The position numbers and the translations under genes were made by a program. A stretch of 58,185 nt of DNA, taken from NCBI GenBank assembly GCA_020350725.1, contig CP070719.1:594579-652763 (forward strand), in the 5' to 3' direction. The first letter of the stretch is position 1. Every line of letters begins with the position of its first letter. Source of the stretch: a bacterium (GTDB taxonomy: Bacteria > BMS3Abin14). Below, in pieces: positions 1 to 58,185 of this stretch. The notes under the pieces are model-generated. The model ran no database searches and was not told the DNA's origin. It saw only the letters and a program-made list of their open reading frames with translations.

Positions 1-2
1 CT

Positions 3-74
3 GGAGATCTGATTTTTGACCAGGAGGACGATCCGGAATTGGGGAGGGTGATCTTCAAGCAGGAGACAGAATAG
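3..74 (+). CDS. C-terminal end of an unidentified protein (partial)
   Basis: The window opens inside an open frame that gives 23 sense codons and ends at TAG 72-74. The acidic tail (Q-E-D-D-P-E-L-G-R-V then K-Q-E-T-E) looks like a plausible protein end, but it is too short to assign a family. The rest of the gene lies upstream of the window. That this is coding at all is inferred from the open frame and the sharp change to non-coding sequence after the stop. Confidence 0.4.
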   Translation, partial: GDLIFDQEDDPELGRVIFKQETE

Positions 75-319
75 ATCCACTGTCAGCTGATGAGCCGTCG
101 GTGCCCGGAAGACACTGCTCCGAGGATCCCTGCCGGAATACCGGCAATCCGTCCGGCAGATGGCCCTCATACGGGTCCCCTGGAATACTGCCTTCCGGAT
201 GTTGCGGGGGCCTTCCTCCCGGACTCCGACTGCTGGCTCCTGACTATATTTTGCCCCCTATCCCACTCCCGCCAGGGGACAGGATCTGATAAAACGGCAA
301 TGAGGGGCATGGTGCCGCG

Positions 320-1054
320 CTAGCCTGTCCTGCCCACCATCGCTGCCAGCCGCACCGCATCCCGGACGGCGTTGCCCCCGATGTCGTTGTTGAAGTAGGC
401 GAAGACGTCGACCCCATCGGCCAGCCACGCAGCGATCCTGTCCGCCCACCCCCTGACCCCTGATTCACCGTACTGACCGTGATAGCGTCCGCTCGGCCCG
501 TGGAAGCGCAGGTAGGTCCAGCGGGTGGTGAGGATGCAGGGCATTTGCATCCTCGCGTAGTCGTGCAGGCAGAGGGACAGGCCTGACTCGGACATGCGTT
601 CGAAGACCCCTTCTGAGAACCAGGACGGGTGTCTGAACTCCAGGGCGCACCGATACCCTGCCGGAAGAAGTGCCGAAAATCCGGCAAGGAGGCCATGGTC
701 GGCTTTGAGCTGTGGGGGGAGCTGAAACAGGATCGGCCCCAGTTTTTCCCCCAGGAGGGCCACTCTGGAGAAAAACAGCGCCGCCGCCTCCTCCACTCCT
801 GCCAGCCTCTTGACGTGGGTGATGAACCGGCTCCCCTTGACGGCGAAGGTGAAGCCGGGTGGCGTCCGGCTCCGCCATCCTTCCACGGTTGACTCGGTGG
901 GCAACCGGTAGAAAGTGGCATTGACCTCCACGGTGGGGAAGGTCTCACAGTAGACCTCCAGCCACCGTCGCTGGGGTACTCCCTCCGGATAGAGAACACC
1001 CCGCCAATGGGGATAGGTGAAACCGGAGGTGCCGATCCAGACCTTCCCGGACAT
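320..1054 (-). CDS. DUF72 family protein (YecE-like)
   Basis: The N-terminus reads WIGTSGFTYPHWRGVLYP, the hallmark of the DUF72/YecE family, and the conserved EVNATFYRLP segment follows. These are TIM-barrel-like proteins of uncertain function. The later part contains the family's typical CALEFRHPSW and YLRFHGP segments. I chose ATG 1054 because an AGGGGG stretch sits about 5 nt upstream; an in-frame ATG at 1075 would add seven residues but has no ribosome binding site. The length of about 244 residues is normal for the family. It is followed on the same strand by nothing in this window, and no partner gene suggests a role. Confidence 0.85.
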   Translation of the reverse strand: MSGKVWIGTSGFTYPHWRGVLYPEGVPQRRWLEVYCETFPTVEVNATFYRLPTESTVEGWRSRTPPGFTFAVKGSRFITHVKRLAGVEEAAALFFSRVALLGEKLGPILFQLPPQLKADHGLLAGFSALLPAGYRCALEFRHPSWFSEGVFERMSESGLSLCLHDYARMQMPCILTTRWTYLRFHGPSGRYHGQYGESGVRGWADRIAAWLADGVDVFAYFNNDIGGNAVRDAVRLAAMVGRTG

Positions 1055-1136
1055 TCCCGCCCCCTTTGACTTCATTTTAACACCGGGGGGGCGGAGGGAT
1101 GTTTGTATTGGGGAGAGGGGAAAAGCAGAGGAGTCC

Positions 1137-1203
1137 TAAGTGCTCAGTTCTAAGTGATAAGTAACAGCTCTTTTGCTTATCACTTATCTCTTATCTCTCA
1201 GAA
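1137..1203. repeat. Period-7 degenerate repeat with internal hairpin
   Basis: Units resembling TAAGTGA/CTTATCT recur every 7 nt. The block also folds on itself: TAAGTGATAAG at 1151-1161 is complementary to CTTATCACTTA at 1175-1185. The 13-mer TAAGTAACAGCTC (1158-1170) occurs in inverted form at 32991-33003, so the same module is dispersed in the genome. Confidence 0.7.
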
Positions 1204-1229
1204 CTGTTTTCCCTTTTCCCTTCAAACCG

Positions 1230-1871
1230 CTACAGACCAATTTTCGGACACATCCCCGCCACCGGACACTCATTGCACTTCGCCTTTCTCGCCGTACACT
1301 TGTCCCTGCCCAGGTAGATGACCAGATTGGAGAAAGGGGTCCATCGATCGTCCGGCATCAGCCGGGCCAGATCGCCCTCGATCCTGTCCGGGTCGATGTT
1401 CTCCGTAAGCCCCATGCGGGCGGCCACCCTTTTGACGTGGGTATCCACCACGACTCCCGGGATCCCCTCGGCGTTGCCCAGCACCATGTTGGCCGTCTTG
1501 CGCCCGACACCAGGCAGCTTGACCATCTCTTCCAGGGAAAGGGGCACCTCGCCGGAGTGATGCCGGACAAGGACCTCGCAGCACGTCTTGATGGACTTTG
1601 CCTTCTGGCGGAAAAAGCCGGTGGGATGGACCGCCTCCTCGAGGTCCACCAGGGACGCCGAGGCGAAGGCGGCCGCATCGGGGTATCGTTCGAACAGCCC
1701 CGGGGTGACCCTGTTGACCCTCTCATCGGTACACTGTGCCGACAGGATGGTGGCGACAAGCAGCTGGAAGATGTTCTGAAAGTGGAGGGCGGTCGTCTCC
1801 GGGTACCGACCCGACAGGACCTGATCGATCTCGGCAACGCGCTTTTTCCTGGCTGCAACGGTCTCTTTCAA
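1230..1871 (-). CDS. nth: Endonuclease III
   Basis: This is the base-excision-repair glycosylase/AP lyase that removes oxidised pyrimidines. The helix-hairpin-helix LPGVGRKTA holds the catalytic lysine (residue 125 with the start used here), and VDTHV holds the catalytic aspartate (143). A C-x6-C-x2-C-x5-C set near the C-terminus (192, 199, 202, 208) binds the 4Fe-4S cluster. I start at TTG 1871 because GGAGG lies 5 nt upstream and the resulting N-terminus aligns with the E. coli enzyme. A longer frame from TTG 1910 would add 13 residues encoded by an intergenic heptamer repeat, which is unlikely to be real protein. The length of 213 residues is normal. Confidence 0.93.
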   Translation of the reverse strand: MKETVAARKKRVAEIDQVLSGRYPETTALHFQNIFQLLVATILSAQCTDERVNRVTPGLFERYPDAAAFASASLVDLEEAVHPTGFFRQKAKSIKTCCEVLVRHHSGEVPLSLEEMVKLPGVGRKTANMVLGNAEGIPGVVVDTHVKRVAARMGLTENIDPDRIEGDLARLMPDDRWTPFSNLVIYLGRDKCTARKAKCNECPVAGMCPKIGL

Positions 1872-1890
1872 AACGTCCTCCGGTTGCTTA

Positions 1891-1917
1891 AACCAAAATC
1901 CAAAGTCCAAAATCCCA
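1891..1917. repeat. Heptamer repeat AATCCAA/AGTCCAA at the nth start
   Basis: AATCCAA, AGTCCAA and AATCCCA units run in tandem. They stay open in the nth frame and so create a spurious upstream extension of nth. The reverse complement (GGACTTTGGATTTTGGATT type) is the unit seen at 33233-33252 and 58048-58068. Confidence 0.75.
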
Positions 1918-1970
1918 GGTACGTTTTTGCCTCTCTTCTCGATGCTGTTTCCGGTGCCTCCCGAGTCAGG

Positions 1971-2042
1971 CCTTTAACCCTTAACCTTTCCCCTTTCCCC
2001 TTTAACCTTTCCCCTTTCCCCTGCCCGTCTTCCTTTTCCCCC
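1971..2042. repeat. Heptamer repeat TTTCCCC/TTTAACC entering the polX 3' end
   Basis: About ten units of TTTAACC, TTTCCCC and variants run in tandem at a period of 7. The last part lies inside polX and encodes its glycine/lysine/arginine tail (G-K-R-K-T-G-R-G-K-G-K-G), so the polX stop codon falls inside the repeat. Confidence 0.8.
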
Positions 2043-3741
2043 TGAAATACGCCATTAATTCAGAGGCGGGCAAACAGTTCAGAACATCCTCCTTCTCCAG
2101 CCACCCCTTCCTGGCCGTATTGACTCCGGTGAAGGTGAAGATCAGGTCCTCCGTCCCGTGGGCGTCCGGACAGATGGCGATCTTCAGGCCCAGTGCCTTC
2201 GCCCGGGGCATCAGCCGCCAGTCCAGGTCCAGGCGGTAGGGATGGGAGTTGAGTTCAACGGCCTTGTCGTTCGCCGCCGCACACTCGAGGACCACCTCCA
2301 TGTCAACCGCATATGGCTCCCGGGTCAGGAGCAGCCTGCCCGTGGGATGGCCCAGGATGTCCAGATAAGGATTGCTGAGGGCCGAACAGATGCGGTCCGT
2401 CATCTCCCTCTCCGGCATGGTGAAGTTGGAGTGGACGGACCCGATGACGAAATCGAAGGATGCCAGGATGTCATCCGGATAGTCCAGTGAGCCGTCGGGG
2501 AGGATGTCGGCCTCGATCCCCTTGAGGACCAGGAAATCCTCCAGATTGCTGTTCAGCCTGTCGATGCGGGCCCACTCCGTCTTTACCCGGTCGGGCTCGA
2601 GGCCCCTGGCGTATCTGGCCGACCGGGAATGCTCGGTAACGCCGATATAGGTAAGACCGAGGTTTCGGGCTGCTTCCACCATTTCCTCCAGGGTGGACGA
2701 TCCGTCGCTGGCGATCGTGTGAACGTGCAGTGCACCCTCAATGTCTTCCGGCTCGACGAGGTCCGGCAATTCAGAGATCTCGGCGGCCTCGATCTCGCCC
2801 ATGGCCTCGCGCAGTTCTGGAGGGATGAAGGCGAGACCGAGGTTTCTGTATATGTCCCCCTCCTCCGCACAGGGGATGTTGCGTTCCCCTTTGAAAAGCC
2901 CGTACTCGTTGGACTTCAGGCCTCTGGAGGCGGCCCGCCCGCGCAGTTCGATATTGTGATCCTTGCTGCCGGTGAAGTGCTGGAGGGCGTAGGGGAATGA
3001 CTCATCGGGGACCACTCGGAGGTCCAGGTTCACTCCGGATGAAAGGTGAGCCGTCAACTTGGTCCCACCCCGGGATGTGACCTCCTCCACCAGCGGGTGG
3101 GAGGCCACGGCGTCCATGAGGGCCTCGGCGTCTCCGGAGGCAACGAGGTCCATGTCCTTGACCACTTCCTTTTGCCGGCGCAGGCTCCCCGCAACACTTA
3201 ATCGGATGACCCCCTTGACACTGCGCAGGGCCCGGACGACCTCGTCGGCCTCCCTCTGGACGTTGAGGGCGAGATACCGCCCGGCGTACGCCGTCAGACC
3301 CCTGATCCCCTTCAGGATGTTCTCCTGTGTTTTGGCCCCGAAACCGGGCAGGTCAAGGAGGCGGTTTTCCCGGCAGGCGTACTCAAGCTCCCCCACCGAC
3401 GTGATTTCCAGCTCGCCCATGAGGACCCTGATCTTCTTGGGACCGAGACCGGGGATCCGGAGCATCTCCAGGACGCCGGCCGGGAACCGGGACCGCAGTT
3501 CCTTCAGGAAGGGGGGTTCCTCGGACTCGAGGAGCTCGGCGATGTGCTCGGCGATGTTCGGCCCGATGCCCTTGACGTTCCTGATCGACCCGTCCGCCAC
3601 CGCTTCGGCCAGATCGGCCGGCAGGCTGCGGATGGTCCTGGCCGCATTCTGGTAGGCCCTGATCCGGAACGGGTTGTCACCCGAAAGCTCCATGAGGGTG
3701 GCGGCCTCTTCAAGGGCGTCGGCTACGGCTCTCTTGTCCAT
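2002..3741 (-). CDS. polX: DNA polymerase X family protein with PHP domain
   Basis: This is a bacterial family X repair polymerase fused to a PHP phosphoesterase domain. Residues 1-150 hold two helix-hairpin-helix stretches (KGIGPNIAEHI near 57-67, IPGLGPKKI near 96-104). The nucleotidyltransferase core starts at GSLRR (185-189), with metal-binding aspartates in KDMDLV (196, 198) and VNLDLRV (240). The PHP domain begins at LHVHTIASDG (about 338-347), with EH at 370-371, and is expected to give 3'-5' exonuclease or phosphatase activity. The length of 579 residues matches the family. The final dozen residues are encoded by an intergenic heptamer repeat that has run into the gene. It ends 130 nt before the nth start and may share its transcript. 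Confidence 0.93.
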   Translation of the reverse strand: MDKRAVADALEEAATLMELSGDNPFRIRAYQNAARTIRSLPADLAEAVADGSIRNVKGIGPNIAEHIAELLESEEPPFLKELRSRFPAGVLEMLRIPGLGPKKIRVLMGELEITSVGELEYACRENRLLDLPGFGAKTQENILKGIRGLTAYAGRYLALNVQREADEVVRALRSVKGVIRLSVAGSLRRQKEVVKDMDLVASGDAEALMDAVASHPLVEEVTSRGGTKLTAHLSSGVNLDLRVVPDESFPYALQHFTGSKDHNIELRGRAASRGLKSNEYGLFKGERNIPCAEEGDIYRNLGLAFIPPELREAMGEIEAAEISELPDLVEPEDIEGALHVHTIASDGSSTLEEMVEAARNLGLTYIGVTEHSRSARYARGLEPDRVKTEWARIDRLNSNLEDFLVLKGIEADILPDGSLDYPDDILASFDFVIGSVHSNFTMPEREMTDRICSALSNPYLDILGHPTGRLLLTREPYAVDMEVVLECAAANDKAVELNSHPYRLDLDWRLMPRAKALGLKIAICPDAHGTEDLIFTFTGVNTARKGWLEKEDVLNCLPASELMAYFRGKRKTGRGKGKG

Positions 3742-3896
3742 GAGGAAAAGGTAGCAGAAATCAGGGACAAGTACTAAGGACTATGTCATGGCTCCCTTTG
3801 TGCCGGGCGTTATTCTGTCAGTTTTCCGGGAGGGGCCGCTGTGCTATATTTCTATCTGCCCGGGGTCTTCACGACCCGGTGATGAGGAGACGTCAG

Positions 3897-4373
3897 ATGT
3901 CACGGGACAACCTCTCATTCATGAAGGATCTTCTTCAGGCCCTCAGGGTCAACGAGGAGGCCATGGGCCGCTTCTACCTGGCCTGCTCGGAGGCATGGCC
4001 GGACGAGAGTTCCCTGTGGATGCAGCTGGCTCTGGAGGAAGAACAGCACGAGAATATCATCGACCAGCTGCTCACGATCGTCGAGGCGAACCCGGATCGG
4101 TTCAGCCTGGGGAGGCCCTTTGAGATCTCGGCGATTCAGACCTACACCCTCGCCATCGGCGAGATGACAGGCGATATCCGGAAGGGTTCCCTGTCCCTCC
4201 GGGAAGCGTTGTCCTTTGCGAAGGACATGGAGGAATCCTTTATTGAATCGCGCTACTTCGAGGCCGTACGGAGCGACAGCCGAAAGTTCCTTGACCTCGC
4301 CGGCAAGATCGCCTTCGACACGGACCGCCATCGCAAGCGATTGATCCAACGGATCGAAAGGCAATCAGGCTGA
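3897..4373 (+). CDS. Ferritin-like (rubrerythrin-type) protein
   Basis: A roughly 158-residue, all-helical protein carries spaced acidic and histidine residues typical of ferritin-like four-helix bundles: ALEEEQHENII in the first half, then DMEESFIESRYFE and FDTDRHRKRLI. Such proteins bind a di-iron centre and act in iron or peroxide handling. I chose ATG 3897 because GAGGAGA lies 7 nt upstream; the frame extends 38 codons further up but that part has no family resemblance. The assignment to the ferritin-like superfamily rests on the pattern of glutamates and histidines, not on a full set of identified ligands. It heads the GTPase-ZnuABC group. Confidence 0.65.
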   Translation: MSRDNLSFMKDLLQALRVNEEAMGRFYLACSEAWPDESSLWMQLALEEEQHENIIDQLLTIVEANPDRFSLGRPFEISAIQTYTLAIGEMTGDIRKGSLSLREALSFAKDMEESFIESRYFEAVRSDSRKFLDLAGKIAFDTDRHRKRLIQRIERQSG

Positions 4374-4567
4374 AATCAAGGGATGGGGGAAACCCTTCGC
4401 TGACTCAAGGGTGGAAGGGAACGAACCAGGCTCAGCGACACGGGGATGGGAAGGCCGGACGGTATTTCATTTGGACGCATCATGGATCACCGGTCCCTGA
4501 GCCAATTTTTGTTCTTTCTGTCGGACAACCCGAAATGTGAAGCCTGAAACCTGAGACTTTATTCGAG

Positions 4568-5566
4568 ATGTCGTCAGCCAACCTCCCCGCTCAATACCTG
4601 GAAGCCGAAGAGGAGTTCCGGCGGGCCGACACGGCCGAGGCCAAACTCGAGGCTCTGAGAAAGATGCTGGCTCTGATCCCCAAGCACAAGGGGACGGAGA
4701 AGATCCAGGGCGATATCAAGAAAAGGATAGCCAAGTGGAAGAATCAGGCCGAAGCCGCCAGGAAGAAAGGGGCGAAAAGGGCCGATCCTTCCCATGTTCC
4801 CCGGGAGGGCGCCGCCCAGGTTGCCCTGATCGGTCCGGTCAATTCCGGCAAATCCTCTCTCCTGGCGGCGCTGACCAACTCCCTGCCCGCCATCGGCGAC
4901 TACCCCTTTACCACCCGCATGCCGCAACCGGGCATGCTCTTCCATCAGGGCATACCCATCCAGCTGGTCGACACCCCAGCCCTCGACCCGGCCGTCACCG
5001 AAAAATGGATCGGCTCTCTCATCCGCAACACGGATATGGCCGTCATGGTCCTTGACCTGGCCCGCGATGACCTCCTCGAGCAGTGGGAAGCGGTCCACAC
5101 AACTCTCGACTCCCTGAGAATAAGACTGGAGCCGCCCGGTTCGGAAAAGAGGTTCACAGGCGACGGGTGGGCTATCATTCCGACTCTTTACCTGGGCAAC
5201 AAGTGCAGGATGGAGGCCGCAAAGGACCGGTTGGAGGTTCTGGCGGACCTCTATCAGGATCTTCCCGAGATCCATCCGGTATCGGTGCGGACCGGATCCG
5301 GTCTTGAGGGGTTCAAGGATCTTCTCAAGGGTTCCATGGGTCTCATTCGGGTCTTCTCCAAGCCGCCCGGCAAAGAGGTCGATCTCGACCAGCCTTTCGT
5401 TCTCAGGGAGGGTGCGACGGTGGCCGACCTTGCCTCGATGGTCCACAAGGACATCGGCAGGATGCTGAAATTCGCCAGGGTGTGGGGGACGGAGGTCTTC
5501 GACGGCCAGAAGGTGGCCAGGGATTACGTCCTGCTGGACGGAGATGTGGTGGAGCTCAATACATGA
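4568..5566 (+). CDS. Obg/DRG-type GTPase with C-terminal TGS domain
   Basis: The protein begins with a basic helical region (residues 1-75), followed by a GTPase domain with P-loop GPVNSGKSSLL, switch I around GDYPFTTRMPQPG, DTPA as the G3 motif, and GNKC in place of the usual NKxD. The last 65 residues (PFVLREGATVADLASMVHKDI to the end) form a TGS domain, as in DRG GTPases, which act around ribosomes. The length of 332 residues suits the DRG group. Its stop overlaps the next start (ATGA at 5563-5566), so it is translationally coupled to the ZnuA-like gene, an unusual partner. Function beyond GTP binding is not predictable. Confidence 0.85.
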   Translation: MSSANLPAQYLEAEEEFRRADTAEAKLEALRKMLALIPKHKGTEKIQGDIKKRIAKWKNQAEAARKKGAKRADPSHVPREGAAQVALIGPVNSGKSSLLAALTNSLPAIGDYPFTTRMPQPGMLFHQGIPIQLVDTPALDPAVTEKWIGSLIRNTDMAVMVLDLARDDLLEQWEAVHTTLDSLRIRLEPPGSEKRFTGDGWAIIPTLYLGNKCRMEAAKDRLEVLADLYQDLPEIHPVSVRTGSGLEGFKDLLKGSMGLIRVFSKPPGKEVDLDQPFVLREGATVADLASMVHKDIGRMLKFARVWGTEVFDGQKVARDYVLLDGDVVELNT

Positions 5567-6549
5567 GCAGGGCGCAGGGCCAGGGACGGGGGGCGAAGAG
5601 GAAAAGAAGATCTGCCCTTTCCCTTGTCCCCTTTCTCCTTTCGCCTTCGCATCTTATAACGCTGGCTGTTATCCTCCTGTTGCCGGTTGACGCCCCGGCT
5701 GATCGCATGACCGCAGTCGCCTCCATCTTCCCCCTCTACGAGTTCGCAGTTCAGGTAGGCGGTGATAAGCTGGAAGCGGCTATCCTCATCCCTCCCGGGT
5801 CAGAGCCCCACACATGGGACCCCAGGCCGTCGGACATCGTCCGCCTGGGGAGTGCCGACATCTTTATCTACGTCGGAGACCGTATGGAACCCTGGGCGGC
5901 GGAGCTCCTCCGTTCCCTTGGGGACCGGATGCCCGCGGTCCTGAGGATGGACACGATCCCGACCTCCAGGTCCCCGGCTCAATCGGAAAGGGGAAAACCC
6001 CGGGAGGAAGGTGGGATCGCCCTGGATCCCCACATCTGGCTGGACTTTGGCAAGTCCGTGGAGTTCGTCGGGAAGATCGCGGACACCCTCTCGAAACTGG
6101 ACCCGTCCAACGCCTCCCACTACCGGGCCGGAGCACAGGATTATTCCAGGGTACTGGAGGACCTGGACCGTCGATTCGCCCGGGGTCTGGCATCCTGCCG
6201 GAGGCGGATCTTTGTAACGGGGGGACACGGGGCCTTCGGTCACCTGGCGGCCCGATATGGCCTCACCCAGCTGCCCATCTACGGCCTCAGCCCCGATTCG
6301 GAGCCCAGCCCCCGGTACATCTCTGATATTATAAGGACCATGAGTCAGGAAGGGATCAAGGTGTTATACTTCGAGGAGTTGATCTCTCCTCGCCTGGCGG
6401 AGGTCATCGCAAGGGAGACGGGAGCCCGGTCCCTGGTCCTTCACCCCGGCGGCAACCTGACGGGCCGGCAGTGGAGGGAGGGCGTGACGTTCGTCTCCCT
6501 GATGGAGCGGAATCTGGAGAACCTGAGGGAGGGTCTTGAATGTGAGTGA
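5563..6549 (+). CDS. znuA: Zinc/manganese ABC transporter substrate-binding protein
   Basis: This is the periplasmic metal-capture component of a ZnuABC-type importer. The mature part starts near DRMTAVASIFPLYEF. Candidate metal ligands are the histidines of PPGSEPHTW, DPHIWLDF and GGHGAFGHLA, with a late acidic residue in FEELISP. The short loop between them lacks the long His-rich stretch of some ZnuA proteins. The N-terminus (about residues 1-45) is a basic region then hydrophobic segments, ending APAD, and serves as the signal peptide. The first 30 codons coincide with a period-7 repeat (5571-5655). The start ATG 5563 overlaps the GTPase stop. Confidence 0.9.
   Translation: MSRAQGQGRGAKRKRRSALSLVPFLLSPSHLITLAVILLLPVDAPADRMTAVASIFPLYEFAVQVGGDKLEAAILIPPGSEPHTWDPRPSDIVRLGSADIFIYVGDRMEPWAAELLRSLGDRMPAVLRMDTIPTSRSPAQSERGKPREEGGIALDPHIWLDFGKSVEFVGKIADTLSKLDPSNASHYRAGAQDYSRVLEDLDRRFARGLASCRRRIFVTGGHGAFGHLAARYGLTQLPIYGLSPDSEPSPRYISDIIRTMSQEGIKVLYFEELISPRLAEVIARETGARSLVLHPGGNLTGRQWREGVTFVSLMERNLENLREGLECE
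5571..5655. repeat. Period-7 repeat inside the znuA signal-peptide region
   Basis: Two runs are visible: CAGGGCG/CAGGGCC/AGGGACG, then GCCCTTT/CCCTTGT/CCCCTTT/CTCCTTT/CGCCTTC at a spacing of 7. The block lies wholly inside coding sequence and encodes the basic residues and part of the first hydrophobic stretch of the ZnuA leader. Confidence 0.65.
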
Positions 6550-7297
6550 GCCCGATGTCCTCTTCGACATCGACAACCTGTCCTTCGGTTACGGGGGAGA
6601 GCGGATCCTCGAGGAGATCACTTTCCGGGTCACGAGGGGGGATTTCCTCGCCATCATCGGGCCGAACGGATCCGGCAAAACGACTCTGATCAGAATGATG
6701 CTTGGCCTGGGTCGTCCCGACTCCGGTTCCATACGTATCATGGGTGAATCGGTGGAGAGCTTCAGGAGCTGGGATCTGATCGGATATGTCCCACAGCGTG
6801 CCACGGAACTCGATCCCCTTTTCCCTGCATCCGTGCGCGAGGTCGTCGCCATGGGTCTCCTGCCTCACAAGAGATGGCCCCGTTTCCTCGTTCCATCGGA
6901 CGAGGGGGTGATCGACGAAGCCCTGGAGATGGTGGACATGGTCGCCTATAAGGAAAGGCGGATCTGGGCCCTCTCGGGGGGACAGCAGCAGAGGGTGTTC
7001 ATCGCCAGGGCCCTGGCATCCAAACCCGAGGTCCTGGTCCTGGACGAACCAACGGCCGGTGTGGACGCCGACGCCCAGGAACGTTTTTACAACACCCTGG
7101 AGACTATCAACCGGATGCGTGGGGTCACCCTGATCCTGGTGACCCATGATATCGGGGTCATCACGAAACACGTCAATAAGGTGGCGTGTCTGAACCAGAG
7201 ACTGATCTTTCACGGCAGCCACCAGGACTTCTGCGATTCGGAGCAGGCTATCACCCTGTTCGGTCCCGATCATCACCTCATCTGCCACAGACACTAG
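6542..7297 (+). CDS. znuC: Metal ABC transporter ATP-binding protein
   Basis: This is the cytoplasmic ATPase of the ZnuABC-type importer. Walker A reads GPNGSGKTTL, the Q-loop lies near GYVPQRA, the signature is LSGGQQQR, Walker B is VLVLDEPT, and the switch histidine is in VTHDIG. The length of about 251 residues is normal. I prefer GTG 6542, which sits 9-10 nt after GGAGG at 6528-6532; TTG 6536 would add two residues with poor spacing. It overlaps the end of znuA by 8 nt, so the two are coupled. The permease follows after a 220-nt gap, which is unusual for this operon type. Confidence 0.93.
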   Translation: MSEPDVLFDIDNLSFGYGGERILEEITFRVTRGDFLAIIGPNGSGKTTLIRMMLGLGRPDSGSIRIMGESVESFRSWDLIGYVPQRATELDPLFPASVREVVAMGLLPHKRWPRFLVPSDEGVIDEALEMVDMVAYKERRIWALSGGQQQRVFIARALASKPEVLVLDEPTAGVDADAQERFYNTLETINRMRGVTLILVTHDIGVITKHVNKVACLNQRLIFHGSHQDFCDSEQAITLFGPDHHLICHRH

Positions 7298-7517
7298 GGG
7301 AGGGACGGGATGAGAGCAGTGGAGATTGGAACATAGGACACTGATGCGTTAGAGATGAGAACATTGAAGATAAGACCATCGAGGGATCGGAAGGGAGAAC
7401 ACGGAATGAAAATACCTCCGGGTGTCACATTCTGTTGTGCTGGTTTTTTCCTCTTCCCATTTCTAACATCCAACTTCTGATTTCCATCGACTTATTTTTC
7501 ACCGGCCGGCGTCAGTT

Positions 7518-8327
7518 ATGGAGATCCTACAGTTCCCATTCATGCAGAGGGCGTTGGCGGCGGGGCTGCTCATCGCTGTCACCTGTTCCCTCCTCGGCGT
7601 CTTCCTGGTCCTCAGGAGAGAGGCCATGGCGGGCCACGGTCTGGCCCACGTCACTTTCGGCGGGGTTGCCCTTGGTCTCCTGATCTCGGTGGCCCCTGTA
7701 TGGTCGGCCCTTGGAGTGGCCATCGCCGGATCCGTGGGCCTTTTAAAACTCAAGGAAAGGGCCGGGATCCATGGGGATACGGCGATCGGCATTGTCTCCT
7801 CCGCGGGCTTCGCTCTCGGCATCGTCATCGCCAGCATGTCAGGCAAGTTCAGCGTGGAGCTGTTCGGTTACCTGTTCGGCAACATCCTGGCCATAGGTCC
7901 TGGAGAGGTCTGGGTCTCTGCCCTCCTGGCCGCTGTGGTCCTCGCATCGGTGACCCTGAACTACCACGACCTTGTCACCATTACCTTCGATCATGAGATG
8001 GCCAGGGCTTCCGGAATCAACGTAGGCAGGCTGGATATGCTCCTGGCCGTCCTGACTGCAGTGACCGTGGTCCTGGCCATGAAGGTTGTCGGCCTCCTCC
8101 TGGTGGCCGCCCTCCTCGTCATCCCGGCGGCGACGGGCCTGATCGCAGCCGCAAGCTTTCTCAGGGCTATGGTCCTCTCCGGTCTGTCGGGGGGGCTCTC
8201 CGTCCTGGGAGGTCTTGTCTTCTCCTACTATCTGGATCTCCCGGCCTCCGGCGCCATCGTCCTGACGGCCACCTTTCTCTTCCTGGCCTCCTTCAGTCTC
8301 AAGGGTCCAACCGGAAGGCGGCCATGA
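7518..8327 (+). CDS. znuB: Metal ABC transporter permease
   Basis: This is a polytopic inner-membrane protein of the ABC-3 (ZnuB/MntB) family with about eight predicted hydrophobic helices. Family landmarks include FLVLRREAMAGHGLAHVTFGGVALG near the N-terminus and the late LLLVAALLVIPAATG. The length of 269 residues is typical. It completes the ZnuABC set, but 220 nt separate it from znuC; that gap contains no gene and no clear terminator. ATG 7518 lacks a strong ribosome binding site. Specificity for zinc rather than manganese or iron cannot be settled from sequence. Confidence 0.92.
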   Translation: MEILQFPFMQRALAAGLLIAVTCSLLGVFLVLRREAMAGHGLAHVTFGGVALGLLISVAPVWSALGVAIAGSVGLLKLKERAGIHGDTAIGIVSSAGFALGIVIASMSGKFSVELFGYLFGNILAIGPGEVWVSALLAAVVLASVTLNYHDLVTITFDHEMARASGINVGRLDMLLAVLTAVTVVLAMKVVGLLLVAALLVIPAATGLIAAASFLRAMVLSGLSGGLSVLGGLVFSYYLDLPASGAIVLTATFLFLASFSLKGPTGRRP

Positions 8328-8372
8328 AGCGAAACGTTGACCTGGACGCCCCGATATGGTGAGATTTGCCCT

Positions 8373-9083
8373 ATGAAGGATTACGATGTAACCACCCTGG
8401 AGATCATCGAGAGAACGCCGACCTGCCTCAGCGTCCGGACCGGGAAGCCGGAGGGATTCACCTTCATGGCGGGTCAATGGGGCCTGTTCACTCCGGTGGC
8501 ATCGGGCATCACGGAAGGTAAACCCCTTTCCTTCTCCTCGTCGCCGACGGAACCCTTTCTCGAGTTCACCAAGAGGATATCGGGATCGGCCTTCAGCGGC
8601 GGCATCAGGTCTCTCAGGCCGGGGGACCCGGTCCATTTCAGGGGACCGGCGGGAAATCTCGTCCTGGAAGGGGGGGAGGGGAAGATCCTGTTCGTCGTCG
8701 GCGGCATCGGAATCACGCCCATTCGAAGCATTCTCCGGTACATGGCCGATTCCGGTCATGAATCGGATGGCACCCTCCTCTTCGCCAATCGGTCTCTCGA
8801 CGAGATCCCCTTCCGGGAGGAACTGGAATCCATGGCGTCCGGGGGATCGTGGCTTCGTGTCATCCATGTCCTGGAGGACCCGCCCACGGGGTGGAAAGGC
8901 CCCACCGGCTTCGTCACTCTGGACACCCTCAGGGAACAGGTCTCCGACCTTAAGGAGAGGGCCATCTTTCTCTGCGGCCCGCCGCCCATGGTCTCGTGCC
9001 TGGAGGGCATGTTGAGCGAACTCGGAGTACCGGAGAACCGGGTGAGGAAAGAGCAGCTGGAGGGTTATGAGGGCCTGACGTGA
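8373..9083 (+). CDS. FAD/NAD(P)-binding oxidoreductase (ferredoxin reductase-like)
   Basis: This is a ferredoxin-NADP reductase-fold protein of about 236 residues. The flavin-binding segment reads GKPLSFSSSP (a variant of RxYS plus the following GxxS). The nucleotide-binding segment is VVGGIGITPIRSILRYM, and the C-terminal part has FLCGPPPMV. There is no iron-sulfur motif at the C-terminus, so it is a stand-alone reductase domain rather than a HydG/PyrK-type subunit. ATG 8373 is preferred over an upstream TTG at 8337 because a GGTGAG sequence lies about 11 nt before it. The electron partner is unknown. It follows znuB by 45 nt and may be co-transcribed. Confidence 0.83.
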   Translation: MKDYDVTTLEIIERTPTCLSVRTGKPEGFTFMAGQWGLFTPVASGITEGKPLSFSSSPTEPFLEFTKRISGSAFSGGIRSLRPGDPVHFRGPAGNLVLEGGEGKILFVVGGIGITPIRSILRYMADSGHESDGTLLFANRSLDEIPFREELESMASGGSWLRVIHVLEDPPTGWKGPTGFVTLDTLREQVSDLKERAIFLCGPPPMVSCLEGMLSELGVPENRVRKEQLEGYEGLT

Positions 9084-9085
9084 GA

Positions 9086-9158
9086 GAGCCCGATCCATGC
9101 GACCGGGCTCCCATCAGTCGTGACGTGGTCTCATGTCACCGGGCGTCCATCGCCCGGT
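9086..9158. terminator. Two hairpins between convergent genes
   Basis: GAGCCCG (9086-9092) pairs with CGGGCTC (9104-9110), and ACCGGGCG (9138-9145) pairs with CGCCCGGT (9151-9158). They lie between the ends of the reductase gene (+) and the TraF-like gene (-). Neither is followed by a T run, so they may be transcript-end stabilisers rather than classical terminators. Confidence 0.45.
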
Positions 9159-9208
9159 CCTCGGTCATCGACCCTCAGCACCTGTAACCCCTCCACAGTG
9201 ACAGTCCT

Positions 9209-10300
9209 CTAGAACTCCAGCGTCAGGTTGGCACCGGCGGCGTAGAAGTCGCCGCTGTCGCCCATCATGCCGCCGATGTCGATCTTGAGGACGGGGAATC
9301 CGAGACCGACACCCGCGTGCAGCAGCGTGGGGTCACCGCTCTCGGCGCTGTTCTGGCTGATGCCGGCTCTGAGGGCGAGAACCGGCAGCTTGAACTCGGC
9401 ACCGACCGCCACCTCCTGATATTTGGTCCCGCTGAAACTCTCTACCTCAGTCAGGTCCATATCGGCGACGATCCTGAGGGCGGCGAGATCGAGGGCTGCC
9501 CCGGCCCGATACCTTGCCTCGATCTGTTCGGTGCTGATAAAGGTGTCGAACTCCGGCTCGTTCACATTGCGCCCGACGAGACCGACCTCAAGGAGAGGTG
9601 TCAAGGACACCAGGATGCCTACGTCGATGGCTGTAAAATCGTCCTCCACCTCGACACCCTCGGTCACCGCGTCAAGATCGATGTCGGGAGCCGTAAGCAG
9701 ATCCTCAACGTTGAAGTACGTGGTGCTCTCCACCTGTCTGAGATTGGCGCCGATCTTGACCCCCCCGAAGTCTTTGGCGGCTGTGATCACGACCTGCTGT
9801 CCCTCGAGGGCGCCATAGAACAGAGTGGCCGCGGGGGCGGCGATATTGGTACTTCCCACGATCGCCTGCACCGAGGCGTCGATAAGGTCCGAGTAGCCGA
9901 AGGCGACACCGATCCCCGGGAAGTTCATGCCCAGGGTAGCGGTTGCGTAACCGACCAGATCGACCGCATCGCCATCGATCCCTGTGAGGAGACCGGCGAT
10001 CTGAGCGGCTTCAGCCGGGATTCCCGCGTCCAGGTTTCCGATCTGGTCCACCACATCGACAAGCCCGCCATGATCGTCTACCCTGACGTTGAGGTTTGGG
10101 ACCACGATCTCGATGCGGCCGCCACTAAGGAGGGCCGCCGGGTTGTAGTTGACGGAGGCCGCACCGGATCCGTTGGCCACGTAGGCCCCACCCATCCCCA
10201 GTGCCCTCGCATCCGTGTAGGGGAAGGGAAAGGCCTGCAGGGACGCTGCGCTGCCGGCCAAAAACACAACTGCGAAAGACAGGATCACGATCCTTCTCAT
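9209..10300 (-). CDS. Outer-membrane beta-barrel protein, TraF/PorV-like
   Basis: A signal peptide (MRRIVILSFAVVFLAGSAASLQA) precedes a mature start FPFPYTDARALGMGGAYVANGSGAASVNYNPAAL. That is the typical opening of the conjugal transfer TraF_2/OmpP1-FadL/PorV superfamily. The rest alternates hydrophobic and polar residues as expected for beta strands, and the protein ends in phenylalanine, as outer-membrane barrels do. The length of 363 residues is in range. No conjugation genes are nearby, so the TraF label reflects similarity only. GGAGG just upstream of ATG 10300 supports the start. Cargo or substrate is unknown. Confidence 0.75.
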   Translation of the reverse strand: MRRIVILSFAVVFLAGSAASLQAFPFPYTDARALGMGGAYVANGSGAASVNYNPAALLSGGRIEIVVPNLNVRVDDHGGLVDVVDQIGNLDAGIPAEAAQIAGLLTGIDGDAVDLVGYATATLGMNFPGIGVAFGYSDLIDASVQAIVGSTNIAAPAATLFYGALEGQQVVITAAKDFGGVKIGANLRQVESTTYFNVEDLLTAPDIDLDAVTEGVEVEDDFTAIDVGILVSLTPLLEVGLVGRNVNEPEFDTFISTEQIEARYRAGAALDLAALRIVADMDLTEVESFSGTKYQEVAVGAEFKLPVLALRAGISQNSAESGDPTLLHAGVGLGFPVLKIDIGGMMGDSGDFYAAGANLTLEF

Positions 10301-10670
10301 GACAACCTCCTCTCCCTCGTTCAGGGAACGTGGTTTCGATTCTGGTCAATGCCGGGCACTTCGCTGTCAGTGACCCTTAAGGCGAGGCCCGCACCGTCAA
10401 GACCTGCCCTTTTTGAAGCCACCTTGACAAACTTTGTCACGAAACAACCCTGAAAGGGGCCCATCGGCAGGGTATTTCACCGACCGTGCAATAACCCTGC
10501 CTTATCGGGCGGGCCGGCCCCGGAGACCCACCCCTGTATCGAAAGGGGTGGAAAAAGGCTGGAGTTACCTCATCCATTGGGTTAACATGCTGTCCCGACT
10601 GGGAAAAATGTCAGAATCGTTGTTCCAGGATGTTATATTTTCTATAAGGGGGAGGAAAAGAGAAAAGACC
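10301..10670. promoter_or_regulatory. Divergent intergenic region, no gene seen
   Basis: This 370-nt gap separates the divergent TraF-like and NYN genes. It holds a perfect 15-nt palindrome at 10425-10439 and a GC-rich stretch with no convincing ORF. An AT-rich TATATTTTCTATAAG near 10634-10648, just upstream of the NYN ribosome binding site, may include a -10 element. Confidence 0.4.
10425..10439. promoter_or_regulatory. Perfect palindrome TGACAAA-C-TTTGTCA, candidate operator
   Basis: The arms are 7 nt each around a central C. The left arm forms part of a TTGACA that could serve as a -35 box, which would place a dimeric regulator over the promoter. No regulator gene is adjacent, so the binding protein is unknown. 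Confidence 0.4.
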
Positions 10671-11441
10671 ATGGAACGGGAAGGCAACGGAAGCACACTG
10701 GCCGTCTTCGTGGACTTCGAGAACATCGCACTCGGGTTCAAAGGGAAGAAGCCGTCCCTGAAATTCGATATCAACAAGGTTCTCGAACGCCTCGTGGAAA
10801 AGGGCAAGATCGTGGTCAAGAAGGCCTACGCGGACTGGGTCCGCTACTCCGAGTTCAAGCATCAGCTTCACGAGGCGGGCCTGGAGCTGATCGAGATTCC
10901 CAAACGCCAGATGGCGGGGAAGAACTCGGCCGACATCCGTCTGGTGGTGGACGCCCTGGATCTCTCCTGGGCCAAAGAGCACATCGACACCTTCGTCATC
11001 GTCTCCGGCGATTCCGATTTTTCACCCCTCGTTTCCAAGCTCAAGGAGAACGGCAAGAGGGTGATAGGGCTGAGCCTTCAGGAGTCGGCCTCGAAGCTTC
11101 TCACCGAAAACTGCGACGAGTTCATCTACTACGAGGAGCTGGAAAAACCCGTTGGGATCCCTCCCAAACTGGGGCAGACCCTCCCCAAGCAGCGCAAGGC
11201 GGTCTTCCAGCTCCTGGTCGATTCCATCATCGCCCTCGTCCGTGAGAACAAGGAGATCCTCTGGTCCTCCATGGTCAAGGAGACCATGAAGCGCAAGAAG
11301 CCCTCCTTTTCGGAATCGGGGTATGGCTATCGGACGTTCAGCGAACTGCTGGAGGACGCCGAGCGGCACGGTCTCATCAAACTGAGAGCGGATGAGCGGA
11401 GCGGCTCGTATATCGTCGTCGGATTCGGCAAGGAAAAATAG
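10671..11441 (+). CDS. NYN domain protein with C-terminal OST-HTH domain
   Basis: This is a LabA/DUF88-type PIN-like nuclease fused to an OST-HTH (LOTUS) RNA-binding module. The NYN part shows VFVDFENI at the start, KNSADIRLVVDAL in the middle and FVIVSGDSDFSPLV later; its aspartates would coordinate the catalytic metal. Residues from about 175 onward (AVFQLLVDSIIALVRE to SYIVVGFG) fit OST-HTH. Bacterial proteins of this architecture are thought to act on RNA, but substrates are not established. ATG 10671 was chosen because the domain starts immediately after it; the upstream GGGGGAGG is rather far away (about 15 nt). Confidence 0.87.
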   Translation: MEREGNGSTLAVFVDFENIALGFKGKKPSLKFDINKVLERLVEKGKIVVKKAYADWVRYSEFKHQLHEAGLELIEIPKRQMAGKNSADIRLVVDALDLSWAKEHIDTFVIVSGDSDFSPLVSKLKENGKRVIGLSLQESASKLLTENCDEFIYYEELEKPVGIPPKLGQTLPKQRKAVFQLLVDSIIALVRENKEILWSSMVKETMKRKKPSFSESGYGYRTFSELLEDAERHGLIKLRADERSGSYIVVGFGKEK

Positions 11442-11507
11442 GCCCTTTCAGACGGTTGACCATGACAGAAACCGGGTGTCTCCGGATGGTGGCCGAGAAA
11501 GGACCTC

Positions 11508-11545
11508 TGATCTTTGCCTTTCGATCTTGGACTTTGGATCGGATC
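11508..11545. repeat. Heptamer repeat GATCTTT/GACTTTG
   Basis: GATCTTT, GCCTTTC, GATCTTG, GACTTTG and GATCGGA follow one another at exact 7-nt spacing between the ends of two convergent genes. Confidence 0.7.
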
Positions 11546-11564
11546 CGTTACAGATGGTCAGGAT

Positions 11565-13376
11565 CTAAAGCTCCACCGGCGGCCTTCCATCGCTGTCCCA
11601 TCCCCTCTTCCTGTAGTACATCTCCAGGATCCTCTCGTATTCGTCCCGGTCCACAACGCTCCCTCTGGTCGGCCCGGACGGTACAGGGTCGTCGAAGGTC
11701 CTCGACGGTGGAAAGTCATCCTTACGGCTGATGCCCAGTCTGACGTTGATGGCCCGCGTCAGGTCGTATATGTGATTGGAACATTCCATGAGTTCGGACA
11801 GCGGCCTGTCCACGCCGGTGACGGCATGGTAGTAACGCTGATAGTATTCCTCCGGGAAACCGAGCTCGATCCAGGGCAGCCGGCAGACGCCCAGCATGTC
11901 GAAGAGGGGCCTGACCGTCTGGTGGTAAATGACGAAGTCGGCCTTTTCCTCCAGGCCCCACTCCATTCCGTTTTCCAGTTCTGTGGCCACCGTCCAGGCG
12001 CGGGTGTGATGGGCGCCGATGTCAGAGGTCCCGTAACCCAGGGCCATTGATATGGCGCCTCTCGCGTCGTAGGCCGACTGTTCCAGACCCTTGACGTGAC
12101 AGATAATACCCGCCAGGCCGGGCCATCGGTTCAGGATCTCCCTCGCTCCTCCCGCCAGTATGCCGCCCACCCCCTGCCGGCGGGCGATCTTTTCGATCAG
12201 GGAAAGGATGCCCTCCTCGTCGCCCCACTCCAGAGTCAGGCCGCCCAGATCGTCAGGGGAGAGGATCTGCTTTTCAAGACCTTCGATGACAGCTCCGACG
12301 ATGGATCCGGTGGAGATGGTGTCGAGGCCCAGTTCATCACAGAGGGCGTTGGCCTTCAGGATGTAGGCGAAGTTGGAGGCCCCGAGGTTGCTGCCCAGCA
12401 TGGCGGCCGACTCGTATTCGGGGCCCTCTGTCACCGTCCCACGGTATTTACCCTCCTTGACCAGACAGATGTTTCCGCAGGACATGGAGCAGCCGAAGCA
12501 GGCGGAATCTCCGATCTTATACCTTTCCTCCATGGTGTAACCGTTCATCTTGTCGGCCCTGTCGAAGACCGTCTCCTGGAAGTTCCTGGTTGGCAGAATG
12601 CCCATGGTATTGGCGTAATCCACCACCGACATGAGGCCCTGCTGCTGCCAGAACCTGAAGAATTCGTGGGCCTTCAGCTCATCGTATCCCTCCCTGGCCA
12701 TCTTCACCAGAGACTTCAGGTCGGCCACGGGCAGGTCTTTCGAACCCCTCACGGCGATGGCCTTGATGTTCTTTGACCCCATAACGGCCCCGATCCCGAT
12801 CCGTCCGGCGTTGCGGCTCCAGTCGGCGTTGACGCAGGAGAAGACGGCGCCGTTCTCACCGGCCACTCCGATGGAGGCGATCTTCATGTCCTCGTCGCCG
12901 GTAACCTCGCGGACCAGGCTCTCGGCCTCCAGGGTGTTCATGCCCCTGGCCTCGGGGAGGGGTATGATCTTGATCCTGTCGTCCTCTATGGTAAGGGCGG
13001 ACAGCTCATGGGCTCGGCCCCGGAGGACGACCGCATCGTAACCGGCCTGCCTGAGCTCCACTCCGAACACCCCTCCCATGCTGCTGTCTCCGTATATCCC
13101 CGTGGCAGGCGACAGGGTGACGAAGGAGTTCTTTCCCGCGGCCGGCAGGTAGGTGCCGGTGAGAGGGCCTGGGGCAATAACCAGGACATTGTCCGGCCCA
13201 AGGGGATCTATCCGCTTACGGGATTTTCGGATATGGTCGGCGAGGATGCGGGCCCCGAAACCGCGCCCGCCGATGTACTGCAGGGCGAAGGCCTCGTCGA
13301 AGGGCCTTACGGACGACTCGCCCCTCGTGAGGTCGACGTCGAGGATCCTGAAGAAGTAACCGCCCTTAATCTTCAT
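11565..13376 (-). CDS. aor: Aldehyde:ferredoxin oxidoreductase (tungsten type)
   Basis: This 603-residue enzyme of the AOR family oxidises aldehydes to acids, or runs in reverse, with ferredoxin, using a tungsto-bispterin cofactor. The N-terminal domain has GGRGFGARIL and FVTLSPATGIYGDSSMGG. The 4Fe-4S ligands appear as CFGCSMSC (C-x2-C-x3-C), with the fourth cysteine in GVCRLPW. A pterin-binding loop is seen around YDARGAISMALGYG and SDIGAHHTRAW. It overlaps the upstream ferredoxin gene by 11 nt, so the two form one operon. Which aldehyde it handles cannot be told. Requirement for tungsten implies a WtpABC/TupABC importer elsewhere in the genome. Confidence 0.93.
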   Translation of the reverse strand: MKIKGGYFFRILDVDLTRGESSVRPFDEAFALQYIGGRGFGARILADHIRKSRKRIDPLGPDNVLVIAPGPLTGTYLPAAGKNSFVTLSPATGIYGDSSMGGVFGVELRQAGYDAVVLRGRAHELSALTIEDDRIKIIPLPEARGMNTLEAESLVREVTGDEDMKIASIGVAGENGAVFSCVNADWSRNAGRIGIGAVMGSKNIKAIAVRGSKDLPVADLKSLVKMAREGYDELKAHEFFRFWQQQGLMSVVDYANTMGILPTRNFQETVFDRADKMNGYTMEERYKIGDSACFGCSMSCGNICLVKEGKYRGTVTEGPEYESAAMLGSNLGASNFAYILKANALCDELGLDTISTGSIVGAVIEGLEKQILSPDDLGGLTLEWGDEEGILSLIEKIARRQGVGGILAGGAREILNRWPGLAGIICHVKGLEQSAYDARGAISMALGYGTSDIGAHHTRAWTVATELENGMEWGLEEKADFVIYHQTVRPLFDMLGVCRLPWIELGFPEEYYQRYYHAVTGVDRPLSELMECSNHIYDLTRAINVRLGISRKDDFPPSRTFDDPVPSGPTRGSVVDRDEYERILEMYYRKRGWDSDGRPPVEL

Positions 13377-13899
13377 CTTTCTTCACCTTCTCCCTCGCAT
13401 AACGGATGATCTTTTTCTGGCCTCCGTCGAGGTACTCGACCTTGCTCATCTTGGCATAATTCCTTGCGGTGGAAAGCCTGTGGGCCTGACCGAGGATGTG
13501 CTTGGGATGGAACTTGAGGGCCTCCTTGGGGCATGCCTCGACACAGAAGGGCTTCCCGTCACAGAGGTCGCACTTGAGGGGAAGGTCAATGTCGTCGTGG
13601 AGGAACATGGCCCCGAAAGGACAACTCGTTATGCACTGGTTGCAGGAAATGCATTTTTCCTCGTCCAGCCGAACGATACCGTTCTCCCTGTATATGGCGT
13701 GGGTGGGACAGCCCTCACCGCACTTGGGAACTCCGCACTGCCGGCAGACGATGGGCATTCTGATCACGGGGTGAGGATAGAGGACCATGACCCTCATCCG
13801 GCTCTTCTTGGGATTGTTGACGTTTTCCCGTCCGATGCTGCAGGCCAATTCGCAGATCTTGCAGCCGGAACACCGCTCGGGGATGACGGTGAGTTGCAT
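13366..13899 (-). CDS. Multi-cluster 4Fe-4S ferredoxin, AOR partner
   Basis: A 177-residue iron-sulfur protein of the HycB/NrfC type carries four cysteine groups: CSGCKICELAC, CRQCGVPKCGEGC, CISCNQCITSC and CDLCDGKPFCVEAC. It should carry about four 4Fe-4S clusters and pass electrons between the adjacent aldehyde ferredoxin oxidoreductase and a downstream acceptor. It precedes and overlaps aor by 11 nt. Such AOR-adjacent polyferredoxins are a known arrangement. No signal peptide is present, so it acts in the cytoplasm. Confidence 0.9.
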   Translation of the reverse strand: MQLTVIPERCSGCKICELACSIGRENVNNPKKSRMRVMVLYPHPVIRMPIVCRQCGVPKCGEGCPTHAIYRENGIVRLDEEKCISCNQCITSCPFGAMFLHDDIDLPLKCDLCDGKPFCVEACPKEALKFHPKHILGQAHRLSTARNYAKMSKVEYLDGGQKKIIRYAREKVKKDED

Positions 13900-14057
13900 C
13901 TGGGGCCTCCGGTAAGGATATCAATCTGGTCAAGGGCCTTCTAATTATCAGAAACTCTTTCGGATTGCCAGAGGTAAAGGAATGACATATCGGTGTGGCG
14001 GCGGGGAGAAGGTGTCAGCAAGTGAAGTCCGGATCTCTGAATCAGGAGTTCGATCTA

Positions 14058-14094
14058 TTGACTTTTTCGATGCAATTTTACCATTATATTGGTA
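14058..14094 (+). promoter_or_regulatory. Possible promoter/operator for the selenoprotein gene
   Basis: TTGACT (14058-14063) resembles a -35 box, and AT-rich TTATATT follows at 14084-14090, although the spacing of 20-21 nt is too long for an ideal sigma70 promoter. TACCA (14079-14083) and TGGTA (14090-14094) form an inverted repeat that may be an operator. The start codon is at 14146. Confidence 0.3.
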
Positions 14095-14145
14095 GGATAT
14101 ATGGAAAGAAATCCGGAAATCAGAATGCAGAATACGGAGGCCGGG

Positions 14146-14373
14146 ATGTCCTGCAACACAGTTCTCATTTACGGCAAGTCCACGTGACCCTACACCGTCA
14201 AGGCCCGTGAGGCCTATCAGGGGGAAGGTAAGGTCGTCGACTACAGGGACGTGGAGGTCAATCCGGCGATCATCGAAGAGATGCTCGCCCACAGCGGGGG
14301 GAAGAGGAAGGTACCCGTGATCGTCGATCACGGCAAGGTCACGATCGGATTCGGGGGCACCTGAGGCGTTTGA
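14146..14373 (+). CDS. Glutaredoxin-like selenoprotein with two Sec codons (Uxx-star type)
   Basis: Read with TGA as selenocysteine, ATG 14146 (GGAGG 5 nt upstream) gives 75 residues. Beta-strand NTVLIYGKST leads into U14-P-Y-T, where a glutaredoxin has CPYC; then KVVDYRDVEVNP, a cis-proline-like KRKVPVIVDHGKVTIGFGG, and T-U73-G-V before the final TGA (371-373). The VPVIV and GGT elements are normal glutaredoxin landmarks. A terminal U-x-x-stop is the hallmark of what I recall as the Uxx-star glutaredoxin-like (seleno)protein family. Both internal TGAs (14185-14187, 14362-14364) precede hairpins at the position of bacterial SECIS elements. It is divergent from aor/ferredoxin. A redox role is inferred; the substrate is unknown. 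Confidence 0.85.
14188..14223 (+). promoter_or_regulatory. Candidate bacterial SECIS element 1
   Basis: After the first in-frame TGA, AGGCC (14201-14205) and GGCCT (14211-14215) form a perfect stem with loop CGTGA, starting 18 nt after the TGA. An outer CCCT (14188-14191) can pair with AGGG (14219-14222). Position and guanosines in the loop fit SelB-binding SECIS hairpins. Confidence 0.6.
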
Positions 14374-14374
14374 G

Positions 14375-14392
14375 GACCGGCGGTCGCCGGTC
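14375..14392 (+). promoter_or_regulatory. Candidate bacterial SECIS element 2
   Basis: GACCGGC (14375-14381) and GCCGGTC (14386-14392) form a perfect 7-bp stem closed by loop GGTC, beginning 17 nt after the second in-frame TGA. GGUC is also the apical loop of the E. coli fdhF SECIS that SelB recognises. No T run follows, so it is not a terminator. It lies beyond the stop codon, in the 3' untranslated region. Confidence 0.7.
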
Positions 14393-14502
14393 GATCAGAA
14401 AGCCCACCGCGAAGACCCCAGAGAACTCATGAAAGCCGGGTAGCGGGGTTCGGAACCCGGGATCCTGGTTTCCGAAAAACCGCGACGACAGGAGATCCAT
14501 TG

Positions 14503-14531
14503 AAAAAGCCGGGGATCAACCCCGGCTTTTT
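14503..14531. terminator. Bidirectional intrinsic terminator
   Basis: AAAAAGCCGGGG (14503-14514) and CCCCGGCTTTTT (14520-14531) form a perfect 12-bp stem with loop ATCAA, with T runs for both strands. It sits between the convergent selenoprotein gene and the hypothetical gene at 14559-15173. Confidence 0.9.
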
Positions 14532-14558
14532 CCTTTTGACCGGTTAACGCTGTTTCCC

Positions 14559-15173
14559 TCAGCTGACGTCGGATCGCATCAGTTTCCAGCCCTCATCGGT
14601 GGGCTCGAGGAGATGTTCCACCGGCGTGTTTCCGAGGTCCCTGACCAGGACAAAGCTCTTGATGTGCTTCTTGTTCACGGCCAGGAAGGAATGGCTGAGA
14701 TTGGCCTGTTCGAAGACCTTCATGATGCCGGGTTCGATCAGGGCATCCAGCTTTTCGGTGGTGGTCCAATCGGTGAGAACCCCTGCGAAATCGTGCTTCT
14801 CTGTGGGGTTGAGAGCCCTTTCCAGACAGAGCTCCACATCGTTTGTTATCCTCCTGACACAGATGACGCCGGAGACCTCATCCAGGGTGACGAGTTCCAT
14901 GGAGACATAGAGATTGACCTGGGTCCTTCTCTCATAATTGGCCAGCTCGGAGCGCCTGGCGTTGGGATCGACATAGTCCCTTACCCCTACGATGTAGTCC
15001 TTGTTGATGTGATGACCGTCCACCGTCTTGAGGATCTTCGACGGGCCGTTCAGGACCCTGAGCAGGGCCTTACCCTCCAGCTGCGAATGAAGGACCTTCT
15101 GCCGGTACTTCTTGAGCTCCTCATAGTTGAAAATACTTATGGGGTATTCAGGGTAAATCGTGACATATTTCAT
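14559..15173 (-). CDS. Conserved-looking hypothetical protein, 204 residues
   Basis: I do not recognise a family. The protein is soluble, has no signal peptide or membrane segment, and is mildly basic. The N-terminus MKYVTIYPEYPISIFNYEEL could bind a nucleotide or another strand, but there is no motif. The middle part (NLYVSMELVTLDEVSG, CVRRITNDVELCLERAL) alternates as in beta sheets. Codon usage and GC content match the neighbours. It lies 54 nt downstream of the membrane protein gene at 15228 and so probably shares its transcript; the terminator at 14503-14531 ends the unit. Confidence 0.65.
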   Translation of the reverse strand: MKYVTIYPEYPISIFNYEELKKYRQKVLHSQLEGKALLRVLNGPSKILKTVDGHHINKDYIVGVRDYVDPNARRSELANYERRTQVNLYVSMELVTLDEVSGVICVRRITNDVELCLERALNPTEKHDFAGVLTDWTTTEKLDALIEPGIMKVFEQANLSHSFLAVNKKHIKSFVLVRDLGNTPVEHLLEPTDEGWKLMRSDVS

Positions 15174-15227
15174 CTTCTGCTATTCTCCGCCCTCTTTATC
15201 ATCTCCTACCTTAAATCATTATCCGGG

Positions 15228-15593
15228 TCAAATCCAGGCCAGGATGGCCACGCCCGTGATGACGAAGATCAGACCCCACAGCTTGAGACCCCTGTCGGAG
15301 ATCCCGATCCACGCACTTATGGTCTTCCTGCCCTTCTCCTCGTCGCCGAGGAGAAGCATGGCGCCTATGCCGACGATAATGAGGCCGACGAGAAAGAGAA
15401 ACCACACCACACCGCTCCAGAAGGATGATATCGCCAGGAGAACCCCGAACCCGGCCAGGGAGCCCCCGACAACTTTTGGGTTGAGGTCTTCTTCGAGGTT
15501 CTCGCCAAGATCCCGCACCCTCTCGGTGTCGAGGATCACCGCGCTCCCCAGAGCGATCCAGACGAAGGAAACCGCATACAGGAACCAGACCAT
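15228..15593 (-). CDS. Small four-helix membrane protein, function unknown
   Basis: This 121-residue protein has four hydrophobic helices, starting MVWFLYAVSFVWIALGSAV and ending GLIFVITGVAILAWI. The loops are short, and one carries acidic residues (DTERVRDLGENLEEDLN). A GGAG sequence precedes ATG 15593. No transporter or enzyme motif is visible. It sits between the secreted protein at 15618-16649 (24 nt away) and the hypothetical protein at 14559, an arrangement that suggests a three-gene operon of envelope-related unknowns. Confidence 0.65.
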   Translation of the reverse strand: MVWFLYAVSFVWIALGSAVILDTERVRDLGENLEEDLNPKVVGGSLAGFGVLLAISSFWSGVVWFLFLVGLIIVGIGAMLLLGDEEKGRKTISAWIGISDRGLKLWGLIFVITGVAILAWI

Positions 15594-15617
15594 GATGTCT
15601 CCTTTTCCCCTTTCTCT

Positions 15618-16649
15618 CTAATCGTTTCTCTCTACGTCGTAGACGTCCACCCAGGGGGCATTTCCCGCAGCGCTGAAGACCTCTCCGTAGACGGTTATCA
15701 GGCTTCCCCTCTCAGCCGACTGCACCCTCTGGACGACATCGGCAAACTCCCTGTCGATGAAGAGCCGCCACAGGACAAAGTCCCCCGACTCGACCTGGAA
15801 GTTCAGGAATTCGGTTGATTTTCGAGGGGTGGTGAAAGATGCCGTTTTTTTCCCCACACTGGTCCCTTCGACGAACACAGGCAGAACGCTGTGCAGCGAG
15901 CAGAGGAATTTTACCCGCCTGCCCACAAGGCTCGATGCCTCCCTGGCCAGATGCTCGACGCCCACCTCCTCGAAAAGGGCCGCCAACTCCCTTATCTCCT
16001 TCCGCGCCTCGTCGGCGTGGATGTTGTCAGGGTATTGGCGGAGAAATTCCCTGTAGCCGGACAGCTGATGGGCCGATCTGAAGGGCAGGTACACCAGATC
16101 GTCTATCCGCTCCTTCGCTCCTTTGACGTAATAGTTCCAGGGGTTCCTGTCTATGAATTCCTCAAACGCGGCTATCGTGCCCCTGATCTTGTAGGGTCGG
16201 TAGACGATACCGTCGGCAATCCGCCCCGCTTCCTCCGCCAGGCCGCTTCCGGGGTTCCTTCTGACGAACTGCCGGAAGGCGTCCTCCGTACCCTCGATGG
16301 TCGCCCGTATAAAATCGCCGTACTCGAGGGCGTTGCTGAAGATGAGAATGGCCCTCGTTTCCCTGATCCGCCGGGCAACCGACGCCGGTATGGGTTCACT
16401 GACGATCTCATCCGAGTAGACATTCCTGACCGTGATCTGGGCAACGGGCTCCCCCTGATCCGTAAAGACGTAGAGGACGTCACCCTCCCCTACACCCTGC
16501 AGTCCCTGGATCTTCCTGTTGATCTTGACCACAGAGGAAACCGAACCGAGAACGGCTGCTCCCCGGATCACCTCCGCTGCCGACGGGATCGGAGCGGCCA
16601 CCACCGACAGAATGATCAAGAGGGCTGGAAGAACGGGAGATCTCCTCAT
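15618..16649 (-). CDS. Secreted protein of unknown function with repeat-like helical middle
   Basis: A cleavable signal peptide (MRRSPVLPALLIILSVVAAPIPSAA) starts at ATG 16649, which has GGAG upstream; an extended start at 16694 would add residues that do not fit. Next comes a beta-rich segment (GSVSSVVKINRKIQGLQGVGEGDVLYVF) resembling flagellar/FlgT-like assembly or SH3-type domains. The region around residues 115-225 then has repeated units of the form F-x2-F-x5-P-x5-A-x3-I (FRQFVRRNPGSGLAEEAGRI, FEEFIDRNPWNYYVKGAKERI, YREFLRQYPDNIHADEARKEI), which look like TPR-type helical pairs. The C-terminal part is beta-rich. A periplasmic scaffold role is a guess. Confidence 0.6.
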   Translation of the reverse strand: MRRSPVLPALLIILSVVAAPIPSAAEVIRGAAVLGSVSSVVKINRKIQGLQGVGEGDVLYVFTDQGEPVAQITVRNVYSDEIVSEPIPASVARRIRETRAILIFSNALEYGDFIRATIEGTEDAFRQFVRRNPGSGLAEEAGRIADGIVYRPYKIRGTIAAFEEFIDRNPWNYYVKGAKERIDDLVYLPFRSAHQLSGYREFLRQYPDNIHADEARKEIRELAALFEEVGVEHLAREASSLVGRRVKFLCSLHSVLPVFVEGTSVGKKTASFTTPRKSTEFLNFQVESGDFVLWRLFIDREFADVVQRVQSAERGSLITVYGEVFSAAGNAPWVDVYDVERND

Positions 16650-16757
16650 GGATCGACTCCTGGGCGACCTGAATGATCGACAGGGCATAGACAAAAGGGA
16701 TGACGCATCATCATACCGAAAATCCCGCCCGCCAACAACAGGACCGGATACCCGGCC

Positions 16758-17087
16758 TCAGGGCAACCCTCCCCCGTCTGGGGGAAAGAGTTCCAGAACG
16801 GTGGCACCCCATCCGCCGGCATGGCCCTCAGCATCCCTGAAACTCCTGACCATGCTCAATCCGGCAAGCAGGTCCCGGACCGCCTTCCGCTGGACACCCT
16901 TGCCCTTTCCGTGGATGATCCTTATCTCGAGGATGCCCCGCTCTCTGCAGGACCTGAGGTACTCCTGCACCACATCCAGGACATCAGCGGGCTGGAACAT
17001 GTGCAGATCGAGGACTCCCTCCAGGGGCACCTCGGTTATGACATCCCGGTCGTCCTGACCGTTCTCAGGACGATCGTCTTCAGTCAA
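16758..17087 (-). CDS. Smr domain protein
   Basis: A stand-alone Smr (MutS2 C-terminal-like) domain of about 109 residues. GVLDLHMFQPADVLDVVQEYL is the DLH motif region, and IRIIHGKGKGVQRKAV is the HGKGxG motif. Smr domains nick DNA or cleave RNA in some proteins. The start appears to be TTG 17087, overlapping the stop of the PP-loop gene (17080-17082) by 8 nt, with GAGGA close upstream. It forms a coupled pair with that gene. Confidence 0.85.
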   Translation of the reverse strand: MTEDDRPENGQDDRDVITEVPLEGVLDLHMFQPADVLDVVQEYLRSCRERGILEIRIIHGKGKGVQRKAVRDLLAGLSMVRSFRDAEGHAGGWGATVLELFPPDGGGLP

Positions 17088-18081
17088 TCCTCAATTCCTC
17101 CAGCAGGGCGTCAGCGGCCGGCCTGACATCGACGACCTGCTCCGAACCTCCCGGGCCGACGATCCTGACCTGACAATCGACCTCTCTGGGCGCCTTACTG
17201 TACCGGGCGGTTATGGACGCTGCAACGCGCCGGTCGTCCTCCGCAGCCCCGCCCTCAAGCAGGGAAACCGGGCCGGGAAAATCGACGACCTTGACGACGA
17301 GATCTTCCGGCCTGAACAGCCCCTCGATCACCTCGTTGTCGCTCTGGTGGCGCCCCACCACCACCTTGCTCCCGCCTGAAAGCCTGAAGTGCCTTCCCAC
17401 CTTGAGCCTCTCGATATCCAGGGCGTCCGCGAGAGGTTTCCGGTCCAGGAGTTCCCTCAGACGGGCCGAGAATCCGGGATCGGTGAGCAGGCAGCCTCCG
17501 CCCGGTGAGGGAAACTCCCGGATACCGAACCTCTCAGCCAGTTCCATCTGCCTCCTCCGGGACCGGCCCTGGATATCGAGCAGAGCGGAACGGTCCACGA
17601 GACCCTCCCGCTCGGGCTCCGTCTCGGGAAGGAGCCTGGCAGAGAGGGGTCTCAGGATACGTCCGGGATAGCCTGACAGTTTCTCGACCAGCCGCAGGGC
17701 CGCCATGTTCTGGGACATCGGCCTCTGGCCGAGAACCTCTCCGGAGAACAGAAAATCGGCCTCCAACTCCTCCATGAGGTCCCCGGCGATTTTGAACATC
17801 ATGCCGTGACAGTCGATGCAGGGGTTCATGTTCTTGCCGTAACCGTGGGCCGGATCCTTGACCATCCTGAGGTGGTCCTCGGTGATGTCCAGGACCCTGT
17901 GGGAAATGCCGAGCAGGGCGGCGGCCGCCTCACCCCTGGCGCTCCCGAAAAAAGGGGTCCTGAAGGTCATGCCCAGAACGTCGATCCCCTGCTCCAGGAG
18001 GACCCTCACGGCCAGCATGCTGTCCAATCCTCCGGACATCAGGCCGATACCTCTTGTTTTCCGTTTCCCGTCCGGTGTCAC
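17080..18081 (-). CDS. PP-loop ATPase, tRNA thiolation-like (ThiI/MnmA-related)
   Basis: A pyrophosphatase loop MSGGLDSMLAVRVL near the N-terminus marks an adenylating enzyme of the ThiI/MnmA class. Further matches are MNPCIDCHGMMF, with cysteines that could carry persulfide, FSGEVLGQRPMSQ, and PSPGGGCLLTDPGF. The C-terminal third (LKVGRHFRLSGGSKVVVGRHQSDNEVI) resembles the NFACT-R/DUF814 RNA-binding module. The sum suggests sulfur transfer onto tRNA, but target and position are not known. GTG 18081 has GGAGAAG upstream. The length of 333 residues lacks the THUMP domain of true ThiI. Confidence 0.75.
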   Translation of the reverse strand: MTPDGKRKTRGIGLMSGGLDSMLAVRVLLEQGIDVLGMTFRTPFFGSARGEAAAALLGISHRVLDITEDHLRMVKDPAHGYGKNMNPCIDCHGMMFKIAGDLMEELEADFLFSGEVLGQRPMSQNMAALRLVEKLSGYPGRILRPLSARLLPETEPEREGLVDRSALLDIQGRSRRRQMELAERFGIREFPSPGGGCLLTDPGFSARLRELLDRKPLADALDIERLKVGRHFRLSGGSKVVVGRHQSDNEVIEGLFRPEDLVVKVVDFPGPVSLLEGGAAEDDRRVAASITARYSKAPREVDCQVRIVGPGGSEQVVDVRPAADALLEELRID

Positions 18082-18192
18082 CGTCTTCTCCTGTGGCCGG
18101 CGTCTGCATTGATCCCAATGGTGTCACTGATCATCCAATAACAGGGCCGGTGAGTCAAGGAGGGGAAGAGACAGGGTCCGGTATCCCATAAA

Positions 18193-18230
18193 GGTTCCCA
18201 GTTCCCGGTTCACAGTTCCCGGCTCTCCGG
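18193..18230. repeat. Heptamer repeat GGTTCCC/AGTTCCC
   Basis: GGTTCCC, AGTTCCC, GGTTCAC, AGTTCCC and GGCTCTC run at period 7 directly before the gltA terminator. The unit is the reverse complement of the GTGAACC/GGGAACT family at 33140-33345. Confidence 0.75.
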
Positions 18231-18232
18231 GC

Positions 18233-18265
18233 AAAAAAACCCCGGGCCGGAAGACCGGCCCGGGG
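18233..18265 (-). terminator. Intrinsic terminator of gltA
   Basis: CCCCGGGCCGG (18240-18250) pairs with CCGGCCCGGGG (18255-18265) around AAGA. Seven A residues at 18233-18239 read as a T run on the minus strand. It lies 22 nt after the gltA stop. Confidence 0.93.
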
Positions 18266-18287
18266 CTGACGCGGTGGAGGATCGACC

Positions 18288-19571
18288 CTACTTCTTGCCC
18301 GTCACGAAACTCCTGACGAAATCGGTGGTGACGGATTTGGGCCTCTCGATGGGAGCGCCAAGAGCCCTGTTGTAGATGAGCTGGGCGCCGACCCCGAGGG
18401 CCCGGGAGACGCTGAACAGAACGGTATAGTAGGAAAACTCCGTTATCCCGAAGTGGTAGACCAGGGAACCGGATGCCGCGTCCACGTTGGGCCATGGATT
18501 CTTGGCTTTGCCGTGTTCCTTGAGAATGCCGGGCACCAGGTCGAACATCTTGGCCACCGTCTGGAAGACGGGGTCCTCCGGGATGCGCTCCTTTCCCCAG
18601 GCGACCTGGGCCGTGAAGCGGGGGTCGGTGACCCTGAGCACGGCGTGTCCGTATCCGGGGATAACTTTGCCGCCGTTGAGGGTATCCCAGCAGTACTGGG
18701 TCAGCTGCTCGTCGTTGGGCGCCCCGCCGAACTTGTCGATCATCTGGAGCACGAAGGCCAGGCACTCCTGATTGGCCAGGCCGTGCAGAGGGCCGGCCAG
18801 ACCGTTGAGGCCGGCAGAGAGGGCATAGTAGAAATCGGAGAGCGCCGATCCCACGGTGTGGCAGACATGGGCGCTGACGTTGCCGCTCTCGTGGTCGCTG
18901 TGAAGGGTGAGATAGAGTCTCATGAGATCGGCCAGGTTGCCGTCAGGATCGGGGATGCCCATCATGTGGGCATAGTTGCCGCCCCAGTCGAGTTTGGGGT
19001 CGGGAGGGATAAGATCGCCCTTGTTGAAGCGGATGCGGTAGATTCCCGCGGCCAATTCGGGGAGCTTGGCCAGGAGGTTGAGGACATCCTCGAGGGTTGA
19101 ATCCCAGTACTCCGTTTTCTTGACCCCGGCGGCATACGCCTTGGCGAACTCGGACTGATTCTGCATGGCCATGATGCCCACGCTGATCATGGCCATGGGG
19201 TGGGAGTCCTTGGACATGGCCCTGAGCACGTCCCAGACGTAGGAAGGCACGCCGGCGCGCTTGGAGAACTCTGCCTGAAGACCCTTGAGTTCATCGGCAC
19301 TGGGAACCTCACCGGTGACCAGGAGCCAGAAGATCTCCTCCGGAAGCTTGTCGGTGAGCTCCAGAAGTGGAATTCCCCTGATGATCAGACCCTTCTCCGG
19401 ACTGACCTCCGAAGTGTCGCAGATCAGGCCTTTGATGCCCCTCATGCCACCGTAGGCCATGGCAACAGTCGCCTCGGAGAGGACGACATCCCCATAGTTC
19501 TTAACCAGATCCCTGATCTCCTCCCGCTGACCGGGAATCTGGCTGGCTAGTTTCTCCTTTAGGCTTCCCAT
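18288..19571 (-). CDS. gltA: Citrate synthase (mitochondrial-like si type)
   Basis: This is the entry enzyme of the TCA cycle: acetyl-CoA plus oxaloacetate to citrate. The 427-residue sequence follows the eukaryotic-like form rather than the usual bacterial type: LREEI-like N-terminal helices, GGMRGIKGLICDTSEVSPEKGLIIRG, LLVTGEVPS. The active-site histidines lie in LAGPLHGLANQE and PGYGHAVLRVTDPR, and the aspartate is in NVDAASGSLVYHFG. Related enzymes are known from Geobacteraceae. ATG 19571 is preferred because AAAGGAG lies just upstream; a frame extension to 19622 has no ribosome binding site. It has its own promoter (19758-19787) and a strong terminator, so it is monocistronic. Confidence 0.95.
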   Translation of the reverse strand: MGSLKEKLASQIPGQREEIRDLVKNYGDVVLSEATVAMAYGGMRGIKGLICDTSEVSPEKGLIIRGIPLLELTDKLPEEIFWLLVTGEVPSADELKGLQAEFSKRAGVPSYVWDVLRAMSKDSHPMAMISVGIMAMQNQSEFAKAYAAGVKKTEYWDSTLEDVLNLLAKLPELAAGIYRIRFNKGDLIPPDPKLDWGGNYAHMMGIPDPDGNLADLMRLYLTLHSDHESGNVSAHVCHTVGSALSDFYYALSAGLNGLAGPLHGLANQECLAFVLQMIDKFGGAPNDEQLTQYCWDTLNGGKVIPGYGHAVLRVTDPRFTAQVAWGKERIPEDPVFQTVAKMFDLVPGILKEHGKAKNPWPNVDAASGSLVYHFGITEFSYYTVLFSVSRALGVGAQLIYNRALGAPIERPKSVTTDFVRSFVTGKK

Positions 19572-19757
19572 ACTCACACTCCTTTGCTCGTTGTGTTTCC
19601 GGCGGACCACCGTCGGATCCAAAAAACGAAGATCGCTATCGTATCCCTGGAAAAGTAGATCCCCTCCCCTCTGAATGTGATTCGATTATTTTTCGGAAAA
19701 CATCAGTAGAATCAGTCTGTTCGGCACATCACCCCAACACAGCCAGATGAGACATAC

Positions 19758-19787
19758 TGTATACAAAATACCGGATAAGATAGTCAA
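19758..19787 (-). promoter_or_regulatory. Candidate sigma70 promoter of gltA with TGTATACA palindrome
   Basis: On the minus strand TTGACT (19782-19787) and TATACA (19758-19763) are 18 nt apart, a good sigma70 match. The -10 lies in the palindrome TGTATACA (19758-19765), which resembles operators of GntR/FadR-type regulators. It is about 190 nt upstream of the gltA start. Confidence 0.5.
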
Positions 19788-19904
19788 TGCGCAAGCAGTT
19801 TTTTCGCCAAGCTGTAAATTTCTTAACAGGTTTCTTCATCCCCCTTCTTGACGGCCGTGCCCACCTGTGATTAGGTGCAGGCCAGACAGAGAGGAGGTCG
19901 GAAC

Positions 19905-20309
19905 GTGGAACGTCTGAAGCCCGGAGCGAGGGGGAGCTTTTCCGAGGTCGTCGAGAACTGGCATCTGGCCAGCTCCATGGGAAATACCGGTGTGGATGTC
20001 CTGGCCACGCCAACGGTCGCCTATCTGTTCGAGGGTGCCGCCTCGGACGCCCTGGCCCCGGTCATGAGGCCCGGCGAGATCTCGGTGGGGACCGAGATCC
20101 TCGTCCGCCATCTCCGGCCCACCCCCCCAGGTATGCGGGTGGAGACGATCGTCGTCCTCCGCGAGGTCCGGGGCAGCAGATATCTTTTCGACGCCGTGGT
20201 CCACGACGAGGTGGAGAAGGTTGCCGAGGGGACGATCGAACGGGCTATCCTCGACGGCCGCAGGTTCGAGAGGAGCGTGGCCGAGAAGAGGAAGCCGGTG
20301 GTGGTGTGA
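19905..20309 (+). CDS. Hotdog-fold thioesterase (FlK-like)
   Basis: A single-domain hotdog protein of about 134 residues. Its TPTVAYLFEGAASDALAPVM segment matches the catalytic helix of the fluoroacetyl-CoA thioesterase/acyl-CoA thioesterase family, with the threonine and glutamate in place. The VGTEILVRHLRPTPPGMRVETIVVL strand follows, as does YLFDAVVHDEVEKVAEGTIERAIL. It probably hydrolyses short acyl-CoA esters; the physiological substrate is unknown. GTG 19905 follows GAGGAGG by 7 nt, which settles the start. It is divergent from gltA and separated by an AT-rich promoter region. Confidence 0.8.
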   Translation: MERLKPGARGSFSEVVENWHLASSMGNTGVDVLATPTVAYLFEGAASDALAPVMRPGEISVGTEILVRHLRPTPPGMRVETIVVLREVRGSRYLFDAVVHDEVEKVAEGTIERAILDGRRFERSVAEKRKPVVV

Positions 20310-20416
20310 TCGGTTGCTTCGAAACGGATGAGAGTGATGGCGCGATGGGGCGGACGGGCGACAGGGTGACTGATAAAATACCTGATCTCCGCTCACCACT
20401 CACGGATCCCGAATTT

Positions 20417-20463
20417 AACCAGAAACCAGGAACCAGAAACTAGAAACCAGAAACTAGAAACTA
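20417..20463. repeat. Heptamer repeat AACCAGA/AACTAGA
   Basis: Six to seven units (AACCAGA, AACCAGG, AACCAGA, AACTAGA and so on) run in perfect register just 7 nt upstream of the antiporter start codon. Confidence 0.85.
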
Positions 20464-20469
20464 TTCTTT

Positions 20470-22041
20470 ATGGACCATTCCCTCCTCCAGCCGGAGATTC
20501 AATTTCTCACCCTCCTCACTTTCGCCGCGGCGATCGCCGTGGCCGTCAAGTACGTCCGCCTCCCCTACACCATCGCCCTGGTCATCGGCGGACTGTTCGT
20601 GGGCCTGACGGGGATCGAACCCTATCGCCTCACCCAGGATCTCATCCTGTTTATCTTTCTTCCCCCCCTTCTCTTCGAGGGTGCCATCCACTTCGAACTG
20701 ACGGATCTGAGGAGGAACCTCCGGACTATCGGCACTCTGGCTTTTCCCGGCCTTATCGTCACCGCTTTTCTGGCGGGGTTTCTCATCCAGCGCGTCACGG
20801 AGCTTCCCATGACGGTGGCCATTCTCGTCGGGGTCATGGTCACCCCCACGGACCCCATCTCCGTCCTGGCCCTGTTCAAACGCCTGGGAGTGTCGAAGAG
20901 GCTGTCCATGATCGTCGAGGGGGAGTCGGTCTTCAACGACGGTACGGGCATCGTCCTGTACGGCGTCCTGCTCGGAATCGTGACCTCCGGCACCTTCAGC
21001 CTGCAGTCCTCACTGTACCTCTTCCTCAAGGTGGTCATCGGGGGTCTCCTCGTAGGGGTCCTCTCCGGCTACCTGGCCTTTCTCCTCCTGAAAAAACTGG
21101 ACGATCACGTTCTCGAGGTGCTCATCACGATCCTCCTGGCCTTCGGCTCCTTCATCATCTCCGAACACTCCTTTCACGTTTCGGGTGTCATGGCCGTGGT
21201 CGCCGCGGGAGTCGTGGTGGGCAACCAGGGGACCCGTTTTGCCATGAGCCCGACCACCAGGATCGCCCTCATGGATTTCTGGGAGATCGCCGCCTTCATC
21301 ATCAACTCCCTGATCTTCCTCATGATCGGGACCCAGATCCACGTGACCGAACTCATCGAGACGGGTCCGGCCATCCTCATGGTGTTCGCCATCGTCATAT
21401 TGGCGAGAGCGGCCACCTGCTATTCTTCCGTCGGTCTTCTCAACCTCGCCGGGGAAAGGATCCCGTCCCGATGGGTCCACATAATCAACTGGGGCGGCAT
21501 TCACGGCTCCATCCCCATCGCCCTGGCCCTGGGACTGCCTGACATGCCGAGGAGGGACTTTATCCTGTCGCTGGTCTTCGGGGTCGTCTTCCTGTCACTG
21601 ACCGTCCAGGGCCTGACCGTGTCCCCTCTGATACGGCTCCTCCGTCTTGCCGGAAGGGACGAGGAGGAGGAACTCTACGAAAGGTCCGTGGCGAGCGCCG
21701 TCGCCCTGAGGCGGGCGGCCGAAGACCTGAATCGACGGAGAGGTGAAGGACGGATCTCCCACGCTATCCACGAGCGGCTGTCGGAGGAACTGGATGTGCG
21801 CCTGGGCCAGGTCCAGGAGAGGATCTCACGGCTGGAGGAGAATCCGGCGGTCCAGTCCCTGTGGGAGAAGAAGACCAGAAAGTCCCTCCTCATGCTGGAG
21901 AAGAGCACCCTCATGGACCTGGCCATGCAGGGCGTGATCAGCTACGAGAGCGCCGGAGAGCTCATTCGGCGGGTGGATGAAGCCCTGGCGGATGAGAAGT
22001 TCATGATCGAGGAGGAGGAGGAACGGACCGACGATCAGTGA
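20470..22041 (+). CDS. Na+/H+ antiporter, CPA1 family (NhaP-like)
   Basis: A polytopic inner-membrane cation/proton antiporter of 523 residues with about 12 hydrophobic helices in residues 10-390. ITPTDPISVLALFKRLG-type sequence (here VTPTDPISVLALFKRLG), then GESVFNDGTGIVLY, carries the ND pair typical of CPA1 transport sites. The last 130 residues are a charged cytoplasmic helical domain that probably regulates activity. It should exchange Na+ (or K+) for H+ at the inner membrane for pH and salt homeostasis. A heptamer repeat occupies the space where a ribosome binding site is expected, so initiation at ATG 20470 looks weak. Confidence 0.92.
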   Translation: MDHSLLQPEIQFLTLLTFAAAIAVAVKYVRLPYTIALVIGGLFVGLTGIEPYRLTQDLILFIFLPPLLFEGAIHFELTDLRRNLRTIGTLAFPGLIVTAFLAGFLIQRVTELPMTVAILVGVMVTPTDPISVLALFKRLGVSKRLSMIVEGESVFNDGTGIVLYGVLLGIVTSGTFSLQSSLYLFLKVVIGGLLVGVLSGYLAFLLLKKLDDHVLEVLITILLAFGSFIISEHSFHVSGVMAVVAAGVVVGNQGTRFAMSPTTRIALMDFWEIAAFIINSLIFLMIGTQIHVTELIETGPAILMVFAIVILARAATCYSSVGLLNLAGERIPSRWVHIINWGGIHGSIPIALALGLPDMPRRDFILSLVFGVVFLSLTVQGLTVSPLIRLLRLAGRDEEEELYERSVASAVALRRAAEDLNRRRGEGRISHAIHERLSEELDVRLGQVQERISRLEENPAVQSLWEKKTRKSLLMLEKSTLMDLAMQGVISYESAGELIRRVDEALADEKFMIEEEEERTDDQ

Positions 22042-22368
22042 CCAGGGCGATCCAAGATCCAAAACAAAGATTTTTCACCGCAGGGTGCGCGGAGCAATGC
22101 AGAGAAAACCAAGGGTGTGTTTTTAGTCTGATCTGCAGGCTGTTCCATACCCGCCTTCTCGATCCGATCCGGGACCAGGCGTCGGGGATTAAAGATCTTT
22201 TTCCCAGAGATTGCCCCATTACCGAAATGGATCTGTCCTGTTGCTTCCAGCTTCGCCCGCAACCTCAGGGCCATGGCGAACAGGTACAATGACGGAATAA
22301 ACGGAAATATTCAGGATTCCCAGGCGATCGCTGATCTTCCGTTCTGGATTTTGGATTCGATCAACCAC
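22042..22368. other. Intergenic stretch with degenerate repeats, no gene
   Basis: Between the antiporter (+) and FHA (-) gene ends there is no credible ORF. Heptamer remnants GATCCAA/AACAAAG lie near 22047-22070 and TTCTGGA/TTTTGGA near 22342-22360. A period-8-like CGCAGGGT/GCGCGGAG stretch is near 22078-22105. Nothing else is recognised. Confidence 0.5.
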
Positions 22369-22728
22369 CTACTTTTCCGGATCGATGACCAGAGTCCCGT
22401 CGATGTCGGTCATGATCCGTCCGTCCGGGAGGTCGCTGGGTTCCACCTTGAAGACCAGAGTGTGTCTGCCGATGGTGATGCGGTCATTGTTCCTCAGGCC
22501 GCTCTTCCAGCGGATCCGGGACCCGTTGACGAAGGTCCCGTTGGTGCTGTTCTTGTCCTCCACGAAAAATGGGTGCTCCTGCCGGTAGATCTCGGCGTGA
22601 AACCTGGAGACCGCCGGGTTCTCAAGCTGGACGTCGTTGGACGCATCCCTTCCGATCCGGATCGTCTGTTTTCCGACGTGGATCTCGCGGAGCACTCTGT
22701 CCCCGATCATCACGATGACTTTGGCCAT
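22369..22728 (-). CDS. FHA domain protein
   Basis: A 119-residue protein consisting of one forkhead-associated domain, which binds phosphothreonine peptides. The core motifs are present: IRIGRDASNDVQL, SRFHAEIY and NSTNGTFVNG. ATG 22728 has AGGAGG 6 nt upstream. Only one protein kinase is visible in the window (36259-37953); a functional link between them is possible but not supported by position. It has no signal peptide, and its target is unknown. Confidence 0.92.
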   Translation of the reverse strand: MAKVIVMIGDRVLREIHVGKQTIRIGRDASNDVQLENPAVSRFHAEIYRQEHPFFVEDKNSTNGTFVNGSRIRWKSGLRNNDRITIGRHTLVFKVEPSDLPDGRIMTDIDGTLVIDPEK

Positions 22729-22908
22729 GAACAACCTCCTGTATGGTACCTTTAACGACAGAGATCACAGAGAAAATCGCCGGGGACCGGGAAAAATTGA
22801 GCCGAAAAGCGATCCTGCCCTGAACTTCCCGGGAGTGAAGAGAATACAGAAGTTGGATCGCAGAATCCAGCATTTCGAAAATCCCGAATACGATCAGGAG
22901 AGGAAGTC

Positions 22909-22978
22909 GCCCTTAGCCCTTAGCCCTTAGCCCTTAGCCTTTAGCCCTTAGCCTTTAGCCTTTAGCTCTCAGTTCCTA
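22909..22978. repeat. Heptamer repeat AGCCCTT/AGCCTTT, ten units
   Basis: This is the clearest example of the period-7 class: ten consecutive units of AGCCCTT or AGCCTTT, ending in AGCTCTC and AGTTCCT. It lies 5 nt beyond the stop codon of the small membrane protein at 22983. Confidence 0.95.
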
Positions 22979-22982
22979 TATC

Positions 22983-23240
22983 CTAACCCACAGCCCTCAG
23001 AACCAGGATCACCAGTGTGATCACCGCCACCAGGGTGCTGGCCAGGGCGAACGCCACCCGCCAGCGCTGAAGAGCCACCTGTTTTTCCGCCGCTTCCGCC
23101 GATCGTTCAGCCAGCGATCGCCCCTCGTCACCCTCCGAACGTGGCCCGTTCGGACTTCCCCGGGCCTTGAGTTTTTTGGCGGCTTTTGCCCTGGCTTTGG
23201 CCATCTTCTTCAGGTATTTCGGGTCGTCCACACCGCCCAT
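22983..23240 (-). CDS. Small protein with C-terminal membrane anchor
   Basis: A protein of 85 residues that I cannot assign. The N-terminal half is very basic and alanine-rich (KYLKKMAKARAKAAKKLKARG); a polar linker follows, then a single C-terminal hydrophobic helix (WRVAFALASTLVAVITLVILVLRAVG). This layout suggests a tail-anchored protein. ATG 23240 was chosen for the GGGGAGAG 7-8 nt upstream. It follows the methyltransferase gene closely. Confidence 0.6.
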   Translation of the reverse strand: MGGVDDPKYLKKMAKARAKAAKKLKARGSPNGPRSEGDEGRSLAERSAEAAEKQVALQRWRVAFALASTLVAVITLVILVLRAVG

Positions 23241-23254
23241 ATCAATCTCTCCCC

Positions 23255-23947
23255 TCACTTCATGCCCCTGGCGACGGCGAAACAGCCCTCTCCGTACCCT
23301 TCCCTGATGGGCTCAAGTTCCCTGATCTGGCCGGGATCTGTGAAGATCGTCTGGCCGTAGGCCAGGGAATGAAAGCCTGCGCTTTTCAGGCGACAGTCCA
23401 CCTCTTTGCCGGAGCAGAATGCCGCCTCCCTGTAGAAGAGCGTTTCCCCGCTGCGCTCCTGATATACCCTGCCGACGGGGCTGTCCCGGTCGACAAATCC
23501 GACGACGAGGGACCCGCCGGCACTGAGGACGCGGTGGGCCTCCCTCAGGGCTCCGTCGACGTCATCGAGGAAGCAGAGTATGGTGACCATGAGAGCGAGA
23601 TCGAACTGGTCTCCCCGGAGGGGCAGATCTTCGGCGATGCCGCCGATCACCCGGACTCCCCTTTCCCGGGCGATCCTCGCCATCGACTGTGAAGGCTCTA
23701 CGCCTATCCTGATGCCCAGCAGGGCGGCAAACCTCCCGGTACCGACCCCGATCTCCAAACTCCGTCTCCCGTGAGGGAGCATGATCCTCACGGCTTCGAG
23801 TTCGGATCGGTAGGCACGCCAGTTCCTCGAAAACCGGGTGTCGTATTTTTCCGTGTGCCTCTCGAACGGCCCTATCCGGGCCGCCACCCCCCGAACCCCG
23901 GTACCGGAAGCTGCTGGGACTATTCCTGTTCCCCCGGCCGGGGACAT
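23255..23947 (-). CDS. Class I SAM-dependent methyltransferase
   Basis: A roughly 230-residue Rossmann-fold methyltransferase. Motif I reads SLEIGVGTGRFAALLG, followed by GVEPSQSMARIARERGV, EDLPLRGDQFDLALMVTILCFLDD and a RVLSAGGSLVVGFVDRDSP segment. These are the usual UbiE/Methyltransf_11 landmarks, so AdoMet binding is secure, but the acceptor is unknown. The 28 residues before the fold are low-complexity, and the true start may be a little downstream. The start overlaps the end of the YkoF-like gene (23920) by 28 nt. Confidence 0.85.
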   Translation of the reverse strand: MSPAGGTGIVPAASGTGVRGVAARIGPFERHTEKYDTRFSRNWRAYRSELEAVRIMLPHGRRSLEIGVGTGRFAALLGIRIGVEPSQSMARIARERGVRVIGGIAEDLPLRGDQFDLALMVTILCFLDDVDGALREAHRVLSAGGSLVVGFVDRDSPVGRVYQERSGETLFYREAAFCSGKEVDCRLKSAGFHSLAYGQTIFTDPGQIRELEPIREGYGEGCFAVARGMK

Positions 23948-24180
23948 GCATTGGAGACCGTGATCACCATCACCGCATCACCCCTGTCGGCCGCTCTGCG
24001 AAAACCGTCCAGAAGGGCATGGAAGATCCTTTCATCATCGCCCCACACGATGGTGCCCATGGCCCCGGGCAGGTTCTGGACATCGTGTCCGTCGAAAACA
24101 TCGAGAACGGCGCTGATCGAGGGTGACAGATCGTCCTGTCTCAGGGGGTAGACGCTTACCAGGGCCGTGATGCCGTGCAT
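23920..24180 (-). CDS. YkoF-like thiamine/HMP-binding domain protein
   Basis: An 86-residue single-domain protein. MHGITALVSVYPLRQDDLSPSISAVLDVF then GTIVWGDDERIFHALLDGFRRA fit the ferredoxin-like fold of YkoF and MTH1187-type thiamine- or HMP-binding proteins, with a conserved strand-helix-strand layout. ATG 24180 has GGGAGGTGG about 6 nt upstream; the frame continues to 24258 without support. Ligand binding is inferred. A second member of the wider class lies at 28255-28560. Confidence 0.6.
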   Translation of the reverse strand: MHGITALVSVYPLRQDDLSPSISAVLDVFDGHDVQNLPGAMGTIVWGDDERIFHALLDGFRRAADRGDAVMVITVSNACPRPGEQE

Positions 24181-24276
24181 CCCCGACCACCTCCCTTCTC
24201 CAGGCGCCCGCCACTCTTCCCCCTTCGAGGCGCAGCCCGCATGATCACTTGATGTCACGAAGGCCCGGGTCGGGGG

Positions 24277-24615
24277 TTAAACCTCCGGGGGGCCGCTCTC
24301 CAGGGGATAGCCCCTTTCCTTCCAGTCAGCATAGCTGTCATTGTAATCGAAGACGGGGCCGAAACCCATCCCGTCGAGCTTGCCCGCCACCAGGCCGCTG
24401 GCCGGACAGTCGGCGTCGTTGCTGTAGACAACGACGGGAACGCCCCTCGGGAGGAGTCCCTCGGCTTTCTGTTCCACCTCCATGTTCAGGAGGGAGAAGG
24501 CTCCCGGGATATGATCGATCAGATAATCTTCCCTCGCCCTGGCATCCACGATGACGATGTCATCCCGGCGATCCAGTTTACCCTTCAGGTCCGGCCCCGC
24601 AATGGGAAGAACCAT
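24277..24615 (-). CDS. Rhodanese-like domain protein, active-site variant
   Basis: A 112-residue single rhodanese domain. VIVDARAREDYLIDHIPGAFSL is the N-terminal CH2A-like motif, and WKERGYPLE the C-terminal one. The active-site loop reads VVYSNDADCPAS: the position that normally carries the persulfide cysteine is a serine (65), while a second cysteine (70) remains five residues later. In two-cysteine relatives (YC-x4-C) both are present. It may therefore not act as an ordinary sulfurtransferase. ATG 24615 has GAGGTGG upstream. Confidence 0.85.
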   Translation of the reverse strand: MVLPIAGPDLKGKLDRRDDIVIVDARAREDYLIDHIPGAFSLLNMEVEQKAEGLLPRGVPVVVYSNDADCPASGLVAGKLDGMGFGPVFDYNDSYADWKERGYPLESGPPEV

Positions 24616-24907
24616 GTCGCCACCTCGGCTTTCACTCCGGCGGCTCCAGCATCACCGCCATATTTTGATCCTAACATAAAATCAGGCCCATGAGATCAAG
24701 CTCACTCCCATGGGACGGATCATCTTCGGTCAATGGTATGATGGGGCTCTGCACCGGGAGACGGGACCTGGCCTCGGTGCAAAAAGTACCATTGCCGAGT
24801 CGGCCGAATTGTATTACATAGTATTGCCCTCCGGACAGGCGGCGTCCCCCCTAATATGGAACAGCGGGGATGGTCTGTCAAAGGGGACATTTTCAGGAAA
24901 GGGACAG

Positions 24908-26863
24908 ATGGTGGCTCCCAGAGGAGAGAAAAAACGCCAGCCTCCTGCTGACGGGATCCCGGCGGGATTCATCGAAACCGTTACCGACCGGTTGAGAGAG
25001 AACCTGCGGGTGCGCCGCACCGTGCCCGAGGGCGGCCGTCTCCACATCGACCGGCAGCTCCCCTTCCTGTTGATATACAGGCGGCCGTCCAGACGCGAGG
25101 ACAGCGGCACGGACCGTCTGGTGGTCGGGGAGGCATCCTACCTGATCGCCCCGGGCGGAAAGAGATACAGAGAAACGGTGTCCTCCCTGGTTCGGGCCGT
25201 AGCCAAGACCCAGGCCGAGGCCTTCGGAGCCTTTCTCGTCCTCGAGGTGTGGTCCGTTCCCATGCGTCACCCCTCAGAGGCCAAGAACCAGGATCTGCCG
25301 GTCCAGACCTTTCGCCTTGTCGCCCCGAAGGCCAAGGGGATCCTGACAACTCTGGAAACCCTTGAGGGGGGGTTGAGGAAGGTAAAGGTCGAGGGGTATC
25401 GATTCAAGACCGAGATTGTCCGGGTCAAGAACCCCTCGCCGGCGGGGATGGAGCCCCTTCTGACCGAGGAGGACGTCCGGGGTGCCGATGTTTACCGCGT
25501 CGGGATCGGCGTTCCCCGTATCTATCGGAACGATGAGACGGGCGAGATCTACCCCATTGTTCTCAGGCGCCTTCACCGCAAGCTCTCCAGGATCCTCAGG
25601 ATGGGCGTTTTTCAGTTCACCCGCTCCCTGACGGTACACACTCCGCCCAACTTCCAGGCACTGGGGCCGAGGGCTATGGTGAAGGCCGTATGGGAGGCCG
25701 ATCGCCAGCTGGCGGAGATCGAGAGCTCCTTCGATTTCCTTCTCCTGTCCACCGCATCCAACCCGCAGGCAGCGTGGGCCGAATTCAGGCGGAACGGCTA
25801 TGACCGGCCGCCCGAGTTGCACTATCGACCCGTGCCCGTTGAGCCCGCAGGCCTCAAAAGAGCTCTGTTCCGCATCCCCCTTGAGAGGATCGAGGATCCG
25901 ACCATGGCCTTTCTCTTCAGGGAAAAGCAGGGGGAACTCGACAGGTTGATCACCATGCTCTCCGATCGGGGGACGCAGCGCTTTCTTTACGGAAGTCTCC
26001 AGGTCTTCGGCGGTGTCGGCGAAGACCTGGCGAGAGCGGCCCTGGATCTCCTGGATACCATCCCTCCGCGCACCAGGGACAGCAGATCCAGGTATTCCCT
26101 GGATGCGGCCGCTTTCGCCCAACTGGCCAGAGAGGAGGTTGAGCACTATCGGGTTGTGTGCCCCGATATCATGGCCAGCGTCGAGGTCCGGGAGGACATC
26201 AGGGGCCTCCTGGTCTCCCGGAACAGGCTTCTGGTGGGGAAAACCGTCAGGATTCCGGCCATCAGGGTCCAGGCCCTCCTTCAGCATGAGGTGGGAACCC
26301 ACCTCCTGACCTACATGAACGCTTCCCTTCAACCCTTACGCCAGTTGAAGTACGGCCTGGCCGGGTATGACGACCTTCAGGAGGGCCTCGCCGTTCTGGC
26401 GGAGCATTTCACCGGCGGCCTGACCCGGTCGAGACTCCGTTTCCTCGCGGCACGGGTCATCGCTATTTCCAGGATGGTCGATGGGGCCACATTTGTGGAC
26501 AACTTCAGGGAGCTGGTGGGAGCCCACGGACTCACCAGGCGAAAGGCGTTTGACATCCTCCTGCGGACCTATCGGGGCGGCGGTCTGACAAAGGACGTCG
26601 TCTACCTGAGAGGTCTTCTTCGCCTCATTAAGTATTTTGAGGACGGGGGAGATGTTGATATCCTGTTTACTGGCAAGTTCAGTCGCCAGCACCTGCCCAT
26701 CATCAGGGAACTGCTGTCCCGGGGGGTCCTGTCCGCCCCTGTGCTCCGTCCGCGCTATATGGACGACCCCAGGACGCTCGACAGGATCGACCGGTTGAGG
26801 ACAGGTGTAACTCCCCTGGAATTGACCACCCGAGGGACGTTCAATCAGAGGAAGGCTCAATGA
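24908..26863 (+). CDS. QEGLA-motif metallopeptidase-like protein (DUF1704)
   Basis: About 651 residues of the DUF1704 / flavohemoglobin expression-modulating QEGLA family. The motif LLQHEVGTHLLTYMN provides the zinc-binding histidines, and YDDLQEGLAVLAEHFTGGL is the name-giving motif with a further acidic ligand. The family is related to the KIAA0895/MATCAP tyrosine-tubulin carboxypeptidases, so a carboxypeptidase-like activity is plausible, but no bacterial substrate is known to me. I chose ATG 24908 because GGAAAGGGA precedes it and the upstream 66 codons (to ATG 24710) look unrelated. It overlaps the next gene by ATGA, so the two are coupled. Confidence 0.85.
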   Translation: MVAPRGEKKRQPPADGIPAGFIETVTDRLRENLRVRRTVPEGGRLHIDRQLPFLLIYRRPSRREDSGTDRLVVGEASYLIAPGGKRYRETVSSLVRAVAKTQAEAFGAFLVLEVWSVPMRHPSEAKNQDLPVQTFRLVAPKAKGILTTLETLEGGLRKVKVEGYRFKTEIVRVKNPSPAGMEPLLTEEDVRGADVYRVGIGVPRIYRNDETGEIYPIVLRRLHRKLSRILRMGVFQFTRSLTVHTPPNFQALGPRAMVKAVWEADRQLAEIESSFDFLLLSTASNPQAAWAEFRRNGYDRPPELHYRPVPVEPAGLKRALFRIPLERIEDPTMAFLFREKQGELDRLITMLSDRGTQRFLYGSLQVFGGVGEDLARAALDLLDTIPPRTRDSRSRYSLDAAAFAQLAREEVEHYRVVCPDIMASVEVREDIRGLLVSRNRLLVGKTVRIPAIRVQALLQHEVGTHLLTYMNASLQPLRQLKYGLAGYDDLQEGLAVLAEHFTGGLTRSRLRFLAARVIAISRMVDGATFVDNFRELVGAHGLTRRKAFDILLRTYRGGGLTKDVVYLRGLLRLIKYFEDGGDVDILFTGKFSRQHLPIIRELLSRGVLSAPVLRPRYMDDPRTLDRIDRLRTGVTPLELTTRGTFNQRKAQ

Positions 26864-27906
26864 AAATAGGTTTCGTGGTTAACGAAGTCAGCACCGAAGA
26901 ACCGGGCTACACGACAACAAGGCTGGCCATGGCGTCCGTCAACCGGGGATACCAGACATGGCTCATTGGCTCCGGTGACTTCGCCTACGACCCCGACGAG
27001 CACATCCGTGCCCGAGCGGTGACCGTCCCCAAGACCAAATACAAGTCCCTCAGGATCTTTCTCGAGGATCTCCAGGGCAGCAGGGCCGTATCCAGGAGGA
27101 TCACCGTCGATGATCTCGACGTCCTCATGCTCAGATACGATCCCTCCACTGAAGTGGGATTGCGATCTTGGGCCCGGACCGCCGGCATCGAATTCGGCCG
27201 CCTGGCCATGCGCCGTGGCGTCATCGTGCTCAACGATCCCAACGGTCTGGCCAAGGCAATGAACAAGATGTATTTCCAGCTTTTCCCCGAGGAGGTCCGC
27301 CCCAAGACAATGATCACCCGCAACCGTGAGGAGATCAAGCACTTCGTCGAGGAGATGGGAGGGAGGTGCATCCTGAAGCCCCTCCAGGGATCCGGGGGAA
27401 AGGGCATTTTCCTGGTGACCCCCGAGAGCAGGGGAAACATCAACCAGATGATCGAGGCGGTCAGCCGGGACGGTTACGTGATCGCCCAGGAATATCTGCC
27501 AGCCGCCGAGGAGGGGGATATCCGCCTGTTCGTGATGAACGGTCACCCCCTGAGGTACAAGGGAAAATATGCCGCCTTCCGCCGCGTCCGCTCGGATGAT
27601 GACATCCGGAGCAACCTCCACGCCGGCGGCAAGAAGGCGCCCGCTGAGATAACCGCTGAACACCTGAGGATCGTCGAAATGGTCCGGCCCAAGCTGGTCC
27701 AGGACGGCATGTTCCTGGTGGGACTGGACATCGTCGGGGACAAACTCATGGAGATAAACGTCTTCAGCCCGGGGGGGCTCGGGAGCGCCAAGAGTTTCGA
27801 GAAGGTCAACTTCTCCAATGCCGTCCTCGACGCGCTGGAGAGGAAGGTCGACTATATGACCTTCTACCGGAGGAATTTCGACAACACGGAGATGGCCACC
27901 CTTTAG
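26860..27906 (+). CDS. Glutathione synthase-like ATP-grasp enzyme
   Basis: An ATP-grasp ligase of 348 residues in the GshB/RimK group. VLMLRYDP and GVIVLNDPNGLAKAMNKMYFQLFP mark the N-terminal lobe. CILKPLQGSGGKGIFLV is the ATP-binding lysine and glycine loop, VIAQEYLPAAEEGDIRLFVMNG continues it, and EINVFSPGGLGS holds metal ligands (E and N). It should couple an amine to a carboxylate at the expense of ATP. In other genomes this type often sits with DUF1704 proteins, as it does here. True glutathione synthesis would also need a GshA, which is not in the window. Confidence 0.85.
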   Translation: MKIGFVVNEVSTEEPGYTTTRLAMASVNRGYQTWLIGSGDFAYDPDEHIRARAVTVPKTKYKSLRIFLEDLQGSRAVSRRITVDDLDVLMLRYDPSTEVGLRSWARTAGIEFGRLAMRRGVIVLNDPNGLAKAMNKMYFQLFPEEVRPKTMITRNREEIKHFVEEMGGRCILKPLQGSGGKGIFLVTPESRGNINQMIEAVSRDGYVIAQEYLPAAEEGDIRLFVMNGHPLRYKGKYAAFRRVRSDDDIRSNLHAGGKKAPAEITAEHLRIVEMVRPKLVQDGMFLVGLDIVGDKLMEINVFSPGGLGSAKSFEKVNFSNAVLDALERKVDYMTFYRRNFDNTEMATL

Positions 27907-27947
27907 CGGGCTGGCCGCCACACAATGCGCGCCTGGAAAACCTCCCC

Positions 27948-27968
27948 ATGGCGCGCGATGCAGGATTC
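27948..27968. repeat. Direct repeat of the tRNA-Arg 3' end (att-like scar)
   Basis: These 21 nt are identical to 28106-28126, which is the 3' end of tRNA-Arg including its CCA. The copies are 158 nt apart and in the same orientation, as left by integration at a tRNA 3' end. Confidence 0.7.
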
Positions 27969-28030
27969 CCTTCGTTCCCAGACCTCCTCAGGGTACTCAG
28001 AACAGCCTCACTATTGACCTGTGGTCATTG

Positions 28031-28046
28031 GGTTCGAATCCTGCAT
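28031..28046. repeat. Inverted copy of the tRNA-Arg T-arm
   Basis: Sixteen nt (GGTTCGAATCCTGCAT) are the reverse complement of 28116-28131. Flanking sequence no longer forms a T-stem, so this is a degraded tRNA fragment on the plus strand. Confidence 0.6.
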
Positions 28047-28063
28047 CTCATGGACGAAGCTAC

Positions 28064-28100
28064 AAAATGAGGGCCGCCCGCAAGGGGCGGCCCTCATTTT
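28064..28100. terminator. Bidirectional terminator between gshB-like gene and tRNA-Arg
   Basis: AAAATGAGGGCCGCCC (28064-28079) and GGGCGGCCCTCATTTT (28085-28100) form a perfect 16-bp stem with loop GCAAG. It is placed to end the tRNA-Arg transcript on the minus strand and transcripts arriving from 27906 on the plus strand. Confidence 0.92.
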
Positions 28101-28106
28101 TATAGA

Positions 28107-28183
28107 TGGCGCGCGATGCAGGATTCGAACCTGCGGCCTTTGGCTCCGGAGGCCAACGCTCTATCCGACTGAGCTAATCGCGC
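28107..28183 (-). tRNA. tRNA-Arg (anticodon CCG)
   Basis: The minus strand folds into a complete cloverleaf: acceptor GCGCGAT/ATCGCGC, D-arm GCTC/GAGC, anticodon stem TTGGC/GCCAA with loop CTCCGGA (anticodon CCG, reading codon CGG), and T-arm GCAGG-TTCGAAT-CCTGC. The discriminator is G, and CCA is encoded in the DNA (28107-28109). Its 3' end is duplicated at 27948-27968. Confidence 0.97.
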
Positions 28184-28254
28184 GTTGCTTTTCAGGCAGC
28201 GGCCGCCTCACATATCACTATCCTCCCTTTCCGTCAAGGTGGGGGGGATACCTG

Positions 28255-28560
28255 TCAGGAGCCGGCCAGCCTCTTCCGGACGCTGGCCACCTTCTGCTCG
28301 GCACTGGCGTCCTTGTCCCTTCTTTCGTCGATAACGAGCTTGGTCAACACCCTGGCGGCACCGTGGTTGAGGGGCACCCGATGGAGCATGCGGACCGCTT
28401 CGAGGATCTCATCTAGACTCCCCTCGATAACTGTGCCCATAGGAGTCAGAGTGTGTTTGATGTCGGCCTTGTCCAGGGCCCTTATGCATTCGGCCACGTA
28501 TTCGCTGACGCTCGGATCTCCGGTCCCGATGGGAACGACACTTATCTCGGCAATAGCCAT
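28255..28560 (-). CDS. MTH1187 family thiamine-binding protein
   Basis: A 101-residue single-domain protein opening MAIAEISVVPIGTGDPSVSEYVAECI, with HTLTPMGTVIEGSLDEILEAVRMLH further on, which together define the MTH1187/YkoF (DUF77) family. Members form tetramers of ferredoxin-like folds and bind thiamine. ATG 28560 has GGAGG 8 nt upstream. It stands alone, 207 nt from the next gene. A transport or sensing role is inferred from the family only. Confidence 0.88.
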   Translation of the reverse strand: MAIAEISVVPIGTGDPSVSEYVAECIRALDKADIKHTLTPMGTVIEGSLDEILEAVRMLHRVPLNHGAARVLTKLVIDERRDKDASAEQKVASVRKRLAGS

Positions 28561-28767
28561 GAGCGCACCCTCCTATAAAGAAAGGACCGAAAACACCCGG
28601 TCCGAAGGCTCTCCGGTAATTATCACCCTCTCGGGGTGTTCCTGGCAAGGGGGAATCGGGATGGGGATCCAGGAGTCAGGAGACTGTACTCGGCGTATAT
28701 GCCGGGCGCTTCTCCTTCCCAATCGTGTCTTCGTCCAGGACCCTCGCAGGGTCGAGGGAGAGAAGGG

Positions 28768-29730
28768 CTATTTCTCCTTCTGTTCCTCTTCGACAGGGGG
28801 TGGAGACGCTCCCATGAGCTGCCTCATCCTCTCCATGGGGTCGGCTTTCTTCTCCCTTCCTAAAACGAGGGGTTCGCCTTCCCCGATCCTCTCGGCCACC
28901 TGGGCGAGGCCCTTGTCAGCCAGCAGCGCCCGCAGGGACTCCTCAGCCTCCGCCGTGCGCCCCTCGGCAAAGAAGATCCCCTCCAGAGCCCTTAGGGGGT
29001 CTGCGTAGTCGGGATCCTTCTCCAGGGCTATGAGGTAGCGGTCCCGGGCCTTGTCCTCCATGCCCTTCTCGTGCAGGCGGCGACCCAGATTGTAGTGGAG
29101 CATGGCGTTATTCTTGGGTTCATATTCCAGTTTGCCCCGGGAGGCCGTCTCCTCCTCCGTTCGGCGCTGCCGGATACCCAGGCGGACCTCGAGCTCCTCC
29201 TGAAGGTCCAGCCTTGCGCTGGTGGGAAAGCTCCCCATCTTGTATACCAGGGTCCCATCGGGTTCGAAAAACAGCGTGGTGGGAAGAACGATGACGCCGA
29301 TCTCGTTGAAGTGGACCAGATTGTCGTCAATATAGGCAGGCAGATCGATTTCGTGGTCAGCCAGGAATGCGTCAACCTTGGCGATGTCCGCTGCCTCCAT
29401 GTGCTGGTGGTCCGCGTTCGCGGCCAACACCGTGATATTGTGGTCGCTGTAATCCCGGGCGAACTGGTTCCACGCCTCCAGAGCCGGCTGAGACCGGGGG
29501 CTCCAGGTGGCCCAGAAGACGAGCACCGTCAACCCCTCTTCGGAAGGAACGGAGACCTCGTCCATTGTCCGGGTCCTGATCACCCTCTGGGGGATCTTCT
29601 CTCCGACCTCGATGCCCCTGTCGGCCTCCGCCGGGTCCGAGGAGACACCGCCGGCCAGAACGAGGAGAAAGAACCCGATAATCACCGTCAACCGGGGATT
29701 GTTGAATCCTTTCCTGACGAATATCCTCAT
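28768..29730 (-). CDS. TlpA-like thioredoxin-fold protein lacking CxxC, with TPR-like tail (copy 2)
   Basis: A 320-residue exported protein. A hydrophobic leader (LTVIIGFFLLVLAGGVSS) precedes a redoxin domain (residues 45-185) with VLVFWATWSPRSQPALEAW, where TlpA proteins have WCxxC: the two catalytic cysteines are serines 77 and 80. The cis-proline region VLPTTLFFEPDGTLVYK is kept. The rest is helical with TPR-like units (NNAMLHYNLGRRLHEKGMEDKARDRYLIALEKDP). It overlaps the upstream paralogue by ATGA. Redox chemistry is therefore unlikely; binding or chaperoning in the periplasm is a guess. Confidence 0.82.
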   Translation of the reverse strand: MRIFVRKGFNNPRLTVIIGFFLLVLAGGVSSDPAEADRGIEVGEKIPQRVIRTRTMDEVSVPSEEGLTVLVFWATWSPRSQPALEAWNQFARDYSDHNITVLAANADHQHMEAADIAKVDAFLADHEIDLPAYIDDNLVHFNEIGVIVLPTTLFFEPDGTLVYKMGSFPTSARLDLQEELEVRLGIRQRRTEEETASRGKLEYEPKNNAMLHYNLGRRLHEKGMEDKARDRYLIALEKDPDYADPLRALEGIFFAEGRTAEAEESLRALLADKGLAQVAERIGEGEPLVLGREKKADPMERMRQLMGASPPPVEEEQKEK

Positions 29731-30758
29731 TTTACCGTCTTCCCTTCATCCGGCATATTCACCGGGGGACCGTCATCGTCCCCCCCCTCCCTGTCGGTGC
29801 CGGGAATCGTCCCGCCGCCCACGAGCTGCCTTAATTTTTCCATGGGGTCTGTTCTCTTCTCCGTTCTGACGATGAAGGGTTCTCCCTGACCGATCCGATC
29901 CACCAGGTCCGCCAGGTCTCTCTCGGTGAGGAACTCCCTGAGTTCCTGCTCGCTCTCCGGCGTCGTTCCGTTGGCGAGGTAAATACCCTCGAGGGCCCGC
30001 AGTGGATGACCGTAATCCGGATCCCTTTGCAGGGCCATGACCAGACGATCCTTGGCCTTCTCGGTGAAACCCTTCTTCCAGAGGTTGATGGCCATGTTGT
30101 AGTAAAGAAGCGCATTGTTCTTGGGCTGATAGTCGAGTTTTCCCCTGGCCGCCCTCTCCTGGTCCGTCTCTCTCTCCCTGAGACCGAGACGGATCTCGAG
30201 CTCTTCCTTCAGGTCCAGGGCGGCGCTGGAGGGAAAACTGGCGAGTTTATAGACCAGAACACCTTTATCGTCCAGGAACAGGGTGGTTGGGTTGACGACA
30301 ATGCCGATCTCGTTGAAGAGTTCGAGGTTGAAATCGATGATCACCGGCAGAGCGATATCGTTCTCCCGGACGAAGTCATCGATCCTTTTGAGATCCGAAG
30401 CATCCATCCGTTGATTGTCCGCGTTGACACTGATGACGGTGACGGGGTGCTCTGCATATTCCGTGGAATAACGCTCCCACATCTGGAGGGCCGACTTGGA
30501 CCGGGGGCTCCACGTGGCCCAGAACAGGATCACCGTCAGCCCCTCCCCGGCCGGAATATCGACTTTCTCGTCGGAAATGGTCCTGAGGGTCCTTGGGGCA
30601 AAGGTGTCCCCCTCGCTCATGCCCCGTGAGCTCCGAAAGACCACTTCTCCGTGGGCATCCCCGAAAAGGGAGGGATCACCCCCCAGCAGGAGAGTAACAA
30701 GCACAACAGCTGCAATTGAACTAAAACTATTTAATTTCAGCACGATACGCCTATTCAC
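29727..30758 (-). CDS. TlpA-like thioredoxin-fold protein lacking CxxC, with TPR-like tail (copy 1)
   Basis: This is a 343-residue paralogue of the downstream gene, clearly a tandem duplicate. Its leader SSIAAVVLVTLLLGGDPSLF is followed by a redoxin domain with ILFWATWSPRSKSALQMW (serines 84 and 87 replace both cysteines), NPTTLFLDDKGVLVYK, then NNALLYYNMAINLWKKGFTEKAKDRLVMALQRDP in the TPR-like region. The start is GTG 30758 with a weak ribosome binding site, only 55 nt from the dnaK terminator region. Retention of the same SPRS in both copies implies the change came before the duplication and is tolerated or selected. Confidence 0.82.
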   Translation of the reverse strand: MNRRIVLKLNSFSSIAAVVLVTLLLGGDPSLFGDAHGEVVFRSSRGMSEGDTFAPRTLRTISDEKVDIPAGEGLTVILFWATWSPRSKSALQMWERYSTEYAEHPVTVISVNADNQRMDASDLKRIDDFVRENDIALPVIIDFNLELFNEIGIVVNPTTLFLDDKGVLVYKLASFPSSAALDLKEELEIRLGLRERETDQERAARGKLDYQPKNNALLYYNMAINLWKKGFTEKAKDRLVMALQRDPDYGHPLRALEGIYLANGTTPESEQELREFLTERDLADLVDRIGQGEPFIVRTEKRTDPMEKLRQLVGGGTIPGTDREGGDDDGPPVNMPDEGKTVK

Positions 30759-30775
30759 AAGCCCCAGAAAGCAGC

Positions 30776-30813
30776 AAAAAAAAGCCCGGAGGGCGCAGCA
30801 CCCCCCGGGCTTC
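30776..30813 (-). terminator. Intrinsic terminator of dnaK
   Basis: GCCCGG (30785-30790) pairs with CCGGGC (30806-30811), extended by GGG/CCC inside. A run of nine A residues (30776-30784) reads as T on the minus strand. It lies 14 nt after the dnaK stop. Confidence 0.9.
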
Positions 30814-30826
30814 CTGAGAACCTATT

Positions 30827-32725
30827 TTACTGATCCGAGTACTCGGCGTCAACCACGTCCTCTTCCCCACCGGCCGCACCGGTGCCGGCTTCGGCGGGGC
30901 CTCCTTCATCGGGTGCCGAAGTGGCCTGGGCCGCCTGATAGAGGACCTCGGCCAGTTTGTGGGAAGCCTGGGTGATATCCTCGATGGCCTTCTCCATCGC
31001 ACCCTTGTCCTCGCTCTTCAGGGCCTCCCGGCCCTCTTCCAGGGCTTTGTCCAGGCTCTCCGCGTCCTCGGCGGGGATCTTGTCCCGGTTCTCCTTGAGG
31101 TTCTTGTCCACGTCGTAGATGAGGGAATCGAGGCGGTTGCGGATCTCAACCTGCTCCTTCCTCTTTCGGTCCTCCTCGCCGTGCGCCTCGGCGTCCTTTA
31201 CCATCTGGTCGATCTCCCGGTCCGACAGCCCGCTGGAGGCCTCTATTCTGATGGACTGTTCTTTCCCCGTCGCCGTGTCCTTGGCCGATACGTGTACGAT
31301 ACCGTTGGCGTCGATATTGAAGGTGACCTCGATCTTTGGCATGCCGCGCGGTGCCGGGGGGATACCCATGAGCTGGAAACGGCCCAGGGTTCGGTTGTCC
31401 CCGGCCATCTGGCGCTCGCCCTGGAGAACGTGGATCTCGACCTGGTTCTGGTTATCCTCGGCGGTGGTGAAAGTCTCCGATTTTCTCGTGGGGATAGTGG
31501 TGTTCCTCTGGATCAGGGTGGTCATCACGCCGCCCAGGGTCTCGATACCCAGGGACAGAGGGGTCACGTCCAGGAGCAGGACGTCCTTGACCTCACCGGA
31601 CAGAACACCTGCCTGGACGGCAGCCCCAAGGGCCACCACCTCGTCCGGGTTGACACCCCTGTGGGGCTCCTTGCCGAACAACTCCTCGACGGTCTTCTGG
31701 ACCAGGGGTATCCGGGTTGATCCGCCGACCAGGACCACCTCATCGATGTCGCCCGGTTTGAGACCTGCGTCCTTCAGGGCCTTCTTGCAGGGCTCGACCG
31801 TCCTCTTGACGAGATCGCCTATCATCTGCTCGAACTTGGACCGCGTCAACTTAATATTCATGTGCTTCGGGCCGCTCTGGTCGGCGGTGATGAAGGGCAG
31901 GTTGACATCTGTCTCCTGGGTGGTGGAAAGCTCGATCTTGGCCTTCTCGGAGTGCTCCTTGAGCCTCTGCATGGCCATCGGGTCACCGGACAGGTCGATA
32001 CCCTGGTCCTTCTTGAACTCCTCCACCAGATACTCGATGATGAGTTGGTCGATGTTGTCGCCCCCCAGGTGGGTGTCTCCGTTGGTGCTCTTGACCTCGA
32101 CCACGTTGTCGCCCACCTCGAGGATGGAGATGTCGAATGTACCGCCCCCGAAGTCGTAAACGGCGATCTTTTCGTCCTTCTTCTTGTCAAGACCGTAGGC
32201 CAGAGCGGCCGCCGTGGGCTCGTTGACGATCCGAAGGACCTCGAGACCGGCGATCTTTCCGGCGTCCTTGGTGGCCTGCCTCTGACTGTCGTTGAAGTAG
32301 GCCGGCACGGTGATAACGGCCTGGGTGACCTTCTCTCCGAGGTAGTCCTCGGCGGCCTTCTTGAGCTTCTGCAGGATCATGGCCGAGATCTCGGGTGGTG
32401 TGTAGGCCTTGCCCTTGATCTCGACCACGGCGTTGTCTGACCGGTCACTGGCGACCTTGTACGGGACGATCCTGATCTCCTCGGGCACCTCTCCGCGGCG
32501 GCGTCCCATGAACCTCTTGATGCTGTAGATGGTGTTTTCCGGATTGGTGACGGCCTGCCGCTTGGCCACCTGGCCGACCAATCGCTCGTCATCCTTGGTG
32601 ATGGCGACGATGGAAGGCGTCGTCCTGCCACCCTCCTCGTTGGGGATGAGCTTGGGATTGCCCCCCTCCATGACAGCGACGGCCGAATTGGTCGTCCCCA
32701 GGTCGATCCCGATAACCTTTGCCAT
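30827..32725 (-). CDS. dnaK: Molecular chaperone DnaK (Hsp70)
   Basis: A full-length Hsp70 of 632 residues. The ATPase domain starts [17 protein letters not shown] and includes [38 protein letters not shown] and [13 protein letters not shown]. The interdomain linker is [19 protein letters not shown], and the substrate-binding domain and lid follow, ending in the typical acidic [12 protein letters not shown]. It folds client proteins with DnaJ and GrpE, neither of which is adjacent; no CIRCE element was seen. AAGGAGG precedes ATG 32725. A possible sigma70 promoter lies at 32795-32822. Confidence 0.98.
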
Positions 32726-32794
32726 TGTTGTCTTCCTCCTTGCAAAACTGAATAATATCCTGAAAATTCAATGCGTTTTCTTTCCAACGGTGAT

Positions 32795-32822
32795 AAATTA
32801 ACCACAAACTGGTGGCTGTCAA
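32795..32822 (-). promoter_or_regulatory. Possible sigma70 promoter of dnaK
   Basis: On the minus strand TTGACA (32817-32822) is followed after 16 nt by TAATTT (32795-32800), a perfect -35 and a weak -10. An imperfect inverted repeat CCAC-N6-GTGG lies in the spacer. No heat-shock sigma32 box was recognised. Confidence 0.4.
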
Positions 32823-32915
32823 CGGATGATGGACCCCGAACTGTCCTTGACAAGGCCCATCAGGAGAAATATGGTTCGGGCGAAAGAGGCCGGTGGGGGT
32901 GGGCGGGGAGAGATC

Positions 32916-32946
32916 AGTCCAGCGGCCAGAGGCCGGCGTCCAGAGG
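32916..32946. repeat. Heptamer repeat CAGTCCA/GAGGCCG
   Basis: CAGTCCA, GCGGCCA, GAGGCCG, GCGTCCA and GAGGGAG follow at period 7. A closely related block (GAGTCCA, GAGTCCG, GAGGCCA, GTGTCCA) is at 57612-57642. Confidence 0.7.
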
Positions 32947-32967
32947 GAGCGATGGAGGAACGATATA

Positions 32968-33050
32968 TAGTTCTAAGAGATAAGTATACTGAGCTGTTAC
33001 TTAATCACATATCACTTAGTACTTAGGACTCAGCTCCCAGTTAGTACCTG
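32968..33050. repeat. Period-7 repeat TAAGTAC/ACTTAGT type
   Basis: CTAAGAGATAAG, CACTTAG and TACTTAG units recur at about 7 nt. The 13-mer at 32991-33003 is the reverse complement of 1158-1170. Confidence 0.6.
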
Positions 33051-33139
33051 AAACATGGAGCTTGGGACGCGGCTATCAGGCGGGGAGAAAAAACGGTTGT
33101 CATTGCGAACAGGAAACCGCGTGAAGCAATCTATAACCG

Positions 33140-33345
33140 TGCACCGGGAACCGTGAACTGTGAACTGTGAACTAGACTTTTCGAATCACGAATCACGGCT
33201 GTTTCCCAACCGTGAACCGGGAACTGTCTTTTTGGACTTTGGATTTTGGATTCGTTTCCGAATCACTAATCACGAATCACAAATCACGGCGGTTTACCAA
33301 CCGCAAACCGGGAACCGTGAACTGGGAACCCGTCTTTAACCCATC
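33140..33345. repeat. Composite period-7 repeat block (GTGAACT, AATCACG, TTGGATT)
   Basis: Three unit families alternate: GTGAACC/GGGAACT, AATCACG/AATCACT and GGACTTT/GGATTTT. The segment 33212-33323 is repeated exactly at 58027-58138. Confidence 0.9.
33212..33323. repeat. 112-nt exact direct repeat, copy A
   Basis: This is identical, base for base by my reading, to 58027-58138 in the same orientation. Flanking bases differ on both sides (C versus T before, G versus T after). Confidence 0.9.
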
Positions 33346-33387
33346 ACGGTACTCAAACTCTAAACCGAAAACCTGCGCCTGTCAGAC

Positions 33388-34650
33388 ATGATATCCACCG
33401 AGAGAGATCCCCATAACAGCTCCGTCCCCAGGACGATCCCGAGAAAGGCCCACCGCATCTCCCGGAAGGACATCGACTCCGACGCCCTTAAGGTATTGTA
33501 CCGGCTCAATCGCCACGGTCACATCGCCTACCTGGTGGGAGGCGGCGTCAGGGACCTCCTCCTCAAACGGAGCCCGAAAGACTTCGACATCAGCACTTCC
33601 GCCCATCCCAACGAGATCAAGAGGATCTTTTCCAACTGCCGGCTCATCGGCAAACGATTCAGGCTCGCCCACATCTACTTCAGGGGAGGAAAGATCATCG
33701 AGGTATCCACCTTCCGGACCATCTCAGAGTTCGCCCTGGACGAGGGCCCCATAAGTTCGGATAACACCTTCGGTAACCCGGCCGAGGACGCCTTTCGGAG
33801 AGATTTTACCGTCAACGCCCTCTTCTACAATATCGGCAACTTCTCGGTCATCGACTACGTCGGTGGACTCGAAGACCTCAAAAACCGGGTCATTCGCTGC
33901 ATCGGTGATCCCCTTGTTCGTTTCAGGGAGGATCCCATAAGAATGCTTCGGGGAGTTCGTTTTGCCTCCCTGCTCGGCTTTACCATTGATGCCCGGAGTC
34001 AAAAGGCCATTTACGCCCTCAGGCAGGACATCTGGAAGGGAGCCAAACCGAGGATCCTGGACGAGGTCCTCCGCATGTTCTCCAGAGGGACGGGCGTTAC
34101 GGCCTTCACCATGATGGAGGAACTGGGCCTTCTGGAATCGATCTTCCCCGAGATCGACCGTCATATCCGGAGGGAGGGACGCGAGGACTACATCGGAACG
34201 ATCTCCTGCCTGGACAGGGAACAGAGCAAGGGCCGTGACTTCCCGCCCGCCATCCTTCTCGCGGTTCTGTTCTACCCTTATTTCCATTCCGTCGCGGAAA
34301 GGACGGCCGGGTCGGACACCGTCAAGCTGACCCGGGAGATCCTCTCGCCCATCTTCGAACGCCTGCAGGTACCGCGGCGCATCCAGGACACCATCCGGCA
34401 GGCGCTGGCCGCCCAGGGGCGCTTTTTCGCCCTGGGTCAGAAAAGGTACAGACCGCGAACCATGTTGGGGAAATCCTACTTCGATGACGCCCTTATGTTG
34501 TTCGAACTGATTGCCGGGGGCACCGAGGAGGGCCGAAAACTGATCGGGGACTGGCGGAGCCTCAGGCGGGGAGGGGGCAGCGGACAGCCGCGCCGGAGGA
34601 AGAGGAGGAGAAATCGTGCCCACGAAGGGCAGCGGCCGGGCCAGCGATAA
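33388..34650 (+). CDS. pcnB: Poly(A) polymerase / CCA-adding-like nucleotidyltransferase
   Basis: A class II nucleotidyltransferase of 420 residues. YLVGGGVRDLLLKRSPKDFDISTSAHP contains the G-G/D-x-D catalytic site, EVSTFR the third acidic strand region, and AFRRDFTVNALFYN the RRD motif. FREDPIRMLRGVRFA completes the family core, and an arginine-rich tail (RRRKRRRNRAHE) resembles that of E. coli PcnB. It adds A residues to RNA 3' ends, or CCA to tRNA; the basic tail favours poly(A) polymerase. ATG 33388 has no obvious ribosome binding site. The next gene starts inside its 3' end (35-nt overlap). Confidence 0.9.
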   Translation: MISTERDPHNSSVPRTIPRKAHRISRKDIDSDALKVLYRLNRHGHIAYLVGGGVRDLLLKRSPKDFDISTSAHPNEIKRIFSNCRLIGKRFRLAHIYFRGGKIIEVSTFRTISEFALDEGPISSDNTFGNPAEDAFRRDFTVNALFYNIGNFSVIDYVGGLEDLKNRVIRCIGDPLVRFREDPIRMLRGVRFASLLGFTIDARSQKAIYALRQDIWKGAKPRILDEVLRMFSRGTGVTAFTMMEELGLLESIFPEIDRHIRREGREDYIGTISCLDREQSKGRDFPPAILLAVLFYPYFHSVAERTAGSDTVKLTREILSPIFERLQVPRRIQDTIRQALAAQGRFFALGQKRYRPRTMLGKSYFDDALMLFELIAGGTEEGRKLIGDWRSLRRGGGSGQPRRRKRRRNRAHEGQRPGQR

Positions 34651-35356
34651 CGTCACGATCGTCCTGCACCGCCCCTCCATTCCTGAGAACATTGGCTCCG
34701 TCGTCAGGGTCATGAAGAACACGGGCTTCTCCCGTCTGATCCTCTCCGACCCCCGGACGGAAGATCTCGACACTGCGGGGAGGCTGGCCGTCTCCGCCCG
34801 ATCACTGCTTGACCAGGCGCGTTTCTGCGATACCCTCGGGGAGGCCCTGTCCCTGTCGGGCGCTCGATTTATCGTGGGGACGACGGGAAGAGACCGGAGA
34901 TACTGGAGACCTTCAGAGGTTCCGGAGGCTGCGCGGACGATCCTGGCCCGGGCATCCGTCGTCCAGACGGCACTCGTTTTCGGTCCCGAGGATTCGGGTC
35001 TGACCAATGATGAGCTGACCCTGTGCCATCAGATCATCACGCTCCCCGTCGCCGGTGACCTGACCAGCTACAACCTCTCCCACGCCGCCGCCATAATCCT
35101 GTTTTCCCTCATGACGGCCGATCATCCCGATCGACCCGGCGGCGAGACGGTCTCGGCCGGCTTTGAGGATCTGGAGGGGATGTACGGACACATTCAGGAA
35201 CTCCTGACGGAGATCCGGTTCCTTTGGGAGGACAATCCCCACCACATGATGCGGGCTGTGAGGGAGTTTATCAACAGGTCGAAACCGACGGAGCAGGATG
35301 TGAGGATCATTCGCGGCATCTGCCGGCGCATGTTGTGGCACCTGAGGAACAGGTGA
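34616..35356 (+). CDS. TrmJ/TrmH-type RNA methyltransferase (SPOUT), copy 1
   Basis: A knotted SPOUT methyltransferase of 246 residues. VLHRPSIPENIGSVVRVMKNTGFSRLIL is the N-terminal motif, ALVFGPEDSGLTNDEL the second, and ITLPVAGDLTSYNLSHAAAIILF the third, which together form the AdoMet-binding knot. TrmJ 2'-O-methylates tRNA position 32 in E. coli; here the RNA target is inferred. The start is GTG 34616 with GGAGGAGGAG upstream, inside the pcnB 3' end, so the two RNA enzymes are coupled. A second member of the family is at 44937-45731. Confidence 0.9.
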   Translation: MPTKGSGRASDNVTIVLHRPSIPENIGSVVRVMKNTGFSRLILSDPRTEDLDTAGRLAVSARSLLDQARFCDTLGEALSLSGARFIVGTTGRDRRYWRPSEVPEAARTILARASVVQTALVFGPEDSGLTNDELTLCHQIITLPVAGDLTSYNLSHAAAIILFSLMTADHPDRPGGETVSAGFEDLEGMYGHIQELLTEIRFLWEDNPHHMMRAVREFINRSKPTEQDVRIIRGICRRMLWHLRNR

Positions 35357-35404
35357 CCGGCGATCCGTCGAGTCCAGTTCCAAATTCCAGGGGAAAACCT
35401 CCCA

Positions 35405-35452
35405 TCTCCAGTTTTTAATCTCCAATCTCTAATCTCCAATTTCTACTCTCTA
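35405..35452. repeat. Heptamer repeat AATCTCC/AATCTCT
   Basis: AATCTCC, AATCTCT, AATCTCC and AATTTCT in exact 7-nt register. It is followed at 35470-35505 by a period-8-like CTCTCCGC/GTCCTCTG stretch, which runs up to the phosphoesterase start. Confidence 0.85.
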
Positions 35453-35512
35453 ACCACCTACTGCTCATTTTCCCCCTGTGCTCTCCGCGTCCTCTGTGGT
35501 TAAATTAGACCC

Positions 35513-36256
35513 ATGAACGTTGCCGTCCTTGCGGATGTCCACTCCAACCTTCCCGCTCTCGAGGCGGTGGTGGAGGATTTTCAGCAGCGAAACGTAACCC
35601 ATGTCTGGCATCTGGGGGACGCCATCGGATACGGCGCCGAACCATACGCTTGTCTGCAGCTGCTGGCGGACCTCAAGGCTGAACTCATCACCGGCAACCA
35701 CGAACTGGCCGTATTGGACGCCGGCCAGGCTATGGGTTTCAACTCCATGGCCAGGGAGGCCATCAATTGGACGAGAAGGGAGCTGTCGGAGGAGATCCGG
35801 GCTTTCCTGGAGACCCTCGCACAGGGTATGAAACCCCTGCCGGGCGTGTACCTCTTCCACGGTCTGCCCGGACAGCCCAATGGCTACCTAAGGACGGCCG
35901 AGACAGCCGAGGCGGTGTTCTCGCATTTCGAGGAAAATGATCCGAGGATCCGGATCGCTTTCTTCGGGCACACCCACAGGCCCATGATATTCACCCACCT
36001 TCCCGGAGGGCCGGTGAGGATGTTCGAACCCCATGAGGACCTGATGATTGCCCCCGGAAGGCGCTATCTCGTGAACCCCGGCAGCGTCGGTCAACCGAGG
36101 AACCGAAACCCCTTCGCTCAATATCTGATATACAGACCGGGTGAGGGACGCATCCTTTTTCGAAGGGTCGAATACAATGTCCGTGAAGCCCAGTCGAGGA
36201 TCATCGAGGCCGGGCTGCCGCCGAGCCTGGCCGCCAGGCTGTCACAGGGGCTGTGA
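35513..36256 (+). CDS. Metallophosphoesterase (YfcE/MJ0936-like)
   Basis: A calcineurin-like phosphoesterase of 247 residues. VLADVHSNLPAL gives the D-x-H metal ligands, HLGDAIGYG the GD motif, ITGNHELAV the GNH(E) motif, and FFGHTHRPM the GH-x-H motif. VNPGSVGQPRN is also typical. It should hydrolyse phosphodiesters or monoesters; the substrate is unknown. ATG 35513 has no clear ribosome binding site, and the upstream sequence is repeat-derived. Its stop overlaps the possible GTG start of the kinase gene, indicating co-expression. Confidence 0.9.
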   Translation: MNVAVLADVHSNLPALEAVVEDFQQRNVTHVWHLGDAIGYGAEPYACLQLLADLKAELITGNHELAVLDAGQAMGFNSMAREAINWTRRELSEEIRAFLETLAQGMKPLPGVYLFHGLPGQPNGYLRTAETAEAVFSHFEENDPRIRIAFFGHTHRPMIFTHLPGGPVRMFEPHEDLMIAPGRRYLVNPGSVGQPRNRNPFAQYLIYRPGEGRILFRRVEYNVREAQSRIIEAGLPPSLAARLSQGL

Positions 36257-36258
36257 AG

Positions 36259-37953
36259 ATGATCCCGGCCAACCCCTCCGTCATCCTAATCCACCACGAT
36301 GTGGACCATGCCCGGTCGCTGGAGACGATCCTGCGGGACGGGAATATCGACGTCATCACCGTCCAGACCCGTATTGAGGCCATGATCCAGGCGGGAAAGG
36401 GCGCCGATGCCATCATCCTGGACATGGACATGCCCGAGGACAGCGCTGACCTGTGCAGGACGCTGAGGAAGGACGACCGTGTCGGACACATCCCCATCCT
36501 GGCTCTGGCGGGAAGGGCATTGAACGAGAGCGAACTTGGGGCCATTCTCAGCGCGGGTGCCATGGATGTCCTTGAACTGCCTCACGGCCAGCCGCTTTTC
36601 CTCACCCGCGTGAAGAACCTGGTCCTCATCCACCGGGAGGAGACCCAGATCAAGGAGACGGAGCAGCGTTATCGGCGCATCTTCTCCTCCTCCCACTACG
36701 GCTACTTCCTCTCCTCGAGAGAGGGGCGCTTCCTGGAGGTCAACGACGCCCTCGTCAACATCCTCGGATACTCCAGCCGGCAGGAGATGCTCAAGCTCCG
36801 TCTTCCTGACGATCTCTACGTCAACCCCGATGACAGGGATCTCCTTCAACGGCTCATCGAGAAACAGGGATTCGTCAAGGACTTCAAGGTGGACTTCAAG
36901 AGGAAGGACGGATCGGTTATGACCATCCTCCTGACGGCAAATCTCTATCGCAGCCTCGATGGGAGCACCGTCGGTTATGAGGGATTCAACGTGCCTCTGT
37001 TCGAGGTCGAACCGACCCTGCCGGAAAAAGTGCTGAACCTTATCCTGAGACCTTTTCGGAGATTCCTCAAGGAGAAGAAGTCCTTTTTCTCGGTTTCCCG
37101 GATCAGTGAGCTCATCGCCAACCAGTACGAGAAGATAGAGGAGCTCTCGGAGGGCTACTATACCTCGGTGTGGAAGGGCCGGGACGTCCTGGGATTTGAG
37201 GAAGCCCCCCTGGTGATCAAGATCTCCAAAGGCGAAGCCGTTAACCAGCGCCTGCTCCTGGAGGCTCAGACCATCAGAACACTGGCGGGCCATCCGGGCA
37301 TCCCGGACCTGGTGGACGTGGCGCGCCACCGGGGGCGGACCGTGATCGTAACCCGCTATGTGGAAGGGCAGACTCTTTCGGACATCATCCACAACCTTGA
37401 TCTCCGCACGAAGGACAGGATCAGCTTCCAGCTGGTCGACGTCGTGGCCCACCTCCACGACCACAAAATTGTCCATCGGGATATCAAGCCAAACAATATC
37501 ATCGTCCGTCCGGACGGGACCGTTGCCCTTCTCGATTACGGCATCGTCAGACAGATGGAGGAGGCGGAGACATCTTCGACCATCATCGGGACGAGGCCCT
37601 ACATGAGCCCTGAGCAGGTCAACGGAAGAAGCGAGCGCAGGAGCGATATCTGGGCCCTCGGGGTCGTCCTCTTTCAGATGTACACCGGCCATCTGCCCTT
37701 TGACGGTGTGACGGAGCTGGAGCTGATGGAGAACATCCTCAAACAGGAGCCGCCGACGCCGAGGTCCCTGAACCCTGACATCCCGGCTCCCATGGAGGCG
37801 ATCCTCATCAGAGCGCTGCGAAAGAGGCCTGAGGGACGTTTCCGCAATGCGGCCGAGATGAGGGCCTCCCTTTTGTCACAGGTTCCCGGTTTTCGGGATC
37901 ATGTCCAGGATCTGTTACCCGTCGAGGACGAGCCGGTGTTCCTGGTCCCCTAG
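36259..37953 (+). CDS. Hybrid receiver-PAS-Ser/Thr protein kinase
   Basis: A 564-residue signalling protein. Residues 5-120 form a receiver-like domain with an aspartate at 55 (IILDMDMP), but the conserved threonine is alanine (ILALAG) and the lysine is leucine (DVLELP), so phosphotransfer may be lost. A PAS domain follows (about 130-245, RRIFSSSHYGYFLSSREG). The Hanks-type kinase (about 295-540) has VIKIS, HRDIKPNNIIV (catalytic aspartate 408), LLDYGIV (metal aspartate 426, DYG for DFG) and GTRPYMSPEQV. ATG 36259 fits the AGGGG at 36246-36250; GTG 36253 would overlap the upstream stop. It is coupled to the phosphoesterase gene. Confidence 0.92.
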   Translation: MIPANPSVILIHHDVDHARSLETILRDGNIDVITVQTRIEAMIQAGKGADAIILDMDMPEDSADLCRTLRKDDRVGHIPILALAGRALNESELGAILSAGAMDVLELPHGQPLFLTRVKNLVLIHREETQIKETEQRYRRIFSSSHYGYFLSSREGRFLEVNDALVNILGYSSRQEMLKLRLPDDLYVNPDDRDLLQRLIEKQGFVKDFKVDFKRKDGSVMTILLTANLYRSLDGSTVGYEGFNVPLFEVEPTLPEKVLNLILRPFRRFLKEKKSFFSVSRISELIANQYEKIEELSEGYYTSVWKGRDVLGFEEAPLVIKISKGEAVNQRLLLEAQTIRTLAGHPGIPDLVDVARHRGRTVIVTRYVEGQTLSDIIHNLDLRTKDRISFQLVDVVAHLHDHKIVHRDIKPNNIIVRPDGTVALLDYGIVRQMEEAETSSTIIGTRPYMSPEQVNGRSERRSDIWALGVVLFQMYTGHLPFDGVTELELMENILKQEPPTPRSLNPDIPAPMEAILIRALRKRPEGRFRNAAEMRASLLSQVPGFRDHVQDLLPVEDEPVFLVP

Positions 37954-38103
37954 ATGCGGCTGCCGGGGATACCCGTGGCCACGCCAACGGGAGGGGTGGA
38001 CGCGTGAAGCGGAAGCAGAACCGCCCCGTGGGAGCCGGAATCAGTTTCGGGTTTATTACAATCTCCCGCCGCCTGACTCCATGATCCCGCTGGCTGAAAA
38101 GGT

Positions 38104-38829
38104 CTACGCCGGCTTCCGGCCCCCGAAGATCACGAACACCCCGTATTTGTAATAGCAGTCCACCTGCCTGAAACCGACCCGCCGCAGGGCGTCCAGCTGA
38201 AAGTCAAGGGTGTCCGGAACATTGTCCGGATTGTCCTGATAGCGCCGTGTGATGTCCGAGAAATCCCTGTCGGTGACGCCCTCACGGCGCTGCCTGTCGA
38301 CCCAGGCCCGCCAGAGTTCCATGTACCAGCTCTCGAGCTCGTCATCGGGAGCAAGCACCACGTCGAGATTGAGAAAATGCCCTCCGGGCCCGAGATGACT
38401 GTAAAGGTATCGATAAAGAGATTCCTTGTCGGGGCGGGGCAGATGGTGAATGGCGAGGGATGATATGGCAAAATCGTAAGTGTCCTTCAGCACCTGCTCC
38501 TCCGCCAGTTCCTGAAACGTCGCCCGGATATAGGAAAACTCCGTCCGGCCGGTAAACCTCTCTGCGGCCCTGTCCAGCATGTCCTGCGAGCCGTCGACCA
38601 GAGTGGGAACCGCCTCAGGGCAGGTGCTGAGAACGATTGAGGTCATTATCCCGTCGCCGCACCCCAGATCGAGGATCCTCGGTTTATCGGTGGATGACAG
38701 AAATGCGGAGCAGAAGGATCGTACCGTCTCCATCATCTCCCTGCGGAACGGAACATAGGTCTCGGCGTGATCCAGGTACTCCTGAGCGAACTGCGAATCG
38801 GCCCAGTTGGAATCGGAAAAATCGGACAT
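38104..38829 (-). CDS. Class I SAM-dependent methyltransferase
   Basis: A 241-residue methyltransferase. ILDLGCGDGIMTSIVL is the AdoMet-binding motif I, TLVDGSQDMLDRAAERF motif II, and YDFAISSLAIHHLPRPDK with GGHFLNLDVVLAPDDEL the later ones. ATG 38829 is chosen because AAAGGAG lies upstream; the frame extends 23 more codons without support. The substrate is unknown. It follows the EamA transporter gene divergently spaced by 145 nt on the same strand, and an operon is possible. Confidence 0.85.
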   Translation of the reverse strand: MSDFSDSNWADSQFAQEYLDHAETYVPFRREMMETVRSFCSAFLSSTDKPRILDLGCGDGIMTSIVLSTCPEAVPTLVDGSQDMLDRAAERFTGRTEFSYIRATFQELAEEQVLKDTYDFAISSLAIHHLPRPDKESLYRYLYSHLGPGGHFLNLDVVLAPDDELESWYMELWRAWVDRQRREGVTDRDFSDITRRYQDNPDNVPDTLDFQLDALRRVGFRQVDCYYKYGVFVIFGGRKPA

Positions 38830-38974
38830 TTTTTCTCCTTTACCGGTTATTAAAAAACTTGCTCTTTCCGTATTGCTCTCCTTCGCCCCTCCCGCCATTG
38901 CACGGCCAACGCCGCCTCCTGATCCCTGTCTTCCTGACTATCGATACCCCGCCGCAGGGCATCGGGTACTGTTT

Positions 38975-39856
38975 TTACCGGTTCACAAAAAATATGCCCG
39001 CCGCGACACCCGCCAGACCGAAGAGAAGGGCCGGCGGCCAGGATTCGTTGAGGAGGAGGCCGCCTGCCAGGACCCCCATGACCGGGGCGAAAAAACTGAA
39101 AGATGCCACCCGGCTGGCCGGGTAACGGTGTATAAGCACGAACCAGGTGAGGTAACTGAAAAGAGCGACGACGATGCACTGATATCCGAGGGCCAGAGCG
39201 GTGCCGGCGGTGAAATCGAGGATAGGTCTTGGCTCCAGAATGATCGCCGCCGGTACGAGAAGGAACAGGGAGAAAAAGAGCTGATAGTGGAGACTCTGTA
39301 TTGCCTCGATCCTGCCCGCCAGGTGTTTCTTGATGACCAGGGTGGTGAGACCCCAGGCGGCGCCTGCTCCGATAGCCAGAGTATCGCCCGCGATCGTCTC
39401 TGCATCGAAGGTCAACGCGTGCTGGCCCATAACGGCCGACACACCGGCGAAGGCGAGAAGGAGGCCGAGGGTTTTTCTCCATGTGAGGCGATCCCCCGGA
39501 AGGTAAAAATGGGCCCCGGCGGCGACGAAAAAAGGAGAAGTGTAGAGCAGCACGACCCCCCTGGACGCCGAGGTCCGGTCCAGACCTGCGTAGAGAAGGA
39601 GGAATTCCAGACCGAAGAGGATCCCCGCCCAACCGCCCCAGAGAGCGACTTTACCTCGATGAAAGAGGGGAATGCCCCGGCGCCTCATCCAGACCATCAA
39701 CAGGGCGGATGCGACTGCGGACCTCAAGGCGGCGGCCGTCGCGGGCGCCAGGCCTCTGTTTGAGATCTTTATGGCCACCATATTGACACCCCAGATCGTG
39801 CACAGAGCGACGAGGGTCAACATGGCTGGAGCCGTCAGGCGGTCTTTGCCGTTCAA
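38975..39856 (-). CDS. EamA/DMT family transporter
   Basis: A ten-helix inner-membrane protein of 293 residues made of two EamA halves. The opening VALCTIWGVNMVAIKISNRGLAPATAAALRSAVASALLM and the later YQCIVVALFSYLTWFVLIHRYPASRVASFSFFAPVMGVLAGGLLLNE are diagnostic of the drug/metabolite transporter superfamily. It probably exports a metabolite; which one is unknown. The start appears to be TTG 39856, with AAGGGAT just upstream. No regulator is adjacent. Confidence 0.9.
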   Translation of the reverse strand: MNGKDRLTAPAMLTLVALCTIWGVNMVAIKISNRGLAPATAAALRSAVASALLMVWMRRRGIPLFHRGKVALWGGWAGILFGLEFLLLYAGLDRTSASRGVVLLYTSPFFVAAGAHFYLPGDRLTWRKTLGLLLAFAGVSAVMGQHALTFDAETIAGDTLAIGAGAAWGLTTLVIKKHLAGRIEAIQSLHYQLFFSLFLLVPAAIILEPRPILDFTAGTALALGYQCIVVALFSYLTWFVLIHRYPASRVASFSFFAPVMGVLAGGLLLNESWPPALLFGLAGVAAGIFFVNR

Positions 39857-39961
39857 TGGATCCCTTCTCTGCCTCCGGCGATCCCCTTATGGGAACGACC
39901 ACACGCTACCACCAATCGATTTGCCGTTGAAAGGGGAAAGTGCTGGGTGGAGACAGGGGGA

Positions 39962-39992
39962 TGGAGATCAGAGATTAGAAATTAGAGATAAG
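39962..39992. repeat. Heptamer repeat AGATTAG/AAATTAG
   Basis: GATCAGAGATTAGAAATTAGAGATAAG reads as four units at period 7, the reverse-complement relative of TAATCTC at 35417-35440. Confidence 0.7.
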
Positions 39993-40026
39993 GGCCTGGA
40001 GGGGCGGAGGGGAGTGCGGGTCGGGG

Positions 40027-40061
40027 AAAAAGGAAGGAGGAGGATTTACAGCCTCCTCCTT
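40027..40061 (-). terminator. Intrinsic terminator after the PepSY-like gene
   Basis: AAGGAGGAGG (40034-40043) pairs with CCTCCTCCTT (40052-40061), loop ATTTACAG. Five A residues at 40027-40031 give T5 on the minus strand. It is 23 nt past the stop at 40085. Confidence 0.8.
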
Positions 40062-40084
40062 CTTGCCATCCTGTTCGGTCCTTT

Positions 40085-40486
40085 CTACTCGAAAATGCGG
40101 TACACGCGGCCGGTGTTTTTCTCAACCTGGATCCGGTTGACCAGCTCGCCTCCCTTTTTGGTGACGACCTGAACCTCGTAACCGTCCTCGTTCTCGGTGA
40201 CCTCGCCTAGGGTGAGGTAGGGATTACGGCTGACCCGGGACTCGACCAGATGCCTGGCCTCCTCCATGGTGATGTTGGCATCCAGGGCGCGCCTATCCTC
40301 CCACCGGCGTCCACCGGAGTCACAGTCCCCGTAGCGGGGTCCCTCGCACCCGTACCCACCCGGACCGTAGCCGCGATCGTAACCCATCATGCCGCGCCCC
40401 CAACCGCCGTGGGCCTGCACGAGGCCGGCGCCGGCGGCCAGGATGGTCAGGCTGACGACCGTAACCAGAATTGCTTTCCCTTTCAT
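40085..40486 (-). CDS. Small exported protein with PepSY-like C-terminus
   Basis: A 133-residue protein with a signal peptide (MKGKAILVTVVSLTILAAGAGLVQA) followed by a low-complexity Gly/Tyr/Arg stretch (GWGRGMMGYDRGYGPGGYG), then a domain ITMEEARHLVESRVSRNPYLTLGEVTENEDGYEVQVVTKKGG resembling PepSY-type inhibitor/sensor domains. AGGAGG precedes ATG 40486. It is probably periplasmic. Similar short Gly-rich exported proteins are seen in metal-exposed bacteria, but no function can be given. It has its own terminator. Confidence 0.65.
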   Translation of the reverse strand: MKGKAILVTVVSLTILAAGAGLVQAHGGWGRGMMGYDRGYGPGGYGCEGPRYGDCDSGGRRWEDRRALDANITMEEARHLVESRVSRNPYLTLGEVTENEDGYEVQVVTKKGGELVNRIQVEKNTGRVYRIFE

Positions 40487-40752
40487 TGCTGTTGCCTCCT
40501 ATTGTCTCTGCCTTTCGGCCTGCATCTGATGAGGGCCCAATTGCCCATTTGCCTATGGGAACAGCATGGGCCGTGCCAACCGAGGCAAGATCCGGCATAT
40601 CCAATGCAACATACTGATTTTAAATTGAAAATAAGCGGAAGCGATGAAAGCAGGGAAGGGGTTTCGCCCCGGGAGTGTTACCTTTCTATCCGCATGGAAA
40701 TGGGCCGGGTGGGTAGTTTCTACTCACGGGCTGCCGGCCTTCCCGGTGTATT

Positions 40753-43005
40753 TCAAGGCCCCATTGGTACCGCCTCTTCCTGCTGCCTGCGGCCTCCCGG
40801 ACCTGGATCCATCCCGGATCCACGATCCGCGGCTCCGCCGTGGACGACGACGATGCCCAGGTATCCGTCCACGGTGATGTCATCACCGGTTCGGATAATG
40901 GAAGCGGCGTCGGGAACACCGTTGACGCAGGGGATGCCGTATTCCCGGGCGATGATGGCGCTGTGGATCAACATGCCCCCCCGACGCTCGACGATTCCTC
41001 CGGCCAGGGCCACGAACAGTGTCATGTTCGGGTCCAGCGTGTCGCAGACCAGGATCTCGCCCCTGCTGAAATGGGAAAGGTCGCTGAAACCCGTCACCAC
41101 CCGGGCTGTCCCCCGGACCACACCACGGCCGGCCGGCTGTCCCACAATCTGCCTGGGAACCACCCGGCCGGCGCCGACAGCGGTATCGGACCGGATGGTC
41201 CTGGGTCGGTATCCCGGGTCCCGGAGGGCTTTGGCCACCTCGCCGGGATCCGGCGGTTGCGGCACCTGGATACCCTTCGCCAGGATCCTGTCCACCCCCT
41301 CGGAGACGGCCGCCCTCAGCTGTCCCTCGATCCTGCCCAGGTAGATGTTGTCGTCGTCTCGAAGCCTCCAGCTGGCCCGGGCCAGATCCAGGAGTTCCCG
41401 GGCATAAGGCTGCCGGTTGATCTCGAACCCGGCCACGAATTCCTCGGCCAGGCTTTTCGCATCCCTGTCCGATTCCCTCTCCCTCTTCGCCGGTTCGTCG
41501 GCAAGCTGCCGGACCAGGGCGATGATCTCCGCCTGCGAGTCGACCAACCTCACCCCCTGCCAGGTGAGATCTCCAAAGGCCTCCAGCAGCCGTTGCATGA
41601 CCCGGTTAAAGCCGGAATGATCACCCGGGATGCGGCCTCTGTCCAGTTCCGATCTCAGGTCGGGATCCCCTCGGACCATGTCAGCCAAATGCCTGAGAAG
41701 ACGATCCCTCTCCAGGCTCATCATGGGCGTATCCCGCAGCAGATCCACAAAACGGTAGGGATCCCGAGGTCTCATGACCTGGTTGAACACCTGACCGAAC
41801 AGACGGACGCCGTGGGCCATGGGGATAAACTGGTCCCAATAGACCCCGACCCAATGGTCGTGCACCAATTTCCGCCGGTGGATCTCCTCCGCCAGATCAC
41901 GGTCCCCCATCTGTTCCAGGGCGACCGAGGACATCTCGGCGGCAGTCCTCTCCATCTCCGGAAGATGGATCTCCTCGATTGCTGTCCTGAGGCTCCGGAG
42001 GTTGTCGAAGCTCCTGCTCAGTTTGAAGTATCTGACCCGTTCGTCGTCCTCCTCGCCTCTTCGCCGGGCGGTAACAGGTCTCGACTGCAGGAGGTAAATC
42101 CGGCCGTCGCATCGGGTCCACTCCACATCCTGCGGGGAACCGAAGACCCGTTCGGCGCTCAGAACCATCTCCCATACCGAGCTCACACCCTCCTCGTCCA
42201 GGGGAGGGGATTGTCTCTGGGCTCCGTCAAGCGGCCTCGAAGCGACCCCCTGGGGGCCTGGCCGCAGGGCGTCCTTCCTCTCGGCCGGCTGAAAGGCCGA
42301 GATCTCCCCCGTCCCCCTCGCTATGGTCCATCTGTCCGGGACCACCGAACCCTCTACCAGGCCCTGGTTGAGGCCGTATACCGCCTCGATGACCCCGAGG
42401 CTCTCGTCCACCGGGCTGACCCCGAAGGCCACGCCGGAGCAGTCGCCGGACAGAAGCTCCTGGATCACCACGGCCATACTGCTCCGATCCATCGCCAGGC
42501 CAAGCTCCTTCCGGTAGAGCAGTGCCCTGTCGGACCAGAGAGAGGCCCAGACCATCCGGACGTGGTCGAGGACCGCCTCCGCTCCCCTTATGTTGACATA
42601 GGAATCGTGCAGGCCGGCAAAGGATGCTTTCTCGGAATCTTCCTGGGGGGATGAGGAGCGCACCACAACCGGAGCACTGCCGAAGCGCTCCTCGAGCTGC
42701 TGGAGGAGACCATCATGCATTTCAGGAGGGATCGGTACACTGAGAAAGACATTCCGTATTCGATGCGCGGCGTCCCAGATCTCCTCCCAGCGCAGATCCT
42801 TCGCCCTCTTCCGATATAGCTCCAGCAGAATCCTCTCTTTGACGCCGGGCTGCTGAAAGTACCTGGCGTAGGCCGCAACCGTCAAACACACGCCGTCGGG
42901 GACCGCAAGGCCTGCTCCTTTGAGGCGGGAAAGGGCCACAGCCTTGCCTCCACATGATGAGGTGTCCTCCTGTTTGAGGCGGGAGAGATCCCGAAGCAGG
43001 TTCAC
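40753..43005 (-). CDS. PEP synthase-like phosphotransferase (rifampin phosphotransferase architecture)
   Basis: A 750-residue protein. Residues 1-310 form a PEP/pyruvate-dikinase ATP-binding domain (CGGKAVALSRLKGAGLAVPDG, VVVRSSSPQEDSEKASFAGLHDSYVNIRG, DVEWTRCDGRIYLLQSRPVTARR). The C-terminal 90 residues are the swivelling phosphohistidine domain (GGMLIHSAIIAREYGIPCVNGVPDA), with the histidine in place and I for the usual S before it. The large PEP-binding barrel of true PEP synthase is absent, as in rifampin phosphotransferases. Between the two lies a helical domain. The start is GTG 43005, overlapping the upstream stop (TGA 43002-43004). The real substrate is unknown; antibiotic modification is only one option. 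Confidence 0.83.
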   Translation of the reverse strand: MNLLRDLSRLKQEDTSSCGGKAVALSRLKGAGLAVPDGVCLTVAAYARYFQQPGVKERILLELYRKRAKDLRWEEIWDAAHRIRNVFLSVPIPPEMHDGLLQQLEERFGSAPVVVRSSSPQEDSEKASFAGLHDSYVNIRGAEAVLDHVRMVWASLWSDRALLYRKELGLAMDRSSMAVVIQELLSGDCSGVAFGVSPVDESLGVIEAVYGLNQGLVEGSVVPDRWTIARGTGEISAFQPAERKDALRPGPQGVASRPLDGAQRQSPPLDEEGVSSVWEMVLSAERVFGSPQDVEWTRCDGRIYLLQSRPVTARRRGEEDDERVRYFKLSRSFDNLRSLRTAIEEIHLPEMERTAAEMSSVALEQMGDRDLAEEIHRRKLVHDHWVGVYWDQFIPMAHGVRLFGQVFNQVMRPRDPYRFVDLLRDTPMMSLERDRLLRHLADMVRGDPDLRSELDRGRIPGDHSGFNRVMQRLLEAFGDLTWQGVRLVDSQAEIIALVRQLADEPAKRERESDRDAKSLAEEFVAGFEINRQPYARELLDLARASWRLRDDDNIYLGRIEGQLRAAVSEGVDRILAKGIQVPQPPDPGEVAKALRDPGYRPRTIRSDTAVGAGRVVPRQIVGQPAGRGVVRGTARVVTGFSDLSHFSRGEILVCDTLDPNMTLFVALAGGIVERRGGMLIHSAIIAREYGIPCVNGVPDAASIIRTGDDITVDGYLGIVVVHGGAADRGSGMDPGPGGRRQQEEAVPMGP

Positions 43006-43448
43006 CGCGGCACCTTGAATTCGACCACGTTCTGAAACCGGCTCACCAGAAAGTAACGCTGGACCTGGATCTCGAACAGGGCGCAGGTCGGGGAAGCGAC
43101 GAAGTCCCCCAGGTAGGGATGCTTCTCCAGAAAGAGACGCCGTTCTCCCTCCCCCTCGCCGGCGATCTCCCGTGCTGTACCGTGAGCGGTTACCGCGGCT
43201 GCTCTGTGGAAATCCTCTTCCCGGTTCGCCCGGTCGTCCACCAGAAGGGTTACCCCGGCGTCCCGGATGATATTGGCGTACTTCCGGGTAGATCTTGAGG
43301 TGGCAAATACGATTCGGCTCAGGTCCGGTGTGGCGGCAAAGGCGATGAGACAGACATGGGGCGATCCCTCCTGGCTTGTGGCCAGGACACCAACCCTCTG
43401 CCCGGTCAGCATCCTTCTTATCTGACGCTCCGTGTTGTCGCCCACCAT
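43002..43448 (-). CDS. Pyridoxamine 5'-phosphate oxidase-like flavin protein
   Basis: A 148-residue split-barrel protein. IRRMLTGQRVGVLATSQEGSPHVCLIAFAATPDLSRIVFAT is the typical opening of the PNPOx-like FMN-binding family, followed by RSTRKYANIIRDAGVTLLVDDR. It probably binds FMN, heme or F420; true vitamin B6 activity is not implied. ATG 43448 has AAGGAA upstream, while the frame reaches back to 43529 without support. It is coupled to the PEP-synthase-like gene by a stop-start overlap, which suggests a joint role. Confidence 0.82.
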   Translation of the reverse strand: MVGDNTERQIRRMLTGQRVGVLATSQEGSPHVCLIAFAATPDLSRIVFATSRSTRKYANIIRDAGVTLLVDDRANREEDFHRAAAVTAHGTAREIAGEGEGERRLFLEKHPYLGDFVASPTCALFEIQVQRYFLVSRFQNVVEFKVPR

Positions 43449-43631
43449 ATTCCTTCGCAGCCTCGTCCGCCTTCTCCTGGTTGTATCGAGATGCCCCGCG
43501 GCGCACTGGGACGGGAAGATCCCGACCATGAAGTAAGGACCGGACGGGACGGGACGGGTCGCAGGGCGAGGGATGATTCGACCTACCTCGTCCGCGTTTT
43601 CAATGCGGCCTCCCGGTCCGTGGATCTGTCC

Positions 43632-44042
43632 CTAATCGATCGACCGGAAATAATCTTCCAGGATCTTTCTGTGGTCGAAAGCGATCTGTTCGGGAAGGTT
43701 GCCCCGGGTAAAGGCACCGGCCTCGACGGCGTCGTCGGCACCCACCGGGGTTCCGGACGCCCGGCCCACGAAAACGGTGGAGATGGTGTGGAAACGGGGA
43801 TCTCGGTCGGGGTCGGAGTAGACTCCCAGCAGCCTGGTCAGCTCAACATCGAGCCCGGTCTCCTCCCTGGCCTCCCTCACGGCTGCCCTCTCCACCGTTT
43901 CACCGTAGTCGACGAACCCTCCCGGTATGGCCCAACCGGGAGGAGGGTTCTTGCGTTTGATCAGCACAATGCCCCCGTCGTCGAGTTCAATGATGACATC
44001 GGCTGTGGGAAACGGATTTCTGGGCCGGTTGCCGCTGGTCAT
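43632..44042 (-). CDS. NUDIX hydrolase
   Basis: A 136-residue Nudix protein. The Nudix box is complete: [62 protein letters not shown] precedes it, as in ADP-ribose/nucleoside-diphosphate hydrolases. It should cleave a nucleoside diphosphate linked to another moiety. ATG 44042 overlaps the stop of the upstream membrane protein gene (ATGA), so the two are translationally linked; an upstream extension has no support. Confidence 0.9.
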
Positions 44043-44392
44043 CGAAATCTGTCCGGCAAATAGGTCTGATGGACGCCCGCCGCAGCGGCAAATACCGCGA
44101 AACTCAGGATCAGGATCCAGACAAAGGGGATTCCTCGGCGGAAGAGGTACAGGGCCGCAATAAAGAAGAAGATCGTGGGGATGATGGCGAACAGAACGGA
44201 TTTTGTGAACGTAGCGGCCAGCTGATAGTCCCTTGTGTCGGCGTAGAGCCATATCAGGGTCAGCAGTGTGGTCAGGGGCATGGCGGCGATGAGGCCGCCC
44301 AGGGAAGGCATTCTCTTTGCCAGCTCGCTCACACCGGCGATGACCAGGGCCGACACGGCGATCTTGACCAGGAAAAAGGTGGGTCCGGTCAA
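44039..44392 (-). CDS. DUF3147 family membrane protein
   Basis: A protein of 117 residues with four hydrophobic helices ([48 protein letters not shown] and following). This matches the small DUF3147 membrane family of unknown function. The start is probably TTG 44392, with AAGGA about 9 nt upstream, a few bases after the stop of the TlpA-like gene (44397). It sits in a tight cluster with TlpA-like and Nudix genes. Confidence 0.75.
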
Positions 44393-44396
44393 GGGA

Positions 44397-44924
44397 TCAT
44401 TCCTTGGTCAGGCGGTCGATGGCATCGGATATGGATTTGAGGGGCTCGGGATCGAGGCTTTCGATGGCCATGACCACCTTTCCGTCCTTGTCCACAAGGA
44501 CGGCAAAGGGGATGATCTCGACACCGTAGCTCTGGTAGATGTCGAGCTCGGGGTCGAGGATGACGGCGAAGTGCATCTTGGCGGCGTACTTCTTGACCTG
44601 GGTCAGCATCCGGTCGGTGGGAGGGTCCCCGGCGATCCCCACCAGCTCGAAGTTCCGCTTCTGGAACAGGTCATTGATCTTGTTGAGCGCCTCGATCCGG
44701 CTGAGGCAGTCCCGGCAAAAAACAGACCAGAAGTTAAGGAGAACCACATTTCGCCCCAGGTGCTCTCTCAGGTCAAAAGTGCCTCCCTCCAGGGTCCGTG
44801 TCTTGAAAAGGGGGGCCCTGTCACCGGGGGCCACGGTCACGGCCGAAGAGGGCTGAGGCCTTACCACCAGAAGGGTCACCGCCAGAAAAGCGGCGGTAGA
44901 GAATCTGAAAGCACGCAAGGACAT
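44397..44924 (-). CDS. TlpA/ResA-like thiol-disulfide oxidoreductase
   Basis: A 175-residue exported redoxin. A signal anchor (FSTAAFLAVTLLVVRPQPSSA) precedes a thioredoxin fold with FWSVFCRDCLSRIEAL, where cysteines 70 and 73 form the active CxxC. AVILDPELDIYQSYGVEIIPFAVLVDKDGKVV includes the cis-proline region (IIPF). It should act in the periplasm as a reductant, for example in cytochrome c maturation. Unlike the two paralogues at 28768-30758, it keeps both cysteines. Its start ATG 44924 follows the TrmJ-like stop by 12 nt. Confidence 0.9.
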   Translation of the reverse strand: MSLRAFRFSTAAFLAVTLLVVRPQPSSAVTVAPGDRAPLFKTRTLEGGTFDLREHLGRNVVLLNFWSVFCRDCLSRIEALNKINDLFQKRNFELVGIAGDPPTDRMLTQVKKYAAKMHFAVILDPELDIYQSYGVEIIPFAVLVDKDGKVVMAIESLDPEPLKSISDAIDRLTKE

Positions 44925-44936
44925 AATCTGTCTCCC

Positions 44937-45731
44937 TCAGTCTGCCTGGCGCTCCTGCTTTACGACCCAGGCGATCCTTCTGAAGATGCCGCGGACGATC
45001 CTGGCGTCCTGGGATGTACGGATACCCCGGGAAAAAATCTCCCTCAAGTGTAACATAACCCGTTCCCTGGGGTTTCTGATAAAAAACCCGGTCCTGTCAA
45101 GGACCGATTCCACCTGCTGGAGCGTGCCGGAGTACTCACCGGCCGAGGGACCCCCGAAGGATCGTACCTGGTCCTCCCCCGGCGAGAGGGTCCTTCTCAA
45201 TTCGTAGGCGACCACCATTACCGCGTGGGACAGGTTCAGGGAAGGGCATCTCTCGTCGGCCGGAATGGAGATCACCCCGTGGCACAGGGAAAGCTCCTGG
45301 GCTGTCAGACCTGAATCCTCGGGTCCGAAAACGAGGGCAGCCCGGCCGCCGCCGAGTTCCCTCACCAGGAGGAGAGCAGCCTCCTGCGGTGTCATGATCC
45401 TCTGTCTGCTGCTCTTGACCCGCCTGGAGGTTCCGAGGACGATGTCAAAGCCGTCCAGGGCGCCTTCAAGGGAATCGTTTATAACCGCTGATTCGAGAAC
45501 ATCTCCCGCCGACGCGGCCATCATGCGGGCCTCGGCCAGTGCGAAGTCGTCCGCTGTCGAGATGATCATGCCTCCCAGACCCATGTTCTTTACAGCCCGT
45601 GCCGACGAACCGATGTTGCCCCCGTACCGCGGGCGGCAGAGGACGATCCGGACCCGGTCCAGCCTGAAACGATTGTCGGCACCGGTCCTTGCCGCCACCG
45701 CCAATCCCTTCTGTTCCACATCCTCACCCAT
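44937..45731 (-). CDS. TrmJ/TrmH-type RNA methyltransferase (SPOUT), copy 2
   Basis: A 264-residue SPOUT methyltransferase. VRIVLCRPRYGGNIGSSARAVKNMGLGGMIIS, RAALVFGPEDSGLTAQELSLCHGVISIPADE and CPSLNLSHAVMVVAYEL form the AdoMet knot, very close to the TrmJ consensus. The N-terminal 25 residues look like a disordered extension. The second copy at 34616 is about equally similar, so the two probably methylate different RNA positions. A GGGGGAA precedes ATG 45731. It heads a cluster that runs to the PEP-synthase-like gene. Confidence 0.92.
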   Translation of the reverse strand: MGEDVEQKGLAVAARTGADNRFRLDRVRIVLCRPRYGGNIGSSARAVKNMGLGGMIISTADDFALAEARMMAASAGDVLESAVINDSLEGALDGFDIVLGTSRRVKSSRQRIMTPQEAALLLVRELGGGRAALVFGPEDSGLTAQELSLCHGVISIPADERCPSLNLSHAVMVVAYELRRTLSPGEDQVRSFGGPSAGEYSGTLQQVESVLDRTGFFIRNPRERVMLHLREIFSRGIRTSQDARIVRGIFRRIAWVVKQERQAD

Positions 45732-45827
45732 TGCGTCAGTTCCCCCGATGGCTGCCCCGGCCGGAGCGGCCGATGGTACCGGTCCGGGCGTTCAGTCCGG
45801 ATCGTCGAGCACCCTTCCGGAAGCGGT

Positions 45828-47264
45828 TCACTGCGGAGTCGGCAACCCCCCCCGGAAAATGACCGTTCTGTATTCGCTCATCTCCTCCACGGCGTACCGG
45901 ACTCCCTCCCGCCCCATACCGGAATCCTTGGTGCCGCCGTAGGGTGTGCTGTCCACCCGGAAGGTGGGGAAATCGTTAACGATGACCCCTCCCACGTCCA
46001 GTCTCCACACCGCCTCGAAGGCAAGGCCTATGTCCGAGGTGAAGATTCCCGCCTGAAGGCCATACACACCTCTGTTGACCTCATTGAGGGCTTCGCGGAA
46101 ATCGCTGTACCTGTAGAGCGCCACAACCGGGCCGAACACCTCTTCACACGAGACCCTTATCGAGGGCGAAGCGTTGTCGATCACATAGAGGGGAAGAAGA
46201 TTCCCCTGCCGCTCACCGAAGGAATGAACCGAGGAACCTGCCTCCTCTGCCTCATTCACCCATGCCGTCACCCGGTCTGCCGAGGCTGAATCGATGACCG
46301 GACCCACCAAAGTATCCGGATCCCATGGGTCGCCGGTCGGCACCCGCGCCGCCTCCTCCAGGAAAGCGTCCTTGAAGCGATCGTAGATGTCGTCCTGGAC
46401 GAAGATCCTCTGGACCGATATGCAAACCTGTCCTGCATGGGCAAACGCCCCCATTGCCAGGCGGGAAACGGCCCACGGGAGGTCGGCGTCCCCGTGAACG
46501 ATCGCCGCGGCGTTGCCCCCCAGTTCGAGCAGAACGTGTTTTCGGTCGGCGGCGTTTCTCAGGTTCCAACCCACTTTCGCGCTGCCTGTGAAACTCAGTG
46601 TCCTGATCCGGTCGTCGGTTACCATCCTCTCGGCGACAGCCACTTCGCAGGGAAGGACGCTCAGAAATCCGCCCGGGATGCCGCAATCCTCAAGGACTTC
46701 CGCCAGGAGCAGGGAGGTCAGCGGAGCCTGAGGAGGAGGCTTAAGCACGATCGGGCATCCCGCTGCCAGGGCAGGGGCTACTTTGTGGGCGACAAGGTTG
46801 AGGGGAAAATTGAAGGGCGAGATCGCCGCCACCGGCCCGCGGGGCACGCGGACGGCCAGCGCCAGATAACCTTCGGTGCGCGCTTCCGCATCCGCAGGCA
46901 AAACCTCTCCCAGCGCGTCATGGGCGGCCTCGGCGGCAAGCTGGAAGGTAATCACCGCTCGGCCCACCTCTCCGCGGGACAGTTTTATGGGCTTTCCCGT
47001 CTCGGCGGTGATCAGGTCGGCGAAATCATCGGATCTCGACGCGATGGCCTTCGCGGCATCTGAGCATATCGCGCTCCTGAGGTGGGTCGGAAGCCTGGGC
47101 GTCTCGTTTGAGGCGCGGGCCGCCGCCTCGAGGGCAAGCTCCATCTCCTGGTCTCCGGCAAGACAGCAGGACCCGGCCTCTCTTCCGTCGTATGGACTCT
47201 TCACGACCTGGACGTTTTTTGTGGTGATCCATCTGCCGCCGACGAAGACCGGTTTCGGTTCCAT
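45828..47264 (-). CDS. Aldehyde dehydrogenase, NAD(P)-dependent
   Basis: A 478-residue ALDH superfamily enzyme. Landmarks are AISPFNFPLNLVAHKVAPALAAGCPIVLKPPPQAPLTSLLLAEVL, FTGSAKVGWNLRNAA, the catalytic glutamate in LLELGGNAA, and the catalytic cysteine in GQVCISVQRIFVQDD. EEVFGPVVALYRYSDFREALNEVN is the C-terminal hallmark. It oxidises an aldehyde to the acid with NAD(P)+; the sequence is closest in pattern to lactaldehyde/succinate-semialdehyde types, but the substrate is not certain. GGAGGGA precedes ATG 47264. The gene is separate from its neighbours. Confidence 0.95.
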   Translation of the reverse strand: MEPKPVFVGGRWITTKNVQVVKSPYDGREAGSCCLAGDQEMELALEAAARASNETPRLPTHLRSAICSDAAKAIASRSDDFADLITAETGKPIKLSRGEVGRAVITFQLAAEAAHDALGEVLPADAEARTEGYLALAVRVPRGPVAAISPFNFPLNLVAHKVAPALAAGCPIVLKPPPQAPLTSLLLAEVLEDCGIPGGFLSVLPCEVAVAERMVTDDRIRTLSFTGSAKVGWNLRNAADRKHVLLELGGNAAAIVHGDADLPWAVSRLAMGAFAHAGQVCISVQRIFVQDDIYDRFKDAFLEEAARVPTGDPWDPDTLVGPVIDSASADRVTAWVNEAEEAGSSVHSFGERQGNLLPLYVIDNASPSIRVSCEEVFGPVVALYRYSDFREALNEVNRGVYGLQAGIFTSDIGLAFEAVWRLDVGGVIVNDFPTFRVDSTPYGGTKDSGMGREGVRYAVEEMSEYRTVIFRGGLPTPQ

Positions 47265-47667
47265 ACAGATCCCTCCGTGGATTCAAGGAATGACCCGCGT
47301 AGGATATTATGACGGGGATTCTACGGCAAGGGGAAAGCGAAAAAACAGTTCGCGGTTTCCGGTTTCCTGCTCAGGGTTAAAACCTGAAACTGTATTACGC
47401 TCTGGGCGCTGGACAGACATGATGGTCCAGGATCCCGCATCGGGCAAAGGATAAGGCTGCCCCGTGATGGACTCCTAACACAGTCGGTGGCCGCTTGGTA
47501 AGGAGGGGAACTGTGCCGGGAGCGGAGAACCGGTATTCCACGCTTAACGGTTAACGGCTCTCCTGGGCAGCCTTACGGAAAGTATACCTCGACTGCTCCA
47601 CTTCGCAAGGGATATGACCGTGCAGTCAGGTCCTGCCGGCCCAGAGGGCTATCCGCCGCTCCAGGCC
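47265..47667. other. Intergenic region of 403 nt with a structured element
   Basis: No credible ORF is visible. A heptamer remnant (GCGGTTT/CCGGTTT) lies near 47352-47372. Positions 47452-47575 are bounded by a perfect 11-nt inverted repeat (separate entry). Confidence 0.6.
47452..47575. repeat. 124-nt element with 11-bp terminal inverted repeats
   Basis: TAAGGCTGCCC (47452-47462) and GGGCAGCCTTA (47565-47575) are perfect complements. Inside, CACAGT/ACTGTG and GGGAGC/GCTCTC can pair, giving a possible branched RNA. The outer TA at both ends would also fit a TA target duplication of an IS630-type miniature element. I cannot match it to SRP, 6S, RNase P or a known riboswitch. Confidence 0.5.
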
Positions 47668-48228
47668 CTATCCGCGCAGAGCCTGAACCACCCGCCGGAG
47701 AACGGACCGTCTGCGGGGAATTGCGGTGATCTCGACCTGCTTGCCATGCCGGTGATCCCCGGCGGGAACGACAGCCATCCCGAAAGAACGGATGGATTCC
47801 AGGGTGAACCGCCGGGCATCCAGGATCCTCTGAAGGGGAACATTCCTCAGTTCGGACTGAAATGAGACCGAACCCAGGCCGGGTCCCCCGCTTGCGAAGC
47901 TCTCCACGAGCCGGTCTCCACGATACAGGTGGTAGGAATACTGGCAGGCCTTGGGTTCAAAGTGGCAGTAGACGACCTCGAGGACAGCCGGGCTGTCCAC
48001 AAGCTCCTCGAGGAGGGGCCTGATCCGGTCGTCGTTCCCTCGGACAAGTATACGGCACCAGTCCTCCGACCAGGGCCCGACCGTCAGGTCGATCCGATCA
48101 CCATGACTCCCGGCTGACGGGAGTTCCCTGTCCACCGACAGGTCGAAGCCCAGCCGGGGAAGGAATTCGGTTAAGAATTGGGCGAGAGTGTCCACATCCG
48201 AGCGGACGTATATTCCTGATTCGATCAT
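47668..48228 (-). CDS. Hypothetical protein, 186 residues
   Basis: I do not recognise the family. The protein is soluble and balanced in charge. Its middle portion (WCRILVRGNDDRIRPLLEELVDSPAVLEVVYCHFEPKACQYSYHLYRGDRLVESF) resembles mixed alpha/beta folds, and the C-terminus is very basic (RRRSVLRRVVQALRG). No signal peptide or membrane helix is present. GAGGCGG precedes ATG 48228, so it is probably expressed. It lies next to another unknown (48264-48638) on the same strand. Confidence 0.6.
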   Translation of the reverse strand: MIESGIYVRSDVDTLAQFLTEFLPRLGFDLSVDRELPSAGSHGDRIDLTVGPWSEDWCRILVRGNDDRIRPLLEELVDSPAVLEVVYCHFEPKACQYSYHLYRGDRLVESFASGGPGLGSVSFQSELRNVPLQRILDARRFTLESIRSFGMAVVPAGDHRHGKQVEITAIPRRRSVLRRVVQALRG

Positions 48229-48263
48229 GGCACCGCCTCAGGAAGGCTCCTTTCAGGCAGTGG

Positions 48264-48638
48264 CTACCTCAGGAGGCCGACGGCCACCGGCACGGACCAG
48301 CCGGGGACAACGAAGAGAACGGTGTCCATTCCAGGTAAGGTCGCCGGCGGCGCGTCGAAGCTCATGTTTCCCGCCGAACCGGGAAGGATCTGGCCGACCA
48401 TGACGCCCTTGGCCTGGTCGAATCCCTTCGACAGATGCAGTTCGATAAGCTGATCATATACGCTGTGAAGATCCCGCACCATGACAAGGCTGCCGTCAGC
48501 CGAAATGCTCACTGTACCGGTGACGAACTCGGCCTTTTCATAACCGTAAATTGTCGCGGTCTTGGCCTGCGCCAGGCCGGCTCCGGGAAGAGCCAGAACG
48601 ATTAAAAACGCCAACACCAGACAGAAGGTCCTATTCAT
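48264..48638 (-). CDS. Exported hypothetical protein, 124 residues
   Basis: A clear signal peptide (MNRTFCLVLAFLIVLALPGAGLAQA) leads into a small beta-rich domain: TATIYGYEKAEFVTGTVSISADGSLVMVRDLHSVYDQLIELHLSKGFDQ. No known domain is recognised. GGAG precedes ATG 48638. It should be periplasmic or secreted and may be co-transcribed with the following gene at 47668-48228 (35 nt apart). Confidence 0.65.
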   Translation of the reverse strand: MNRTFCLVLAFLIVLALPGAGLAQAKTATIYGYEKAEFVTGTVSISADGSLVMVRDLHSVYDQLIELHLSKGFDQAKGVMVGQILPGSAGNMSFDAPPATLPGMDTVLFVVPGWSVPVAVGLLR

Positions 48639-48730
48639 AGCTTTTTCTCCTGAGGGAAGTGGCCGTTCTGTTCCTATACACGGTTCAATCTAGCACAGAT
48701 AGGGGAGGATATTAAGGGGGGTGAAGAACT

Positions 48731-48897
48731 GGTTTTCGGTTCACGGTTCCCGGTTGGCAAACCGCCGGGATGAGTGATTTGTGATTCGGTATTGGATCCA
48801 AAATCCAAAGTCCCAGATCCAAAAGGACGGTTCACGGTTCAAACCTAGCACGCGGAACGGCTCTCTCTGAACTCTGGACTCTGGACTCTGGACTATC
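48731..48897. repeat. Composite period-7 repeat block
   Basis: GGTTTTC/GGTTCAC/GGTTCCC/GGTTGGC, then GGATCCA/AAATCCA/AAGTCCC, then CTCTGGA three times follow in 7-nt steps. The block stops at the cytochrome b5-like gene. Confidence 0.85.
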
Positions 48898-49123
48898 CTT
48901 TATATGTTCCCACCACCGGATATTCAAAGATGACGTTGTCCCCATGCGGGGCTTCGTCCATCTCGTCGGTGAGGTCCAGGCCGAAGGGGTGGCCGAAATG
49001 ATCCCCGTGTTCCGACTCGGCCATGCCCGTCATGTCATAGACTTTGCCCAGATAGGCCACGTAGGGCTTGCGGCCCTCGAGTCCGTCGAATTTGGCCAGC
49101 TCTTCCCTGGTGAATGTCTTCAT
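48893..49123 (-). CDS. Cytochrome b5-like heme-binding domain protein
   Basis: A 76-residue single domain. MKTFTREELAKFDGLEGRKPYVAYLGKVYDMTGM matches the start of cytochrome b5/steroid-binding folds, and HGDHFGHPFGLDLTDEM supplies the histidines expected to ligate heme. Free-standing bacterial versions occur in anaerobes, with an unknown electron partner. GGAGGGA precedes ATG 49123. It is a cytoplasmic protein with no signal peptide and stands alone. Confidence 0.85.
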   Translation of the reverse strand: MKTFTREELAKFDGLEGRKPYVAYLGKVYDMTGMAESEHGDHFGHPFGLDLTDEMDEAPHGDNVIFEYPVVGTYKG

Positions 49124-49240
49124 GGCGATCCCTCCGATGAATTCAAGGGTCCAGAATCAAAACCCTGGAACTGGTCTCCGTCTTGCCTTTCTCCCTACCT
49201 TGAGTCTCCTTGCTCCCGGCTTACGGCTCCTGAAACAAAC

Positions 49241-50029
49241 TTACCCCGAATTTACGGCGGATGCCAGTTCCCTGATCAGTTCATCCACCGACCGGAGGGC
49301 GGCATCCGGGCTTCCGGCCTCCATGATCACTCTGGTCACTGCCGATCCGACCACCACGCCGTTAACGTCACCGACAACCTCGGCCGCGTCCCGGCCGTGC
49401 CGTATTCCAAAGCCGAGGCAGACCGGCAGCTTGCCCATGTCTCTGGCGGAAGCCGCTACGGGTTTCCAGTCGGCACTGGACGCTATGGCGTCACCCGTCA
49501 GACCAGTCATGGACACCAGGTAGAGGAACCCGGAACCTGAGGACAGGAGTCTTTCCACCCTCGCCGGGGGCGTGGTGGGTGCAGCCATGGGAATGAGGGA
49601 GATCCCCGCCCTGTGCAGATCGCCCTTCAGCGGCCCCGATTCTTCCATGGGAAGGTCGGGAACGATGATACCGTCCACACCCTCATCGGCAGCCCTTTGC
49701 GAGAAAGTTCCGTATCCCATGCGGTAGACCGGGTTGACGTAGCCCATGAGGATGAGGGGGGTATCCTTTCGTTTTCGGATCCGTCCGGCGAGGGCGAGGG
49801 TCCCCCTGAGGGACATTCCGTTCTCCAGCGCTACCCTGGAGGCTTCCTGGATGAGGGGCCCGTCGGCAACAGGGTCGGAGAAAGGAAACCCGAGTTCGAG
49901 GATGTCCGCACCGGCCTCGATGGCGCAGTGGGCCAGCTCCTCATCGGCCCCCGGTGACGGGTAACCGGCCGTCAAATAGATGATGAGCTTTTTCCCGGGC
50001 TCCCTGAAGGTCCTGTCAAGACGGTCCAC
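49241..50029 (-). CDS. trpA: Tryptophan synthase alpha subunit
   Basis: It cleaves indole-3-glycerol phosphate to indole and glyceraldehyde-3-phosphate. ILELGFPFSDPVADGPLIQEASRVALENG holds the catalytic glutamate and aspartate, GIIVPDLPMEES and LYLVSMTGLTG follow, and LGFGIRHGRDAAEV with VVGSAVTRVI forms the phosphate site. The length of 262 residues is normal. GTG 50029 starts 3 nt after the trpB stop, so it is coupled with trpB, as its tunnel partner would require. It is the last gene of the trp operon. Confidence 0.97.
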   Translation of the reverse strand: MDRLDRTFREPGKKLIIYLTAGYPSPGADEELAHCAIEAGADILELGFPFSDPVADGPLIQEASRVALENGMSLRGTLALAGRIRKRKDTPLILMGYVNPVYRMGYGTFSQRAADEGVDGIIVPDLPMEESGPLKGDLHRAGISLIPMAAPTTPPARVERLLSSGSGFLYLVSMTGLTGDAIASSADWKPVAASARDMGKLPVCLGFGIRHGRDAAEVVGDVNGVVVGSAVTRVIMEAGSPDAALRSVDELIRELASAVNSG

Positions 50030-50032
50030 CGC

Positions 50033-51220
50033 TCACACCCTCCCCTCGAGCAGGGTCTCCATGTCCTTGTCCCCCCTGCCGGACAGGCACATGAGGACCT
50101 TTTTCCCTGCCAGCCCTTCCCTTTCCCTGAAGATCCATGCCAGGGCATGGGCCGCCTCGAGGGCGGGCAGAATACCCTCATCCCGGGTGAACCCGCGGGT
50201 AGCCTCCAGGGCTTCTCCGTCGCTGACCCGATAGTAGGCGACTGACCCGGATTCCTTCCACTGGCTGTGCTCCGGCCCGACCCCCGGGTAGTCGAGGCCT
50301 GCGGACACGGAATGGGCGGTGACGATCTGACCGTCGTCGTTCTGGAGGACGTAGCTGAGGCTTCCGTGAAAGATGCCCGGGCTGCCCAGTCCCAGGGAGG
50401 ATCCGTGCCGGCCGGGATCGTCCCCGGTCCCCCCGGCCTCTATTCCCACCATCTGAACCGAGGTGTCAAGAAAGGGATGGAAGAGTCCGGCCGCGTTGCT
50501 GCCGCCCCCGACACAGGCCACCAGAAGATCCGGCAGCGTCCCGTGCCGTTGAGTGAATTGCTCCCGGGCCTCGATTCCGATCACGGACTGAAAGGTACGG
50601 ACCATGACGGGATAGGGATGCGGGCCCACCGCCGATCCCAGAACGTAGAAGGTTCCTCCCACATTGCGGACCCAGTCCCTCATGGCCTCGTTCACCGCGT
50701 CCTTGAGGGTCCCCGCACCCTGGTCGACGGGAAAAACCTCCGCTCCGAGGAGCTTCATCCTCTCCACGTTGAGGGCCTGGCGGCGTATATCCTCCACCCC
50801 CATGTAGACGACACAGGGCAAGCCGAAGAGCGCCGCCGCCGTTGCAGTGGCCACGCCGTGCTGTCCCGCTCCCGTCTCGGCGATGATCCGGGTCTTGCCC
50901 ATCCTCACCGCAAGCATGACCTGGCCGAGGGTGTTGTTGATCTTGTGAGCACCTGTATGGTTCAGGTCTTCCCGCTTCAACTCCAGGACGAAGTCCTCTC
51001 CGGCCCCGGCGTACCGCCGGCAGGCGGTGAGGGGGGTCGGACGCCCCGAGTATTCCTCCATGACCGTCCGCAGTTCCCCCTGAAATGCGGCGTTCCCCCG
51101 GACCTCTTCGAAGGCCTTCCCCAGCTCTTCGAGGGCCGGCATCAGGACCTCGGGCATGTAGCGGCCGCCGAAGGTCCCGAAAAATCCCCTGGCATCGGGC
51201 TCCCTAACAGGCGATGTCAT
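50033..51220 (-). CDS. trpB: Tryptophan synthase beta subunit
   Basis: A PLP enzyme that joins indole and serine. FGGRYMPEVLMPALEEL marks the N-terminus, EDLNHTGAHKINNTLGQ the PLP lysine, ETGAGQHGVATATAAALFGL the indole channel, CVGGGSNAAGLFHPF the PLP phosphate loop, and GLDYPGVGPEHSQ the C-terminal region. ATG 51220 has GGAGG 5 nt upstream; the longer frame to 51367 overlaps trpF and is not real. The length of 395 residues is typical. It overlaps the trpF 3' end by 17 nt. Confidence 0.97.
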   Translation of the reverse strand: MTSPVREPDARGFFGTFGGRYMPEVLMPALEELGKAFEEVRGNAAFQGELRTVMEEYSGRPTPLTACRRYAGAGEDFVLELKREDLNHTGAHKINNTLGQVMLAVRMGKTRIIAETGAGQHGVATATAAALFGLPCVVYMGVEDIRRQALNVERMKLLGAEVFPVDQGAGTLKDAVNEAMRDWVRNVGGTFYVLGSAVGPHPYPVMVRTFQSVIGIEAREQFTQRHGTLPDLLVACVGGGSNAAGLFHPFLDTSVQMVGIEAGGTGDDPGRHGSSLGLGSPGIFHGSLSYVLQNDDGQIVTAHSVSAGLDYPGVGPEHSQWKESGSVAYYRVSDGEALEATRGFTRDEGILPALEAAHALAWIFREREGLAGKKVLMCLSGRGDKDMETLLEGRV

Positions 51221-51860
51221 CGCAACCTCCGTTACCCAGGGCAGCGTCCCGTGCCGCCCTGATAAATTCTTCCACGAGCTGCGGATCCTTGACGCCCGGG
51301 GCTGACTCGACCCCTGAGGCGGCGTCAACCCCGCACGGAACCAGGGTCCGGATGACCTCCCCGACATTGTCGGGCCTCAGCCCCCCGGCGACGATCACCC
51401 TGTTCTCCCGGCAGAAATCCTCCGCTATTTCCCAGGGAAATGTCCTTCCCGTCCCCCCCAGTTCCCCCTCGACCCTGGCGTCCAGGAGGAAAGCGGCCAC
51501 CCGAAACCGATGGAGCCCCTCCAGGTCTTCCCGACCCCCAACGCGAACCGCCTTGATGACCGGTGCTCTCACCCGGAGGCAGTAATCGGCCTCCTCGTGG
51601 CCGTGAAGCTGAACCGCATCCAGCCCGAGGAAGGACGTCAGGTCGTTTACCACGGACAGTTCCTCATCGGCGAAGATTCCGACCCTGGTGACAAACGGGG
51701 GAAGGCACTGGATGATATGTCGAACCGTGTACGGATCAACGTACCTCTTGCTGACCGGTACGAGATTGAATCCCAGTATGTCGGCTCCCAGACAACACGC
51801 GTCAAGGGCATCCCGCTCACTGGTGAGTCCGCATATCTTTACCTTGAGGGACGGGTTCAC
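51204..51860 (-). CDS. trpF: Phosphoribosylanthranilate isomerase
   Basis: A TIM-barrel isomerase of the trp pathway, 218 residues. LKVKICGLTSERDALD contains the catalytic cysteine, DAVQLHGHE the second active-site element, and PFVTRVGIF and VIVAGGLRPDNVGEVI the phosphate-binding strands; GVDAASGVESAPGVKD is the C-terminal signature. GTG 51860 overlaps the trpC stop (GTGA), so it is coupled. The order C-F-B-A is conserved in many bacteria. Confidence 0.95.
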   Translation of the reverse strand: MNPSLKVKICGLTSERDALDACCLGADILGFNLVPVSKRYVDPYTVRHIIQCLPPFVTRVGIFADEELSVVNDLTSFLGLDAVQLHGHEEADYCLRVRAPVIKAVRVGGREDLEGLHRFRVAAFLLDARVEGELGGTGRTFPWEIAEDFCRENRVIVAGGLRPDNVGEVIRTLVPCGVDAASGVESAPGVKDPQLVEEFIRAARDAALGNGGCDDIAC

Positions 51861-52636
51861 CGCGGCCTCCCGGCTTCCACCATCGAGGCGAGGACCAGGT
51901 CTGGATGCCGGGCTGTCACGAGGGACTCACCGACGAGCACCGCCCGGTATCCCATATCCGCCATTTTTCTTACCTCCTCGGGGCCTCTCATGCCGCTCTC
52001 GGCCACGGCCTGGACACCCCCCAGCCGGGAAGGGGCGATGCTCTCGGAAAGGGAGAGATCGACCTCGAGAGTCACAAGGTTGCGGTTGTTTATCCCCACC
52101 AGATCAGCCCCGGCTGTCAGGGCCGTATCCAATTCCTCTTCACTGTGTATCTCCACCAGGGGACGCAGCCCCTGGTCGCGGCTGACAGCTATCAGGTCCC
52201 TCAGTCCGTCCGGGCCCTGCAGGCCGGTGATGATCAGGATGCCGGAGGCTCCCAGGTGGGCCGCCAGCCGGGCCTGGAAGGGATCGACGACGAAATCCTT
52301 CCACAGGAGGGGAAGTTCACAGCCGCCGGCAATCTTGCGGAACAGCTCCGGTGACCCTCCGAAGTGCTGTTCCTCCACCACCACACTGACGCATTCGGCT
52401 CCCGCTGACACGTAGGCATCAAGGAGGCCGGACGCCTCCGTTTCGGCCATGAGATCCCCCCTGGACGGGCTCCTCAGCTTGATCTCGGCGATCACACCGC
52501 ACCCGGAGCCGTCAGGCGGCAGAAAACGGGGACGCCGATCCCTGACCGGCTCTCCGGACAGGAGATTCTGCTCCTTCCACCTCCTGACGTTTGCGACGGC
52601 CGCTCTGCCGGCCTGACCCAGGAAACCGGAAGTCAT
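51857..52636 (-). CDS. trpC: Indole-3-glycerol phosphate synthase
   Basis: It closes the indole ring. GVIAEIKLRSPSRGDLM carries the catalytic lysine, CVSVVVEEQHFGGS and LLWKDFVVDPFQ follow, and LVGINNRNLVTLEVDLSLS with VAESGMRGPEEV completes the barrel. The length of 259 residues is normal. ATG 52636 overlaps the trpD stop (ATGA). An open frame extends upstream to 53305 through trpD in another reading frame and is spurious. Confidence 0.96.
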   Translation of the reverse strand: MTSGFLGQAGRAAVANVRRWKEQNLLSGEPVRDRRPRFLPPDGSGCGVIAEIKLRSPSRGDLMAETEASGLLDAYVSAGAECVSVVVEEQHFGGSPELFRKIAGGCELPLLWKDFVVDPFQARLAAHLGASGILIITGLQGPDGLRDLIAVSRDQGLRPLVEIHSEEELDTALTAGADLVGINNRNLVTLEVDLSLSESIAPSRLGGVQAVAESGMRGPEEVRKMADMGYRAVLVGESLVTARHPDLVLASMVEAGRPR

Positions 52637-53658
52637 GCGTCCTGCTCCTGCGTGATGATCCTGACCCCGTCCAGAACCCTCCTCGCCGCGCCGCTGTCGA
52701 TGGAGCGGGCGGCCATCTCGATCCCCTCGTCTAAACCCGAGGCCCGTCCGGAAACCTCCAGGGCGGCTGCGGCGTTGAGGATGACCGCCTCCCGTACGGC
52801 TCCCTCGGCCCCATCCAACAGCTCGAGGGAGATGGCGGCGTTCTCCTCTGGAGTCCCTCCCCTCAGAGCGCCGGATGCCCTGAGGGGGAACCCGAACCGG
52901 GTCGGATCCAGGGTCCTGACCTCCACTCTGCCCCCCTCGTAGACTTCGGCCACGGTACTGGGTGCACAGACGGATATCTCGTCCAGACCGTCGTCGGAGG
53001 CGACAACAAGAGCCCTGCGGGTGCCCAACCTGACCAGGACGCCTGCCATCAGGGGGACGAGGTCCCGGCTGAAGACTCCCAGCAGCTGCCTCCTGACGCC
53101 GGCGGGATTGCAGAGAGGGCCGATGAGGTTGAATATGGTCCTGAAACCGAGCTCCTGGCGGACGGGGGCGACCTCCTTCATGGCCGGATGGTAGAGGGGA
53201 GCGAAGAGAAAGGCAAATCCGGTCTCGTCGAGGCAGCGAGCGGCGATTCCGGGATGAACCTCGGCCCTGATCCCGAGTGCCGAAAGGAGATCCGCGCTCC
53301 CGCACAGGCTGGAGACAGAGCGGTTTCCGTGTTTGGCCACTTTGGCACCGGCACCCGCCGCCACGATGGCGGCCAGGGTGGAGACGTTGACGGTACCTGC
53401 CTCGTCGCCGCCGGTACCGCAGGTGTCCAGGGCGTTGTCCAGATCAGTCGCCGGGAAGGGGACCGCCCTCTCCCTGAGGGAGGTCGCCGCTCCGGCGATC
53501 TCCTCTTCGGTCTCCCCCCGGACCTTCAGGGCCGTGAGAAAGGACCCTATCTGGGCACGGGTGGCTTTACCCTCCATGATCACGTTGACGGCGGCCGCCG
53601 CAGCGACGCTGTCCAGGGTCTCGCCGGCTGCCACACGGGACAGGATCTCACGTAACAT
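52633..53658 (-). CDS. trpD: Anthranilate phosphoribosyltransferase
   Basis: It transfers phosphoribose to anthranilate. DTCGTGGDEAGTVNVSTLAAIVAAGAGAKVAKHGNRSVSSLCGSADLLSALG is the PRPP/Mg loop region and FNLIGPLCNPAGVRRQLLGV the conserved central motif; the N-terminal helices (ILSRVAAGETL) suit the family. I prefer ATG 53658, 8 nt after GGAGG, to GTG 53667, which is only 1 nt after it. The length of 341 residues is typical. It overlaps the trpG stop by 11 nt. Confidence 0.96.
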   Translation of the reverse strand: MLREILSRVAAGETLDSVAAAAAVNVIMEGKATRAQIGSFLTALKVRGETEEEIAGAATSLRERAVPFPATDLDNALDTCGTGGDEAGTVNVSTLAAIVAAGAGAKVAKHGNRSVSSLCGSADLLSALGIRAEVHPGIAARCLDETGFAFLFAPLYHPAMKEVAPVRQELGFRTIFNLIGPLCNPAGVRRQLLGVFSRDLVPLMAGVLVRLGTRRALVVASDDGLDEISVCAPSTVAEVYEGGRVEVRTLDPTRFGFPLRASGALRGGTPEENAAISLELLDGAEGAVREAVILNAAAALEVSGRASGLDEGIEMAARSIDSGAARRVLDGVRIITQEQDA

Positions 53659-54235
53659 GACGGACACCTCCGCTCAGCCTGAGGAAGTTCCTGAAGATCC
53701 TCTCTCCCTCCAGGGTGCCGAAGGATTCCGGATGAAATTGGACCCCTTCGACTTGAAGCGACCTGTGCCGAATACCCATGATCTCTCCGTCATCGGCTAC
53801 GGCCGTGATCTCCAGTTCCTCCGGAAGGGATTCTCTCCTCAGGGCAAGGGAATGATACCGGATGGCCTCGAGGGGCCTGGGCAGGTCATGGAAGATCCCC
53901 TCACCGTTGTGGTCGATAAGGGAGGGTTTACCATGCATGATCCGCCCGGCGTGGACCACCTCGGCGCCGTAGACCTCGCCGACCGCCTGATGGCCGAGAC
54001 AGACGCCCAGAACCGGTGCCTTTCCCGCCATTTTCCGGATGGCCTCCCTGCTGATGCCGGCCGCCTCCGGCCTTCCGGGTCCCGGTGAGATCACCAGGTG
54101 GGAAAGCGGCATCCCGTCCAGTTCCTCAGGTGAAATCCGATCGTTTCTGATCACCCGGATATCGGATGCCATTGTGCTCATGGCCTGGTAGATATTGAAC
54201 GTGAAGGAATCGTAGTTGTCGATGATCAGGATCAT
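53648..54235 (-). CDS. trpG: Anthranilate synthase glutaminase component
   Basis: A class I glutamine amidotransferase of 195 residues that supplies ammonia to TrpE. ILIIDNYDSFTFNIYQAM opens the protein, LVISPGPGRPEAAGIS is the oxyanion region, VLGVCLGHQAVGEVYG the nucleophile, and VEGVQFHPESFGTLEG the His-Glu pair. It stands as a separate gene between trpE (44-nt gap) and trpD (overlap), not fused to trpD as in enterobacteria. It could also serve p-aminobenzoate synthesis, but no pabB is visible. Confidence 0.95.
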   Translation of the reverse strand: MILIIDNYDSFTFNIYQAMSTMASDIRVIRNDRISPEELDGMPLSHLVISPGPGRPEAAGISREAIRKMAGKAPVLGVCLGHQAVGEVYGAEVVHAGRIMHGKPSLIDHNGEGIFHDLPRPLEAIRYHSLALRRESLPEELEITAVADDGEIMGIRHRSLQVEGVQFHPESFGTLEGERIFRNFLRLSGGVRHVT

Positions 54236-54279
54236 GGGTTTGTCCTCTCTGGCATTATTTCGGAACGGAGAACTGAGTA

Positions 54280-55722
54280 CTAAGCACGGTCCTTCCCCTC
54301 CACGTTACCGAAGGCACGGAACATGGCCTGGGCTTTTGCCGCTATCTCGTCGTACTCCCGCTCAGGGACGGAATCGTAAACGATGCCCGCCCCCGCCTGA
54401 ACATAGGCCCGGCCGTGGGCGTAAAAGACGGAGCGTATGGTGATACAGAAGTCCATATTGCCGCGAACGTCGAAATAGCCTACCCCGCCGGCGTAGGGGC
54501 CCCTCACAACCGGCTCCATGCCGGCAATAATCTGCATGGCTCTGACCTTGGGGGCACCCGACACCGTCCCGGCCGGAAAACAGTTCCTGAGGACGTCGAA
54601 GGAGTCCTTGCCGGAGGCAATATAGGAACGCACCTCCGATGTCATGTGCATGACATGGGAATAGTATTCGACGTCCATTCGACGGGTGACTTCAACGCTG
54701 CCGGGGGCTGCTACGCTTCCCAGGTCGTTTCGCCCGAGATCGACCAGCATGATATGTTCGGCCCGTTCCTTCGGATCGGCCAGCATGTCCTCGGCGTTGA
54801 TCCTGTCCTCCTCCTCATTTTTTCCCCGGCGTCTCGTCCCGGCGATGGGTCGGACCGTCAGGGTGTCGATCTCCCTCCTGACAAGGAGTTCCGGGGAGGC
54901 GCCCAGAAGAACACCCCCGGGAAGGCGGAGGAAGAAATGATAGGGTGAAGGGTTCAGACGGGAAAGGGCATCGTAGACCGCCTCCGGTTCGGGGGGGGGC
55001 GTCACTTCCCACCGCCGTGACAGGACCACCTGAATCAGTTCCCCATCGGTAATAAGCCGTCTCGCCTGCCCCACGGCCCTGAGGAAATCCTCCCTGGGAA
55101 AAGAAGAACGCGCTGTCCGCACCACGCTGCCGAGTGCAGGTCCCCGGTACCCCTCAACCCCCTGGAGACGGAGTGCGGCTTCCCTCAGCAGATCGTTGGG
55201 ATCCTCATCCTCGAGGGCCCAGGCGACGAGGACCAGGCGCCTCTGGACGGCATCCTTGAGGACGATCAAAGAGGGCAGAAAGAAGGCAAAATCCGGCAGA
55301 TCCAGATCATCCTGCGGTGCGGGCCGGATGCCCTCAAATTGCCTCGAGGTCTCGTACCCGAGCGAGCCCAGCCACCCTCCCACGTAACGGAAGGAGGACA
55401 GGCCGGCGGGAACATATCCGGAGGGACTCAGGGAACGCATGAGATCAAGGGGGTCCGAGAAAGTCCCCTCGGTGGCATTCCCGTGCCTGTCATGGAGCCG
55501 ATATCGGCCTTCCTTTCCGTGAACCTTCAGGATCGGACGGGCTGCTGCGACACCGTACCTGGCCCACTTCTCCGTTCCCTCCCGGCTCTCGAGGAAGCCG
55601 ATGGCTCCCATGGGCGCGAGAGCAGCATCGATATCCGGCATCTCGCCCAGATCGTAGGACAGCTCCTGGTAGGCACACCTCATTCTGAGCTCTGCGGCCT
55701 TGTCGGGTGCCGGTGATGTCAT
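54280..55722 (-). CDS. trpE: Anthranilate synthase component I
   Basis: The chorismate-binding first enzyme of the pathway, 480 residues. AIGFLESREGTEKWARYG matches the LLES feedback-site region where tryptophan binds. IQVVLSRRWEV, NPSPYHFFLRLPGG, SPELLVRRE, RPIAGTRRRGKNEEED, LVDLGRNDLGSVA and GTVSGAPKVRAMQII are the chorismate-enzyme motifs. ATG 55722 has GGGAGG 6 nt upstream. It is the first structural gene after the attenuator, so its transcription should respond to charged tRNA-Trp, and its activity to tryptophan. Confidence 0.97.
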   Translation of the reverse strand: MTSPAPDKAAELRMRCAYQELSYDLGEMPDIDAALAPMGAIGFLESREGTEKWARYGVAAARPILKVHGKEGRYRLHDRHGNATEGTFSDPLDLMRSLSPSGYVPAGLSSFRYVGGWLGSLGYETSRQFEGIRPAPQDDLDLPDFAFFLPSLIVLKDAVQRRLVLVAWALEDEDPNDLLREAALRLQGVEGYRGPALGSVVRTARSSFPREDFLRAVGQARRLITDGELIQVVLSRRWEVTPPPEPEAVYDALSRLNPSPYHFFLRLPGGVLLGASPELLVRREIDTLTVRPIAGTRRRGKNEEEDRINAEDMLADPKERAEHIMLVDLGRNDLGSVAAPGSVEVTRRMDVEYYSHVMHMTSEVRSYIASGKDSFDVLRNCFPAGTVSGAPKVRAMQIIAGMEPVVRGPYAGGVGYFDVRGNMDFCITIRSVFYAHGRAYVQAGAGIVYDSVPEREYDEIAAKAQAMFRAFGNVEGKDRA

Positions 55723-55780
55723 GGTTTACCTCCCGTGGTGTCCAACGCCGAAGGGGCCGTTTCAGCCGCGGCCCCTTCAC

Positions 55781-55815
55781 AAAAAAGCCGCGGGTTCTCG
55801 GGGAGAACCCGCGGC
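55781..55815 (-). terminator. trp attenuator terminator
   Basis: GCCGCGGGTTCTC (55787-55799) pairs perfectly over 13 bp with GAGAACCCGCGGC (55803-55815), loop GGG; six A residues (55781-55786) give a T run on the minus strand. It lies 28 nt after the trpL stop. On the RNA, GAGCCCGC inside trpL can pair instead with its 5' arm (GCGGGUUC), forming an antiterminator. Confidence 0.93.
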
Positions 55816-55843
55816 GTCCATCACCTAAAATACACAGATCGGA

Positions 55844-55897
55844 TCAGCGGCCGGGACCCTCCCCTGCGGGCTCGGCCCACCACCAACCAAGAGACAT
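55844..55897 (-). CDS. trpL: trp leader peptide with three consecutive Trp codons
   Basis: A 17-residue reading frame M-S-L-G-W-W-W-A-E-P-A-G-E-G-P-G-R, with TGG three times in a row (55877-55885) in a window where Trp is otherwise rare. GGAAAGAG lies about 5 nt upstream of ATG 55897. In the RNA, GUGGGC over the last Trp codons can pair with GCCCGC just after (1:2 hairpin). Alternatively the second element, GAGCCCGC, pairs with the terminator 5' arm (2:3). Stalling at the Trp codons when charged tRNA-Trp is scarce would free element 2 and prevent termination. The promoter lies at 55937-55965. Confidence 0.9.
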   Translation of the reverse strand: MSLGWWWAEPAGEGPGR

Positions 55898-55936
55898 ATG
55901 GATCTCTTTCCTGCAGTGACTCGTCATGGTTCCGAC

Positions 55937-55965
55937 CGATTACCAGAAAACCGAACCTCTGTCAA
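55937..55965 (-). promoter_or_regulatory. Promoter of the trp operon
   Basis: On the minus strand a perfect TTGACA (55960-55965) is followed after 17 nt by TAATCG (55937-55942), preceded by TGG as an extended -10. It is 40 nt upstream of trpL and just past the stop of the dUTPase-like gene. Confidence 0.6.
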
Positions 55966-55974
55966 CCTCCACGC

Positions 55975-56424
55975 TCACCCCAACCTTACCAGCGTGGCCA
56001 CCGACAGGGGAGCATTTTCGCTCACCATGACCCCCCTGGAAGACACCAGGAGCAACATGCCCTCCATCTGGGAGTCCCAGTCCTCGACGGCCACCGTGGG
56101 GTGCCACAGCCCGTTCTTCATCAGGCTGACATGGGGCTGAATGAGCAGCAGATGCCCATCGGGAACATCGACCCTCTCGTTATACGCCACCCAGTAGGAA
56201 CCCTGGGCCAGGTCCCACCATCCAAGGTCCTCTTCGGCCGCTCTCCGGGCCGGTCGCTTGATCCGCCTCGCGTTCTCGGAAGCCCGCCCGGAAGAGTCGA
56301 GGCGGCCTTCTCCCATGATCTGCTCTACGTCCAGGAGAGTCAACGTGATCCGGCCGCCGGTTGTCTGGGCATCCGGGTCGACGGCGAACCGCAGGATGTT
56401 CTTCAGGTCGTCCCGACTCCTCAT
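55975..56424 (-). CDS. dUTPase/dCTP deaminase-fold protein
   Basis: A 149-residue protein with a trimeric dUTPase-like pattern: GSYWVAYNERVDVPDGHLLLIQPHVSLMKNGLWHPTVAVEDWDSQMEGMLLLV then VMVSENAPLSVATLVRL. This resembles archaeal-type deoxyuridine triphosphatase-like proteins, where a serine in the RSS-like loop (here HVSL) and the aspartate of the D/E-x-G loop are expected. The usual R-S-S is missing (P-H-V-S), so catalysis is uncertain. The start overlaps the yjbQ stop (ATGA). Confidence 0.7.
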   Translation of the reverse strand: MRSRDDLKNILRFAVDPDAQTTGGRITLTLLDVEQIMGEGRLDSSGRASENARRIKRPARRAAEEDLGWWDLAQGSYWVAYNERVDVPDGHLLLIQPHVSLMKNGLWHPTVAVEDWDSQMEGMLLLVSSRGVMVSENAPLSVATLVRLG

Positions 56425-56903
56425 GATCCGGATTTTCCGGCCCGCTGCTGCTTTCCGCCGGTGACCGTCAGATAGATGACCCGGTCCCGCGCCCTGAGAT
56501 CAAGCTCGATCAGGATCACCTGCTGCCAGGTGCCCAGAACGGGCCCACCGTCCCTCACCGGAACCGTCAGGGAGGGACCCAGCACCGCCGCTCGGACGTG
56601 GGATCTCCCGTTGCCGTCCCCCCACCGGGCGTCATGGTCGTAGTGGATCCCTTCGGGCGCGATCCTCTCGATGGCGGCCCTGAGGTCGGACAGCGCTCCT
56701 GATTCGAACTCCACAGTGGTCAGGGCGGCTGTCGACCCGGCAACGAACAGGTGGGCGAAACCATCTTCGACGCCTGATCTTTCCACCCGGGCGAAAACCT
56801 CCTCACTCACATCGACGATGTCCAGTTCCCCCCTGGTCCGGACGGAAAAAAATGTGGAATGGCAGATGAAGGCGCTGTCGGTGGCACTCATTTTGAATGG
56901 CAT
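56421..56903 (-). CDS. YjbQ family protein (secondary thiamine-phosphate synthase)
   Basis: A UPF0047/YjbQ protein of 160 residues. The family signature is seen as VAGSTAALTTVEFESG, then YDHDARWGDGNGRSHVRAAVLGPSLTVPVRDGGPVLGTWQQVILIELD, including the conserved HD and H residues. YjbQ proteins show weak thiamine phosphate synthase activity, but the physiological role is unclear. No ribosome binding site stands out for ATG 56903 or the in-frame ATG 56891. It is coupled to the dUTPase-like gene and divergent from radC. Confidence 0.87.
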   Translation of the reverse strand: MPFKMSATDSAFICHSTFFSVRTRGELDIVDVSEEVFARVERSGVEDGFAHLFVAGSTAALTTVEFESGALSDLRAAIERIAPEGIHYDHDARWGDGNGRSHVRAAVLGPSLTVPVRDGGPVLGTWQQVILIELDLRARDRVIYLTVTGGKQQRAGKSGS

Positions 56904-56999
56904 TAAACGGTTTCAGGCCAGCGGATCGGATGGTTTCACAGTATCCCGCTGGACGGGCGGCCGGGAGAGGCCCGGCGTCAATCGTAGAGGGCATGATAT

Positions 57000-57599
57000 A
57001 TGAAAGCCGGGTACCACGCAAGAGAGACGGAAATTGTCCTTCTCCAGCCCCTCGTGGGACGAAGGGCGGCCGAGGAGCTGCTGGCCCGCTATCCCCTCAG
57101 TCAGGTCCTGCGCGCCGACCGGTCGACGCTTATGGAGATCTGCCAGGTGGGTCCCAAACGCGCCGCCGCCATCCTCTCCCTGCCCCGCCTTCTCGAGCAT
57201 CTGGGAAAGGGATCGGAGGGGGGGCCGTCTATCTCGTGCAGCAGGGACGTCTTCGAACTCTTCCGGTACCGTCCTGGGATGTGCGACCAGGAACAGTTTG
57301 TCGTCCTGGCCCTTAACAGCAGGAACAGGATCCTGGTAGAACACACGGCGGCCATCGGATCCGTCAATACCGTGCACGTCCATCCCTCCGAGATCCTCAG
57401 GCCGGCCGTCCGGTATTCGGCCGCCAGCATCATCTGCCTTCACAACCATCCGTCCGGTGACCCGGTCCCGTCCTACGAAGACCGATCTCTCACGGGCCGC
57501 ATCTCCAGCGCCTGCGCCCTCATGGGGTTTCGCTTTCTCGACCACCTGATCCTCACACCGGATTCCTATTACTCGTTCTCCGACTCGGGCAACCTGTAG
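57000..57599 (+). CDS. radC: RadC family JAB-domain protein
   Basis: A 199-residue protein with an N-terminal helix-hairpin-helix region (VLRADRSTLMEICQVGPKRAAAIL) and a JAB/MPN+ metal-protease-like domain. CLHNHPSGDPVPSYEDRSLTGRI gives the H-x-H-P-x-G and D ligands for zinc. RadC was once linked to DNA repair; its real activity is unknown. ATG 57000 starts inside a purine-rich stretch, and the family's usual N-terminus fits. It is followed by the repeat block that ends the window. Confidence 0.92.
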   Translation: MKAGYHARETEIVLLQPLVGRRAAEELLARYPLSQVLRADRSTLMEICQVGPKRAAAILSLPRLLEHLGKGSEGGPSISCSRDVFELFRYRPGMCDQEQFVVLALNSRNRILVEHTAAIGSVNTVHVHPSEILRPAVRYSAASIICLHNHPSGDPVPSYEDRSLTGRISSACALMGFRFLDHLILTPDSYYSFSDSGNL

Positions 57600-57910
57600 G
57601 GCAGGGGGGAAAAGGAGTCCAGAGTCCGGAGGCCAGTGTCCAGAGGGGGCGATAATCTGGTTCACAGTTATTACCTGGAACATGGAAGGTGCATCACCAG
57701 ACACGGGGACACAGGGATGCGAGGGGGCGGAGGGGCGACAGGGCGAGGGGGCCCTTCGACAGGCACCGTTCGACAAGCTCACGGCAGGCAGGGCAGGCAG
57801 AGAGCCACAGTAATTGCGAGGGGGAGAGGGGGAGATAGGGCGAGGGGGCGAGGGGGCGAGGAACAGACGCGGAGACACGCAGACGCGGAGACACGGAAAG
57901 AAAGCGAATC

Positions 57911-58185
57911 ACTAATCACGAATCACGAATCACTGATCACGGCAGTTTTCAACTGTGAACCGTGAACTGTGAACGAGTCTTTTCGAATCACGAATCACAA
58001 ATCACTGATCACGGCGATTTTCAACTGTGAACCGGGAACTGTCTTTTTGGACTTTGGATTTTGGATTCGTTTCCGAATCACTAATCACGAATCACAAATC
58101 ACGGCGGTTTACCAACCGCAAACCGGGAACCGTGAACTTTTTTTTGGACTTTGGATTTTGGATTCGCAATCTAATCACGAATCAC
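57911..58185. repeat. Composite period-7 repeat block (AATCACG, GTGAACT, TTGGATT)
   Basis: Units AATCACG/AATCACT/AATCACA, GTGAACC/GTGAACT and GGACTTT/GGATTTT alternate, as in 33140-33345. The repeat runs off the window. Confidence 0.9.
58027..58138. repeat. 112-nt exact direct repeat, copy B
   Basis: Identical to 33212-33323 in the same orientation, by direct reading. The two copies are 24,815 nt apart and lie in unrelated intergenic settings. Confidence 0.9.

Follow-up and report, generated by a model that had tools for sequence, protein, structure and literature searches.

On comparative sequence evidence, positions 14146-14373 of the window (the whole stretch of 58,185 nucleotides analysed here) are a genuine gene for a glutaredoxin-like selenoprotein of 75 residues, in which two internal TGA codons are predicted to be read as selenocysteine (Sec). 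The product is assigned as a new member of the catalogued UXX-star selenoprotein family 1, in which the two-Sec form is already included. A comparison of 73 relatives points to the two selenium atoms working as one pair.

Gene, family and host selenocysteine machinery

The gene and the signals around it are arranged as follows.

14136..14140, + strand: Shine-Dalgarno sequence GGAGG, 5 nt upstream of the ATG, read from the sequence
14146..14373, + strand: coding sequence of the UXX-star family 1 selenoprotein, 75 amino acids plus stop (NCBIfam NF041114, 110 bits, cut-off 72)
14185..14187, + strand: TGA codon 14, predicted Sec of UPYT, at the nucleophile position of CPYC (Sec in 65/73 and Cys in 8/73 members)
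14201..14215, + strand: apical hairpin of SECIS 1, AGGCC-CGTGA-GGCCT, inside the coding region (synonymous covariation at Ala20/Glu22)
14362..14364, + strand: TGA codon 73, predicted Sec of U-G-V-stop (Sec in 73/73 members)
14371..14373, + strand: true stop codon TGA (TAA or TAG at the equivalent place in 43/73 members)
14375..14392, + strand: apical hairpin of SECIS 2, GACCGGC-GGTC-GCCGGTC, wholly in the 3' UTR (covarying stem; z -3.8)
14502..14532, no strand assigned: strong hairpin GAAAAAGCCGGGG-ATCAA-CCCCGGCTTTTTC, probable terminator, possibly bidirectional (z -4.2)

With TGA taken as Sec, 14146-14370 translates as MSCNTVLIYGKSTUPYTVKAREAYQGEGKVVDYRDVEVNPAIIEEMLAHSGGKRKVPVIVDHGKVTIGFGGTUGV and is followed by TGA. 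An earlier note on this DNA had given this frame with U14, U73 and a length of 75 codons, and retranslation reproduced all of it, coordinates included, exactly. The clear ribosome binding site described there is present, and the relatives' copies are likewise preceded by a purine-rich site. The gene would indeed be missed by ordinary ORF calling, as no table-11 open reading frame of at least 60 amino acids follows the two-TGA frame. The proposed terminator after the gene holds in part: the 14502-14532 hairpin is strong and U-rich on its 3' side, but it is missing from the list of a simple terminator scan. An Rfam scan of the gene region gave no match near a gathering score.

The protein exceeds the equivalog cut-off of NF041114 (UXX-star selenoprotein family 1) over the full model, positions 1-70 of 70 (E 4.7e-32), and in a whole-genome scan the window gene is the only match to this model (95.8 bits, with two TGAs inside). 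Two broader models are also passed, namely NF041212 (Uxx-star family glutaredoxin-like (seleno)protein; 87.2 bits, cut-off 66), which is the wider grouping, and Pfam Glutaredoxin (41.5 bits, cut-off 22.9). The models for UXX-star families 2 and 3 and for the HUGP/GUXX-star fusion (NF041211, NF047338, NF045501) give alignments that cover the domain wholly or for the most part, at 45-50 bits and under their cut-offs. The window protein carries the features of family 1: (i) a full-length match; (ii) a UxxT motif with its Sec towards the N-terminal end, here U14-P-Y-T; (iii) a UGA-encoded Sec separated from the stop by two residues, U73-G-V-stop, which is also present in all ten copies from the phylum; (iv) two Sec residues. 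No difference from family 1 was found.

A 2026 review (PMC13188914) lists a "Distant Grx-like protein 1 (UXX-star selenoprotein family 1)" with the motif UxxT and two Sec, and gives one Sec for UXX-star family 2; the kind of protein is therefore already known. In part of the text of Zhang and Gladyshev (2008), the source that the review cites for the family, the Grx-like families are given as UxxC. The earlier note's placement of the protein in the Uxx-star family, with two Sec, thus stands, although the two-Sec form is not new. In the literature on UXX-star family 1, no biochemical study of a member came to light.

The gene was detected in ten of the twelve genomes searched in the window's class (a search at phylum level gave the same twelve), and all ten full-length copies keep both TGAs, so that the frame is conserved across the two codons. 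One of these genomes also has an additional, partial UXX-star match (G005:C1:541768-541863, L029), which lies beside a run of N and is nearly identical to that genome's full copy. Differences from the copy L026 number 14, 14 and 38 at the first, second and third codon positions, respectively, and changes among close relatives are mostly at third positions; L031 and L032, with a one-codon insertion before Sec73 that puts them out of register, were left out of this comparison.

The host genome is a single contig of 2.78 Mb, in which selA (599.7 bits), selB (367 bits), selC (tRNA-Sec with anticodon TCA, 74.2 bits) and selD (244.4 bits) were all found; their absence had been named beforehand as a ground for abandoning the two-Sec reading. 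The selD gene lies outside the window (G000:C1:1315718-1316350, L041) and has an in-frame TGA, so that SelD is probably itself a selenoprotein.

An open frame alone proves nothing in this GC-rich window, where 195 frames that start with ATG and span 70 codons or more contain exactly two internal TGAs by chance. The region might accordingly be read as a chance read-through frame or a decayed glutaredoxin pseudogene, with no selenoprotein at all. This reading appears already contradicted by the comparison and is regarded as virtually untenable: the NF041114 score, the two TGAs in every full-length phylum copy, the excess of third-position differences, the covarying SECIS hairpins and the presence of selA, selB, selC and selD all stand against it. 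Homology together with covariation raises the 14146-14373 frame above chance.

Gene neighbourhood

Two genes on the opposite strand diverge from the selenoprotein gene.

11565..13376, - strand: aldehyde ferredoxin oxidoreductase-like protein, divergent neighbour (family model matched below its equivalog cut-off)
13366..13899, - strand: 4Fe-4S ferredoxin-type protein, divergent neighbour (given as context; a partner role is not implied)

The oxidoreductase-like gene is likely cotranscribed with the ferredoxin gene. Both adjoin the UXX-star gene in the same-phylum relatives examined, and G005 keeps this side although its other flank differs. Near the Desulfobacteria copies, no ferredoxin or aldehyde ferredoxin oxidoreductase matches were found; the 40 loci examined there, a few of which are not UXX-star forms, have HPr in 24, PtsI in 23 and a LOG-like protein in 26. 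The recurrent placement of the UXX-star gene near ptsH, ptsI and a LOG-like (lysine decarboxylase family) gene is seen in loci L049-L077 and L120-L125.

The neighbourhood was dropped as a clue to function. The conserved neighbours are judged to be lineage-specific synteny with no shared pathway, and since they differ between the lineages, no partner is indicated. Elsewhere in the window, a glutathione synthetase is encoded at 26860-27906 (+) (NF009110, 476.7 bits, cut-off 408), so glutathione may be available. Its gene is directly downstream of that for a QEGLA-motif protein, 24710-26863 (+).

Fold and the two selenocysteines

An AlphaFold model built with 39 aligned members (pLDDT 91) has the order E-H-E-H-E-E, and the usual last glutaredoxin helix is absent from it. 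The best PDB matches in Foldseek are glutaredoxins (3ic4, 4tr1, 4tr0, 4mje and 3grx); those to 3ic4, 4tr1, 4tr0 and 3grx are aligned over 64-69 columns, and the TM-score to 3ic4 is 0.75 by query length. The predicted structure is a thioredoxin-like glutaredoxin fold minus the last helix. The dithiol glutaredoxins of E. coli (Grx3, 3grx) and A. fulgidus (Grx-1, 3ic4) have the fold, the nucleophile position and the VP loop in common with the window protein. In contrast to them, it has UPYT for CPYC, lacks the last helix and places a predicted Sec two residues before its end; the resolving Cys that dithiol glutaredoxins carry at the fourth motif position is replaced by Thr17. As read from the structural alignment, Sec73 would fall where the segment after the last strand enters the last helix of ordinary glutaredoxins. 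In those proteins, this segment contacts glutathione.

The residues were counted in 73 distinct UXX-star proteins, the window protein included, taken from fetched loci of two lineages only, the window's own and the class to which a Desulfobacterales relative belongs. The counting pattern required Sec or Cys at both positions, so that a member with another residue at 73 would go uncounted. Within this sample, position 73 is always Sec and never Cys, even where position 14 is Cys, and position 17 is Thr in 73/73 members; the homologues thus keep Cys or Sec as the earlier note's reading needed. Sixty-two of the 73 contain two Sec and lack Cys altogether. The stop codon after the Sec73 tail is TGA in 30, TAA in 30 and TAG in 13 members, and this variation confirms the protein end.

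Two further members end in U-x-x-x-stop (L073, L081), and the remaining matches include seven YruB-like proteins whose tail is longer. The NF041212 cut-off is exceeded in 107 of the 291 genomes from the class of the Desulfobacterales relative. In Desulfobacteria this model also passes YruB-like UPYC/CPYC proteins that have a longer tail and no C-terminal Uxx-stop (among them the UPYC forms L071, L085, L105 and L110), and it therefore seems too wide there.

The conserved reactive pair consists of Sec or Cys at 14 and an unvarying Sec at 73, and no thiol elsewhere is conserved; the invariant Thr17 means that UXX-star members have no CxxC resolver. The absence of a second cysteine near U14, as first described, needs one correction, for the window protein has a single Cys, Cys3, close to the N-terminus, which is not conserved. 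The invariance of Sec73 beside a position 14 that may be Cys marks the C-terminal Sec as the defining residue, and it could have a role of its own.

On this pattern, the protein is probably a minimal glutaredoxin in which Sec14 would serve as nucleophile and Sec73 as resolver in a diselenide or selenosulfide relay; we hold this with some confidence, well short of certainty. The Sec14 selenolate would attack a disulfide, an S-glutathionyl group or a comparable oxidised substrate. The intermediate would then be resolved by Sec73, at the end of the fold, as an intramolecular diselenide, or as a selenosulfide in the Cys14 forms, and regeneration might proceed through glutathione or through a thioredoxin- or ferredoxin-linked reductase. 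The earlier proposal of Sec73 as the partner of Sec14 is indirectly supported by the residue counts, its redox chemistry being inferred. The likeness to thioredoxin reductases drawn with it is loose, as the tail here extends two residues past the Sec and is part of the glutaredoxin domain itself.

The main rival to a two-selenium relay is a paired metal site, a suggestion that appears in the review PMC13188914. The two Sec would form a soft-metal or metalloid site (e.g. for Hg, Cu, As or Se species), and the protein would act as a metal chaperone or as a scavenger, with the glutaredoxin fold as its scaffold. A two-coordinate site agrees with an invariant pair unaccompanied by any other thiol. 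However, no metal transporter, regulator or resistance gene occurs among the neighbours examined in either lineage, and the UPYT and VP glutaredoxin signature is retained; the metal site is considered unlikely, though it deserves weight.

A still less probable account has the two residues acting separately: Sec14 would be a glutathione-dependent centre of the monothiol type, and Sec73 another site, either peroxidase-like or serving to anchor a partner protein. It would agree with the invariant Thr17, as found in single-thiol sites, with the glutathione synthetase encoded in the same window, and with a position 14 that may be Cys while 73 stays Sec. Against it, no UXX-star member counted has one of the two residues alone, although the pattern used for counting required Sec or Cys at both positions.

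SECIS elements and their use

In bacterial SECIS elements, the apical loop lies about 16-37 nt past the UGA, with a G among the first two loop bases. Both UGAs of the window gene are followed by hairpins of this kind, in agreement with the perfect hairpins 17-18 nt after each TGA described in the earlier note: a 5-bp perfect stem with the loop CGTGA, starting 18 nt after TGA14, and a 7-bp perfect stem with the loop GGTC, starting 17 nt after TGA73.

SECIS 1 occupies the codons for A-R-E-A. Its stability in the window is not in excess of shuffled sequences (z -0.19), so covariation was used instead. Among the Sec14 members, the Ala20/Glu22 codons are GCT-GAA in 39, GCC-GAG in 21 and mixed in 2 (Fisher p 2.6e-14, uncorrected for shared ancestry and too strong, as related sequences are not independent). 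Both codon states occur across the whole sample, and the covariation implies that synonymous changes preserve the pairing of the stem. For Arg21, 58 of the 65 Sec14 members use CGT, whereas Arg elsewhere in these genes is encoded by a mix of six codons.

With only two codons after Sec73, the SECIS 2 hairpin lies wholly past the stop codon, is free of protein-coding constraint and covaries openly in its stem. In the ten aligned phylum copies, 87% of cells are paired compared to 71.5% in shuffles, changes occur on both sides in five of the seven pairs, and the covariation score is 0.489 against 0.194, with all slid controls lower. In a simple scan after TGA73, 71 of the 73 members have a stem of five or more pairs, 71 have G as first or second loop base, and the mean score is 12.1 versus 6.3 for shuffles; the loops lie 16-25 nt after the TGA, offsets that are approximate because the scan picks the best hairpin in range. 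Taken on the aligned sequences, both putative SECIS hairpins are under selection.

It may be, although we put this only tentatively, that the family represents a self-contained diselenide glutaredoxin, with one Sec at the nucleophile position and another at the chain end, the second recoding being directed by a SECIS element beyond the stop. SECIS 2, lying in the 3' UTR without coding constraint and with open stem covariation, provides a clean data set from which to define the bacterial SECIS rule. Many members have a pair of UGAs nine bases apart, the first read as Sec and the second as stop, which makes them a natural test of SECIS spacing.
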